This document shows positions 1 through 64,000 of a stretch of DNA of 64,000 nt, in pieces. The notes beneath the pieces are model-generated. The model made no database searches and was not told the origin of the DNA. It worked only from the letters and a program-made list of their open reading frames with translations. The stretch's first letter is position 1. Each line of letters opens with the position of its first letter. The position numbers and the translations under genes are program-made. This DNA comes from Aquila chrysaetos chrysaetos (taxonomy: Eukaryota > Chordata > Aves > Accipitriformes > Accipitridae), in assembly GCF_900496995.4 (NCBI RefSeq), contig NC_044009.1, forward strand, positions 35,983,505 through 36,047,504, read 5' to 3'.

Positions 1-300
1 TCTTGACCGGGGGGACATCGATCTTTGATGGTTCTGTACCCCCAGCCAAGAGCTGAACCTCTGCCATCACCCCACAGCTGCGTGTACCAGCTGGAGCCAT
101 GGGTGATGGGGAAAAACCTGGCCAGATGTGCCTTTTGGGAGCCGAGATCACCACAGACCCTTTCCCTGTTACAGATTTCTCCCCCAATCACCCTTCTGTC
201 TTCACAACACCCAGGGCTGCCAAAAGCTGGTGGAAATGGGGCTATGCATGTTTGGGTGGGTGTTGGGGGTCACCCAGCTTCTACAGGTCCTAATAAAGTT
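1..300 (+). other. Possible 3' UTR tail of an upstream gene
   Basis: No coding exon can be recognised here. The stretch ends in an AATAAA signal at 292-297, so it could be the last part of a 3' untranslated region transcribed on the + strand. In other vertebrates the gene on this side of FEV, in the same orientation, is the lens crystallin gene CRYBA2. I looked for the conserved C-terminal crystallin codons and did not find them, so the assignment rests on synteny alone. Confidence 0.25.
292..297 (+). terminator. Candidate poly(A) signal AATAAA
   Basis: A canonical AATAAA is followed within about 15-40 nt by a G/T-containing stretch. It would suit the 3' end of a + strand gene located before this window. 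No transcript evidence is available. Confidence 0.35.
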
Positions 301-1109
301 GGGCAAGAGATCGGGACAGGGCTGGGGACCCCAGAATGGTCACAGGCTTAACCCTCCCCTGTCCAGAAGGGCATGGAGAAGCCAGGGAGGTGGCAGAGCT
401 GTGGTATATCCTGGTGCCACCAACCGCTGGAGATGCACTTACCCAGCCCAGAGCTCTGGGCACTGCAAAGAGATCCCATCACCGGTGTCCTGGAACTGGA
501 GGGACATGGTGGGGACCCAACCGACCCACCCCAGGGCTCTGGGAGCTGCAAGGGGACCCCAGGACTGTGCCGAGGACCCCGGAGCTGGGGAAAGGGCAGG
601 CACGGAGCCCCACGGCCGGCAGCGCGGGTGGCTCGGAGGGCCGGACACGGGTGGGACGATGCCGATGCCGTGCAGTGAGATGCAGAGGGCCCGGGCGATG
701 CCGGCAGCGTGGGGACCGCCGTGCCCGCCGGGGGTGGTGGTGGTGGGAGGCCGGGCCCGGGCGGTCTCCAGGCAGTGTCCGAGCCCCGCTCCCAGCTGGG
801 ATGGCAGCGCCGTGTTTGCGAAGAGTTAAGGAGGCGGAAGAGGCAGGAAGCGGCCCGAGCTGCTCTCCATAGAAACCCGCGGCCGTGATTAAAGTCTGAT
901 GCGGGCCCGATAGCGGGGAGGGGGGGGGGGATAAGGGGGGGGGCAGCGCCCGCTTTAATTACAGCGGAGGAAATTGCTGGAGCCGGGGCCCCGAGCCCCT
1001 GCGAGTTGCCTGGAAACTCCCCCCCCCCCCCCGCCTCCCCCGGCCCCTGCCCGTCCCCTGCCCGTCCCGCTGCCATTTATTCGCCATCAGCTGCTCCCTG
1101 ATAAAGTGG

Positions 1110-1127
1110 AATAATAATAATAATAAT
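1110..1127 (+). repeat. (AAT)6 trinucleotide repeat in FEV 5' region
   Basis: Six uninterrupted AAT units sit immediately 3' of the TGATAAAG motif and about 50 nt before the FEV start codon, so they probably lie in the promoter or 5' UTR. Confidence 0.9.
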
Positions 1128-1178
1128 AGGGGCAGGAATATTAAAACATGCAGCCCGCGGGCCGCCCCCACAGCTGCC

Positions 1179-1230
1179 ATGAGACACGGCGCCGGAGCGG
1201 TGCCACTGCTGCTCAACATGTACCTGCCAG
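1179..1230 (+). CDS. FEV: FEV coding exon 1
   Basis: The start ATG has a good Kozak context (GCTGCCATGA). The exon encodes 17 residues plus the first base of Asp18, then a donor CAG|GTACGG at 1231. The extension of this reading frame past 1230 is intron. Confidence 0.93.
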
Positions 1231-4200
1231 GTACGGGCGGACCCCCCCCGGCCGCTGCCCCGCCGCAGCGCCGTGCACCGCACAGCACCCGGCCCCCGCC
1301 CGCCCTGCCCCGCCGCTGCCCCGGGGCCCTTCTCTGTCCCGTCTCCCTCCAGAGCCCACCCTGCCTTCCCCTCTCCCTCCGCTCGTCCTCCCTTCCTGCC
1401 TTCCAGCACTCCAACCATCCCTTGCTTTTTCCTTCTAGCCGTCCTCACAGCCTTCCACGCCCGCACACCCGTCCTCCCTTCCATCCTCCATCCGCCCACC
1501 GTCCCCCTGTCCTTCCATCCCTCCATCCACCCTTCTGTCCTTCCAACCCATCCTTCCACCCACCCACCCACCCTTCCCCTGTGCTTCCATCCATCCTTCC
1601 GCGCCACCCACTTGTCCCTCCGTCCCTCTCCCTGTCCCCGCTACCAGCCATCCCTTCCATCTACTCTCTGTCCCTTCCATCAGCCCATTCTTCCACCGTC
1701 TTACCCATTACCTGCCCTTCCTTCCATCCTTCCACCTCTTGCCCTTCCTTCTCTCTTTCTTATCCTTCCCTCCATCTACCCACCCATCCTTCCTTCTGTC
1801 CTTCCGTCCATCCACCCATCTCTCCTTCCTTCCATCCATCTGCCTCTCCATCCCTCTCTCCTTTCCCCAGCCGTCTGTTCCCCAAACACCAACACTCGTC
1901 CTTCCTTCCACCCGCCGCTCCTGCCACCCATCCTTCCACCCCACCCGCCTCCTCTCCCTCTCCCCCCTGCCCCGCAGCTCTCTCCCTCTGTCCCTCTCTC
2001 CTCCCTACCCCAGCCCGCGGGATTTTCTATTCCTATTTAAAAGCTTCCTCGGCTCGGTCGGAAATCGGATTTCCTTTTTCCTGGACGCGTTTCCTGGCTT
2101 CGCCGCGGCGGCGGGGCAGGCGAGGGGGAGCGGCCGGGGGCTGCGGGGAGGCTGCCCGCGGGTGGGCGCCGGGGGGTCGCAGTCCCGCCTGGCTCCAGCC
2201 CCCCCCCCCACCCCCACCCGCGCCCCTTTTTCCCCCCCCCAGATCCAGTCGGGGAAACTTTGTTCAAAGACGGGAAGAGCCAGGCGTGGGGGTCTCTCAG
2301 CCCCGGCGTGCAGAAAGGTAAGAGCACCGCTGCCCCTTCCCCTGGACCGGCCCCGCTCCTCCCGGCCCGCCCGGAGCGGGGACCCCCCGGGACACAAGCA
2401 TCCTTCCCCGCCCCGCAGCCATCGGGGACCCCTTCCCGTCCGTGTGCCGGGCACTGCCCACGCAGGGCACGGCCGCCGCGGAGCCCCGCTCTCTGCTGCT
2501 GCGGGCGGCTCGGGCTGGGAGCATCCCGCCGCTAAAACCCACCGGGAGAGCGGACGACCCCCGACGGCCGGGAGCCGCCGTCCCCGTAGCCCCGTAGGGG
2601 CCGGGCGGTGGCGGGGTCCCAGCTCCGGTTCCCCCCAGTGCTCCGGGGACACCCGGCGGGGAGGGAGCTGCCAGCCAGCCCGGGAACTGGGGGGTCCAAT
2701 CCGGGCTCGGAGGCCCCGTGCGTGGGAGCGGAGGGATGAGGTGAGATACCAGCCAGGGGGGAGCTGCCAGCGAAGGGCTGGGGCTTGGGAGGGCATGGGT
2801 CGGCTGGGAGATAATGGATCCTGGGGAGCAGGAGCCATCCGTCTGGGGAAAACCATCCCGGGGGGCCGGGGATCGGCCAAGGGCTGGCCAGGGAGCAGCC
2901 TGGAGCCTGCTGGGGAGTGCAGCAGCACCAGTTCTCAGGCGGCTACGGGGCCAGCGTTGTGGCATTTGGGCCATGTAGCTTGCCTGTCTGGCAAGGAGAC
3001 AAGGGCCAGGGCATGCTCTGAGTGGGAAAAGGGGAGCCCTGGTTTAGGGATGGGGGGTGGGCAAAGCTGGGACTGGGGGGGGGGGCCCTTCCACCTCTGC
3101 CCTGAGGACTCTGCCCCAGCCATACTCTGTGCACTGCGCTGTGGTGAGAAGGACCTTTTTGGATCCCTGGAGGTGTCCTCGGGGAGCTGCTGGGTGCTGC
3201 AGCATAGCACCCTGCGGCAGGCAGGGTTGAGCCTCGCCACCCCACCCAGCTGCACCCCCCATCACCTCCCTGCCATCCTTGCAGGTGGGGCACCCTGTGG
3301 GTGGGGGATAGCAGGAGCCCGGGGGGGGGGGGGGGGCTGCAGGGATGGAGAAGAGGTAAGGGCTGTGGCTGTACCCTAGGGAGGGGAGATCCCCCACCTC
3401 GGTCCCAGGATGGGGGATTTGGAAATACAATACCTTGAAAAGATCTGGGCTCATGTGCCTGGATCAGGATGTCTGAGCAGGGTTCAGTGGGATGGGGCAT
3501 GGCTCTTCCCTGCTTCGTCCAGAGCAAGAATTGGGGGGCACCAGATAAAATAGGTGGGTGCGAAGCAAGCAGGACAAGGTGGTTCTTTGTGGGAAATGTA
3601 GCTGAGCTGTGGGACTGCCTGCTGCAGGGGTCGTGGGTGCTAAACCTTTATATGGGATCCAAGCACCTTTAGAAAAAAATAGTGCCAGAAAAGCATGTCC
3701 AGGTGTGTCAGGCTCCTGTGTGTGCACAGCCTGGCACAGAGGCATCTTGAGCACACACCAAAGGTGCAAGCTGTGGGTGCAATGGCCATGGCTCAGAGAG
3801 GACAGTTTTCCTCTGGAAATAAGGAACATTGGTGCCTGATTCAAAGCCACAGCAGGTCCTGTCCTGTTGTGGTCTCTCTTCCCCTATACCTGCCTGCACC
3901 TACCAGGGGTGCAGGTCAGAGCAGTGTTGCACCCTGACTTCAGCTCACCATGGAGATATCCTTGCAGGGCACAGTGCCCCTAGAGATGGGCAAGGGCTGT
4001 GCTGTGACTCTAGCCCAGTTTCAAGCAGAGGTGGCAGTGGGGAATATTGGTGCTGGGATGGATCTGGGTACAGCCGAGATACCTCCTTCTTGGGGTTGCA
4101 GATGAAAGAACCAGGCCAGAACCTCACGCCAAAGCAAATGAGCAGGTATTAATCTTCAGTGGGGTATGAATTAGGGTGGGAGGGACATGGGGACCCTGGA

Positions 4201-5010
4201 TCCAGACCCACTGCAGCCTGCATTGACCTCTGAGCATTCCTACCCCTGTCCAGATGTACAGGGGCTTCCTCTCCTACTCTTGTTTGGGGGCAGGATTGGG
4301 TAGGGGTGCTGCAAAGGAGACAAGACCTCGTTACCATCTTCTGTGTCTCTAGAGCCGGGAAGACGCAGTGAGGTGCATCTGAAACCTGGGTGTGGGAGGG
4401 GGCAACATAGAAGGGGGTTGAGGAGACTGGGGTGCATCCTGCCCCGCTCCTTGTGCCCTGAAAAGGAGCTTTAACCTCTCCGGGGCCCGGCCTTGCAGGC
4501 AGCGGGCAGATCCAGCTGTGGCAGTTCCTGCTGGAGCTGCTCTCCGACCGGGCCAACCTGAACTGCATCGCCTGGGAAGGCACAAATGGGGAGTTCAAGC
4601 TGATCGACCCCGATGAGGTGGCACGGCGCTGGGGCGAGCGGAAGAGCAAACCCAACATGAATTACGACAAGCTGAGCCGGGCACTGCGCTACTACTATGA
4701 CAAGAACATCATGACCAAGGTCCACGGCAAGCGTTACGCCTACAAGTTCGACTTCCACGGGCTGGCACAGGTGTGCCAGCCGTCCGCCCCCGATCACACC
4801 CTCTACAAATTTCAGGGCAACCTGGCCCCGCTGCCCTTCTCGGGCATCTCCAAACTCAACCTCATGACCTCGGGGGTGACGCCGGCTGGCTTCTCCTACT
4901 GGCCTGGCTCCAGCCCATCCCTCTACCCCGGGCACGGGCTCCAGCCCTCTGCCCCGTTCAGCGCCATGGCAGCCTCCCACCTCAACAACATGAATAACCA
5001 TTACCATTAG
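1179..5010 (+). CDS. FEV: FEV (Pet-1), ETS-family transcription factor, three exons, 212 aa
   Basis: FEV is a nuclear ETS-domain factor that specifies and maintains serotonergic neurons by activating genes for serotonin synthesis and transport. The coding sequence joins 1179-1230, 2243-2317 and 4499-5010 (52+75+512 = 639 nt, in frame, stop TAG at 5008-5010). The N-terminus ([18 protein letters not shown]) and exon-2 segment ([17 protein letters not shown]) match FEV rather than FLI1 or ERG, which have long N-terminal pointed-domain regions absent here. The ETS domain spans about residues 46-127 and carries the recognition helix [11 protein letters not shown] with DNA-contacting Arg103 and Arg106. 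The C-terminal part keeps FEV-type blocks ([21 protein letters not shown], final HYH). The poly-alanine tract of human FEV (238 aa) is absent, explaining the shorter length. The gene converges on CDK5R2. Confidence 0.97.
1335..1995 (+). repeat. Degenerate pyrimidine-rich minisatellite in FEV intron 1
   Basis: About 650 bp of nearly pure C/T sequence is built from degenerate CCTTCCATCCAT/CCACCCTTCCTT-type units with scattered A and G. It fills most of the 1,012-bp first intron. Its open frames on both strands (Pro/Ser/His-rich or Gly/Trp/Arg-rich) are repeat artefacts, not proteins. Confidence 0.9.
2243..2317 (+). CDS. FEV: FEV coding exon 2
   Basis: An acceptor of a long C-run ending in AG (2241-2242) precedes 75 nt encoding [12 protein letters not shown] through the VQK motif. 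The donor is AAAG|GTAAGA at 2318. Split codons at both ends restore Asp18 and Gly43. Confidence 0.95.
2318..4498 (+). other. FEV intron 2
   Basis: This is a 2.2-kb intron with canonical GT and AG ends. It contains short C/G homopolymers (for example about 3323-3336) and no further exon that I can recognise. Confidence 0.85.
4499..5010 (+). CDS. FEV: FEV coding exon 3 (ETS domain and C-terminus)
   Basis: The acceptor CCTTGCAG at 4491-4498 opens the exon at the conserved [15 protein letters not shown] block. The whole ETS domain and the C-terminal repressor/activation region lie in this one exon, as in mammalian FEV. Confidence 0.97.
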
Positions 5011-6160
5011 AGGCTCGCCCGTGCCAGGCGGACCTCCCCATCCCCGGCAGCATGGGGCTGTTCAGCTGGGGAGCTCAGCAGGGAGGGATGGGTGGGTGGG
5101 ATCGTGCCCTGCTCTCAGTTGCCCCCTTTTAGATTTGGAGAGTTGCGTGGGGGGTGAGGGGTGCTTGCAGGGTAGCTGGGTTGGTTCCCTGATGTGGGTG
5201 GCTGGAGGAGAGACGCCATCTAAATTTAGGGTGAGGAGGGATCCATGATCCTGGGAACGGATGTGGATACCTAAAGCAGGGTGTGAATGGAAGGAAAAAC
5301 CATGGGCTCTCCTCCTGGCAGGGACCATGCCCCCCTTTCCTTTGCAACATGCTGCCCACCCCATGAACATCCTTAACTCTGCCCCCAGCCTGTTCCTGCC
5401 CTCCCCTCTCTCTGCAGAGAGGAATCAGGAGCTGGGGCCCCAGGGCAGCTGTGTCCATGGGTGAGGGTCCCACTGGGCAGGGGCAGGGAAAGGGGACTCT
5501 CCTTGCTACTCCTTGGTTCCCCACCTTTGTCTCCAAAGCCTTCCTTTCCTCCATCCCTCCTACACCTCCTGCCGATGGTGGCTTCCTCCAGACCTCAGGA
5601 GAAGCCTTGGTCTGGAGAGCAGATGACCTTCATGGGTTAACTCCTGCCCAGGGCAGGGCTTTGCTGTTGGAGGTGCCAGGGGCAGGTGTGAGGGGCACTG
5701 CCAGCCCTCAGGGCAAGGCCAGAGCCTGGAGTCAGCAGAGCCTGGCCCCTGCAACTCTGCCCTCTCTCCAGTATCCAAGGACCATGCCACAGAGCGGGAT
5801 GGTCCCTGAAGCCCTGCACATGAGCCCATGTCCTGCTGGTTACTTCGAAGTTTAATGCTTCAGTTTTACTGTGGCTTTAGCCCCTCACCTGCAGGACTTG
5901 GTGGGACACCCTCCACGGGTGGGGACATCCCCAGGGACAAGGCTGGGTTGGAGGTGGAACAGGAAAAGGGATGACAGCAGGGCTGGGAGCCCTGGGCACG
6001 GAGGGGCAGCCCTGGGTCCCTGCCCCTGTGTCCAAGGAGGTGCCCCCGTCCTCCAGAGCAGGACTTTGGCCCAGTGGATGCAGAAGATGGGCATGCTGGG
6101 CTCTGCGCTGGCTGGGGGGAGGGATTGGTCTTCAATAAAACAGAGAGGTGCTGTGACCTG
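5011..6160 (+). other. FEV: Probable FEV 3' UTR
   Basis: The sequence after the stop codon has no recognisable coding potential. The first canonical AATAAA on the + strand is at 6134-6139, about 1.1 kb after the stop, which would give a 3' UTR of typical length. The true end was not determined. Confidence 0.45.
6134..6139 (+). terminator. FEV: Candidate FEV poly(A) signal
   Basis: AATAAA followed by a GT-rich stretch (GTGCTGTGACCTGTGTCC) about 15-30 nt downstream has the expected layout of a cleavage and polyadenylation site. Confidence 0.45.
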
Positions 6161-8441
6161 TGTCCTCCCATGTCTGCAGGGAGCTGGCGAGAGGGGAAAC
6201 CACCCAGCAAATCCTCTCCTATCTGAGTCAGAGCACCTGCAGGGCTGGGGTGGGGAGGATGTGGCCACCCTGCTGCATCACCTTTTCTCCAGGCATCATC
6301 TCTGGCTCTTACAGCCCCCAAGAGACAGGGCGGAGCTGGAAACCTCTGGGCTTCTTGAGACACCCCTCCAGTGAAGCCACATACCCTGTCCCCAGGCTGG
6401 CAAGGGGATGTGGCAGCTGGAGGCAAAGAGGAGACGCAGTTGGCCTGGCAGGATATCTGCCACCCTGCCATCATCCAGGGGAATTTGGGATGCTAGGAGC
6501 CAGATCTCTCATGACCCACAGAGCTCTGTGCAACCAACTTGGGGCAATGCACTGAGCCCGGCACAGCCCAGATGTCCCTGCTGGGCTGCACTGTGCCAGG
6601 AGGGGGGAGGTTCCGAGCCGTGGGGCTAGGCTCACATGTGACATTGATGCAGGGGTGAGCAGGGAAACACTGCTTGCCCAGCTTCAGGAACGTGCCCACG
6701 GATCCACTGGTGTCCATGGTGGCTGGTGTGGGCTCAAGGGCTACCCTCTGCCTGCCCCCCTCCCTGGGGCTGTGCTCCCCATCCCACCCCCATCGGAGGT
6801 CCACGGTGCCAGGGCTGGGGGCCAGGGTTACAGCAGGGATCAGACTGGCTGTATAGGGGGGTGCCATGCAATTACCCAGCCCATGGAGGGGGGTGGTCAG
6901 CCCCCAGCCCTCTCCCTGTGCCCCCCAGATTAAAGCAGTCCCCAGATGCAGGGGCTGCGTGCTGCCCCCTCTGCGTCCCTCCAGGGTCTGGTCACTCTCA
7001 TGGCCTTGGTGGCATCCACTCAGACACATCCTCACTGCCCTAATCAGCTTAAGGGAGGGGGATCTGATGTCAGTGTCTCCTCTGGGGAGGGCTCAGGCTA
7101 CAGGGTGGGGGGGTCTGATGCTGCCAGCAGGGAGCCCAAGTATGAGAAAGGAGCTGCAGGGACTGAGCAGGGGGGGGGTCCCTCCCAGCGGGGGTCCCTC
7201 AGCATTGCACAGCCTGGTCCCCAAGGACGGCAGAGGGTGAAGTGGGGGGGAATGGAGCAGTTACCCCCATGCAACCAGCACTCAGGCTGGAGATACCATC
7301 CCCCCGCCCCCCAAGCTTGGCCTTGCAAGGGCGAAATGGGGGGCTGGCCACAGCTGGCTCCCTCAGAGCTGGGGCAGGGAGCTGTGCCCCTGCCAGGGCA
7401 GCCTGCTTCGGGGCTTAGGTAACTGCATGACGCAGGGCAGGACACAGATTAAGGGACATGGATCGCTAGTAGCTCCCCCCACCGCCATCCTGCTCCTATC
7501 CCTCCTGTCCCTCTGCCAGTGCTTGCACCAGGGAAGCCCAGGTGAGCCCAGTTCCCTCCTCATTCTCAGCCCTGCAATCCAGGTCCCCACTAGTTCAGAG
7601 GCCAGACATGCTGGAGAAGGAGAGAAGTTACTTTTCTGTGAGAGGGAGGACCACCGCACACCCTCAATGCAACAGGCTGCAGCCGAGGGCTTGCTTTGCT
7701 CCGGCTGAGCTTACTGGCACAGTCCCCCTGCTCTGACCCCAAAGTGCCACCCCAAAAGCTGGGAACCAGCCCTGCACTCCCCTGGGATGACAGCCAGGAG
7801 GGAAGGTGGGGGACACCGATGCAGGACTACACCAGCGATGCTCTTGCCTGCCTGAGGATGCAGCCAGTGTCACCATGGCAACTCGGGATGCTCCCATCCC
7901 CAGGCCCCACCGGGAGCAGACCCCCCCTCCATGTTGTCCTTACTGGAGCCGAGGGCAGAGCATCACCTTCCACCCAACCCAGCCTCCCCCGTCCCCAGAG
8001 CCCCATCTGACCCAGCCTGCCAGCAGCACTGCTTTCTTCAGTCACCAAAACCGACAGCTCGGAGCAGACTGCAGCAAAATCCTGCCAATGGGTGAGCAGG
8101 GCCGAGCCCAGCACGGCTCCTGGCGGAGTATTGTCCCTGCCCTTGACCAGGGGTGCCCAGCCCGGGGGGGCTGATGGGGGCACACTATCCCTGGCAGTGG
8201 GGTGTGCCAGCGAGGTGGGGAGCCTGTCCTAGGTGTCTGGCAGCAGGGTGCATGGGCCCAGTGCATGCGTGGGCTCCAGACCTACCTGCAGGGAGTCCTC
8301 AGGTGCCCTGCCCAGGGTTAGATGGGGGAATGAGGTCCCAAAGGGCCTCAGCTTGCGCTGGGAAGAGCGAGGGAGCAGAGCACGTGGCCTGGCAGCTTCT
8401 TCTGCCTTGTGATTAAAGGCAGACGGTTTTTTTCCTACTTT

Positions 8442-8458
8442 AAAAAAAAAAAAAAAAA
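8442..8458 (+). repeat. A17 homopolymer
   Basis: Seventeen A residues follow a GATTAAAGGC...CTACTTT stretch. This could be the tail of an old retroposed fragment, but I see no recognisable body or target-site duplication. Confidence 0.7.
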
Positions 8459-8831
8459 GTATCTTTGTCTCTGTCTTTACTTAGCCAGCAAGAGGGCAGG
8501 ATTGAGCCCTGCCCTGGCCTCAGCCTCTTGCCAGGATGGTGGGGGACTCCTCCAACTCCCCCAAAGCCTCCCAGCCGCACAGTAAAGGATCAGAGAGGGG
8601 ATGGAGTAGACCCTCTCCTATTTTAGCAGAGCCACGTCACCACTTGCTTAATTTCTCACGCTGGGAAGAGCCTTTGCAGCACAGCTAGGTCACGTCTGCC
8701 CCAGGGGACGTGGGGCTGCCTCCCTGTCCACCCCTGCTGCCCCTCCACCTCTCCCGATTCCCACCTATTTCCTCCTCTCCGCACCCCCGCTGCGCTGGCT
8801 CCTCTGCTCACCCCCCCCCCCCCCCCCAACC

Positions 8832-8903
8832 TGCTGACTCACATCCTCTCTCCAGACACCACCATCCCTTGGCCTGGCTCCCTGCAAAGCGCTTCGTGAC
8901 TCA
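8832..8903 (+). promoter_or_regulatory. Paired AP-1/MARE-like motifs
   Basis: TGCTGACTCA at 8832-8841 and TGACTCA at 8897-8903 (followed by TTGCTCAGC) are 56 nt apart. Both match AP-1 or MAF half-site consensus. No function can be assigned from sequence alone. Confidence 0.3.
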
Positions 8904-11419
8904 GTGTTGCTCAGCCGGAGGCCGCAGGTGCAGGTAGCTGGGCTCCAACACCCCTCTCGAAGCCCCTCCAAGGAACCAACTGCGATGCTTCCAAAAGGTG
9001 CTGCTTTCTCCCTTGCCAACGTGCTTGGGGCTGGGGCCGTACTGCCACCGTAAACCCCCCTGGCCTGGACTTCTCTTTCCCCAGGTCCTGGATGCACCTG
9101 GGAGGAGCTTTGTGCACTTTGGGTTTCTTCCCTGCTCACTGCCCTCCCCAGACACAGGGATGCTCTGGATGGAGCCCCAAACCTTGCCCCTGCTGCCGTC
9201 TCCTCACTGGTGCCGAGGCAAGGGGTGCCAGGGAGACAGTGTCCTGGTGCTGCTCCTGCCCGGCTGTACACTGAGACCTTGGGCCAGGCTCTGCTGAGGG
9301 CAGGGGCTGGGCAGCGGAGAGGACTGGATTAATGCACTAATGCCAGATTACGCTCTAATGCAGGACTTCTGATGAGGGAGTGGCACCCGGTCCAGCCCGG
9401 GGGGCACTCACTCACTGGGGCAGGCTCCCCATGACTGCGCTGGGCCACAGCTTGGTGCTGCCTGGCTGTCCCCCAAGGAGCTTGGTCCTCAGGGGTGACA
9501 CAGGACCGTGAGACAGGCAGGGGACACAGCACAGTGTAACCTCCATGCTCAGCAATCAGCAGGCTGGAAGTAATGGCCCAGCCTAGGCAGCCCTGGCCCT
9601 CCCTCTGCTCTGCTGGGCTCCATGGCAGGAGGATTAACTATCACAGCAGGGCTCCAAGGCATCTGGGTCCCCTTCCCCACCTGTCCCAGCTTCTTGGCAC
9701 AGAGCTGTGATCCTCAGTCCCATACCCACCAGCCAGACAATGCCAAAACCACATTTCGGCTACAGGGGGGGCCAAACTGTCTGCTGTCCCACCTCCTTCA
9801 GTCTCATGCCTGCCACTGGGCTACCCTGGGCACAGGCAGAACTCAAAGCCTCTTGCAGGTTCCCACCCAAGCCTGGATGCGTCCCCCATCAGCTGAGACC
9901 CTGAGGCAGCTGTCCTGCCCCTCCCTGGGTACAAGTAACTCATCAGCCAATTTAGTCTAGGACCCCTCATGCTTTCTCTGCCATTTGCTGCCATCTCCCT
10001 GGGTCACTTTGTCCACATCTTCCCCCCTAGACAACCCACCAGCAGCTGTGACCGAAGTGCCATGGAACAGCGAGGGGACCAGAAACCTGCACCCACAAGT
10101 CATCCCCAATTCAGCAGAGCAGCAACAGCCCGAAGCTGTGATGGAGCCAGCGTCCGAGTAGCTCCCACAGAGGCAGAAGAGAGACCTCCCACTTCCATCT
10201 GCCTTGAGGAACATGTTATCCGTCATCCTCGCAGCCGAATGGAGGAGAAGGGCTTGTGCAGAAAGCCGGGCTGAGGCAGGTCCTGTGCCAGCCACGTGGG
10301 CGCCGGGTCTGCATCATCCGGAGCAGTTTCCTCCCCATGGAGTAGCTCCGAGTCACTCTGGGGGATGCTGCCAACTCTTAATAGCAAGAGCACAGCTTCC
10401 CCGCTGTTTGTCCAGCAGGAGAAGGCACGGCTTGCCAGGCTGGCTGCTCCAGCTGCCCTTTGCTCCTCCATGTCCCAGTGCCACAGCCAGCACATCCAGT
10501 GCATGGAATTTGCTCTGCAGACAAAGCAGCAGGGCAAGGGAAGTCCCACAGAGCTGTTGCTCCATGATCTCCAGGCAGAACCCCCCCTTTCAAGGGTGAC
10601 TATGTATCCTGGGGACCCACTGCCACCCAGGGTGCCTCCAGCAGCCCCATGCACTCTTAGGGAGCAAGAGAAGGATGCTATGGCCTGAGAAGAGACCTCC
10701 CTGTGGCAGGAGGGGCTGAACCAACTGCAGGCTGCACCATGCAGGTTGTGCCCACCTCCCCTGCTGCAACATGGGCTAGAGGCATGATGGGGCATCCACT
10801 GTGAGGCATAGAGAGGAGAAGTGTTGTTGCTGGAGGAATTTCAAGCTAGGAAAGAGCTGTGATTCTTCACCAAGGCCCTGTGGTGATGGATCCCTGACTT
10901 GGCCCTGCTGCTCTACCGCTGAGTCCCAAACCCAGTGTGAATCCCCCATCTCTGCAACACCAGACACTGCTGGGCCCTGCAGCTGGCAGCGAGAGGGGCT
11001 TCCCAGCCCCTCCTGAGAAGATCTCACCCCCTCACTGCTCCTCAGAGAGCACCAGGTGGCTGCAGGGATCACAAGTTTGGGAACAAGATCTCTCCATCCC
11101 CCTACTGCTGCCCCATAGCTGGCTTCTGAGCCCAGACCCCTGTGGCATTGTGCAGCAGCACAGGGGTCTGGCAGGCTAAAGCACACAGCTGTTGAGAGAG
11201 GAAAATGCTGAGCTCCCAAGCCTGTCTGAGGATTCCCACCCTCAGTACCCGCCCCTGCTTGTGTCCCCCCTGTCCCCCACCCTTGCCTTGGGGGGAGCAG
11301 GATGCTCCCAGGCAAGGTAAGGTTAGTGGTCCCCCTGCCTCGCTCCCCCCAGCAGCTGTACAAGGTTCTCTGGGGGAGGGAAAACCAGACATCTCTCCCC
11401 TCAGTAAGGCTCTGGCTGA

Positions 11420-11560
11420 GCCGACGATGCATATTTAAATGCACGGGAGCATCTAAGCTCGTCTCTCATTCCTTGACATTTCCAGAGACTCCAAGCTGTC
11501 TTCAATTACCAGTCTGCAATTAGCTCTTCCTAAATCCCCCAATGAGGCCTAGCACTCTTA
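11420..11560. promoter_or_regulatory. Candidate conserved noncoding element (homeobox/POU motifs)
   Basis: An AT-rich island in GC-rich surroundings. It contains a near-palindromic ATGCATATTTAAATGCAC, two CAATTA cores about 15 nt apart (TTCAATTACC and TGCAATTAGC) and TTAATCAATG. This density of homeodomain and POU-like cores is typical of developmental enhancers; conservation is untested. Confidence 0.35.
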
Positions 11561-13026
11561 ATCAATGAAACACAAGGGAGGAGGGGAAGGACATGGCCTC
11601 GCTGCAGCTGGAAGCATTTTAAAAGGCTGGGGCTTGAGGCTGGTAGGACCCTGAGGGTGTCTCTAAGGGGATCTGCAGGGTGGGAAACCTCCACCAGTGC
11701 TGGCAGGTTATTCAGTTCTAGAGACAAGACTCTATAAAGTCCCATGGGTGGGGGTAGGGAGTCACTAGACAAACCCCCCCTGGCTCAGGGTGAAGACAAC
11801 TGGTACCAATGGCTTGGGTGTTACCCTGTCTGCAGACCCTTCTTGCTGGCTTGTGGCATGCTGCTTCATGTCACCATGCCTCAGTTTCCCTCTCCACAAA
11901 ATGCTGATAGGGGAGAGTCAGGGCTCACCCAGCAGCCCCATAGGAGCTCTAAGGGTCCAATTCCACCCCTGTTTAAGCCAGAGTAAGGACTACTACCTTC
12001 CCCAGCACAAGATGTGGACATGGCCAAATTTGGGGTGGGTCATGAGTATGTTTTGGCCCAGACAGCTCACCACAAGGTCACATGAATGTCAATCTGAAGG
12101 CACAGACAGGAGCACCCATTAGGGACATGGAGGAGAGGAGCAGCACAGGTCTCAGTGGGTTTACGCAGCCACAGAAAAGCCTTGCACAGCACCCTGCCAG
12201 GTCAGCCCTCGTCACAGGGACATCTGTGCTGTCTTCCTGGCGGCACAGCTTTGCCTGAATGAGCCAGATTGGGCCTAATTAGCAGCTCTGCTGATGCACA
12301 CAAAGGTAGAGAGAATCCAGCTTACCCTCCATGACCTGCAGAGCCAGCACAGCTCTTCCTGGCTGAGGAGAGCCCAAGCACCGGGCTCAGAGGGACTGGG
12401 AAGCACTGGATGCAGATCCCAACCAGAGAGTGTGTACTGTGGATCCTGCTGAAGAAGCCTCAGCAAATTCAGAAGCCTGAAGCATAGCAACCAGCTATGA
12501 GAAAGGCAAAGCCTTCCCCTTCTCTGCCCCTCTCCCTGGGGGTCTGCAGAAGCACAGGGCTGGTAACTGGGCTAGCAACACAGCTCCCACAGCCTGCTGC
12601 TGGCAGGGAAGGGAGCCTGGCCCTGCAGAGCAGAGACAGGGAGGAAGGAGGTGAGGGGGGGTGGCTTTAGGCAGGGAAAAAAAAAAATGGAGGTGACATG
12701 GGCTGTGGGATCCTGGTTAAATTCAGTGCAGTAGACAGGCATCAGGCATTTCCATCTGGAATGGAGGAGGCCAGGAGAGCTCACAGGAAGCCAAGGGGCA
12801 CTCAGGTGGACCAGGACTGGCCTTGGGCACAACAAACAGGAGTGAAATTCTGACCCCCAACTCATACCAGGGAGTAAAACCCCCTCTGATAACCAGCCCC
12901 AACCCCCATCCCTCTTGGGGAGGAAAGGGGGCATGACTGGGAGCTTGGGGTGCCCCCCCAATCCCCCTTGCACCCCACAGCCCAGCAAGTCCAGGGAGCC
13001 ACCACCAGGCCCATCCAGGCCGCCTC

Positions 13027-13032
13027 TTTATT
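13027..13032 (-). terminator. CDK5R2: CDK5R2 poly(A) signal
   Basis: The minus strand reads GAATAAAGAGG here, about 940 nt after the CDK5R2 stop codon. A GT-rich downstream element (GGTGGTGGCTCC) follows at about 30-45 nt, the expected spacing. Confidence 0.6.
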
Positions 13033-13176
13033 CTCTAGTGAAGCAAAGCAAGAGGAGAGGGGACCCCTCCCATAGCAGGCCCCCTCCCCCTGGGCTCCCT
13101 AGGCCTCCTCTGGCACAGACCCCTTTCCGCGCAGCAAGCCAAGGTGGGGGGGCATCTCCCCACCGGGACCCTGTTT

Positions 13177-13358
13177 CGGGGGGCCCATCGGGGGGGGGGG
13201 GGGTTTACCCGCGGGAAGGGGGGGGGGGCGCCCCCCCCCCCCCAGCGGCTCGAACAAAGGGGCAAGCGGGCGGCTCCCGCGGGGTGAGGAGCAGCGTCGC
13301 CCATGCCCGGGGGGGGGGGGGGGCCGCATCCCCCACGCGGGGGGGGGGGGGGGGGGAG
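13177..13358 (+). repeat. Cluster of long G-runs (C-runs in the CDK5R2 3' UTR)
   Basis: Four G-runs of roughly 11-18 nt (about 13190, 13218, 13309 and 13339) and one C-run near 13230 lie within 180 bp. The + strand is a strong G-quadruplex candidate. The CDK5R2 transcript, read from the other strand, would carry poly-C tracts. Confidence 0.85.
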
Positions 13359-13440
13359 ACAGCGCCCACGACATGAAAGCCCGCGGCCCCCCTGGCCTTG
13401 CCCGCCCCCCCCCCGCCTTTGTCTGCTCAGCCGCGGCGGC

Positions 13441-13461
13441 TCCAGCACCACGGACAGCTCC
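13441..13461 (+). promoter_or_regulatory. RE1/NRSE (REST-binding) element
   Basis: This 21-mer differs from the canonical RE1 (left half TTCAGCACC, right half GGACAGCGCC, 2-nt spacing) at only two positions: the second base (C for T) and the nineteenth (T for G). Both half sites and the spacing are intact. REST silences neuronal genes outside neurons, and CDK5R2 is a neuron-restricted gene. The element lies in the CDK5R2 3' UTR, about 510 nt past the stop codon. Confidence 0.7.
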
Positions 13462-13972
13462 GGGGCCGGCGGCGCGGAGCCCGGTTCTGCCCGCGGCGGG
13501 GGGGCTCGTTCACATGCACCGTCTGCCCGAGGCCCCCGCAGCACCCAGGAGACCCCCTCCCGCCCCCCCGTACCCTCTTGCCCCGGATCCCCAGTTCCAT
13601 TTTTTTTTCCCCTTTCTTCTAGAGAAAACGTATCCAGGAGCCTCCGCTCCTCGGCAGCCTCCCCCCCTCCCCATGGCGCAGGCGGGAGGGACACACGCAC
13701 ACAGAGACACCCCCCCCCCCCCTCCGGTGTTCTCCGCCGTCTCGGTGTCGCGGAGCGCAGCCCCCAGCTGGGGTAGAAGGGGGGGCGGGGAGCGGCCGGA
13801 TCCGGAGCAGGGAGGGTCCAGGCAGCGTCTCCGTGGAGCTGGCGGCCGGGGAGGGGGGAAGGCGAGGAGGATGCGGGGGGGGGGGGGGTGGGGGGATCCG
13901 GCAGTCCTTCGCCTCCCCCGCCCCTCGGTGCGCAGCCCCTTCCGCCCCCGGCGCCGGGGGCCCGGTACCTCC

Positions 13973-14935
13973 CTAACGGTCCAGGCTGATCGTCCAGTGC
14001 TTGGACCCATCTCCGCCCTCGCCCTCGCTCTTGAGGTCCTGGAAGAGTTGCGTGAAGTAGTGCGGGTCCGCGTTGATTCGCAGCATCTTGGCGCTGAGGC
14101 GCTGGATGATGCCCAGGCAGCGCTCCCAGAAGCGCCCCTTGTCACCCTCCACCAGGAAGGGCTTGAGCGGGTAGGAGATCTCGTTGCCCATGTAGGAGTA
14201 GGCGAGATAGAGGCAGGTGAGGAAGGCGGCCTGCAGCTCGGCCTGGCTCCCGATGTCTTCGCCCCGCAGCGCTTCCCGGCACAGCAGGTAGACGAACACC
14301 AGGTTGGCTGGGGTGATGAAGCCCTGGTCCTGCCAGCCCTGCAGCAGCAGCGAGCGGTCCACGCTGCGGAACCAGGAGATGAGCTCGCCGGGGCTCAGCT
14401 CCTTCAGCCGGTAGCAGCGGCGGCACACGAAGTCCCCCAAGCAGCGCAGCAGCTCGCCGGTGGACGCCTGCACCACCACCCGGCGCGGGGACCCCGGGGC
14501 GCGGCTGCCGGCCGGCGGCGGTGGCGGCGGCGGCTTGCCCCCGCCGGAGCCCGGGTGCAGCTCCTGCGGCGCCGAGGGCACGGTGGGCACCGGCACGGCC
14601 AGCGGGCCCTGCTTGGCGCCGTCGGCCGACCCCACCACCGACTTGCGCAAGTTCTCGCGGTTGCGCTGCACCACCAGCGGGTCGGGCTGGCCCGGGGCCC
14701 CCCCCGGGGGCCCGCCGCCGGGCTTCGGCGTCACCTTCTTGGTGCTCTTCTTCTTCTTGGCCGAGGCGGCCACCAGCCGCTTCCAGGTGAGCGCCGAGAT
14801 GAGCACGCTGGGGCGCTTCAGCCGGCTCTCGCCCTTGCCCGGCACCCTTCCCGGCGCCTTCTCGGCCAGCAGCCCCCCGCCGCCGCCGCCCTTGCCCGAG
14901 GAGGCGGCGGGGGAGAGGGAGAGCACCGTGCCCAT
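13973..14935 (-). CDS. CDK5R2: CDK5R2 (p39), neuronal CDK5 activator, intronless, 320 aa
   Basis: CDK5R2 is a cyclin-like regulatory subunit that binds and activates CDK5 in neurons, acting mainly at membranes and the cytoskeleton. The protein begins MGTVLSLSP, with Gly2 as the expected N-myristoylation site. It continues with the p39 block [18 protein letters not shown] (residues 38-55), a Lys-rich patch KKKKSTKK (60-67) and a proline-rich linker with seven prolines (135-141). The CDK5-activation domain spans about 155-305 ([50 protein letters not shown]). The C-terminus [10 protein letters not shown] matches p39, not p35 (CDK5R1). At 320 aa it is shorter than human p39 (367 aa), mainly because Gly/Ala/Ser-rich insertions in the linker and before the C-terminus are missing. 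The start is unambiguous because the myristoylation motif requires it. Confidence 0.97.
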
Positions 14936-17900
14936 GCTAACGCCGAGCGGGACGGGCGTGCGGGGGCCGGGGCGCCGGCACCGCCCATAGGAGGCCGGGG
15001 GCTGCGGGGGAGGCGGCCCGCACCGGGGCCGCGGTGCCCGAGGATGCTCCGCCGCGCCCGCTCTGGGCTCCGCGCCCGCCGCTGCAGCCAGCCGCGGCCC
15101 CGCCGCTCCCCGCCTCTCCGCAGCCAGCCAATCGCCGCCGCACGGGCACCCGGTGCGGCCCGCCCCCTCCCCGGTGGGCGGCGGGGGTGGGGGGGGAGCC
15201 CGGCGCGGCGCGGCGCGGCTCTGTCGGGCGGCCGCCGCCCCGACGTGACCTTCACCGATGGGGGTCTCGCCCGGTGCTCCCGCCGGGGCGGGGAGGCTGG
15301 CGCCCGCGATGCTGTCCCAGCCCTTCAGCCCTCTGTGTTAGGGACGTGGGGAGGCGGCAGGACGCGGCGGGGTGAGCCCCGAGGACAGGGGGCACAGGAA
15401 GGGTCTGGGGGGGGCTTCTGAACTTGGCCGCTCTCATCCGGGTCTTGCTCTGTATTCTTACCTGCAGCGCGAGGGATGAACATTCCCAGACTGGCAGAGC
15501 CCCCTCCAAAATGGTGCTAGGGGGACACAGTGGGGAAGAAGAGCCCTGGGAAATGCCAGAGGGGAGAATGAGGAAAGGTGAAGGTCAAGAAGACTGTGAG
15601 TGTGTGCTGGGGGGCAGCTGGAGAAGGCTTGGGGCTGGGGAAAGGCTGGCTGTCAGTCGACAATTGCCATGAAGGGCTTGGCAAGAGAGCCCCAGCTCTC
15701 GTGAGAACTAGCCTGACCCTGGGCACAGCTCTGTAAGGAGTCAGGAGGCACCCAGCCTGGGGAGAGCACCCCCAGCACCTGCTGTGCAAGCGTTGGGTCC
15801 CCCACCCACCCTGCCTCTTCCCACTCAGTCCTGGAGGGGAGACTTACCATCACACTGACAGTCACCAGCATCGGGCCAAAGTCAGGGACCTTGGAGAAAG
15901 GGGAAGGGGCCTCCTCCAGGTCCCCAAGGCAAGACCAGCCAGCCCTGCTGCCCAGGGCTCCCAGAGCCCTCAGGGGACGAGGGAAGAGATGCTGCACTTC
16001 TGCATCATTGCAAAATGGTATGCGATAAACCAGCCATGTGCACACAGGCTGCTTCTCCCTCTCCGGGTCCAAGCATGCTGTGGATGAAACCTGCACCCTC
16101 TGCTTGCTGCCTCCCTGCCCATTGCAGGAAGATCCAACTTGTATTTCTCATGAGCTGGAGGACAGATCCTGCAGCTCTGATTGCTACAGCGGGTGCCAGG
16201 CATCCTTTGGGAACAAAATGCCCCAATTGCTAGGACTGCTCCTCCATGTAAAGCACCAGGAAAGGCAGCTGGGAAAGGTTTCAGGGAGAACGTCTCAATG
16301 ATGCATTTTGATACAGCATTTTATGTGTGAAATGAACACATGTCAATGCCAGGATGTAGCTGCTGCCGGATGGATCCAGGCTAACAGGCGGTAATGAATT
16401 ATCAACCAGGAGGAGCTAAGCCAGCCCCCCCGCTTCCTCCTGCACTGCTGATGCTGGAGGTGTTTGCGATGAAAGCGCAGGCTCAGAGCTGGGTTTCAGA
16501 CTTCCAGCCGGGCCTCCTGATGCCTGGGGCTGACGTGCCACATCTGGGGGCAGGGCAGAGGCTGTGCCCTCTGTGCCGTGGCAGGGAAGAGGGGCAAAGT
16601 CCCATTCCCACTTATCCCGCACTGTGGCCAGCGACATCCTGCTGTTTCCTTGCAGGAGGCTGCAGTGGGATCTGCAAAGAACATGCACATGTGCACACAG
16701 ACCCCCAAACACAGAGGTTCACTTTGGGCGTGGCCAGAATCCAAGTGGATCTGGGCCAGCATCACCTACCCAAGGCCAGCTTAGGCTGGGCTGAAGTAAC
16801 CAGGAGGATTTGGTAAAGGGGTACAAATACAGAGGAAGAAAATCAGGACAAGGTTCCTAATAATTAAGTCAGCACCTTTAGATATACAGAGCTGGCTTCA
16901 ACCTAGCTAAGAAGATGGAGGAGCCCTAGGGAGGGGATAGGAAGGAGCTTGCAGTCTTTGCTCTCTGCATGTTTGAGGATGGGCTGATTTTCTGGTGTGC
17001 AAACATGGTCTCATCAGAAATGCACAGCTGAATTTTGCAGGTGAGGAAGCAGAGACCTTCCTGCGTACTGCTTGCTCCTGCTGGAGTAAAATTGCTCTCA
17101 CATTGCTTCATCTGAAACACATGAAGCCACCCCCACCCTGTGTGAGCTCTCCCAAATTGGCTTCCCCGAACTCATTAAGAAGGGCTATTTGTACGCAACA
17201 GTGATGAGCTAGGCTTTGCAGCCTTTTACACAGAGGACGGGGCCAGAGAACTCCCCTGCCTCCCCCAGCTGGGCTTGCGGTTACCAGCACCGAGCAGCTC
17301 CGTGTGTGTGCACACCTCCTACCGCTCCCAGGAGGGGAGTTTTGGCTGAAGCCTGTTTAAAAATCCAGCCCAGGGCTGTTCAGTGATGCAGCTTGAGGAC
17401 TCGGCTGTGAGCAGCAGAAGAGCTCCAGGGCCAGTTACTCCTCTCTTGCCTGCAGCTGCCTGTGTCCTGCTGCTGGAGCAGCTCTGAGGTGGAGGAGGTG
17501 AGTGAGCCCATAGTCCTTTCCCAAGCCAGCGCTGCTGGCAGCAGCAAGGGCTTCCTGCAAGCACTGGGGAATTACCCAAGCCCTACAAGAACAGCAGGAT
17601 GTTTCTTATGCAGGTAAAGAAGCAGCTTAGCAGTTTACCTGGGAGGCAGCCACTCTTCCACGTGAAAGAGGAGGATTTCCCCCCCCCCCCTTCAGTTTTA
17701 CTTTTCAGGCTCCAGCCCTGAGGCTGGCAGGCAATGATATAGCACAAGCTATATCCTTGGGGCCATCTCTGCTTGGCTCTTTCTTTAGGTCTCGGTTGTA
17801 AACGGCCAGTCGGCAGGGAAAGGCACAAAGCAAGAGGGGACACAGCATTCCCCTTCCCCAGGGAATTGGGGTTCCCACCCCAGGTGGCTGGAACGATGTG

Positions 17901-19841
17901 CCCTTGGATGCAAGGGAAGAATGGAGTAGGGCTCCAGGCACGGTCAGTCTCAAAGCTGCTCTTGGGCTTCTCCCCTTGGCCAAGTCTTCAGCTGTTGGTG
18001 GTGTGGCTTTGCCAGGACACTGTTGGCATACACAGATCCCCTGCTACTAAGCATCACTCTAGCCAGGACAACGCATACCTCAGGTACATGCTAGCACCAA
18101 CCAAGGGATGGTTTCTTTTTCAGGCCCCTACTTTCAGCTGTATAAAGGGGTATCCCTGTCCTCAATCAAGGGTGTTCCAGATGGGGAGTTGGAGCACTCT
18201 GGTACCCAGCACAGCTGGTTGGGCTCCAGGGATGGAGACAGGCAGGAGGCAGGAAGAGAGCAGCCCCAGGGGAGAGAAGCAGGGGTAAACCCAGGCAGTA
18301 CTGTGCAAAGGCTCAAAAAGAGCTAGTGTTGACCTGCAGGAACCACACAGTTCCCTGCGGGCACCTGGCAGCCAGCCTCGCACTCTGCTCCACCCGAGCT
18401 GAGCCTCCCACTGCACAGAGCTGTGCAGCTCTGCCTGCCTGGTGCAGGTGGGAACGTGGGGCAAGTCAGGCCTTGGTGAAGTCCATGCCAACCCTCACAT
18501 CCTCTCCAAGCTGTCTCTGCATGACACTGCCATGCTGGGGCTGTGGCTCAGAAACGCACAAGCTCCCAGCCTGGGGCAGGGCAGCTCTCCCGGCACACCC
18601 AGGACATGAAAAGGCATTTTGGAGGGTCCTGGGCCCCCTAGTCTGATCCCAGCTCCCCTGCAGGCTGCCAAGCTATTGAGCATAGGCTTTGTGAGGGGTC
18701 TTGGCTGAAAGCAGCTGGCAGCTCCCCCTGCCCACTCCAGAATGATGAATGAGCGTGTGTTCGCTGGCTGGCTGGAGCTGTTCTTTAATAGCTCACTTGC
18801 TGTGCCGTGGTCTGTCTGCACTGGCAAAGACAGGCAGGGAAAAGGACTGTCGCCCTGGCAGCGGCTGGCAAGCCAGCTTCTGCGCTGTGCTGCTTTACCC
18901 GCGGAGACGGAGCTCATAGTCTTGGTACATCCCAGTGAGCAGGTCTGACAGTTCTGGTGCTCCCCCTCCCAAGCCCGTACAGCAGGCAGGCAACCTCCAG
19001 CAGAGCTCCTGCCTCAGCCAGCAGCCCTGGGGCTGGGAAGCCCTGAAGGATCTGGCTGGCAGGTTGTCTGCAGCACCCGGGGAGGAGAAACCCGCTTGTG
19101 CTTCTGAGTGCCCCAGCCCGGGCACCTCTCCCTTCTCCATCCCTGGTCCCGCTCCATCTTTCCCCTTCCCAGTTCTCAAGGGAGAGGGGCTACAGCTGTG
19201 GCTCCACAGACACCAAAGCTGATCTGGCCTTACCCTGTGATAGCCCCTTAGTGTGGCTCAGGGTGGGGGGCAGTGCCTACCTAAGATGGCTGGAGGAGCT
19301 TGTGCAGTTCCTGCTCTGAGGTCAGCCCTGGGTTCACGCAGCAGTGTGGAGCAGAGCACAGCTGAGTTGAGCAGCCCTGTTGCAGCCCCTGGAGAGAAGC
19401 TATTTTTGTCCTGCTGTTTGCCGAACAGCAGTGCTGGGAAGGGCTCGGAGAGCCGAAGAAACACAGCTCCTCTGGGTGGAAACGGTGCAAGGCAGAACCA
19501 GGCCTTGAATAGACATGGAAACACATGTCTGCTTCCTGATACCTGAGCAGAGAGAGGGGTCCTGGCACCGGGCAGCCCCCGACTTCTGGTGGGGAAGGCA
19601 AGTGCCCCTTGCTGGCATGGGGATAAGGATGGGGATTGCCATCAGGGCTATGCTCACAGCCCACATCCCTCCCAGGGCTGCTGCCATTAAAGCCCTTAAG
19701 GGAAGAAGGTCTCAGCTCTGAGTGGGACAGGAAGGTACAACTGGGAAGTCCCAACCATAGACATGGGCTGCTTAAATGCTTGCCAGGACATCCCTACGGT
19801 CTTGTGGCGGGAGAAAACCCACGCAGCTTCAGGCTGGTAGC

Positions 19842-19886
19842 GGTTAATGAAGGGGCTAATTATCCCCCTCTGCAGACAATTAGGGC
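19842..19886. promoter_or_regulatory. Homeodomain-motif cluster beside an orphan CpG island
   Basis: Three homeodomain-type cores occur within 45 bp: GTTAATGA, GCTAATTATCC and ACAATTAGG. They lie about 80 bp before the CpG island that starts near 19965. Confidence 0.35.
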
Positions 19887-19964
19887 TCCATGAGGAGAGC
19901 CCCTGTCAGCCCAGCACGAGGAGGCGGCGGGTGGTCTCTGTGCTGGAGCCCCTGAAGGAGTGAG

Positions 19965-20225
19965 GCGGGGTTGTACGAGCCCCCGCGCTGCCGGGGCGGG
20001 CGGAGCGGCGGCAGCGGGGCGGGCTCGGGGGGCCGCCGGGCGGGGGCCCCGGGCCGGGGCTGTGCTGCCCTCTCGCGGCAGTCGCCCCCGCAGCTCCCTG
20101 GGGCCGGCCCCTGCGCTGCTCTGGGTCCCCTCCCCACCTCCAGGTTGTCTGGAGCTGGGCGCAGGTTTGCTCCAGCGGCTCCGTGCCCAGCCCGTCGCCG
20201 CAACTCTTTGCCCCCCGCTTTGGGG
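19965..20225. promoter_or_regulatory. Orphan CpG island A
   Basis: A 260-bp block of dense CpG and GGCGGG/GCCGCC motifs lies 5 kb upstream of CDK5R2 with no recognisable gene attached. It may be the promoter of an unannotated noncoding transcript or a CpG-rich developmental enhancer. Confidence 0.5.
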
Positions 20226-20770
20226 AGACTCTCTGGCTGTCAGGGGCACTGGCATAGCTGGAGGAAGCTGCCACTTGTCTGAGGGAAAGTGTCTGATTGC
20301 TGTCCAGGAGGGGGCATCTCTGGGGCCTCCTGGCAGTGAAAGGGCTGTGGGTGAAGGGGCTGAGGTCTTCGTGCTGGGCTATGATGGGATGGAAGGGATG
20401 CCACGGGGTGCTGTGTGTGAGGACCATCCCGGAGCTGGAGGAAGAGGGCAGAAGGAAGCACAGGGCACGGAAAGCATCTGCACAAGTGCTCCTCCACAGC
20501 AGGCAGCAGGGATTCGTTCTGGATCATGTAGAATGCTGGGTGCTGAGCCCAGGTCTCCTGGTTTCCAGGTCAGACTTGTTCCCACACCTCCCTGGCTGGC
20601 AAGAGCTGAGCAGTCCAGCCCCTCAGGATTGCTTCCATCTGGCAGGGAGGCAGCTCCCTTCATTTAACCTCCTGCTGCAGGCACATGGGAGCCTCAGCAT
20701 GCAAAGGACAGGTCGCGGGGGCACAGCTGGCTCTGCACCAGCTGTCCTGGTGCTCGCTGCACACGCTCTG

Positions 20771-20825
20771 TGTGTGTGTGTAGATGTATCTGTGTGCATG
20801 CAGCAGGTTTTGCATGTGTGTCCAC
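20771..20825 (+). repeat. Short TG-rich microsatellite
   Basis: (TG)7 is followed by imperfect TG-rich sequence (TGTGTGCATGCAGC). It is a small simple repeat in the intergenic spacer. Confidence 0.7.
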
Positions 20826-22109
20826 AGGCTGAGGCTGCCCAGCATCTCTAAGTGCTGGAGAAGCCCAAACCCCGGGGTGAGGCTGCCATCCCCTGGATCT
20901 GTTTCCTAGTGGTGACAGAGAAGGCAGGGCCATACGCTCCAGTTCTTGGGGCACCTTGTCTCTGTGTGGTAGCCAAAGGGACGTGGTGACACTGGGGGGG
21001 GGCCTCGCTGCCCACCAGGTGGAGCTGCACCCCACGCTTTGCTGTTGCTGGGGTGGCCCTGGGCCAGCCCTGGTCCCCTGCTGCTTTTCCCTGCCCTAGC
21101 AAGGAGGGATCCTGGCCTTCCCCAGCCCTCCGGGTAGTGCACACATGAAGGACAAGCACACACATCCTGTACACGTCCTCTGGTGACAAGTGCTGACCCC
21201 CACTAGCCCCACCTGCCCAGCAGCACAGGGAAGTTGCACGCTTGCAGGTAGACGGTGGATATTGACCCAGTAGTTTAGAAGCCTTCTCCCCAACAGCCAC
21301 ACAAGGGGAGACTCAGGAGATTGTCCTTGGTGATGTTCTGGCCTCACATTTTTCCGGTGCTTGGGACTGACTGCATTCACTGCACAGATGAGGATGGAGT
21401 TAGCCCCAGCCCCTGCCAAGCTCTCCATGTAAAGCAGATCCTGCCTGTTCTAGCTGCGTGTAGGTCCCCAAGGACCCTTGGCCCTCTGGAGCTGCTGCAG
21501 GCGATGCCACCAGTTCTGCTGTGGCCACTGATGGGATCGCAGGCTGTGTGCTCTGTGGTCCTGAGCTTGGAGTGCATCTGCTCAAGCACTGCAGCCCTGT
21601 GAGATGCAAAGGGCCATGAGCGTAAATCCTTCACCTGCATTCTCACTGCCTCTGTGGGCCTTGGCTCAGGGCTGCTGAGGACTGGCTGCCTGAGATCCAG
21701 CTGCCCTGTACCTTAGCTTGGAAGGATCCAGGGGTAGGTGTTTCTGTCCTGATACTGTGCTAATTCCAGAGAGCCAGTCTGAGACCCACCAGCCTCCTCT
21801 CACAGCCCTAGACCTGCCCCAGGAAGCTGGGACCAGAAAGACCCCCTGGTCAGGCAGTCCACCGCCTTCCCTAGGCCCTTTTCTCCCCTGATGCTTGCCA
21901 GCCCCGTGCAGAGGTCCCATTACAGACTGTCCCTCCTCTCCCCATAGCACCCCCAGCGTGTGACAGGCAGGGGCAAGGGGACTAGGCAGGCAGGGGACTG
22001 GAGAGGGTCTCTCTGCCCTCGGTTGTGGCTGGGCTGGGGGTCTGGAGGAGGGTCTGCTCCTTGCCTGGTGGGATGTTGTCAAGCCTGGTCTGTGGTGGAA
22101 GCGGGGGAG

Positions 22110-22215
22110 GCAGCTGTACAGGAAATAATCACGGCTTGTTCCAAGATTAAATCACTGGCGGGAGCACGAGAGAGGATAAAAAGAGCCGTCTGTCGTTAGA
22201 GGGAATATTAACCCG
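22110..22215. promoter_or_regulatory. Candidate conserved noncoding element
   Basis: An AT-rich block between GC-rich flanks, with CAGCTGTACAGGAAATAATC, AAGATTAAATCAC, GAGGATAAAAAGAG and GGGAATATTAACC. These resemble E-box, homeodomain and GATA cores. Only composition and motif density support the call. Confidence 0.3.
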
Positions 22216-24654
22216 GCAGCAGGCTGGGAGGGGGGGAGAATTTTATTCCCTGCACTTGCTGGCTGCCAGACCCGTTGTGCACACAGGGCTCAGCACTGAC
22301 AGCGTCTCTCAGCGGGACATGCGCCCTCCTTCCCCAGCTCAGCCCTTGGCACGGGCCCTTCCCCTTCCCCTGCTCGAGGGAAGGATGCTGCTGTGAGCAG
22401 GGGAAGAGGGAGGATTTTTGGAGAAGTGGGGAAACTGAGGCAGGACCGTGCTGTGTGTCTGGCACTGCATGGAAGCACTGAACTGCTCATCCCTCCATGT
22501 ATTGCTCTTGCTCTGCCCAGGCCAGGTCTTCGCTCAGTTCCTCCAGATGAGCTCAGCGTGGCACAAAAGGTTCTTGTTTGGTCTGGCCCTTATCAGGGAC
22601 CTGCCTTGAGGTCCTTCAGCACAGGAGCTGGGCTGGAGCTGAAGCAGGTGGGGCCAAGGAGCAGAGGGAAAACAAGAGACCAGCTGCAAAGGGGTGAACT
22701 GGCGGGGAGATAAGATAGAGGGAGAAATGCAAAATATGACGGGCAGCAGGAGGGAGGGAACGTGGGAAACTACGGTGCACCTTGGGTCAGCTCAGCTGGG
22801 AGAGACACTTAACACTTTGGGGGTGCCAGCTGGCTGTGGTGACAAGCTCCCAGCAATGCTTGTGGCCCCTTGCCCTTGGGCTGGGACCTGCTTTTCAGGT
22901 CTGGTAGTAGCTGAGATGGGACCCCAAGACCCCTGTGCCCTGATGGCCCTCAGCCGCTCCAAGGATGCTGCGTGGGGACCAAGCATGGCCCTTCAGAGCT
23001 GACGGGAGCAAAAGGGCTTGCTGCTGGCTCCGGGGACACAGGGATGGGGACACCTTCCCCACAGGCCAGCTGGGCAGTGGCCATGCACCAGCCAGGCTTG
23101 GCAGCCGTGCCCAGGTGGTGGTCCCCCTCCCTGCCCCTGGCAGGCTGTCCCAGCCCTGCTGCCGGGGCTGCAGCGGGGAGGAAAGCCAGGCTCTGCGGGC
23201 CAGCTCAGGGCTGTGGTTTATGGGCTCTTCTGTGCCAGGGTAAACAGACCCATGGGGCCTGGGGTTTGCAGCAAGCGGTTCATGAAAGCCTGCGGCCCTG
23301 CGCCTAGGGCTTCCTTCCCTTTGATGGAAGAGTCCCGGTGGTTTCCCAAGCAAGAAGATGCCGGCTCCTTCCCCCTCACTACCCCTTTCTTCCCCCCCCC
23401 CCCCCCCTTCCCCCCCAGCCCATTCCCTCTCCAGCTGAGGCCTGGGCTGAGATAGGAAGATGAGCTATCCTTGGCTGCCTCTTCCAGCCTGGTGGTACCC
23501 CACAGAGCCAAGCCCTCCCGTCCGTGGAGGGTGAGGCCCCCGGTGCTCAGCATTCCCACATGGCGGTGCCTGGATGCATGCAAACTGCCTGAGCCTGGCC
23601 TGATTTTGCCTGAGCAACTTTCTTTATCAGCCTGTTCCCTCTCTGGGGAAGTTGTTTGAGAAAGGCCAGTGCTGTTGGGAGCCGCTAAGGCAGTGATTTC
23701 TCCCACTGACACAGCTGATGGAGCTGAGTGTGTGGGGACACCAAACCCATTGCAGAAGCACTTGTTGCATCCTCAGTATGCACAGCTGGTGCTATTAGCA
23801 CCAATGGGTGCTGCTGGTCACTGCCCATCCCCTGGGCCCTGGGGTTTGCTGTATCTGCGATTCCTCACAGGAATCCCTAAGGAAAGTCTCCCATGGGACT
23901 CGATCCATTGTACCAGACATGGGCTGAGATCCGTGGGTCGTTTGCACACATGTCCCCCTGCACCCCTCAGTAGCTCCCATCTACTCAACTCCAGACAGAG
24001 ACCCTGGAGTGGATGGAAATCCTCAAAGCTTGACCAGAGCCTGAAGATCTCTGCAGGCTTACACCCAGGGAAGGTCTGGCCTTGCTGCACACAAATCCCA
24101 GCAAGCAGCCGTTGCCAGGATGCTGTGATTTCCAAGCCAACATCAAAAAGCAGCTGGGGATTGGCTTGTGAATGCTCCCACACGGCACATCCTCTGTGTT
24201 TTATGAGCGATGTTTTACAACATAAGTGCTGCTATATTAAGCCACACATCTAACTGGAAAAACAGGAGACGGTGAGGCAAGCACAGCTACCTCAGTGCCG
24301 GCTGCTTTAACGCTGTGTAAGCGAGTCCTTCTCCTGTTCAGGCTCTCTCCTGCCTCTCTCCCTCTGCCCAGCCCCGCTCCATGCAGGCAGGAGGCAGGCA
24401 TGGGTACTCTGTGATACACAGCTGGCCCTTGGGTTTTGGGACAGGGTGCCATGGTGGGGCATTTCCCACCTGCTGCAGCCCCCATCCCCCAGCCCTGCTC
24501 CTGAGGTAGGCAGGAACTACAAAATGGGGCCAGTCACCATCTTTTAGGGAAAAATCCTTGCTGGCAGCAGGATATCAGGGGCTTTGCGGGGTCGTCTTTG
24601 GCTTCAGCTGAGGTCTTTCCGTTCCTAAGCAAAGGGTGTGTGGGGAAGTCCAGC

Positions 24655-24940
24655 CCTCCTCGCTCACCGCCGGGCAGGCGGAGGGAGAAGCGGGGGGGGG
24701 TCTCCTTCCCGGCCGCCCCAGGAGAGGGTGCTCTTCGCCCGCGGCTGCGCCGGGCCCGCACCGGCACCTCCGCGGCATCCCCGCAGCCGGCGGGCCGGGC
24801 CGCTGCTCCGCTCCTCCCGCGGCCCTGGGGTGCAGGGGGAAGCAGAGCACTTGGGCCAAAAAAGCCCGTGCCTCCCTGGACGGGCCCTGCTTTTATTCCT
24901 TGCCACCCCCCGGCGTAAGGATTTGCACGGGGAGGCTGCG
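24655..24940. promoter_or_regulatory. Orphan CpG island B
   Basis: About 280 bp of CpG-dense sequence (GGCCGCC, GCGCCGGGCC, GCGGCATCC) lies 9.7 kb from CDK5R2 and 20 kb from the WNT10A 3' end. It has no attached coding exon on either strand. Confidence 0.5.
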
Positions 24941-25094
24941 TTTTCGAGAGCTCCCATCACCAGCCCCTGACCTGCATCCCCATCCCTTGTCCATGGGGAT
25001 GGATGCAAAGAGCGTGGCCGTGCCATGCCCTACCTGGGGACGGTGGAGGAAGCAGTCGTTGGCAGACAAGACCCTTGCAAGAGAGTGGTAGAGT

Positions 25095-25167
25095 TGATTT
25101 ATGCTCCTGACATTTCTCTCCCGGTCGGGCAGAGCTTTTAATAAAGAGTGAGTGATTTATGGCTCCT
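25095..25167. promoter_or_regulatory. Duplicated TGATTTATG-CTCCT motif pair (CDX/HOX-like)
   Basis: TGATTTATGCTCCT at 25095-25108 recurs as TGATTTATGGCTCCT at 25153-25167, both on the + strand, with TTTTAATAAAG between them. TTTATG resembles CDX or posterior HOX sites. The pair sits about 150 bp after orphan CpG island B, so the two may form one regulatory unit. Confidence 0.4.
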
Positions 25168-26239
25168 TTTAAGTGAGAAGGAATGTTACCTACGGCAGTC
25201 TGCCCCCAACACCCCCGCCTCGTTGTCTCGCTGAACCCCCAGCATCTGGGCTAGCAGGAGGGGAGCAGAGTCTGTCTCTGCCCCCATCATTCCCCGAAGC
25301 CCTCCCCACAGCTGAGGTGGCCCCAGCATCCTGCCCCATTCCCAGTAGCAGCAGCCCTGGTCCTGTCTGGGGATGCCCTGGCACCCCGGGGGGAGCAGTG
25401 CTGTATCCCCTCCAAACTGCCCCAGGCCTCGGCAGTGGGGCAGTGCCCAGCCTACGTGCCACCCTGCACGTAGCAGCTATTCAGGGAAAGCTTCTGCCCC
25501 CAGACCCCTCTGCTCCCCTCTGTGAGGACCCCTGTGGTGGCTGGCCTGGGGACAGGATGACAGCTCCACGGCAGTTGTCATGGTTACTGGGTATTAATGG
25601 ATGCGGGCATGAGTGTTCCCAGTGATGAACAGCTCCAGAAGAGAAGGGCTGCCTTCAGCCCATCCAGCTCCAGCCCTCCCGGGGGGGCCTTGGTCATGGA
25701 GCCACCTTCATGCCCCTCCCCAACCCCTCCAGACCCCTGAACCAGTGCTGGCCAAAGCCAGCTCCAAAACCACCAGGGGCAGTAGCTTGCAAATAAAGGG
25801 GCTTCTTGGGGCCTAAAATGACTCTTGGGTCTCCCAGAGCAGACAAGGAAGGGGACCTGTCCCCTCCCATCCGAGCCCTGCTGCCTGGAGGCGGCTGGAG
25901 AAGGCCACGGGGCTGGGGGACACGGTGGCCAGCAGGAACGGGGATGCAGCAGAGCCGCAGGACCCTGCCAGCCAGCCCCTTTCCCCTCTGGAAAGGGCTA
26001 ATGAGTGAGGACTGGGGATAAGAGCAGGGGCGGAGGGAGCATCGCCCAGACAAAAGCCGCCCCAAGAGGCTCCCAGCTGCTAATGAAGATAAAGTGCCCG
26101 GTTCCTTTTCTTCTCTCAGTGAAATCTGGTGGCTAAGGGGGAAAAAATGCTTTCAAGTGTATTCATCTATAACATGGCCTGGGAGGCAGGGATTCCAGCA
26201 GCCGGAGCGGCGGCCAGCTGAGACACTGATCTCACACTT

Positions 26240-26345
26240 CGCACACGTGCACGCACACACACATGTGCAAACACACACACATCTGTGCAGGCTGCACACA
26301 GTGTGTGTGAAATACCTGCAGAGCACACGCACGCACACAGACATC
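26240..26345 (+). repeat. CA-rich simple repeat
   Basis: Imperfect (CA)n with interspersed GCA and TGTG segments. It forms the left part of a longer CA/TG-rich zone that runs to about 26600. Confidence 0.8.
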
Positions 26346-26532
26346 AAAAGCCCGGTCTTTCTCTGCATCAAAACCACAACCGTAGATAAAGGCATGTGTT
26401 GAGCAAAACACCCCCTGCCCACGCAAAGCACCCATGCCGGGCTGCCAGATCCCACACGTGCCCTGAAATGCACATGGCAAGCGCAGTGCAAACACAGGCA
26501 CGCGGCACGCCAAAGATGCCTGCCCGGCACCG

Positions 26533-26580
26533 GCGCGTGCGCACACGCATGCATATGCATGCACACATGTGTGCATGCAT
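26533..26580. repeat. 48-bp uninterrupted purine-pyrimidine alternation (Z-DNA candidate)
   Basis: Every step from 26533 to 26580 alternates purine and pyrimidine, made of GC, GT, AC and AT dinucleotides. It contains two perfect 16-bp palindromes (GCATGCATATGCATGC and TGCACACATGTGTGCA). Such runs favour left-handed DNA or cruciforms under negative supercoiling. Confidence 0.85.
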
Positions 26581-27859
26581 CCTTCCCCCATCCTCAGGCC
26601 TGGTGGTTGTGCAAATGCAGCCTGTATCATGCGGCTGAGGTGGAAGAGGGCAAGTGATGCCCGGCAGGGTCCTGGGCTGGAAGACCTTTTGGGTCACTGC
26701 AGTGTTTCAGTAAATATGTGAATAAACCTCATTGCCATGGATTTACGGGGGAGGCAGGTTGGGGGAGATGGGCTGGGGCTCTCCCATGTCATGGATGGAT
26801 GGACTCCTACCCCATCGCACCCACAGGGTCTGTCCCAAGCCTTTCCCCTGCCTGCTGTCCTACAGCCCAGCCCTTGAAACTCTCCTTAACCTTCATCCCA
26901 GCCCTGACTGAACAAGATCTGCACTAAAGAGTCCCACTGCTGTCCCCTGCCTGGGAGCTCCTCCACCCAGAGACCTTTCCACATGCCTGGAGCAGACAAG
27001 CCAGTGTCAATGGGGCTGTATTTCCAAAGTGCCCATCACCAGGCTTTTTGGGAAGGGTGCTCTACAGCCCAACATTAAGTTAAACAAACCCAGGGCTGTT
27101 CTCTGGCCCTGAGGACCTCTGCCACAGACCGACCCACCTCCAGGCTATGAAACACATCCCACAAATGGGCAGCCTGTGTGCCAGATCCTGCTGGGCACTG
27201 TCCCTGACCCAGGCTAATTCCTAAACCGTGAGCAAAAATTGCCTGGATCAGTGCAAGCTGGCCCAAGCCAAAATCATACCAGGGCAGTGCTAAAAATTCC
27301 CATGGGGACAGTCCCGCTGCAGTGCCTGGGAATGCTCTGGGACTGTTTGTTTTACAAGTGCAGACGTAACCAGAGATTCTTCCCCCCTCCTTTCCTCTGG
27401 AGGCTTTAAATTAAGTGGCCCATTTACAGAGAGGCAGCAAGGGAATAGACGGCATGTGGGGAGGGGGAGCAGCTTCTCCCCAACACATCTGGCAGCTAAA
27501 TGTACCCCCAGACCCACCAGAGACCCTCCAGGCAGCAAAGCATTTGCTTGCAGCCCCCCAGGCAAATAGAGGTGCTGCAGAGAGATGCTGGATCTGGCCC
27601 TGCTGACGCCCTCCTGCCCTGTCTCAGCATCATGTGGGAGCCATGCCTGGCTAGACCCCACTGGCTTGTTGCGGACATCTGCTGTATCAGTTGGACATGG
27701 GGGCTGAGAAGAGGTGCCCCACACCTCTGGGGCAGGGTGGAGGGGAGCGCAGCTGCTGGAGGCAACTCCAGCACTATTCGGCATGGCCAGCTTGGGCAGG
27801 TACACTGCTATCCCACCGCACCCGGCTGCTGACAGCCGGCACCTTGGTACCACCTGGCT

Positions 27860-27955
27860 CCTGGTTATTAACTCATGTGGATCTGCTTGGCTGGGACGAA
27901 TAAAAACTATCATCTGGATAATTGCACATACACCCTCAAGCAAATAATGGGAAAG
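27860..27955. promoter_or_regulatory. Candidate conserved noncoding element (E-box plus homeodomain core)
   Basis: An AT-rich block with CATCTGGATAATTG, an E-box directly followed by a homeodomain-type core, flanked by GTTATTAACTC, GAATAAAAAC and CAAATAATGG. Such coupled sites are common in neural enhancers. The functional claim is inference. Confidence 0.35.
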
Positions 27956-28982
27956 GGGAAAGTGAGGGACCCAGCTCAGTGAGAAACTAGGAAAGCTATG
28001 GGTATGGAAGCCTGGGAGCAGCCGGGAACCTCTAGGCACGGGGACCAGAACTCAGAGCCAGGGGTCAGGGGCCTGGGGCCAGAAAATAGCACCCGGTGAG
28101 AGCTGAGAGATAGCATTATCCCTGCAGCTTGGGATGGAGGAAGGCAAAATCAGCCCATCACAAAGCTGCCCGTGCCCCTGGCCGGGGACAGTAGCCAGAG
28201 CCCAGCCCCAGCCCCGCACCAGCTCAGCCCCGGCACCCAGAGCCCAGCCCGGGTGAGCTGCCCACACTCCTTCAGCAGAGGGCAGTGGATGCACACGCAC
28301 ACGCGTGCTGCACACCTGTGCTGCACACCCGTGGCCACCCCTGCCGTGTGCCCAGGACACGAAGGGATACAGCGGCAGGGATCCGTTCTCGGCGCTCCCG
28401 ATGCTGCCGGCGTGTTGAATGAAAGAAGAGCCTGGCACCCCTTTGGGGAGAAATGGGTCCCCAAGGGCTGGCAGGCGAGGGGTGGCAGAGGGGTGGGTGC
28501 TGGCCTGGCAACGCATCCCCAGGGTGGCCTGAGCAGGGACCAGCGAGGGTCTCTGCCTGCACGACCCCAGATCTTCCCTGTGTTTTGACCTTGTCCCCAG
28601 CCCTGACCCGGCCTCCTGTCCTCTCCCTGGTTCCCAGTGGAGGACACGCTGTCTCCAGCCCAGGTGGATGAGCCCCACACTGCTCTGCTCACCCCTACAG
28701 CTAGCCACGTGCTGGAGATCCCTGCCTGCCCTCCGAGGTTCCCACACCCACTGGGATGCTGGAAGCTGTCTCCCCTGGCATATTTTCAGGGGCATTTACC
28801 ACAGCAGCAATTCTGAGCCCTGGGCAGCAGGGACAGGCTATAGGCAGCCCTGAGACCTGGAGGTGCAGGGGAAGTGTCCATGCGATACTGTGGGCTGTTA
28901 AACTGGACCCCATCTCTATTGCTGGGCAGGGGGAGGTGAACTAGTGCCTACGTGCACATGAGCAGTCTCCCAGGTCAGAGTG

Positions 28983-29095
28983 GTCCCTGTTAGAGTATAA
29001 AGGGGTCCCCTATAGCTGTGTAAGTGGGGGTCCCTATAGTTATATCAGGAGGGGCACTATAACCATATAAGCAGGACCACTATAGCAGTGTAAGG
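28983..29095 (+). repeat. Five-copy degenerate minisatellite, ~24-bp unit
   Basis: Five head-to-tail units resemble GTCCCTATAGYTRTRTAAG followed by a short G-rich linker. The copies are diverged but register is clear from the recurring CTATAG cores spaced about 22-25 bp. Confidence 0.75.
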
Positions 29096-32000
29096 CACAT
29101 GACAGACAGCCACAGGATCCCCCCTCCAGCTGCAGGAGGGTCTCTGGTGCCAGCCCCTCCCTGTGGGAGCTGAAGCACCATCCCCTCCTGGTGCATCCCA
29201 GCCTCTCCCAGTATCTCTGGCCTCACCATCTTGGTGCTGCCTGGCCCAGATGTGCTGGGAAGAGGGAGGGGGCAGCCCCGGCAGCTGTGGAGCATTCAGG
29301 CCAGATGTAGAAGGTACACTTCGCGATGGCAAGCCATGCGGAGGCTGCTGAGCTGGAGGCCTGTACTTATCCAGCCACGACATGGCACAGGAAGAAAGGA
29401 CATTCCTCCCTTAGGAACAGCTTGCGCACATGGCGTCATCGCCTCGTTATTAGGAGGGAAGCCACAGAGAGGGTGTTCCCAGCCCCCAGCCCCACCGCCC
29501 CCCCTCCGCAGGCCAGGCTGGCCCCAGGAAGGGCGGTGGGAGCTGGGCAGGGAGTGGAGGGCTTGTGGGATGCTGCCTTTGCCATCCGATCCCCAACTCT
29601 GGGTTGCTCTCAACCCCTTGGCTTGTAGCGAGGGCAGGAGCCATCCTGGCCTGGATTCAGCCGACTCAGCACTTTGGGCTGAGCCCGGCTGTCACCGAGC
29701 CCAGGCTACAGCTGAGCATGCCAGAGCCTCGCCAGATGCTGGGGTACGTGTGCCTTCGCTGGCTGTCCCATCACAGCTTTCCTGGGCGATGGGGAAGCTT
29801 GTGGCAGTGCTGGCTGGAAGAGATTCCCAGCCCATCCCGATGGAGGCTGCTGTCTGCCTCGCCGGGAGAGGCCTGGTTTGAGGAGCTTGGCTCAGCATCC
29901 TTTCCTTGGAAAACCCTCCCGGGAGAGGCCCCTGCCCTGGCCCAAGGACCCGAGACCCTAGCTGGGTGTAAGAGTTGCCAGTTGGTGCATGGCACTGAGC
30001 AGCTCTGTGCTGGGGATGGGACATGCCCTCTGTCCCTGCTCACTGCCCAGCAGAGCTCCTGCTCAGTCAGCGGGACCTGGGCATGTCTCAGTCCCCAGGG
30101 CCTGACCCACCAGCCCAGCTCTGCAACAGGCACAGCCAACATCGAGCCTCCAAGAAGGATTTCCCCGCTAATGGACCATGATGTGGGAGGAACCAAGCCA
30201 CCCCGCCAGTCCTGCCAGGGATCCTCCTCCCCAAGCCCTGCTCAGAGCTCACCCGGAGCCCTGCTATAAGATGGGGCATGGGATGCCAGAGATGGGATAG
30301 AGCTGTTTGGCTTCAGAGCCAGGAATTAAAAGTTCAAAGGGATTTGCAGAGACCAGGGCAACCTGGAAAGCAGACCAGATGGTTTGTTCCTGGCTCTGCC
30401 AAGGAAGGCTATCAGCTACCAGAGCAGCAGCAGGAGGCAGGCTCGGTGATTCAGCGCAACAACAGCTTGGGTATACGATAGGACTTGCCTGAAGCCAAAG
30501 GATACTCTGGAGTGGTGGGACAGGGGGCAGGGCAGAGCATGGCTGCTCCCTTTGGAGCTGGTTTTGTCCTGTCCAGAGTAAAGCTGCCTTGGTAATCCTT
30601 GCAAAAACCCTGCGTGTGTGTGGTGTTTCATGACCTGCATCCTGGGAAGGGCAAACCCTGACCTGATACCCACCCATGGACTCCAAGGTCTCGGAGAGAA
30701 ACCAACCCAACCCCCTTGCCAGTCTTTCCAGCCACCACAAGCCAGCAGTGATGCTGGGTGTCGGGAAACATCAGAGCACGTGTCTCCCGTCCGCACGGGT
30801 GAGAGCGGCGTGTGGGCGTCAGGACACGCCTGGCCAGAAGAATCCCAGCAAATTACTTCTCCTTGATGTCTGCCGGTTCGTCACGGCAGAAACACGGCGT
30901 GCAAAGGGCTTGGTTTTGAAGGAGCGCCGAGGGATGCCGGAGCCGGGTTGCTGCCAACTCACCTGTCACTCCTTGCACGCTGCCCCGGGGCTTGCAGGCT
31001 GGGGGGGAGGCAGGTGCTGGGGAGCCAGCTCGGCCGCGGAGCCGTGGCCGAGGAAGCGAGCAGGTAGGGAGCTGCCTCTCCCAGGCTCCTTGCTCCCGCT
31101 CTGCCAGGTGGTATTTGGCTGTGGAAAGTGCAAGGCATTTCCAGCCTCAGATGTATTTTTTTTTCCCCCTGTGACTTTCAAGGAGGGCTTTGCAGTGGTG
31201 TCAGTGGGGAGGTTGTCCTGAATTGGGAGCACAGGATTGGGGAGCTGGTGGAGACCTGCTCACCTGCCACAGCCAGCCCAGAAGTAAGGGGCTGGGTGCG
31301 TTGGGAAGGACCAGCAGGCAGGAGACCTGCAGAACAGCCCATCCCGCTCAGGGACCAACTCTGAGGGCCAGGCAGAGATGTGCAGCAGGCAGTGAAGAGG
31401 CCAAGGGGCCGTGCCTGCAGAAGTGGGGCAGGGTCAGAGACCCTGGGCTCCACAGCAGCAGTCTGGATGCTGTGAGACGCTGTGCAGCCTCTTGCAACCC
31501 ATGAGGCCATTACACAGCGTGAGCCAGACCCTTGTGCTTCTCCTCCACTCCATGTGAGCCAGCAAAGCCTCGGGGTAGGCGGGCTCGGCGGGGCTGATGT
31601 ACTCCCCTGCAGCCAAGCAAGGAGCCTGATTCAGGCTGGCTTTGAGCACAGGCTCAGCAGAAGAGCCCAGGGGCAGCAGAAGAGCACAGGGACTTCCACT
31701 GTGCAGGCGCAGCTGAGGAGCAGATGGGAACTGGTGGGCACGGACCCAGGGTGAGAGAGGGGCCATGCTGCTGTGAACCTGAGCCCCAGCCTGGCTTGGC
31801 GGGGGTAAGCATGTGAGCTGGCCAGGTCCTTGCCTTTTTTTGCAGGGTTTTAGTGCAGAGACATGCACTGTGTCTGGTTGGTGGCGGGGGATGTGCTGGG
31901 GATGGGCAAGGGTGGTGCTAGGGATGTGCAGCTCAGGGCGGGAGGTCAGCAAGGCAAAAAGCAGGGCAGTGTGGGCAGGAACATGCTGGCGAGTCCTGAA

Positions 32001-35000
32001 GACACTTGCCAGTTTGACTGAGGCACCGGCAAGCAGGGAGGTGGCATCACCACCGACCAGGTTTGCAGGTGACGCACGGGGCTGGAGAGTGCTGGCGGTG
32101 AGCAACACAGAGCCTGGCTACGTGGCTGAGCACAGCGTGTGCGAGGCAGCGCTGGGACAAGGACAGGGGCAGGTTATACCTGCAGGACAGGAGGCTCTGC
32201 TTCAGCGACATGCGATGGTGGAAAGGGCTATGGGTGCCTGGGAGCCAGCTCTGCACCATGGACACCCCACGGACCCGGCTGGAGGACACACAGGGGAACT
32301 GAGGCTGCCCGTGGGGAACAGTTGTGCTTTAGTGCATAATCCAGGTGTCTGCTAGACCCCAGTGCCAAGGAGATTTGGCACAAGAGAGACCTCATCTGTT
32401 GTCCAAGGCAGTGATGGGTCTTCCCTTCTCGGCTGGTAGCACTGCAGGCAGCAAAATCTTCCCCTGGCAGGGAGGGGCCATGTCCCAGCACCATCAGCCA
32501 TCAAGACATCATCTCTAGTGGGCATGGGCATGCACTTGGAGGCTTGAAGGCTAAAGGACCTTCTCCCAGAAGCCAGGGCCTGTCTCCTGCCAGGCTAGGG
32601 GCATCTCTCACCTGCCCAGTGTCCTTCCACAGGACCATGGGGACTGCGGGCTGGCCCAGTGGATGCTGCTAGCTCTCAGCAGCCCCGTGCCCTGGGTGTG
32701 AAGCCAACGTGGACCAAAACTTCTGCCCCAGGTGATGCTTTAGCTGGTAGTCAGGACCATGATTGAGATGGGGAGGTTACAGCCTCCAGCCCACGGCTGC
32801 TGCCCTCAACCCGGCTTCCAGACAAAGGCTGCCCAGGACGTGGCCAGGCTGTGACGACTGTCCCCCAGTTCAGACAGGGAGGCTTCATCCCCTGCATACC
32901 CGCTACACCCTGTGCTGCTCTCCCACAGGTTTTCCAGGCCACTGTTTCACAGGGGGTTTGGCACCAGTGTTTGGGATAGACCTGAGGCAGCCCCACCGTG
33001 CCCCCCTCTCCTCGCCGCTGTGTCCTGCTGAGGCACGGCTGCTGGGGAAGGTTTTGCAAGGCTCCGCAAAGCGGGCGCCTGGCTCCCTGTCATCAGAGCA
33101 GCACGGGGTGGTACCTCCCAGCCACGAAACCCCGGGGAGATACTGAACAAAGCCTAACTTGTGTAAACCAAGCCAGCCCTGGTGAGGTGTCTGCCACCTC
33201 CCTGGCCTCCTGCCCTCCCCGCTCAGCCTATCTCAGCCCACATTTAACAATTACCTGCTCTCCGCACGGCTCCCCAAGTGCTCTGAGTGATGTGGGCCAA
33301 TTCCCCGCTGGCAACTCCCGGCTGCCTCTCAGGAGTTACGTCAGCAGGGAGTTGGACCATGCGCATCCTCCGTGCAGCACCTGGCAGTGTGGCAGCCAGC
33401 ACCTCCCCTGGGCCTGCCAGGGCCGATGCCGGGCATCGGCCGAGCACCCCTGGGAGGCAACAGCATCCCTTCTCCCCCCCAAGCAGTGGCCAGACAGTGC
33501 CCTGCCCTTGAATTGCAGGGAAGGGAGTTCTGGCAGGTGCAGTTACCTAAGCTGGAAGCGGTCCAGGGTGGTGGATTTAACACCCTGGCTCTGAATGCAG
33601 GAGGGCATCAAGCCATCAGGCCATAAGGCAGCGTTTTGCGTCCGATGCTTCCAGTAATGATCCCGACACGGGTCAGCGCCCTTGCCAGGGTGTGCTGAGA
33701 TAGTCTGACCCAGCCATAGTATGCCTGCCCTCGGCTAACAGCCTGGCACTGTGCAGAGAGTCAGCCTGAGGTGCCTGGCAGCCACCACCCGTATGCCCAG
33801 CACTGTCCCCTTGCTGCCGGCACGCACAGCTCGGCACGTGGTATCTGGGCGTTACGGCCAGCAGGAATTGCTCCCACAAAACCAAGCAACTCTCGAAGCA
33901 TTGCCACTGCGTGTCCTGAGAAAGTCGTGCCCGGAGCCATGCCCATCTGGCGTGCCACAGCGCTGGACTCGCCAGCGCTCAGCCTGGCATCGCCGCTGGG
34001 TGACTGCGGCAGCACAGGCTGTCCCGTCCCTCCCTCCCTGCACAGGTGCTGTGCTGGCACCATGGGAAAGAGCAGCGCTCCTCCCCACGCAGGCAGGACA
34101 TGCGCCACCTCCTTCCCCAGAGGGACCCAGCTGCACTGGGCTCAGGGCGGGAGGCTTCTGGTGACACCTGGCTGGGCGAGCAGCAGGAGCGGGGCACGGA
34201 GGGGAGCCGAGGAGGCACGTGGTGACGGTGAGCCAGCGCTTGGGCAGAGGGGCCCAAAGCTCGGGAGCACCCACGCTCAGGGCTGCGTACTGGGGAGCAC
34301 CGGAGGGGCTGGGAGGCAAGGCAGGGAGTGAGGGTCTCCTGCGCCCACCTCTCCCAACTGGGACAATCCCCCTTCACTCCATCACCTCTCCCAACCCTCT
34401 TCCACCCATGTAGCCTCCCCAGCCCCTGCCCTCTGCTCCCCGCACACTTCCTCTGCTCTTCAGTGGTACCCAAAGGACCTCCAGGTAGGGCTGAGAGACA
34501 GGACCAGGGGACACTGCAGGCACGTACCATTCTTGTGCATGGAGTAGGACATCCTGCCTGTGATAGTCTGGGCTCACTCTGCAAGACGTGCCATCACCGG
34601 GGATCTTCTGGTCACCTCTTCTTGCGGGCAGCCACACCTGTCTGATTGGTCTCAAAGGGTGCCCATCACCGAGGTACCGGAGCACTTGCTCTTGGTCTGT
34701 TGGCTCTGGAGCAGCCACAGCCCTGGAAACAGTGGTGTGGGGGAGCGAGATAGGTGTTTGATGTGGCCCAGGGTGGCGATGTGGCCCAGCCATCCCTTCG
34801 TGCCTCCGGTTGCCAGCCCTTCTGGGCACAAGATGGCTCTTTTAGCTCCTGGATGGCTGGTGCCAGCCCTGGCCTGGCTCTTTTAGATTCCCCGTGCCCT
34901 CACCCATCCTGGAGAGGGATAAGGAGCCGGCAGCTGGCCCAGGGGCTGGGAAGGGCAAGGAGACTCAGCTGCCCACCGGGAGGTGGAAAATGGCCCAGAG

Positions 35001-35276
35001 CAGGCAGTGCAGTGAAGTGGGGTGTTGCCGGCTACCATCTATTATTCCTGCCCTGCATCAAAAGGCCAAGATGAAAGTCTCTGGCCACAGCCCTTGCCAC
35101 AACAACGTGGACCCCCCTCCTGAAATTACTGCTCCCCTGAAGGAGGTTGCTTTTGCCTGAGCGGTGGAGGAGAAAGCCATGTTTACACACCAGGTTTCAA
35201 GCGCTGCTCGCCAGCTGCCTCACCGTAATTACCGTCGTTAGGAGGGGATGAGTTGCTGGGGCTTGGTGCTGGGGTG

Positions 35277-35297
35277 TCTGTTTGTTTGTTTGTTTGC
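35277..35297 (+). repeat. (TTTG)4-5 tetranucleotide repeat
   Basis: Tandem TGTTTGTTTGTTTG tract in the intergenic spacer. Confidence 0.85.
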
Positions 35298-38200
35298 AGC
35301 CCCAGCATGGGGCAGCTGGTGAGGGAGGGCTGCTCTGCCGGCAGCTGGTGAGCCGGGCTCCTGCCAAGCCTCGCTACCTGTTGGAGGGATGCTGTGGTCC
35401 CTGGTGAGCGTGGGGCCAGGCCAGCCCCAGGCTTTGCAGTGGCACGGGGGAGAAGGCTGCCCAGTGGGAAAGGGCATCTCCCCAGAAGGGCAGGGGTGGA
35501 CCTGAATCCCCAAATCCCGAAGTGCTGTGACTGCAGCAACAGGAAGCAGAGGGGACAGGGAGTCAGGAGGCTCCGGGAACCACAGCCACCACGGACCGAT
35601 TACCACTGCAACTCTGCTCGCAGCCTGAGCACCCCCTGAAGTGTGCATGGGCTGAGCAGGGACAAACCTCCTCTCTCATCCCCTCACCAGCTTCTGGTCC
35701 CCAAGTCAAGCGACAAAAGTGCCTCACATCCCTGCCCACATTGAGCCTTGATTTAGCACTATGCTTCGCCACAGGGCTCACCCACTGTGGGGGAATTCAC
35801 ATCCTGAGATGCCTCTGGCGACATGTCTTCAAGGCATCCCCTCCAGCAGCAGCACCAGGCTACAGAGACAGCACAAGGACCAGGCTCCCTCTCAGTCCAG
35901 GTGACAGGTGGCATGGAAGTGGCACCAGGACCAGGACTTCTGGGTCCTATTCCGAGCCTCGCTGCTTCTTGCTGTGTTATCCATGGGAGCTCTTGTGCGC
36001 TGGCACCAGAGCTGACAGCATCCATCTTGCAGGCAGGTTGCAGGGCTGAGCTGCCAGCTGCAAAGTGCTTCCAGGGAAAGACTGCTTATCGTCCAGCATA
36101 TCCTGGGTTTCCTATTGCTGCCAGGCTCCTCTTTCAGCCCAACCAACACCACCTGAAGCGGAGCCCCTGCAGTATCTGGGATATCTGCCCCGCAGCCAGG
36201 GCTGCTGCCCAGGGACCTTGCAGGAGTGGTTTTAGCAGGCAGCCACATCAAAGCCCGTCCAGGACGCTCCATCCCACTACAGGCTTCAGCACCCATGAAC
36301 AGCGAGCATGACGCACCATGACAGCACAGATTGTTTCTCCTTGTAATGCTGGGCAGGCAGTGTGTGCAGGCAGGCGGGGGGGATGTGAGGAGGCAAAACC
36401 AGTGCTGCTGCCTTCTACTTCACCACCACCTTGGGCTTGCTCTGGGTCCTACAGCTAGAGGAACGCGGCAGAAGCCTTCTCCTGATTTTGCACCTCTCCT
36501 GTCACAGCCCCTACCTCCTGAGGACAAGCGTCCTCAAAGGTTAGCAACTTGCCTGGCTCAACTGCCTCCAGCACTGCAAACTCTCCAGTCCTGGCCAAAA
36601 GTGTTTCAGCATTCTGGCTGCTGGAAATGTGCCTCCTTGTTAGCCCAAATGTACAGAGAGTGAACTCCCAGCCCTTAGCTCCCAAGAGGTCTGGAGCACT
36701 CCTTTAGCCAGCACAGGGCTACCAACACCAGTCCAGACCTGGCTTTGCTCCAAGATGTCGCTCAGCAAAAGCCCTTCCTCCAGCAGGTATTTACCCCATC
36801 TGGTCATGGCAGAGGATTTGCACTGGCAGTGTCATGGTGCCGTGCATCCTTATTATTAGGCAGCTGTTGCAAACAGCTGGAGGCTTTGGCTTTGGCTTTT
36901 TTCCTCATTCTCTACTTGGCATCAGCCCTTTAGGAGGCCCCCAGTGTGCATCGGTACCTGGGCTGAGAGCACAAGTGAGCAGAGAGTCTGGGGGCCTCTT
37001 GGGATGACACATGCTCCTGGTCTGGTGCAGGCACTGTGATCCACGGAGTGGCAGAGGGGTGCAGCCTGTCCTGAGCAATAGGCTCCTGCAGCAGCAGGAG
37101 CACAGTGAGCTGTGCGTGAGCAGCAGGGATAAGGCTCACATGGATGTGTCCCCATGCATGTGACAGGCATGCTGTCCATGTCCACGCAAGCAGCAAATGA
37201 GAGCAAGTCACCAGGCACTGCTACTTGTGCTTCTCTTTATTCTTTCACTGCCTTGCACATCGCCTGATTTCCGATCCTCGCTTAGCAGCTCCCTTGGCAG
37301 TTCATTCAAGCAGTGATGCTAAAGCTGGAGGGACCCAGCAAGGCCACCCAGCCTACCCCCAGCCTCAGGCCAGGCCCACTCGCACCCCCTTTGCCAGGGA
37401 GAAAAGGGGTATTCACCCCCCCGCAAGACCCGTGTGCTACGTGCAGAGTGTGATGGGGAAGCGGGTCGCTGGCGGGGGGGAGCTCGTCGTTCACCAGCGT
37501 GAGTGGGAGGGTGAACTGGAAAGAGCCTCCTCTCCTGGTGGAGCACCACCGCCCAGGCTTGACGAGGCGTGTGCTCCTGCGCCACCCGTACACGCCTTGG
37601 GTGCCTCTAACCGCCTGGGACAGGTATTCATGGTCCGGCGGAGCGTGCCCTATCATGCCTTCATGCCACGGCGCTCGGCAAGTGCCTCCCCTCCCTGCAG
37701 CTGCAGCCGTGCTGGAGCATTCTTCTGGGGAGGGCTGGCTCATACTGGGAGGGATGGGGGACGTGGACGGCCACCCCCTGCTCCCCAAGTGCACTGGGCT
37801 CTTCCCCACTGCAGCATCCTCATCACCTCTTCAGCGAGTCCCTGCAGCGAGAGCCCACTGCGGCCATGGAGACAGCACTCCCGGCCGGCATGGGGACATG
37901 TTCCCAGGAGCAAATTCAGGGCTGCTGTGCAGGTGTGGGGAGCACCCTGGGATGGCTGCACCCCTTCTCTCGTGTGTGTGGCTGAGGGTGGTGCGACCCT
38001 TCCTGACCAGTGCAGAGTGGGAGCCAGACGTGGCAGGGGCAGGGACAGCGCATTAGGGCTGGGACCTCCTTGCCCCACAGAGATTCCCGTTCCAGCTCCT
38101 TGCTGAGGATAGATGGGACTGTGGGGAGAATGGGGTATTCTGGAGAAAATCAGTACACTTCCAGATGTAGCCAAGAAGATGGAGTTAGATGGGATCTCCC

Positions 38201-40177
38201 CAGAGGGGCGATACCTGTGGAACTGATACAACCCTGCTCTGTGAGAGCCATTGGAAAGGGAAGGTCCTACACAGTGACACTCTCACCGGGGGCTCGGAGG
38301 AGGTCCCTGGCCATGCTGCCAAACACCGGTCCTCTTTTGTCTTGACAGTGGGGTTGGGGAGACGAAAAGCCCTGAGACAGGAGGGCAAAGGCAGCGTCTG
38401 GTGCTGCGCAAGCTCAGTCAGGGTCACTTCTAGCTGCACCCACCAGGTTCACACAGGCACACAAGAGAAGGTTGGCACAGGCAAAACTGAGACAAGGAAG
38501 AAGGGAGACATATGGGGGACCCCCCCATGGGTACCAGCTCTGCTGCCCCACCTGACCCAGAGCTGAGAAGAGAGCCCAGCATCCCTGCAGTCAGCAGTGG
38601 TGAACAGGAGACTGTCCGGCAGCAAGGTCACCTGCTATGGGAAAGAGCCCCCCTCCGGTGGCCTGAGCTGGGCATGGAGAACGGAGATATCCCAAGTCAC
38701 GAGTGCCTTGGAAGCACTCCTTCAGTATCTGCTGTGGTCTGTGTTCTTGGTTTGCTTTTAAGCAGTAAAATAAGTGACCCAGTGACCCATCAGGATGGGT
38801 GCCAACTTTGTCTGCCAAGTCCTGCTGCATCCCTGGTACCCAGAGCCAAGCCCAGCAGGCAGGAGCGGGGGTTATGGCACTTGACAGGGGAAGCAGGGGA
38901 GAGGGACTGAGCCCATACAACCCCTGCAACCCCTCACCTTCATGCCTTCAGGGGGGTGCCCCTAAGGGGCTGCCACGGGTGCTGTTTGATCCTGGCTCTC
39001 CCCGGCTCTTGCACGCGTGCGTAACCACCTTGGAGCTCTGCCCATCGATCGGCCGGGCTCATACCCCTTTCACCCTGCTCCGGGTCACCTCTCCCCGGAG
39101 CAAAAGGGACCGTGCTTGCCGGCTGGCCCCGGCCCCGGTGCGTTGCAGCATCCCCGGGGTGTGCCGTGTACCGGGGTGCCCCCGGACCCCGCGTGCGCCG
39201 GGGCCTGGCAGGCGCTGGTTAAGTCATGTGTTTTGTGTTGTGTTTCTCCCCCTCCTGGAAAGTCCCAGTGCGGAGCGGTGGGGCTGAGCCGACCGCACAC
39301 AGCTGCGGGCCACCACATGAGAGAAGCCAGCTCCCCGGGGATTACAAAGCCCCGGGAGCCTGGGGAGGAGGCAGGAGCACCCGCGCCATGGCCCTTTCAT
39401 CTCTCCCCTGCCTCACTCCCCCTTTCATGTCTGCCTCTCTGGCCACGCTCTCTTTTCCTCCGCTGCCTTTGCTCTCTTTGCACTTGGCCTCTTTTCCCTG
39501 CCTTCCTCCCAGCCCTTCCCACTGCACCTGGCTGTGCTGGCTGCCTCTGCACCACTCCTGTCACCCCCCCCTCCCAGGACCCTGTGCTTTCATCCCCCGA
39601 CCCCCAGCCGCCTGCTCCCACCTCCCCTGCACTGGCGTCCTGCCCCCACGCCGGCTCTGCCCCTCCATCACCTCCTTCCCCAGCCCAAAACCTCCCATTG
39701 CCATGGGTGGGGGAGGAGAGGTGTGGCACAAAGTCCTCCCAGGTGTTCTCCGTCCATGTCCAAAAAGCTTTTCCCCCTTTCTCCCATCAGTCCTGTTGTC
39801 CTCACCAGGCTGCTTCCAGGGTAATCCCCCTCTCCGGGTGTGCCCTGTGCTGTCACAGCCAGGCATCCTCTTCCCTCTCCGTCTGCCTCATGGAAGCAAT
39901 GAGCTGGGGATGCCGGTGGACCCCGATGTCCCTCCCTGTCACTGGCACCCACCTTCCTCTTCTTCAGCTCCAGCTGGGGGACAGAGAAAAGGCACCCGTT
40001 CGTGCAGTAGCCAGGGTTGGGCACTCCCTGTGAGAGGTCCCTGGTGTCCCTCACACACTCCCCGAGAGGCCTGGGGTGTCTCTGGGGGAAGGGGACCACA
40101 TGCAGGACTGAGATAGTAAAGACTATTTGGGTCCGAACCTACCCGCAGCCATTGCAGCAGGGGGCACATCACAGGCA

Positions 40178-40250
40178 AGGTGGTCTGATGGTTAGAGCAT
40201 TCCCTCTGAGTCCACAGGCTCCCTGGGGAGACTTGGTGTCCATCTGCTTG
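40178..40250 (+). mobile_element. Possible relic of a tRNA-derived SINE (MIR-like)
   Basis: GGTCTGATGGTTAGAGCAT resembles the A-box region of tRNA-derived SINEs, and GGGGAGACTTGGTGTCC about 30 nt further on resembles a decayed B-box region. The match is weak and no tail or target duplication can be identified. Confidence 0.3.
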
Positions 40251-41639
40251 GTGGGGATCTCAGCCATCGGGGTTTGGGCTGTGGAGGACGTCCACATCAC
40301 CCCCTTCCCAGATGCACTATCAGCCTCCTTTCTCGTGCGTCTCCCCCACCTGCTCTCACTCTGGTGCCTGCCCACCCTGCTCCTCTGCACCCACTGCCTC
40401 CACTCAGATCTTCTGCCTAAGGGGCTCAGTGGACCCCAAACTCTGTTCCCAGCTCGCTTAGCCCCTACCTTCCCCATCCCTTGTCCAGTCTCCCCCAGGA
40501 GCTCTTCCTACCCCGGCCCTTGGAGCTCCCCTGGCTCCATCACAGCCTTCAGCCCAAGCCCTCCCACTGCTCTCCATCTCCACATCCCACCCGTTTCCAG
40601 ACACTGCTGGCCCTTCTGCAGGGGTGTGGCAGCCCCGTGTTCGGGGACACCCAGCCATGGAGCACCAAGGGCTGGTGCAGCTGCCGCCCAGCAAGGAGGC
40701 TGCAGTCCTCCCAGGCAGCGGGGACACTCCTGCGGAGTCAGGCTGCTGCCCGGTGCGTCTGGTCACTCAACAAGATCAACACAGTGGTGGCTACAGCCTC
40801 CTCACCGGGCAGGCGACCCAAGCCCTCGTCATAGGGGCAATGCCACGAGGATGCTGTGCCGGGGGGTGGTGGGCAGGAGCTGGGCCTGGCGGCGGGAGCA
40901 CAGGACTCCTGGGCTCCTCTCCTGAGCCAGCTGCTGCCTCGCTGTAGGTACTTTGCCTTGCCAAGCAGGTCAGTTAGGGCCAAACTCTTTTTTTTTCTTT
41001 TTTGGGGGGTTGCACGGGTGCTGGTGCCAAGCATGACATGTTGGGGCTGAACTTCAGGAAAGCCTCGGAGCACCTCTCTGCAGCTCAGGTTGCAGCACGG
41101 TGCCAGCCAGGCTCTCGGGAAGCGTCTCAAGCCATGGCCACCTGCTTCTCAACCAGAGGAAGCACGGAGGCCAGTTGCCCAGACCAAGGCAAGGAAGGCT
41201 CTGCCCTCTGCTCCCCTTGGACCAGCAGATGCAATGAGGCTTTGCTCTCCAGTGACTTCCAGTAGCCCAGATGCATCTGGCTGCTTTTGTGGGTCGGTGG
41301 CCCACCAGGCTCTGTCAGCCAGCACTGCCAGCCCTGCCCATGGCCATGCTCATGCCACCCCAGCGGGTGTGATGGGACAGGGGGTACCAGGGAACCGTTC
41401 CCTCGTGCCTCTGCTTCACATCGGCTCTACTGGGAGCAGGAAAGGAATTTGGATGGGGCTGGGCGTTCCCGTGTAGCGATTCCCCCGGGCAGGATCTGGC
41501 TCTGATGACTGTTCTGTGCGGGGAAGAAATACCAGAAGAGTTACTCACGGCTCATTGGGGCATGATGTAGCAACTCCTCACCGGTTCCCCCCACCCTCCA
41601 GCCAAAGTTCCTCCTGTGATCTCTTGGGGAAAGTCCCAG

Positions 41640-41657
41640 CCCCCCCCCCCCCCCCCC
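41640..41657 (+). repeat. C-homopolymer
   Basis: A run of about 18 C residues, one of many G/C homopolymers in the window. Such runs are prone to sequencing length errors. Confidence 0.8.
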
Positions 41658-44322
41658 TGCCACCCCCAGAGACCTTCCCCACCCTTGCTGGAGCTTTCCA
41701 GAAGCAGGAGATGAGCTGGGGTTTTGGGTGAGAGGAGAAAAGACCCAGCAACCTGCCATGCTGGAGGGACTCTGCTATCCCCTTGGCTCTTCCACACTGT
41801 GTCTGGTGATGGGCACAAGGCCAAGGTCTGAGAGAGCACCAGCGTGGGGTATCCACATCTGGACAGCCATACATCTGGCTTCAGTCCTGGCAGAAGTGCA
41901 AACCGATTGGGCCAGCTCAGGTCTCTCTATTGCCTTTTTGGCGGTCACATTCAGGTCAGGTATTCCCATTGCTCTCCACAACCGCAGGGGCAAGAAGTGA
42001 GCTTTAACTTTGGTTCGCTGGAAGGAGCTGAGAAGCTCTCCTGCTCCTGGGACTGGGAAGTCCAAGCTTTGAGAAAAACCACTTGACTTCATATGTCTCT
42101 AGCAGAGCCACCAGGCTAGTGGTCCCCTCTGCAGCAGGGACTCTCAGGGATGGAGGAACCTCTAGAGCTTGGGCCAAAACACTTGATGAAACTGGCGTAA
42201 GTTCCACCTGGTTTTGCCAGCATGGACTTGCTGCCATCTTTAGAAGCCGTCACTGCCCTTTTCATGACGTGCGTGTGAAAGAAATGGCCATTTCTTTTTA
42301 AGTTTTGGAACTTCTTTAGCAATTTGCCTCTGCGGGGAGATGATGGGAGACCGTTGGGAAAATCTGGTCCCCTCTGATGGAAACCACCTCCATCATCTGC
42401 CTGGGTGCTTCTACCCTGATGGTCATTCCTCTCTCTTGGGTGAAGCACCTTGAGCCTTCCCATTTCAGCCCAGTCCCCTGTGTGGTGCCCTGCAGGGTGG
42501 AGGTGTCCCTCATGGGGCAGGAGGGCCATGCACCAGAAGGTGCAAGACTGGAGCAGCTCGGCAGGCTTAGATAGTCCCTCCGTGTGAGGAAACATGACTC
42601 TTTGGTGGGACTGGAACAGATCCCATCTGTGGATCAGGGCAGCTGCATTCAGGATCATGGAAGATGAGAGACTGGGGATGCCCAGACCCTGGGGAGCCAA
42701 GCCCTCACTGGCAACTGGCTCTGGAGGCTCAGCAGTGGCCGTGGGGAAAGGAGGTGTCCTGCACGCTCTCTGTGCCCAGCAGTGCGGTTGTTAGGATGGC
42801 TGCCCGGCGGCTTGTTCCCAGTTAGGGAAGCATGGGGACACTGTTTTTGTAACCACAGACACACTGGCATTTTGCCTGTGGCTCCCTCAGAAAGGGAAGC
42901 CACAGACTAGATCTTGAAGGTTGGTATTGCGTTGGGAGCCAGCTGGCCCCAGGAGGGAATGAGCTCCTGCGACCAGGAAGCCTGTGCCCTGGAGCTGCCT
43001 GCACCCAGAGCATGCCGCCTGCAGACCCACCGAGATCAAGGGATAGTTTTATGTTTTCCCATGAATGGCCTGGGGTCCCAAGCTCAGACAGGGTCTCTGC
43101 AGAACCAAACAGCACCAGGAACTGTGGCTTGCCAGGTTCGGTGGCCAGGCTGTGCTGGGACTCTCACCCTGGCTGTGCTGGCATTACTGGTGTGCCATTT
43201 CACAATGCTATGTTCCCAAAATGGAGGGGGCAAGGGGAGAGCAAACTGCAGTCTTTGCAGCCCCAGGATGCTCAGAGCCTGGTCCCTTGCTGGGGACGTG
43301 AGATGTGCTTGGGGGGAACAGCCCTGCCCTGCATCCCCTCTTTGTGTCATCAAACACACCTTGTCCCCACTCTGGTCCCCTCCCCAGCTCTGCCCGGCCA
43401 GGGGAGCCGTGTGCTGGGATCCAGCTGCTGCAGTGCAGGTGGCCTGGGATTAGCAAGCAGGGGAGCGAAGGGGCCGGTGCGGTGCGGGGAGAGCTCGGTG
43501 GTGAGTCACCCCAGGCAGCCCTGAGATCACAGGCGCCTGCAAAGCAGCCCCTGGGAGGTGGGCAGCCAACGCCACCTACAAAGTGCCGAAGCATGATGGA
43601 TATGCAGAGCCCCACTGGGCAGCACAGCCCTGGGGACATGGGGGTTTGGCCAGCCTGGGAGGGAGGGGTGGAAACGGGGTGGACAGCAGACATCAGGGGT
43701 TCTGACTCGTTCTTGGGGCAAAGGGCAAAAGGCAAAGGGCTTGGGGATTTGGAGAAAGGGCCCTGATGTTGGAGATGGTTATTGGAGATGGAAAAGCAGG
43801 ACCTCAGAAGGGAAAATGAACTGCTGCAGCATGCCCTGCCAGAGCAAACTCGCCCCATGGGAACACCGCTGCTTTCATGCCCCACAGGGTGAGCCTGGGT
43901 GCCCTGAGCCCCAAGCAGAGATCCCGTCCCTGCGAGGTCACCAGCCCCAGGTCTTTGCTGTTGGGAACTGCTCCGGTGGCCGCGTGCCCTGCTGTCCCTG
44001 CTACGCTGGGAGATGGAGCTACGCAGGTTCCTCAAGGTCACAGGAGCTCCCACACTTCCCTCCAGCACCTCCAGCACCCTCCTCTTCTCAGCCCCTAAAA
44101 CACAGCTGGCTCCAGGGGCAAGGACCCCATCCACCCGGTACCCCTCCTGGAAGGGCAAAGTCAGCCCTCCTGCCCAGGGGTGGTGGAGGGCAGAGCATCC
44201 ATCCCAGTTGACCCAGCTCCCCGCTGCCTGCGGGCACGTTATGAAACGAGGACACGGGCCGCTCCCCGCTGGGCCCGGGGCACTCGCTTCCTTCCAGCCT
44301 GGTATTTTCCTCCTCGATTTGG

Positions 44323-44364
44323 TTTTTTGTTTTGTTTTTTTTTAATTTGCTTTTTTTTTTTTGC
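44323..44364 (+). repeat. T-rich tract
   Basis: Imperfect poly-T (TTTTTTGTTTTGTTTTTTTT and a second T12 run) about 600 bp beyond the WNT10A poly(A) signal. In the WNT10A orientation it reads as A-rich sequence. Confidence 0.8.
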
Positions 44365-44929
44365 GTAGCCCCAAGGGGCACACAGCCGTGGGAGGAGCGG
44401 GGAAGTTATCAGCCGGGAGATACCAGCAGCATGATTCACTGCCTGGCCCCTGCAGGCTGCTGCAGCCGGATGGGTGCCCTCCCAGCCACCGCAGCGAGGT
44501 GCCATTTGTGGACTCCCATCTCCTGGCCTGTCCTCGCTGCCTTCCCCTCTTCCTGCTCTCTGGCTCCACCATCCCTCCCCAGCAGCATGGGGTCAGGGGT
44601 GCAGCCCCCAGCCCCGGCACAGCCCCGGCACAGCCACGGGCATGAGGCCAAGAGCCGGGATTCCCACAGGATGGATGAGGTCCAGCATGCATCTCGCTGG
44701 GCAGGAGCCTCCCAGCAGCCACCTCACAAGGGTTTGGGGTCCCCACCTCCTGCCAGTCTGCAAACAGCTCCTAGGACTCTTATGGGATGGCAGCAGAGCA
44801 CCAGAGACAAAGTCTCGCTCAAGTGGGTAGGCAGTACTGAGGGTCCCCCTCCATCCTTCTGGCACCCTGCAGAAGTGGAGAGCCCCGGGCAGCAGGAAGA
44901 GCAGGGTGCTGCACCCTGAAATACCCTGT

Positions 44930-45626
44930 GCTGTCTCCAATCCACTTTTATTCACAACCAGAAAATAACTTACCATACAATAACACAGGCACGCACTGCA
45001 CAGCCCCAGGCACCCTCCCCTCTGGCCACGATGCTGCAGCCCAAGCCAGCCCAAGCTCTGCCCCAGCAGAGGCGAGCCCCAACCCGGGGAGCTGTGCCCC
45101 CTCTCCATCCCAAGGGATGCTCCATCCCAATCCCTCTCAGAGCACAGTCTCGCACGTGGCCGGAGGAACCTGTGCACGGTGCCAATGTGCCAATGCGTGT
45201 GTCCCCCCCCTCCCCTCCCACCCTGGGCTCCCCATGCCCTGCTGTCCCCCACCCCACCCTGCCCCGTCCCGCCGGGTGCCAGCAGGGACTCCCCCACCCC
45301 CATGCCCACCCTCCGCCCCCCCGAGCGGTGCTGGTGTCGGCGGTCTGTACAGCATGGCCGTGCGCTCCCCGGGGCCGGGAGCCTTGGTGCTCTCGTGTGG
45401 GGCCAGGCGGGCAGCAGGCAGCAGGCAGCCCTGCCCTCCCCAGGTGACGACAAAGTGCTGATTTCAGAGGGTGCCGAGCATCTCCTCTCCTGCTCCCCTC
45501 AGAGTGGAGGAAAGCGGGTACCATGGCTCTATCTCCCCCCCCAGTGCCGATCCCCGTCTCCCTCCCCCCCTGCGGGCAGGCATGCTTGTCCCTGGCACCC
45601 TGGGGTGGGCACCCATCCCTGCCCGG
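44930..45626 (-). other. WNT10A: WNT10A 3' untranslated region
   Basis: Noncoding sequence between the WNT10A stop codon and the first poly(A) signal on the minus strand. It is GC-rich and contains no recognisable open frame of its own. Confidence 0.55.
44947..44952 (-). terminator. WNT10A: WNT10A poly(A) signal
   Basis: The minus strand reads GAATAAAAGTGG, about 675 nt after the WNT10A stop codon. It is the first canonical AATAAA downstream on that strand. Confidence 0.55.
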
Positions 45627-46094
45627 CTACTTGCAGACGCTGACCCACTCGGTGATGCGACACTCCTCGCAGGCCACGAAGCAGCACCAGTGGAACTTGC
45701 AGTTGCAGCGCTCGCTGCGTGTCTGCCGCAGGATGTTGTGCCCGCGGCCGCAACACAGGCTCTCGCAGTTGTCCATGCCCGGGCTGGTCTTGTTGCACAG
45801 GCGCCCTTGGGTGCCCAAGGAGTCCAGGGCTGGTTCCCGCTCGCAGAAATCGGGTGACTTCTCAAAGTAAACCAGCTCGCTGATGCCGGCCCGGCGGCGA
45901 TGCCGAGCATGGCCCGGCTCCAGCTGCCCGGCGTTGCGGTTGTGGGGCCGGATGAGGGTGGCCCCGTAGAAGCGGTCCTTGAGCAGGGACCCCACCAGGC
46001 GAAACTCGGGCGTCACCTGCCAGCACGTCTTCAGCTGGCAGCTCCCCGAGGTGCCGTGGCATTTGCACTTCCTCCTCATGTTGTCCATCACCAC
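45627..46094 (-). CDS. WNT10A: WNT10A coding exon 4
   Basis: The acceptor CGCCCAG precedes GTG GTG ATG, continuing in frame from RVGRQ in exon 3. The exon encodes residues 234-388, including the acylation loop and the C-terminal cysteine-rich domain, and ends with TAG at 45629-45627. The human residue after RQ is Ala; here it is Val. Confidence 0.97.
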
Positions 46095-49000
46095 CTGGGC
46101 GGGGAGGGAAGGACAGAGGGGTCAGCATGGAGGAGACATTTTTGGGGGACCGGAGAAGCCATCATGGAGCTCGCTGTGGGCTGGCACTATGGGAACACCA
46201 AGGGCTGGCATGAACAGCCATCAGAGCCCTGGAGCTGCAAAGCCTGTTGCTGTGCCCAGTGTCACCCATGTCCCACACCCTGTCCCTTCCTATCTTGGCA
46301 GTACCAACTGGCTTTTACACTCCAGCAAGTGATCGGCACCTAAAGGGGAGGGTGAGCTACCTGACCATAGGGAGGAGAAGGAGCCAGGGACTCACCTTCC
46401 ACTGCTGCTTGGCTCCAGCAGCATCAACCTGATCCCGGACCCCAACTGAAAGCCAGCGTGGCTGTATCTTTCCAGCCCTACTGGGACTCCCCAGTGCAGG
46501 GGTCCCCCAAGCACCTCACCAGCCAGGAGCACTGCAAGAGGGGCAGGTGGGAGGGATGCTTTTCCCTCCCCAGGGCTTTCCTCCTGTAAAGCCCCAGCTC
46601 TGGGAGTCCCAGGAGCAGCTCTGCTTTCAGCTCTTGCCTGCTTTCTCATGGGAGCCCTGGGCGCAGCGCCGGAAGGCTAAGGCGCTGCCTCCCACCATCA
46701 CCCGAATTTCAGGGATGCTCACAGCCCCAACTTGTGGTTTGGGGAGGCCGCGGGGAGGCTGCATTGAGGCCGGTGCCACACATCCACCCCCGACGAGGGC
46801 CAGGGTGCACGGGCTGGGCTGCAGCTGTGGTTTGGGCTGCGGCTGTGGTTTGGGCTGGCCGGGGAGCACGGCTTGTGCAAGGACCAGAGGCCAGTGCAGG
46901 GGCAAGGAGGACCTTGGGGTCCCTGGACAATGCTGCTGAGCTGGGGTCCCCCTAGGTCCCCCATCCCTGCAAGGGATGCTGCTGCGGCTGTGCCAAGGGA
47001 AACAGCTCATGCTCAGCAATCTCCAGGGGCACAGAGTGGCCGCACATCCCCACAACAGCCTAGAAAGAGACAGTTTATACCATCCTGTGCTCTGTCCTGA
47101 CAGGGATTCCCTGCTGGGTCGCATGCCCCCATGCCCACGTGCTCACACAGGCTCCAGCAAGTCCCCTTCCCATGGGGACACCGAAACCCCGCTGGGAGCC
47201 AGGCTGGGGCTTGCAAAGACTATTGTGGTCTGATCCTCCCACCCAGGGCCACACGCCGAGGCTCAGGGGGAGCCCAGGGGACACGTGGCCCTGCACAAGG
47301 TCCTGTCCCATGATGCCAGCCCTGCCCGGCCGCCCGGCTTCACGCCTGACACGCGCTGCCTGTTCCTGCCCCCTCCCTGGGGGGGATGCGTGTGCGAGGA
47401 GTGCCTTGTTTTGGTAGGGGTGGGTAGTTTTTACTCCTTGTTTTCTTGTTTTTGAGTAAATCTCTCCGTTGCTAAGCAGTTATGGTAATGAAGGCAGGTC
47501 AGGGAAACATGCCTGGAGCTTGGGGCACACGGCAGAGAGGTCTGGGCTGGGCTGGAGTTTGGCTTTCATCCTGCTGAGAGTCCTGTCTCCTGCTGGGAAC
47601 AGCCTCCACCTCACAGGTAATGAGCTGCTGGGCCTCTTCGGCGTGCGCTGGGTGTGCTGGCCAGGAATACCAGCTGCTCGCCACCATCCTTGCCACCATC
47701 CATGGGAACATGGTGGCACTGGGACCCCATCCTTTCCCACATCTCCTCCCTGCTCCCTTGGCCGGACTAGGGAAAATCTGCATATAGGGCTGTGGCTGGG
47801 ATGGTCACCACCGGGATGGAGGGGACAGTGGCATGACAGCTGCACAGGGGCTCATTTGGGGCTGCGGCTGGTTGCAGCACGGGCTGGAGAAGGCAGTGTA
47901 TACGTGCCATCTCCATCACTCAAGCCATCACTGCTGAGCATCCCGAGCCCCAGCACTGCAGCACCCATCCATCCCTGCCCAGGAACAGCTTGTTATTCCT
48001 CCTGCATGGGCAGCACAAGGGGGACAGGACCCTGCCAGAGCCGGGAGACCCGAGAAGGACCCATCTGAGCCTTGGCCCCATGCTTTTGCCATCGGATCTC
48101 CTCCACGCACCTCTACCCGGCCATGTCCTTCCCCGTCTCACAGACACCCGGGTTCGGCACATGCCCGGACTCGCTGGTGCTTTCTTTCGCACATTCCCAG
48201 CTCCTCCCAGACACGCTCATAAGAGCTTTATCGTAGGTCTTTGTTGTGAGGCTAATGGGTAGTTCCTGGCTGCCTTTCATCCTCTCTCACTCTCTGATCT
48301 GGCAGGTTAGGAGGACCTGCAAAGCCTCTTGCACGCTCCTGCTGCTCCTCGCTGGGGAACTTGCTCCCTCCCAAGGATGCAGGACACCCACCTCAGTCTT
48401 GAGTTGGAACAGGAAGCCCCAGGGCTTCCTATTCCAACTCAAGACCAAGGTGACCACTGCCATGGTCGGAGGATGCTGTGCATCCCCTGCAGCTGCAATC
48501 CCCTCTCTGGCTTTGTAGCTGGATGCAAAAGATGAAAAAATCAGGGTGTTTCTGCCTGGTTTCGAACCAGGGACCTTCCGCGTGTCAGGCGAACGTGATA
48601 ACCACTACACTACAGAAACCCACATCCTGCAGCCACTGGATGAGGCCATCGGTGGGATTGTCATCCCAACAGCATTGCAGGGTCTGAGCTGGGAGCCAGG
48701 CTTACCCATGTGCAGAGCACCCTTGGGACACATAGGGACCATGGAGAGGATGCTCAGCATCAGTGAGATGCTGGAGAGCCCTGGGTGCTGCAGCTGCTCG
48801 GTGCACGAAGAGGATGGCACACGGCAGGGCACGGCGCATGGTATGCATGTCCGCGTCACCGCTCTGCTCAACGGGTTGAAGCCTCGAGACTTGGAGGGGA
48901 GGACCACAGAGCTGCTGCATCCAGCATGGCCACTCCTTTCCTGGGAAATCCCAGCAGATTGTTCCCTATTACGGCAGAAAGATGGTCCTAGGAGTGAGGA

Positions 49001-52000
49001 GGGCTTGGGTGGGAGTGGGACCCACAGGGTGGCTAAGAGACCAGGCGGGGAGCTGGACAACCCATCCCCAGGCATGTGGATGGCCAGGTCCAGCCCCAGC
49101 AATAAGCATGGCACCAACAGGCACAGACCAGGCACAGCATCATCTCCTTGCTCCAATGCATGGCACCCACAACCATCACAACCCAACGCACACATGGGCT
49201 CACACTCTCATCTCAACAGCGTCCCTGAGCTGGGCAGCCTGTCCAGCCATTTCTTCCCCACCTGCACTGGTACCATCCCCTCCTTTATCCCTTTGGTCCT
49301 CCTCTGCCTCTGCTTCCAGCTCCCAGGCTTCTTCCAGCAGTCCAGCTCTTTGGATGGTCTCTGAAGCCACCAAGAGCTGACATTGCCAGTCCTGTGCCTG
49401 CCTGTCCCTGGGGACAAGCAGACCCCAGGCATTTTTGCTGTTGCTGGATCCCACAGGCACCATGTGGTAACATCACCCCCATGCAAATATTCCTCTCACC
49501 TTCCCCTCCTTCTGCAGGGGGCTGTGGGGACTTCCCTTGGGAAATGGGCAATACAGACCCCAAATTTCTGAGCACTGCCAAGAGTCCCAGTTGTTTGGGG
49601 CATGCAGAAGTGGAGGGGAGCCAGGATGAGCCCTGCAGCCAGAATTGGGATGGGGGGGGGTCTTGCCTGGCTTGGGGCAGAGCAGCCTGCAGAGAATTTA
49701 GCTGCCTAACGCTGGGCGAGCCTTCACCACGTGCAGACAAGCAAACAAGCAAAAACCTCTGTCTAGCTTTCCCCAGGCATTTACAGCTTGGCCAAACTGG
49801 GGCAGCTTTTTGGGGTGGTAAAGCTCAGCTCCAGCACCAGGGAAGGACACATATCAAGGTCCTGCTCTGCAGCATCCCCATCTTACAGATGGCTTTAAAC
49901 ATGCTCAAAGCAAGAGGCACATCCAAATGTCTGAGCCATCCCAGGGAAACACTCCCTGTGGAATTCTGATCTTTAATTACTTATTCCTGCAGCCACTACA
50001 CATCCCTCTGTGCTGCCCTGGCAGCATGTGGCTGGGGTCTTGGGGACAAATGTCCCACTGGATCCACAGGATGGGGTCTCCCTGGCACCTGCTGGGAGCA
50101 AAGCCAGGCAGGCAAATGCAGCCATCCTCCCAGCCCCTCCTGCCTGCGTGCTTCTTGTCTCCAATGTCAGGCTGCTTTTAAACATCAGCTTCCAGACAGA
50201 ACGAGCTACTAATTAGCACCTTTAACGAGACCTGACATCATGAGAATGGAGGGGAGGCTGCCCTGCTCGCCTGGGCAGGCTCCAGCACCCCCTCAGAGCC
50301 AGGGGACGAGGCTGTGGGCTGTCACCTCCAGTCCCAAGGGGATGCTGCCCTTCCCAGCTAGCATAGGCACCCACTGCCTGGCTCAGTCCCGCTCACATCT
50401 GCCTCCTCAGGGCACCGGCTCCCTCTCCAGAGGCAGGGCCTTGGCTGGGTGCTGCCGAGCCTATGCTGTGTCCCCATGATGCCAGTGACTTTTTCCTCGC
50501 TGTCCGTAGCTCCCTCCCGCTGCAGCTGCCTAACACCAGTTCACCCAGTCCCTGAGAGACAGGAGCTGGACTCAGTGCTGTGCCATCCCCACAGCACCGC
50601 TGCAGCACAGGCAGGTGACAGAGGCCTGGGGAATTGTCCCTTGGCAGAGGGACAGCAGCGATGCTCAGAGGTGCCCTCCCCAGCAGAGATGCTCTGCAGC
50701 AGGGCTGCACCACTGCCTTTGCTCCGGGCAAAACTGGGGAGAGGGAGTGCCTGGGGGCAATCCCAGCCTCACGTACATGTCCCACCACAGCCAGCACAAG
50801 CCCCTCACAGCCCACCAGTGTGTGTCCCGGGGACCCCATCCCAGCTACCATTGTCCTTCACCCCCTGCCCAGCACCCCACTCACCTGCCGGCCCACACGG
50901 TTGTTGTGCAGCCTCATGCGGGAATGGATGTCCCTGTAGGTTTCCCGGGAATCAAGGAAATCCTTGGAAAACTTCTCCCCATAGTCCACATCAGGGCTGC
51001 ACCCTCCCCATTCCCAGGAGTCCTGGAGGCCGGGGGTCTCGGCCGGCATGTGCTCCATGTGCACCCCGTGCACCATGCCCTTGCCACGGTTCATGGCCTC
51101 CAGCTGGAGACGATGCAGCTTGCGCCGAAAAGCCTCCTCATCGCCCCGGCGCTTCTGGTCACAGCCACAGGCTTGCAGCTTGCCAAGGGCGCAGGCATTG
51201 GAGACGGCGTGCACCACACCGGCGGCCGCGATGGCGTAGGCGAAGGCGCTCTCCCGAAAGCCTGCGAGGAAGGAGAGAGAGAGGCTCAGGCTGGGTGGTG
51301 TGACCCCCGCAGGGGACTGGATGAGTCCAGTATCATGCTGGGGTGTAGGGAGCTGGAGGTTCAGCTTGTGCCTTGCCTTGTCCTGATGCACCAGCTCCCA
51401 CTTGGACCATAAGCAAATCCCCATCTAGTGCTCTCACATCGCCCTGGGAGATGCCACCACGGCATTGCTCAGGCATCAGCGTTATGGCTCTGATGGGAAA
51501 GGCAGTATCTCCTCCCGCCTCCACTCAGAGTTTCCCACTATGTTAAATATAATGCTGGCTGAGGAATACTTCTGCTGAGGAATGGGCCATTTCTGCTTAC
51601 CCACAGGGTGCAGGATCAGGCAATAACAGGAGCAGGCAGCACTGCCTGTCCAGCCCCAGCTGTCTGCTCATGCCCCTTCCCTCCCTGAGCCCCGCCAGCT
51701 CCCGCAAGAAGCTCCAAACGCAATACCGCACTGGAAAAATCGAGCATCCCCAGTTAGTTAGAGCATGACGTGACCGCACCGCGCGCTGCCAGGGCCAGCA
51801 GCTGGTTGTCGTTAAATGCTGGGGAGCGAGGACGTCTGCAAGTGCCATTAGCTGGGGATGGGGTGGACGGGGACAGGGACGGGTCCCACGGCAGGGGCTC
51901 CACGGGGCTGACAGCAGGGGCTGCCTGAGGGCCACTTGGCTTCGCTGCAGCTGGGTTGAAGAGCCTCCGCTACCTGGGAACTTCTATTTTATTTTAAATG

Positions 52001-55000
52001 CAAAGTAATATTTTTATTTGTGGTTCCCAGACCAAGCAGGGAGCCCACAGTGCTCTTTGCTTCAGTGCGCAGTGACCAGCCCCAGCATGAGGAGGGGAAG
52101 GAGGGAGAGCCAGATTTTGTGCCATGGCTTCACACATGAATAAATAAATAGCTGGAATTCGCCAGCCTCTCTCCCTCCGTTGGACAAGAGCAGCTTGACC
52201 AGCCCTGGCTTTGCTACAGCTGAACAGCCAAGAGGGTTTGGGACATTTTCTCCAGCAGATCCGTGCTAACTAATGGGGGGCTTGGGCGAGCACCCCAAAG
52301 CACAGATCCCAGGCAGGGGCTCTGCCAGCTCCCTGCCTGCGCTGCGGAGTCACGAGAGGTGAGAGCACAACCACTCCCCGCCGCCGTCGCCTATCCTTGG
52401 TGATGCTCCCCATCACGCATGTCTCCTCGGTGGTTCGCTGCCGCCCGCTGAGCAAATGCTATGATCTTATTAAAGGGAAATGAAACACAGCTCGGAAACC
52501 TGCATTTAAAGTCATGCTGCTCTTTTGTGTGTTAATTTGACACTGGTGCATTTAAAAAATTAACGAGGCGCTGCTTAAAAGCCAGCAGGAGCCTCTCCCA
52601 GCTTCCCCTCGGTGTGGGACAAGCTTGCTCTCAGCCTACCTCTTTCCATGCACAAGTTGAACAACATTTTTCAGCGGGCAGGTAATGGGGCTGCTGGTGC
52701 GTACGCTGCGTAGCCTCCCCGGGGAGAGCGCTGGCAGGCAGCGCCTGCAACACACCCACATCGCTGTTAGAGCAGGACAGCCCAAATTCGGGGAACTTCA
52801 GCCCCCAGGTGAGCGATGCAGGATGGAGAACCAGCACGGGAAGGTCTCCCGGATCCCCAAATCCTCTCCATATCAGTTCTCCGTCCCCATAATCTGGGCC
52901 AGCTCCAGCCCTTCATGAGCCAAGGCTGGGCACAGCCCAAAAGCAGGGACCTGTTGCTGCCACCCCGCTCGGCATCGCTGGCTTCTCGCACAGCCGGTGC
53001 CCGTGGATGGCAGCAGCAAATCCTCCACCCGGCGTGACACTCTCCTCTCAGCCCTGCCCTTCCATTAGCCTCTTTCTCACACATTTCTCCAGCCTAACGA
53101 ATAAATCCCCATGTGGCATCTCCTTAAAATCCCTTCTGGAGCTCAGACAGAAGCTCTACCCCACCCAGTCCATCTAATAAGCCCGTCTCCTTGCAGGTAA
53201 AGAGGCCGGGTTCATTTGGTGCCCTCCACGGCTGAGCAACCTCTGGGGTCAAGCCCCAGCCCTCCTCCTTCCTCCATTCCTCTCCAGCCATGCATGAGCT
53301 TATGGGTGAGGCATGGGTCCTTGTCCCTGGAGCTGCCATCCCGCAGGCTGTGGGCAGGGGATGGGCTGGTCCCCAGGACTTGACATCCCAGCACTCGACA
53401 TCCCAGCACTCTGAGAGTCTTGTTCCCATCTCACCGTGGTCATTTCCCTGCTCAGTATCACTCTGCCCAGCCCCGCCGCTCCTCCCTGCCTTCTCACCTC
53501 CTTCCCTCATCCCACAGTGATGGGGAGCTGTGAGCAATGGGGAGAAGGGGGCCCGGGCAGCGCTGGGACCGCAGCAGCCATACCAGCACGGTTCTGCTTG
53601 GAGGTTTAGTTTACATTCCTTGCTCTACCCTGGCCACGCCAGAGCCCAGACGATTGCAGCAAAGCAGCAAGCAACGTGGCTGCAGGCGACAACCACCAGC
53701 CTCATGGGCTCAGCAAGGGTGGGAGCTTCCAGGAACCACAGCAGAGCGCGGTGTTCGGCAGCCGGCCCCGAGCCCTTCGGAGGGAGGCTCTCTGGCTGCT
53801 ACAGCCACCTAAGACCTCAGTGGTGATGTTTGAGCCACTAGATCCCTCCAGAGACCACAGAAGAGGTTGTAGCCGTGGGAGGTGCAAGGAGAAGTATTGC
53901 ATCCTGCAGGGAAGAGGGAATGGAGGACACCACCCTGACACCACCGCCGGCATCCAGCCTGCTGTGTACTTAAAGGACCATGCTGGGCAAGGAGGATGGA
54001 TCTGAAATCTTGGCCCCAGGTCAGGTCCCAAAGCAGCTTTTGTAGCAGGGGAAAATTTTCCCTGTCAAGATGCACCTAGGAGATGGGGGGCCATTTAGCA
54101 GGACCCCGAGCCCCAGCTGGCACTGGTTCTGCCACAAATGCTGCAGTTTCTCCATCTCTCGTGGATATGGGGCCGGGTCAGGCACGGCTGTGGGCTCCGT
54201 GGTCTGAAGACCAGGGAGTCATGGCCTTCCTCCCACAGCTCACCATCGCACCCAGGCAGCAACGCCCTCCTGGCACCCATCACTGCAGTGCCTGGGTGGC
54301 ATTGAGGGAGCAGGCAGGACAGCCTGGCCCAGGTGCACCCTGGGGTACCCCAGAGCTGCTCAGCTGCCCCCTCCATGGGCAGTACCCCCCAGGAGTGGGT
54401 GGCAGCTGCCGGGGGCTGCGGGCACATCGCCCCGGCCCCGCTGGCTGGCGAGGTGGAGAGTTTCTCCCGCCACCTCCTGCGAGGCCCGCGGAGATGGCCA
54501 GTCCCGACACGCTGCCTCTCCCCCAGCCCCGCTCCCTCCCCTCTCCCTAATTAAACTGCAGGTGAACCTGCCAGGGTCTGGCCCCACGCCAGGCACTAAA
54601 CGCCTCCCTGCAGATCCCGACTTGCCTCCCTGCACCTCCGTGAGCGTGCCAGGGACAGCCCGCAGCCCTCGCTCCCCGTCCGCCCACGGCGCTCCGAGCC
54701 GGCAGCCCTCGCCGCTCTGCGGGCTGCAGGGACCCGGGCTCAGCCCCACAACTCCGGGGATGCTGCCCTGGCCCCAGGGTCTCGCTTGCACCCATCAGCT
54801 GGGGGAAGGTCCAGGGGATGGGGGCACCCACAGAGATGTAGCCGAGCATCCGAAGCACCCACATGCGCTTCGGGGCCAGGTGGGCAAAGCCATTGGTTTG
54901 CCTGGGGGTACTGAAAACGCTGCCAGCAGCCCAGCTGCAGCTGCACCAGGCCAGCCGCTGCGGTCTGCGGGCACCGGAGCTTGGCTGGGGCGCTGCAGAG

Positions 55001-58000
55001 CCAGGCGCCGGGGTCCTGAGCTTGGCAGCATCTCCCCAGATAGCCGTAACAGCACCTGCCTCCCTCAGCACACGGCAAAGCCTCCCCAAGCTCCAGTTCG
55101 CAGCTGGCTGGGCCCCAGCACCTGGTGTTTCCAGCCTTGCAGGGAGTTTCCCTCTCCTTGCTGTAAGAAATCAAGGTTTGGCCATGGCCACGCAGACCCC
55201 TTGGCACCAGGGAGCCCTTCTAAGGAGGGCACAGGGCATGCAAGCATCACCTGTCCCTCCAAAGGCTGCAGAAGAAACCAGGGGATACTGCTCTCAGAGC
55301 CATGTCCCCTCCAGCCACGCACCCTTGGGGGCCTTCAAGGACACCCAGTCCCTCTGTGAGGGTCCCATTTCTTTCAGAGCTCCATATAGATGGGGTTGGG
55401 ATGAGCAGAGGGGAATGTTCAGGGAAGAGGGATCCCTTAGCACAGCCCCTGCCCGGCAGCCAGACAGTCCCAGCCCCGCTGGCATTGCACCCAGCCATGG
55501 GTGCACGCATACCAGACAAGGACAAAGGCTCGGTGACCACTGCCATTTGCAGCTTTGTTTTTGGCAGGTACCCAGGCACAGTTCAGCCCAGCCAAGCCAC
55601 ACGGCAGTGCCCGGCAGCCCACAGATGCTGCGGGGGGACCACGTACTGGGGGCAACAGGCCACCCTCTCCAGCAAGGTGGACACAATTGTGCTGCTTACC
55701 CTTGGAGCAGGAGCAGGCGACCTGTCTCCATTGCTGGTGCAGATTCAGCCACCTGACTCCACCTCACTGCTCCATCCTCCTACATCTGCCCCTGGGCCCA
55801 GGAGAGGATGTCTCTGACGGCAGGCCAGCACATGGAGGGAGAAGGAGGGACAGCAGAGAAGAGTGGGACCAGGGACAGGACTGGAGGGTGCTGGCAGGGG
55901 TGCCAGTGCCAGGGAATGGCCAGGAGGATGGCAAGGACGTAGGCAGCCAGCTGAGGAGCCAGGGAAGATGGGAGGAGGATTTGCAATGGCAATGCTGAGC
56001 CTGGATGCACACGGAGGGCACATGGATGTGGGCCGAGGAGGACAGGGGGTGCAGATGGCACTGGAGGCTCAGCAAGGGGTGCAAGGGACAGTCCACACCT
56101 CAAGGGTGCAGCATCAAAAGACCAAACTTGAAAAACCCACAGCCCATGAGGATGTCTCAAAAAACCCCAGAGGCTCTGTGAGAGCAAAGATGGTAAATCC
56201 CTGGGTACCCCCTCTGCTTGCCCTCTGCTAACCTGTTGTTGTGCCTCGCAGCGGCTGTGCCCTGCACCCCAGGGGCGGCTGCATCTCCCTGCTGCCCCCC
56301 GCAGGTCTGTGCTCTGCCCAGGATGCTGTCAGCATCCCTGTCCCCAGCTATGCTGCCCAGAAGCCACCCCAGACTCCCAGCCCTGTCCAATTTGAAGCCT
56401 CCCTGCTCCTTCCTGGATCCCCAGGGCTTCCACTCAAACTTTTGAAATCAGATCGTGGGAAGGGGAGACAGTCACTCTTTTGCCACTGTCCCCTGCTCTG
56501 TCCCCAGGGGATGAGGTCCCCAGCTCCGCCGAGTGCCTGGATGCCAGGCAGAGCGTGGGACAGTCACCCGCGCTGCACCCCGGACAGCTCACGCCTGCGC
56601 TGGGGAAGATGCAAGAGATGCAGGAGGACGGGGCGGAGGTGGGGAGCGGAGCCAAGCGGGGAGAGCGGGCGGGAGAAGCCAGCTACAAATAATTTAAAGT
56701 GAGATTCACGCACGGCTGAACTGATGGCTGAAGAAGTGGGAAAAGGAATGAAAGATTAAAGGGGTCTGTCACTTCGGGTTACAAACAATGATCCTACAAG
56801 CACGTTGCGTTCCCAGGCACGGCAAGGATGAGGCAGGGCGCAGAGCAGAGACCTGGTCCCTGGGGGTCAGATGCATTAATGCCTGCGGCACGGAGCTTGT
56901 ACCCCTCGCTTCCACTGCTTGCCTCTCCTCTGGCTCCAGACTCGGGAGATGCACCCAGCATCCCTGCTCTGATGTCTGTGTCCATAACAGCTGCAAGATG
57001 GAGCTCAGAGCTCCAGCTCAGTTATTGAGGGACACAAGTGGGCTGCAAGCAGGCCAGGGCACCAGCCTTAAGGTTTGCTCCATGCCAGAATGGCTCCGAG
57101 CAACCGCATGGGATGGCCTGGGTGCTTGGGGCTCATCCTGCACCCTCTGCTGCCAAAACAGGAGTGCCATGAGGTGCCCCTCTGCTCTGCTGCTCCAACC
57201 CTACCTTCATCCTTCCCTGGAGCTGGGCGCTGGGTCTCCATCCCAGGGAATGGGATCCCACCAGTGCTGGGAGCCTGGGCTGAGCCATACCCAAGAGCTC
57301 AGGACTGGGGCAAGAGTCCAGGGGCTGCGGGAGTCCCCACACCCATCGGTCACAGCCCTGACAGCGGGAAAGGCTGCGGTGGCACCTGAGACACAAGTGA
57401 GCTGCAGGTCACCGGCCACCACCAGACCTGGTGGGCTGAGGGAGGGATGCAGAAGGTCAACGCTTTGCTGCTGGAGCTTCTCACCCAGCCTGGTGGGACC
57501 CAGAGCAGGGAAGCTCACCTGGGTGTGTGAGCAACTTGAGCCAGCAAGTCGGTGTCTCCTGCCGCCTGAGGAGACTAGAAGTGAACTGCATTCCTCAGAG
57601 GACCTGGAAATACCTCGATGCTTATCAGGGCTGACGGTCCCCACCCTCCCTGCCAGGCCCTAACCTGGGTGCTGCTCGTGGAGGGAAGAGACGCTGCCCT
57701 CCTCCAGGCACCGGCATGCCGAGAGGGACCACGGCTGCTCCACAGCAGAACCACAGCCCTGATGCCATGCGTGCTCCAAGGTAGCATCCCCTCCAGTGAG
57801 GTTTTGCCCATCTGCCCTGGACACAAGGGACCTCCCAGCACCGAAACACTTCTGTACTCCCCTCTCCAGCCATCTCCCCACCTGTTACAGCTGCCTGGGG
57901 GCTCCTGCCAGTGCATCCCCTCAAAGGCATATAAGCCTCAAGCTGCCAGCTTCTCCTCTGTGAGACTCTCCTCTCAGTCCCAGGGAGAGAAGATGTAGGA

Positions 58001-61000
58001 TGTGTAAGGATATTTGGGGAAGGGGGGACGGAGGCATCTCTCTGCTGGGCACCAGGCTAGCAGGCTCCCAAAAAGGGCAGGAGAGCAGCATCTTTGGTAG
58101 TTCTTGCCTTCCTCAGGACCTGGAGGAGCTGCTGGGCACCTTGCCTGCCCTCAGCATCCTGCCTGCCTGCCGCTGGCACCATATTGTCCTCTCCTGCCCA
58201 TGGTCTGGGGCAATGGGCACTTAGAGGCCCAGGCTACAAGAAGGGTACTTAGGTGAGTAGATACATTCAAGTATCTACAGGAAGTCCCATCAGGTCACAA
58301 CCCTGATCTGCACCCTGCAGGGCAGCCCTTCTGCACCCCCAGAGTCCACTCCTGAGGGAAAGTGTATCAACTCAGGAGGCTCTGATACACGCCGAGCCGG
58401 CCATGCCTGTGAGGGAGACGAGGAGATCCTGGTGCCAGGGCTCAGCAGACAGTGGAGGGCTAGGAGAGCTCTCCCAGCAGCACAGGTAGGGGCTCTGTGG
58501 GCAGGCGAGCTCCCAGGACAGCCTGTCTCCCTGCCCCCCATGCCACCACACTCTAGGGTCCCACAAAACAGAAAGCCCTCAGCTCTCTGCACTGGGGAGC
58601 CAACCCAAAGGCAGGACACCAGGGTGATGGGCTCACAGAGCTATGTCCCATTAGCTAGGGGCATTTCTGCTCACCATGATGCACTGAAACACCATCCCCA
58701 GAGCAGGAATGAGCCAAGATGCTCACTGCATCCACCAAACCAAATCCCAGCGCACGGCATCCACCTTCAGACCCACCAACGGTGCTGCACACCCATGGCA
58801 CCGCTCCAAACACCAGCCTACACCGCATGGGGGGAAGATGCCAGAAAGTGGTGGGGCCTGGAAGGAGCCTTGGGAGCAGCTGGGGCTGAGCAGGGAGAAG
58901 CAGCTCAGGACAAGGGCCAGCATAGGTACAAAGGTGCATGGAGAAGAGCCCGGCTTTGCCACAGCGCAGCGCTGCTTGGTCTGGCAGACCCTGAGGTTTC
59001 TCAGGCTCTGTCTGCCTTCATGCATGGGGGATGCTGAAGAGCTGGCCTGATTCCCTGAGCCAGGGAAGAGCTGTGCAGGGGCCCATGGGGAGCCCATGAG
59101 GGCTCCTGAAAGCAGGGGCTGGGCAGAGGAAGAGGAAGAGGAGGGAGACCGTCCGACCGTCCAGCCCTTACCTCTGCTGAAGATGATGCTCTCGTAGGGG
59201 ATCTTGTTCTTAGTCTCAAGGCTGGAGCAGTTCCAGCGCTGGTCCCGGAACTGGTGCTGGCACTCGTGGATGGCGATCTGGATGCCCTGTATGGCCGAGG
59301 CGGTGACGTCGGGGTGGCGCACGCACACCTCCAGCTGCCGCCGCGTCAGCCCTGGCAGGGTCAGGCACACCGTGTTGGCATTCAGCACCGGTTCCGATGG
59401 CAGCTTCAGGCCCAGGATCTCATTGGAGCAGGAGCTGGGAGAGAAAGGGAAACCCGTGAGCTCGGAGCAAGCAACGTGTCAACCGCTCGCTTCCTCTTCG
59501 GGGAGGGGGAAGAGCTTGGGAGGGGGGACACAGGGGGAGGGGAGATGCTCCTCAACCCACACTGTGCCCACTGCCTATAGAGAAGGCTGGAAAACCCCTG
59601 GGCACAATGGTAGCTCAGCCAGGCAGAGATGCCCCAGCAGCGCTGGGGCTGTAATCCTCTCCAGTCATGTCAGCACAGCCCGGCAGCCTGTGCCTGGCGG
59701 CAGCCAAATTTGGCCTTCCTGCCTCTGGAGCCCAGCACCTCCTGGGGCTGCACCCCCTCTGCGTGCTCCCCACAGGGATCTCCCGCCCTGGCCATGCGGT
59801 GCAGACTCTCGGGCACAGACTGCCCTGGCTCGCCTTCCCTTGAGAGCATGGGTTTCCCCCTGGGAGAATCCAGAGACCCCAGAGCAGGAGACCCACCCCA
59901 GGTCTGGCTCCTTCCCTGTTGCTGGCTGATCTCCCTGCATCTCCCATATCCCCCTGGCACTGCTGGTCCTCACAAGGGAGGTAACCAGAGGGACCAGCCT
60001 TTTCCTGCTAGCTCAGCTGGGAAGTTCGGAGCCAAGCACCCTGCTGAACACCCTCAAGCTCACAGCAACAATCCCAAATCCACCATCACATCCCAGCCCC
60101 ACCGGACCTGATGCCTGTCACCACAGAAGCACAGAGACCAGCAGATGGATGGGTACAAGGGGTGGCACACGCTCCGTGGCAGGGGTGCAAGTACTTATAC
60201 GAGTAGAGATGGTGCCTGGGGAAACAGGGAGGTAGATGGAGTGTGGGGAGATGGACAAAGCATGCCCAGAGAGAGGTGCCTGGAGCTAAGACAGAGGTAC
60301 ACAGGACTGATGGATGCGGAGAGGGAGATGGAAGGGGAGGAAGTGTTTGCAGAGCTCCGGGGAATGGCTTGAAGGACGCTGGGATCCACAGTGTCCAAGC
60401 AGAGGACCTGCAAAGCGAGCAGCAGGCAGCAGGATGCCCAGCAGCATCCTGGATCTTGCAGCAGAGTCTATCAGGAGCTCAGCACCGCCCCGCTCCTTGC
60501 TCAGGACAGCTCAGTCCCTGCTGAGAGCTCTCTCCAGGCAGGGCTCTCTCTTCCCCGGGACAGCCAAGAGCTGGGTCCCTGGGAGGAGCAAGGAGCTTGG
60601 AGCCCTTTGAACCTTGATTACAGAAATGAGACTTGGAGGAGGATGCTGGAGGAAGGACTGCAGCTGCCTTACGGAGCAGCCAGGTGTTGGGGAGAAGGGT
60701 TACTCCCCCTCTGCTCCCCCCCTCCCAAAATCCTGCTAGCCTGGTACAGGTACATGAACAGAAGCAGCTCTCGGGGGGCAGGGACTGACTTCCCCAGCTC
60801 AGCACTCGCCCAGCTCTGGAGGAAGGGCTCAGCCCCAGGGTCCCTGCTGAATTACAGCTTGCTCAAGGGGGGAAGGGGAGCTGTCAGGGTCAGGCTGCTG
60901 CTTTCTCCAGCTTCCCAAGGGTGTTTATACCCTTTCCACCACTTCCACGGGTGCTATGTGCGTCTGCCCCAGTGCAAATCCACAGTGACTCCAACAGGGA

Positions 61001-62382
61001 GAGTTGAGGTGGGGGGAGAGCAGAGAGAAGGAGAGTGGAAGGGGGTGCATCCCTCCAGAGCCCCTACACAGGAGGGGAAATCCTCTGCCCAGCTCCTGCG
61101 CTCATTCATGCTGTCAAAGCCAGCTCTGGCTGACAGGAGGTGCAAAGCAGGTCCGCAGCTATCACCAACCCCAAGCCCAGCAGCTCCAGCCCCAAGCACT
61201 GCAAGGACCTTGTCCTCTGCCTGTCCTGAGCCAGCCACTGCACCTGCCACCTTCTCCCAGGGCATCCCAGGGTGGGGAGGATGTTATGGTCCTTCTCCCC
61301 ATTGCACAGCGGGGAAACTGAGGCAGGGGCCCTTGTCTAGGGCCCCGGTGAGCGGAGGGCAGGTCCTTCTGCCTCTTGCTCCACTCAGGGCTCAGGGGCA
61401 CCAGGGACCAGCAAGGAGCTGTCACTGTCACCCTCCCAAGGAGGACACAGCGCTCCCCCCAGCTCTCTTCCCCCTTGAAATCTGGATTTAAACTTGATTT
61501 CACGGTGACAAGCCCCCAGGTCACAGGCTGCAGCGGCTGCTGCTTTAATTAATACAAGTCCCAACGTTAACAAATTATATTTAAAGGGGCTGGAGGGAGG
61601 GGGAAGGGCGGGGGGACCCCCCCACTCACACCAGCACCAGGGTTAACCCCTGGCTGCCTGCAGCGCACAAGTTTGGGGGCGGGCGGAGGGGAGCTGCAAG
61701 CCACCCGGGGGAGATGGAGACGGACAGGGGTGGTGAATGTTGGGGGGCCGTTTTCTGGAAGGCAGGCGGCCCCCTCTTACCCCCCTCGCCTTTAGGATCG
61801 GCGGAGCCGGGGAGGAGACGCAGGTGGATCCCCCGCGCCGGTGCGCGCCCCTGGGGTGCGGAGCCCAGAGGCACCCGTCCCGTGGGCACCGTCCCCCACG
61901 ACAGTGGCATCCCTCCGGCCTCCGCGGGGGCCCCCGGCAGCGAGGCCCGTCCTCCGCCTGGGGAGAGCGGGGAAACTGAGGCAAGCAGAGCGGGCGCTGG
62001 GGCGGCTCCGGCCGGGGAGGAAGGGGGACAACCTCCCGGAACGCGGGGGGAGCCGCGCATCCCGCCGGCGCTCCGCCGGGACGGGGGGAAAGACGGAGGG
62101 AGGGCAGCGGCCCTGACAGCACCCTGAGCGGGGGGCCGCAGCCGTGCGGGGCCGGGCCGGGGCGGCGGGACCCCCCCGGAGCACCCCCCCCCCCGGGGCA
62201 GCCCGCCCCCCGGCCCGGGGCTGGGCGCGGCGGCTTCCCGGCGCCCTCCCCGCGGGACCGGGGCGCTCGGCGGCGGCTGCGGGGCCGGGGAGGGTGGGGG
62301 GGGTGTGGGGGGGCAGCTCCTACCTGGGTACCCAGAGGCTGAGCAGCAGCGAGCAGAGTCCGTGGGCCAGGGCCGGGCGCAT
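45627..62382 (-). CDS. WNT10A: WNT10A, secreted Wnt ligand, four coding exons, 388 aa
   Basis: WNT10A is a secreted, lipid-modified ligand for Frizzled/LRP receptors that activates beta-catenin signalling in skin appendage and tooth development. Exons are 62382-62324, 59434-59172, 51261-50885 and 46094-45627 (59+263+377+468 = 1,167 nt; phases 2, 1 and 0 close exactly). The first 19-20 residues form a hydrophobic signal peptide. Diagnostic Wnt10 blocks include [60 protein letters not shown] and [16 protein letters not shown], where Ser249 is the expected palmitoleoylation site. The C-terminus [12 protein letters not shown] is the Cys-rich Wnt domain. VGSLLKDRF and [12 protein letters not shown] identify WNT10A rather than WNT10B by overall match. 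It is shorter than human WNT10A (417 aa), owing to a shorter leader and a compact linker near residue 290. Intron 3 hosts a tRNA gene and a hairpin. Confidence 0.97.
46818..46860 (+). repeat. 18-bp tandem repeat in WNT10A intron 3
   Basis: Two full copies and one partial copy of a unit resembling CTGTGGTTTGGGCTGCGG, nearly identical to each other. Confidence 0.8.
48389..48452 (-). ncRNA. Near-perfect 31-bp RNA hairpin, intronic, function unknown
   Basis: Arms 48389-48419 and 48422-48452 are inverted complements around a 2-nt centre, so a folded RNA would open one or two pairs into a tight loop. On the + strand three positions are C-A mismatches (48394/48447, 48395/48446, 48410/48431). On the minus strand, which is the WNT10A sense strand, all three become G-U wobbles, so that transcript pairs at all 31 positions. 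The length (64 nt) is in the pre-miRNA range, but the loop is smaller than usual. Expression and processing are unproven. It could also be a palindromic relic of an inverted duplication. Confidence 0.5.
48535..48540 (-). terminator. Pol III terminator of the tRNA-Val gene
   Basis: A T6 run on the minus strand (A6 on the plus strand) begins 6 nt after the discriminator base of the tRNA. This is the usual distance for a vertebrate RNA polymerase III terminator. Confidence 0.85.
48547..48619 (-). tRNA. tRNA-Val-like gene, anticodon GAC, in WNT10A intron 3
   Basis: The 73-nt minus-strand sequence has a complete cloverleaf. The acceptor stem GTTTCTG/CAGAAAC is perfectly paired, with discriminator A. 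The D arm reads GTGTAGTGGTTATCAC. The anticodon stem is TTCGC/GCGGA (one U-G pair) and the T arm CCTGG-TTCGAAA-CCAGG is fully paired. Internal A-box (TAGTGTAGTGG) and B-box (GGTTCGAAACC) promoters and a T6 terminator are present. The body matches the vertebrate tRNA-Val AAC/CAC family, but the loop CTGACAC places GAC at positions 34-36, reading valine codon GUC. No intron is present. It is transcribed in the same direction as its host WNT10A. The T- and acceptor-stem differences from the usual Val-AAC are compensated pairs, arguing against a decayed pseudogene. Confidence 0.9.
50885..51261 (-). CDS. WNT10A: WNT10A coding exon 3
   Basis: The exon runs between acceptor TCGCAG and donor GGCAG|GTGAGT and encodes residues 108-233, from [15 protein letters not shown] to HNNRVGRQ. 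Gly108 is split with exon 2. Confidence 0.97.
51695..51850. promoter_or_regulatory. Candidate intronic regulatory block (CRE-like motif)
   Basis: Contains AAACGCAATACCGCA, GTTAGTTAGAGCATGACGTGACC (a CRE-like core) and TTGTCGTTAAATGC. It stands out from its flanks by composition. The call rests on motif density only. Confidence 0.25.
51985..52030. promoter_or_regulatory. AT-rich octamer-like block in WNT10A intron 2
   Basis: A 45-bp block of almost pure A/T containing TTTTAAATGCAAAGTAATA, which resembles a POU octamer next to a homeodomain core. Confidence 0.3.
52450..52590. promoter_or_regulatory. Candidate WNT10A intronic enhancer
   Basis: The strongest enhancer-like composition in the intron. 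Motifs include GCAAATGC, TTATTAAAGGG, GTTAATTTGACA (homeodomain next to a MEIS-like TGACA) and TGCATTTAAAAAATTAACG. The block is AT-rich for 140 bp inside 60-65% GC DNA. Confidence 0.4.
53382..53411 (+). repeat. 15-bp perfect tandem duplication
   Basis: GACATCCCAGCACTC is repeated twice head to tail in WNT10A intron 2. Confidence 0.85.
56685..56800. promoter_or_regulatory. AT-rich block with SOX-like motif in WNT10A intron 2
   Basis: Includes CAAATAATTTAAAG, GAAAGATTAAAGG and TTACAAACAATGATCC, the last matching a SOX core (AACAATG). Candidate regulatory DNA on composition and motifs only. Confidence 0.3.
59172..59434 (-). CDS. WNT10A: WNT10A coding exon 2
   Basis: Acceptor TCTCCCAG, donor AGCAGAG|GTAAGG. 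It encodes residues 20-107, from [16 protein letters not shown] through the conserved N-terminal Wnt block to YESIIFSR, and includes the N-glycosylation sequon NCS. Confidence 0.97.
59435..62323 (-). other. WNT10A intron 1
   Basis: A 2.9-kb intron, CpG-rich at its exon-1 end. It contains one AT-rich block at 61541-61590. No extra exon is recognised. Confidence 0.8.
61541..61590. promoter_or_regulatory. AT-rich homeobox-motif block in WNT10A intron 1
   Basis: GCTTTAATTAATAC, AACGTTAAC and CAAATTATATTTAAAGG form a compact AT-rich island about 750 bp downstream of exon 1, at the edge of the promoter CpG island. The TAATTA core is a classic homeodomain site. Confidence 0.4.
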
Positions 62383-63200
62383 CTTCGCTGGGGCAGCGGC
62401 TGTGCGGGCTGCGGGCGGGCGGGCGCCTTTGGGGCAGGGGCGGCGGGGCTCGGCGCTGCTCTCTGCCCGCTTTGTTTGTTGTGGGTTGTTTGCTTGTTTG
62501 TGTTTTCCCCTCTCCTCCCTCTCACTGGCTCCCTGCGCGCCGGGGCTCGGCTCGCCGGGGCGGCTCTGCCATCCTCCCGGGATGCCCCCCCCGCCTCCCG
62601 CCGCCCCGGCGCCCGCCGAGCCCGGCGAGGGCTGCGCGCCCCCCGCCCTGCCCGCCGCCGCCCCGCCGCGCTCAGCCCCCCGGCTCAGCCCCCCATGGCG
62701 GGACGCGCCGGGGGGCCGGGGGGGCCCTCGGCCCGCGGGGCGCGCTCCCCCGCCGCTCCCCAGGGCGCCCCGGGGCTCCGGGGCCGCGGCGGGCGTGGGC
62801 AGGGCTCGCCGGGCGAGCGGCGCTGCGGCTCCCGCGGGGCCCGCAGGCACATGGGGAGCCGCGGCCCCCCCCGCCGCCCCCCGGTGTCGCCGGGCCGCCG
62901 GCGGAGCGGGCAGGGTCGCGGCCGGAGCGCCCCGGGAGCGCTGGGCGCGGAGCGGCGGCGGCGGCGGCTCTGCCTGGGATCGCGCTGCGCCGAGCATTAC
63001 TCAGCGCCCGGAGCCCGAGTCCCGACACGTCCAGACAGGAGCCCGCGGGGGAAGGACGGGGCAGAGGGTGGCAGCGGGGCGGGGAGCCGGCGTGTCGCAC
63101 GCAGCCTGCCGGGGAGGGAGCGGGCGGCGGGGGGGCGAGCGCCGGCCGGGGTGGGGGGGTGGGGGGGGGTGAGCGGGCACGGCCGGCGGGGGAGCGAGCG
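61780..63200 (-). promoter_or_regulatory. WNT10A: WNT10A promoter CpG island
   Basis: Dense CpG and GC boxes surround exon 1 for about 600 bp on the intron side and 800 bp upstream. A stretch of A-rich (AAAC/ACAA) repeats in the presumed 5' UTR lies at about 62470-62505 on the minus strand. No TATA box is evident, in keeping with a CpG-island promoter. Confidence 0.6.
62324..62382 (-). CDS. WNT10A: WNT10A coding exon 1 (signal peptide)
   Basis: The ATG (62382-62380, context GCGAAGATGC) opens [19 protein letters not shown], a short signal peptide, and the exon ends at CCCAG|GTAGGA. The same frame is open for another 200 codons upstream, but only this Met gives a Wnt-like leader joined in phase to exon 2. 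Confidence 0.85.
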
Positions 63201-64000
63201 CCGGGAGGGGGGGGTGCGCGGCGCGGGGGAGTGTGCACGGGGAGTAGAAGGGGTGTGCGGGAGTGGGCACGGCGTGGGGAAGTAGGGGAGGCGTGGGGGA
63301 GTGGGCGCGGGAGTAGGGGGAGCGTGCACGGCGTGGGGAGTGCGCCCGGGGTGGGGGGTAAGCGTGCGCAGCGTGGAGAAGTGTGTGCGTGGTGGGTGTG
63401 CGCAGCGTGGAGCAGTGTGCGCGGGGAGTAGGGTAAGCGTGCACGGCGTGGGGGAGCGCGCGTGGTGTGGGGTGAGCGTGTGCCGCGTGGGGATTGAGCG
63501 TGGCGAGAGGTGAGTGTACGTGGCCCGGGGGCAAGTGTGCACGGGGGGGGGGGGGAATGTGCGGGGGGGTGTGAGGCGAGTGTGTGTGGTGTGGGGGAAT
63601 GTTCAGGGGGACTTGGGGGAGTGCACACGGCGTGGGTGAGTGCGCACAGGGCATGGGGGTGCATGGGGCTGTGGGCACAGGGTGAGTGTGCACAGGGTAG
63701 AGGAGTGTGCGTAGAGTACAGGGTGAGTGTGCAAAACACGGGTGAGTGTGCGTGGCGTGGGATAAGCATACACAAGGTGTGGGGTGAAGGTGCACAGCAT
63801 GAGCGTGCCCAAGTTTGGGTGAGCGCATGGGGTGTGGGATGATTGTGCATGGCATGGGTGAGTGTGTACAGGGCATGGGCATGTGTGCACAGCATGCGTG
63901 AGTATGGGGGAGCGTGTGCAGCGCACAGTATACATTGTGTGGGTGAGTGTGCATGGCAGGGGTGAGTGCATGGGGTGTGAGGTGTGTATGGTGTGGGGTT
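63170..64000 (+). repeat. Degenerate GT-rich minisatellite array upstream of WNT10A
   Basis: At least 830 bp of diverged tandem units, roughly 20-25 bp each, resembles GTGAGYGTGCRYGGCGTGGGG, and runs off the window edge. The long frames across it on the minus strand (His/Pro/Thr/Cys-rich) are products of the repeat. The array lies upstream of WNT10A, towards the expected position of WNT6. Confidence 0.85.

What the first reader, a model, noticed from the sequence alone, without database searches (positions are those of the whole stretch)
48389..48452. Undescribed 31-bp intronic hairpin whose mismatches are all G-U on the WNT10A sense strand
Two 31-nt arms pair around a 2-nt centre. Three positions fail on the + strand as C-A pairs, but on the minus strand (the sense strand of the WNT10A pre-mRNA) every one is a G-U wobble, so the transcript folds into a continuous 31-bp stem. 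That bias is what a selected RNA hairpin such as a miRNA precursor or endogenous dsRNA would show. With only three substitutions it could be chance (about 1 in 4). The very small loop is unusual for a pre-miRNA. I cannot match it to a miRNA family I know.
Basis: partly seen in the sequence, partly recalled or inferred. Interest (0 to 1): 0.75.

Follow-up and report, generated by a model that had tools for sequence, protein, structure and literature searches.

The report
Single-copy intronic hairpin, probably replication scar
A short stretch of DNA inside a WNT gene is followed almost at once by its own mirror copy, so its RNA would fold into a long hairpin; it is most simply a leftover of a DNA-copying slip, and nothing here shows that it makes a microRNA.

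Summary
At 48389-48452 two 31-nt arms pair around a 2-nt centre. The three mismatches are C·A on + and G·U on −, the sense strand of a Wnt gene, in the intron before its last coding exon. It is not chance: 10 Markov-shuffled versions of 264 kb gave nothing as strong. It is not a transposon: the 24-nt core occurs in the 1.23-Gb genome only at its own two arms. No Rfam RNA family matches it at gathering score.

Best explanation: a young, probably neutral quasi-palindrome made in one step by short-range template switching during replication, then changed by a few transitions. A weaker but comparable single-copy hairpin lies in 200 kb sampled from the same contig. The all-wobble pattern is weak evidence for selection: neutral simulations give it on the sense strand in 3-8% of runs, and part may be methyl-CpG decay. 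A canonical miRNA precursor is unlikely (4-nt loop, about 30-bp stem). The boldest open reading is a miR-451-like, AGO2-processed hairpin: right cropped length, but no strong helper hairpin seen nearby and no reads. Orthologues and small-RNA reads, which would decide, were not available.

The parts
48389..48419 (-). 3' arm of the hairpin on the sense (minus) strand
48420..48421 (-). 2-nt centre; with the apical pair, which does not form, it makes a 4-nt loop in the predicted fold
48422..48452 (-). 5' arm of the hairpin on the sense (minus) strand

Best explanation
A young, single-copy quasi-palindrome in the last intron of a Wnt gene, made in one mutational event. During replication the polymerase switched template over a couple of bases, perhaps at a small pre-existing GCCC/GGGC repeat at the centre, copied about 31 nt back along the nascent or opposite strand, and returned. 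This left a perfect inverted repeat, which has since gained a few transitions. The pre-mRNA would fold there, but the hairpin is most probably a by-product with no selected role. Shown: the hairpin, its single copy, its intronic place, its excess over chance. Inferred: the switching event, the seed repeat, its age and neutrality.
For: Near-perfect arms at 2-nt spacing with no similarity found elsewhere: the 84-bp query (64-mer plus flanks) returns only itself and its own reverse match, and the 24-nt core with up to 3 mismatches hits only the two arms. Of 19 matches of the 611-bp neighbourhood, two are this locus itself and 17 fall on its tRNA gene. It scores 22; ten Markov resamplings (dinucleotide frequencies kept) of the same 264 kb reach at most 14. 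Such objects recur: 1 of 20 sampled 10-kb stretches holds a 33-nt-arm, 7-nt-loop hairpin (L025:5629-5701, score 18, 5 mismatches), also single-copy. Template switching is documented: 4017 significant events in great apes, with median copied length 12 and maximum 128, and enrichment in introns, in the gold-standard set (PMC7954356, passages); it is inferred to create perfect stems, including at annotated human miRNA loci such as MIR633 (PMC8794818, abstract and part 1 of the Results).
Against: No orthologue was available, so the event is neither polarised nor dated. 31 nt is well above the median length reported for apes. All three mismatches are sense-strand wobbles, which neutral simulation gives in only 3-8% of runs. 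No equally strong hairpin (score 22 or more) occurred in the 200-kb sample, so it is an uncommon example. The CpG-decay account depends on an assumed CpG rate; without a rate excess its weight is only 0.10.
Confidence: 0.75

Rival explanations
1. Canonical, lineage-specific intronic miRNA: Drosha crops the hairpin from the Wnt pre-mRNA and Dicer makes a 22-nt miRNA.
For: Very stable sense-strand stem; the mismatches keep pairing on the sense strand only; a CNNC lies about 7 nt past the 3' stem base (read by eye from the flank printed); template switching is inferred to have given rise to miRNA loci (PMC8794818).
Against: 4-nt loop and about 30 bp instead of about 35 bp with an apical loop bound by DGCR8 (criteria from passages of PMC7174388); no basal UG at the expected place and no apical UGU (read by eye); no Rfam miRNA family at gathering score. 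The sub-threshold miRNA rows are generic, since an unrelated control hairpin gives rows of the same kind. Twelve short strings of the arms occur in 0 papers of the library's main texts.
Confidence: 0.05
2. miR-451-like hairpin: Drosha crops 13 nt from the base, leaving a 17-18-bp, 4-nt-loop precursor too short for Dicer, which AGO2 loads and slices.
For: 31 minus 13 gives 18 pairs, 17 in the predicted fold, inside the 17-19-bp range for AGO2-routed hairpins (PMC4138324, passages); [quoted passage not shown]
Against: mir-451 is a poor Microprocessor substrate and needs a canonical neighbour (PMC9303283). Of the eight most stable − strand windows listed, the nearest other one is about 890 nt away. 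The top pair is C-G, not the favoured G-U. No mir-451 row among the 61 weak Rfam matches.
Confidence: 0.04
3. Short endogenous double-stranded RNA: the intron hairpin is bound or edited by ADAR or other dsRNA-binding proteins and affects splicing or stability of the Wnt transcript.
For: About 30 continuous pairs in an intron with high predicted pairing in the four flank lengths tested; the mismatches preserve pairing on the sense strand.
Against: No expression, editing or conservation data could be examined; it lies over 2 kb from the ORF ends of either flanking exon.
Confidence: 0.07
4. Palindrome of a transposable element.
For: Terminal inverted repeats commonly make hairpins (general knowledge).
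Against: No second copy in the 1.23-Gb genome by DNA search or by 24-mer with up to 3 mismatches. The DNA search skips very common words, so alone would not exclude a huge family.
Confidence: 0.02
5. Assembly or sequencing fold-back artefact.
For: Fold-back chimaeras create inverted copies (general knowledge).
Against: An artefact copy would be expected to be near-exact; here 3 of 31 positions differ. No reads were available to check.
Confidence: 0.03

Closest known systems
Short-range template-switch mutations that create hairpins (PMC7954356; PMC8794818)
   Same: Near-perfect inverted repeat, short spacer, intronic, single copy.
   Different: Longer than the median 12-nt event in apes; ancestral state unknown here, so the event is inferred.
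MIR633, a primate miRNA locus attributed to template switching (PMC8794818, part 1 of the Results read)
   Same: If the main reading holds: a stem arising at once at a single locus, mismatches added later.
   Different: MIR633 is an annotated miRNA with a reconstructed ancestry; this locus has neither reads nor relatives.
mir-451 (PMC9303283, passages)
   Same: Small loop and, after a presumed 13-nt crop, a short stem.
   Different: No strong neighbour hairpin seen, C-G top pair, no conservation or reads; no Rfam mir-451 row.
L025:5629-5701, another quasi-palindrome in the same genome
   Same: Single-copy, 33-nt arms, short loop, same kind of sub-threshold miRNA matches in Rfam.
   Different: Five mismatches of mixed kind, 7-nt loop.

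Membership tests
Template-switch hairpin | Near-perfect inverted repeat with short spacer, beyond chance | tested here: met
Template-switch hairpin | Arms not shared with other genomic copies | tested here: met
Template-switch hairpin | One arm absent from the ancestral sequence, as seen in relatives | not testable with these tools
   The genome search says the genome has no relatives here; no vertebrate collection is offered
Canonical miRNA precursor | Stem of about 35 bp with an apical loop bound by DGCR8 | tested here: not met
   30 pairs and a 4-nt loop; criterion from PMC7174388 passages
Canonical miRNA precursor | Match to a curated miRNA family | tested here: not met
   No miRNA at gathering score; best sub-threshold 36.1 bits against a gathering score of 93. 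Rfam only; miRBase and MirGeneDB not held. A new family would also fail this
Canonical miRNA precursor | Basal UG, apical UGU, CNNC | tested here: inconclusive
   Read by eye on the strand printed: UG and UGU absent at their places, a CNNC about 7 nt past the base; no statistics
Canonical miRNA precursor | Phased 21-23-nt reads | not testable with these tools
   No read data
mir-451-like AGO2 hairpin | 17-19-bp stem and small loop after Drosha cropping | tested here: inconclusive
   17-18 bp and 4 nt if cropped 13 nt from the base; the crop itself is assumed
[quoted passage not shown]
   Top pair of the predicted fold is C-G; preference from PMC4138324
mir-451-like AGO2 hairpin | Canonical miRNA hairpin nearby to recruit Microprocessor | tested here: inconclusive
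   Nearest other window among the eight most stable listed on − is about 890 nt away; weaker ones not examined; expression unknown
Transposon palindrome | Multiple genomic copies | tested here: not met

The most novel reading that the evidence does not exclude
A newly born, template-switch-derived hairpin in the last intron of WNT10A has become a lineage-specific, Dicer-independent, AGO2-sliced small RNA of the miR-451 type, its three substitutions tolerated because each keeps pairing in the transcript.
Probability: 0.04. Interest if true: 0.6.

Novelty: new member of a known kind. Interest (0 to 1): 0.2.

Why it matters
If the main reading holds, it is one more instance of a mutation process that supplies genomes with ready-made hairpins, useful only as a clean, single-copy example. 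[quoted passage not shown]

Tried and rejected
Transposon palindrome: rejected by the single-copy result. Known RNA family: only a tRNA in the window reaches Rfam's gathering score. Sub-threshold miRNA matches with E-values down to 1.4e-06 (limit E 10) looked tempting, but an unrelated control hairpin from the same genome gives E-values down to 1.1e-05 with mostly other miRNA families (limit E 0.01), so they reflect any long stem. Literature: six 17-mers of the arms and six 14- or 15-mers in U letters are in 0 papers of the 5.39 million searched (main texts; supplements not searched); WNT10A with intron, hairpin, miRNA and chicken listed four papers, none about this as far as titles and abstract starts show. 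A 2023 paper on de novo miRNAs by template switching (recalled, DOI recalled) is not held, and 'template switch mutation' with 'miRNA' finds 0 papers. Strand bias as proof of selection: rejected as too weak. tRNA read-through by polymerase III as a source of the hairpin RNA: not tested; a T6 run lies between the tRNA and the hairpin, so termination before it is expected.

Full report
The object. The + strand at 48389-48452 reads as two 31-nt arms with 2 nt between them; 28 of 31 pairs are Watson-Crick. The three exceptions are C·A on + and G·U on −. As RNA the minus strand folds into 30 continuous pairs with a 4-nt loop, and folds with 50, 100, 200 and 300 nt of flank keep pairs 2-30 at probability 0.90 or more. 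For the same 84 nt the plus strand gives -52.1 and the minus strand -60.9 kcal/mol, but the z-score is more extreme on the plus strand (-10.4 against -9.1). On either strand it is the most stable of 475 windows of the intron.

Place. Three minus-strand exon translations match Pfam wnt at profile positions 2-53, 61-151 and 155-305 (ORFs). The hairpin lies between the second and third, so in the intron before the last coding exon, and the minus strand is sense.

Chance. In a scan for arms with a loop of at most 12 (match +1, mismatch -2), the hairpin scores 22. Ten Markov resamplings of the same sequence (263,819 bases, N left out: window plus 20 stretches of 10 kb, all from contig C6) reached at most 14. 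In the window it ranks first of 115 inverted repeats within 400 nt, 25 of them listed. The hairpin is real and not a chance pairing.

Copies. The 84-bp query returns only itself and its own reverse match. The 24-nt core with up to three mismatches is found once on each strand, both inside this hairpin, and the control pattern zero times. Of 19 matches of the 611-bp neighbourhood, two are this locus and 17 fall on its tRNA gene; of nine of those 17 scanned with ARAGORN, eight hold a tRNA and one (L020) none.

Background. In the 20 sampled stretches (200 kb) the scan found two hairpins of score 14 or more, both in L025: one of score 18 (5629-5701, 33-nt arms, 7-nt loop, 5 mismatches) and one of score 15 (8659-8698, 18-nt arms, 1 mismatch); none scores 22. 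The first is itself single-copy; the second was not searched. One event of score 18 in 200 kb scales to about 6,000 in the genome, with a Poisson range of roughly 150 to 34,000, a rough estimate from one contig. The mismatches of the first are mixed: three wobble on +, one on −, one on neither.

The wobble argument. Starting from perfect hairpins and mutating neutrally until three mismatches exist, all three are wobbles on the sense strand in 3.3-7.6% of runs and on either strand in 6.8-14.5%, over three rate settings and six ancestors, 8,000 runs each. So the pattern is mildly unusual, which counts against pure neutrality, but it was noticed after the fact and rests on three sites. The doublet at 48394-48395 and 48446-48447 reads CA in both arms on +. 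A CpG facing a CpG that decayed in both arms explains this with two hypermutable changes; this ancestor has posterior weight 0.59-0.65 if CpG transitions are 10-fold faster, 0.44-0.48 at 5-fold and 0.10 with no excess. The rates are assumptions; the intron's CpG observed/expected ratio of 0.247 agrees with strong CpG decay. In the simulation, at the same transition rate (kappa 4), a CpG ancestor with 10-fold decay raises the sense-strand chance only from about 3.5% to 5.5%, so CpG decay softens the pattern but does not explain it away.

miRNA. Rfam gives no miRNA at gathering score in the window. With a relaxed threshold 61 rows appear over the hairpin region, best 36.1 bits against a gathering score of 93; the control hairpin behaves alike (10 rows at E 0.01 or less, best 38.4 bits against 70). 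Published criteria (PMC7174388, passages) name a stem of about 35 bp, a DGCR8-bound apical loop, basal UG, apical UGU and CNNC; here the stem is about 30 bp with a 4-nt loop, and by eye UG and UGU are absent while a CNNC is present. The small loop points, if anywhere, to the miR-451 design: cropping 13 nt from the base would leave 17-18 bp and 4 nt. AGO2-routed hairpins have 17-19 bp and prefer a top G-U pair (PMC4138324, passages); mir-451 needs its neighbour mir-144 for nuclear processing (PMC9303283, passages). Here the top pair is C-G, and of the eight most stable sense windows listed the nearest other one is about 890 nt away; weaker hairpins were not examined.

Mechanism. Short-range template switching makes such structures in one step. 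In great apes 4017 significant events were found; the gold-standard events have median copied length 12, maximum 128, and are enriched in introns (PMC7954356, passages). Phylogenetic analysis supports some human miRNA loci having been born that way as perfect stems with mismatches arising later (PMC8794818, abstract and part 1 of the Results). The present locus matches in form; the event itself is inferred, since no relative was available to polarise it. With 3 differences in 31 pairs and a bird neutral rate near 2e-9 per site per year (recalled), the age would be some 20-25 million years, very roughly, predicting absence from distant birds.

Verdict. A true, single-copy, probably neutral replication scar of a known kind; a functional small RNA is possible but unshown.

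Noticed in passing
48545-48619 (minus): A tRNA-Val gene with anticodon GAC lies on the same strand, 92 nt upstream of the hairpin in the sense direction; Rfam 64.9 bits, followed by a T6 run. It differs at 2 positions (anticodon A34 to G, and one A to G that I place in the anticodon stem) from the tRNA-Val-AAC of L004 on contig C91. That GAC is unusual for nuclear valine tRNAs is recalled; the 8 papers listed of 31 settle nothing from what the listing shows.
   Followed up: partly
L019 (G000:C4:38756588-38756661), locus 1501-1574: A second dispersed tRNA-Val-like copy, also with anticodon GAC, 88% identical to the window's tRNA and with further changes.
   Followed up: partly
L004-L016 (G000:C91, about 332-345 kb): 13 matches to the tRNA in a tandem array repeating at about 2.26 kb; the five of these 13 loci scanned hold tRNA-Val with AAC and CAC, two of them also tRNA-Glu.
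   Followed up: no
L025:5629-5701 (G000:C6:8205629-8205701): Another single-copy quasi-palindrome, 33-nt arms, 7-nt loop, 5 mismatches; a smaller one (18-nt arms, 4-nt loop) lies about 3 kb on at L025:8659-8698.
   Followed up: partly
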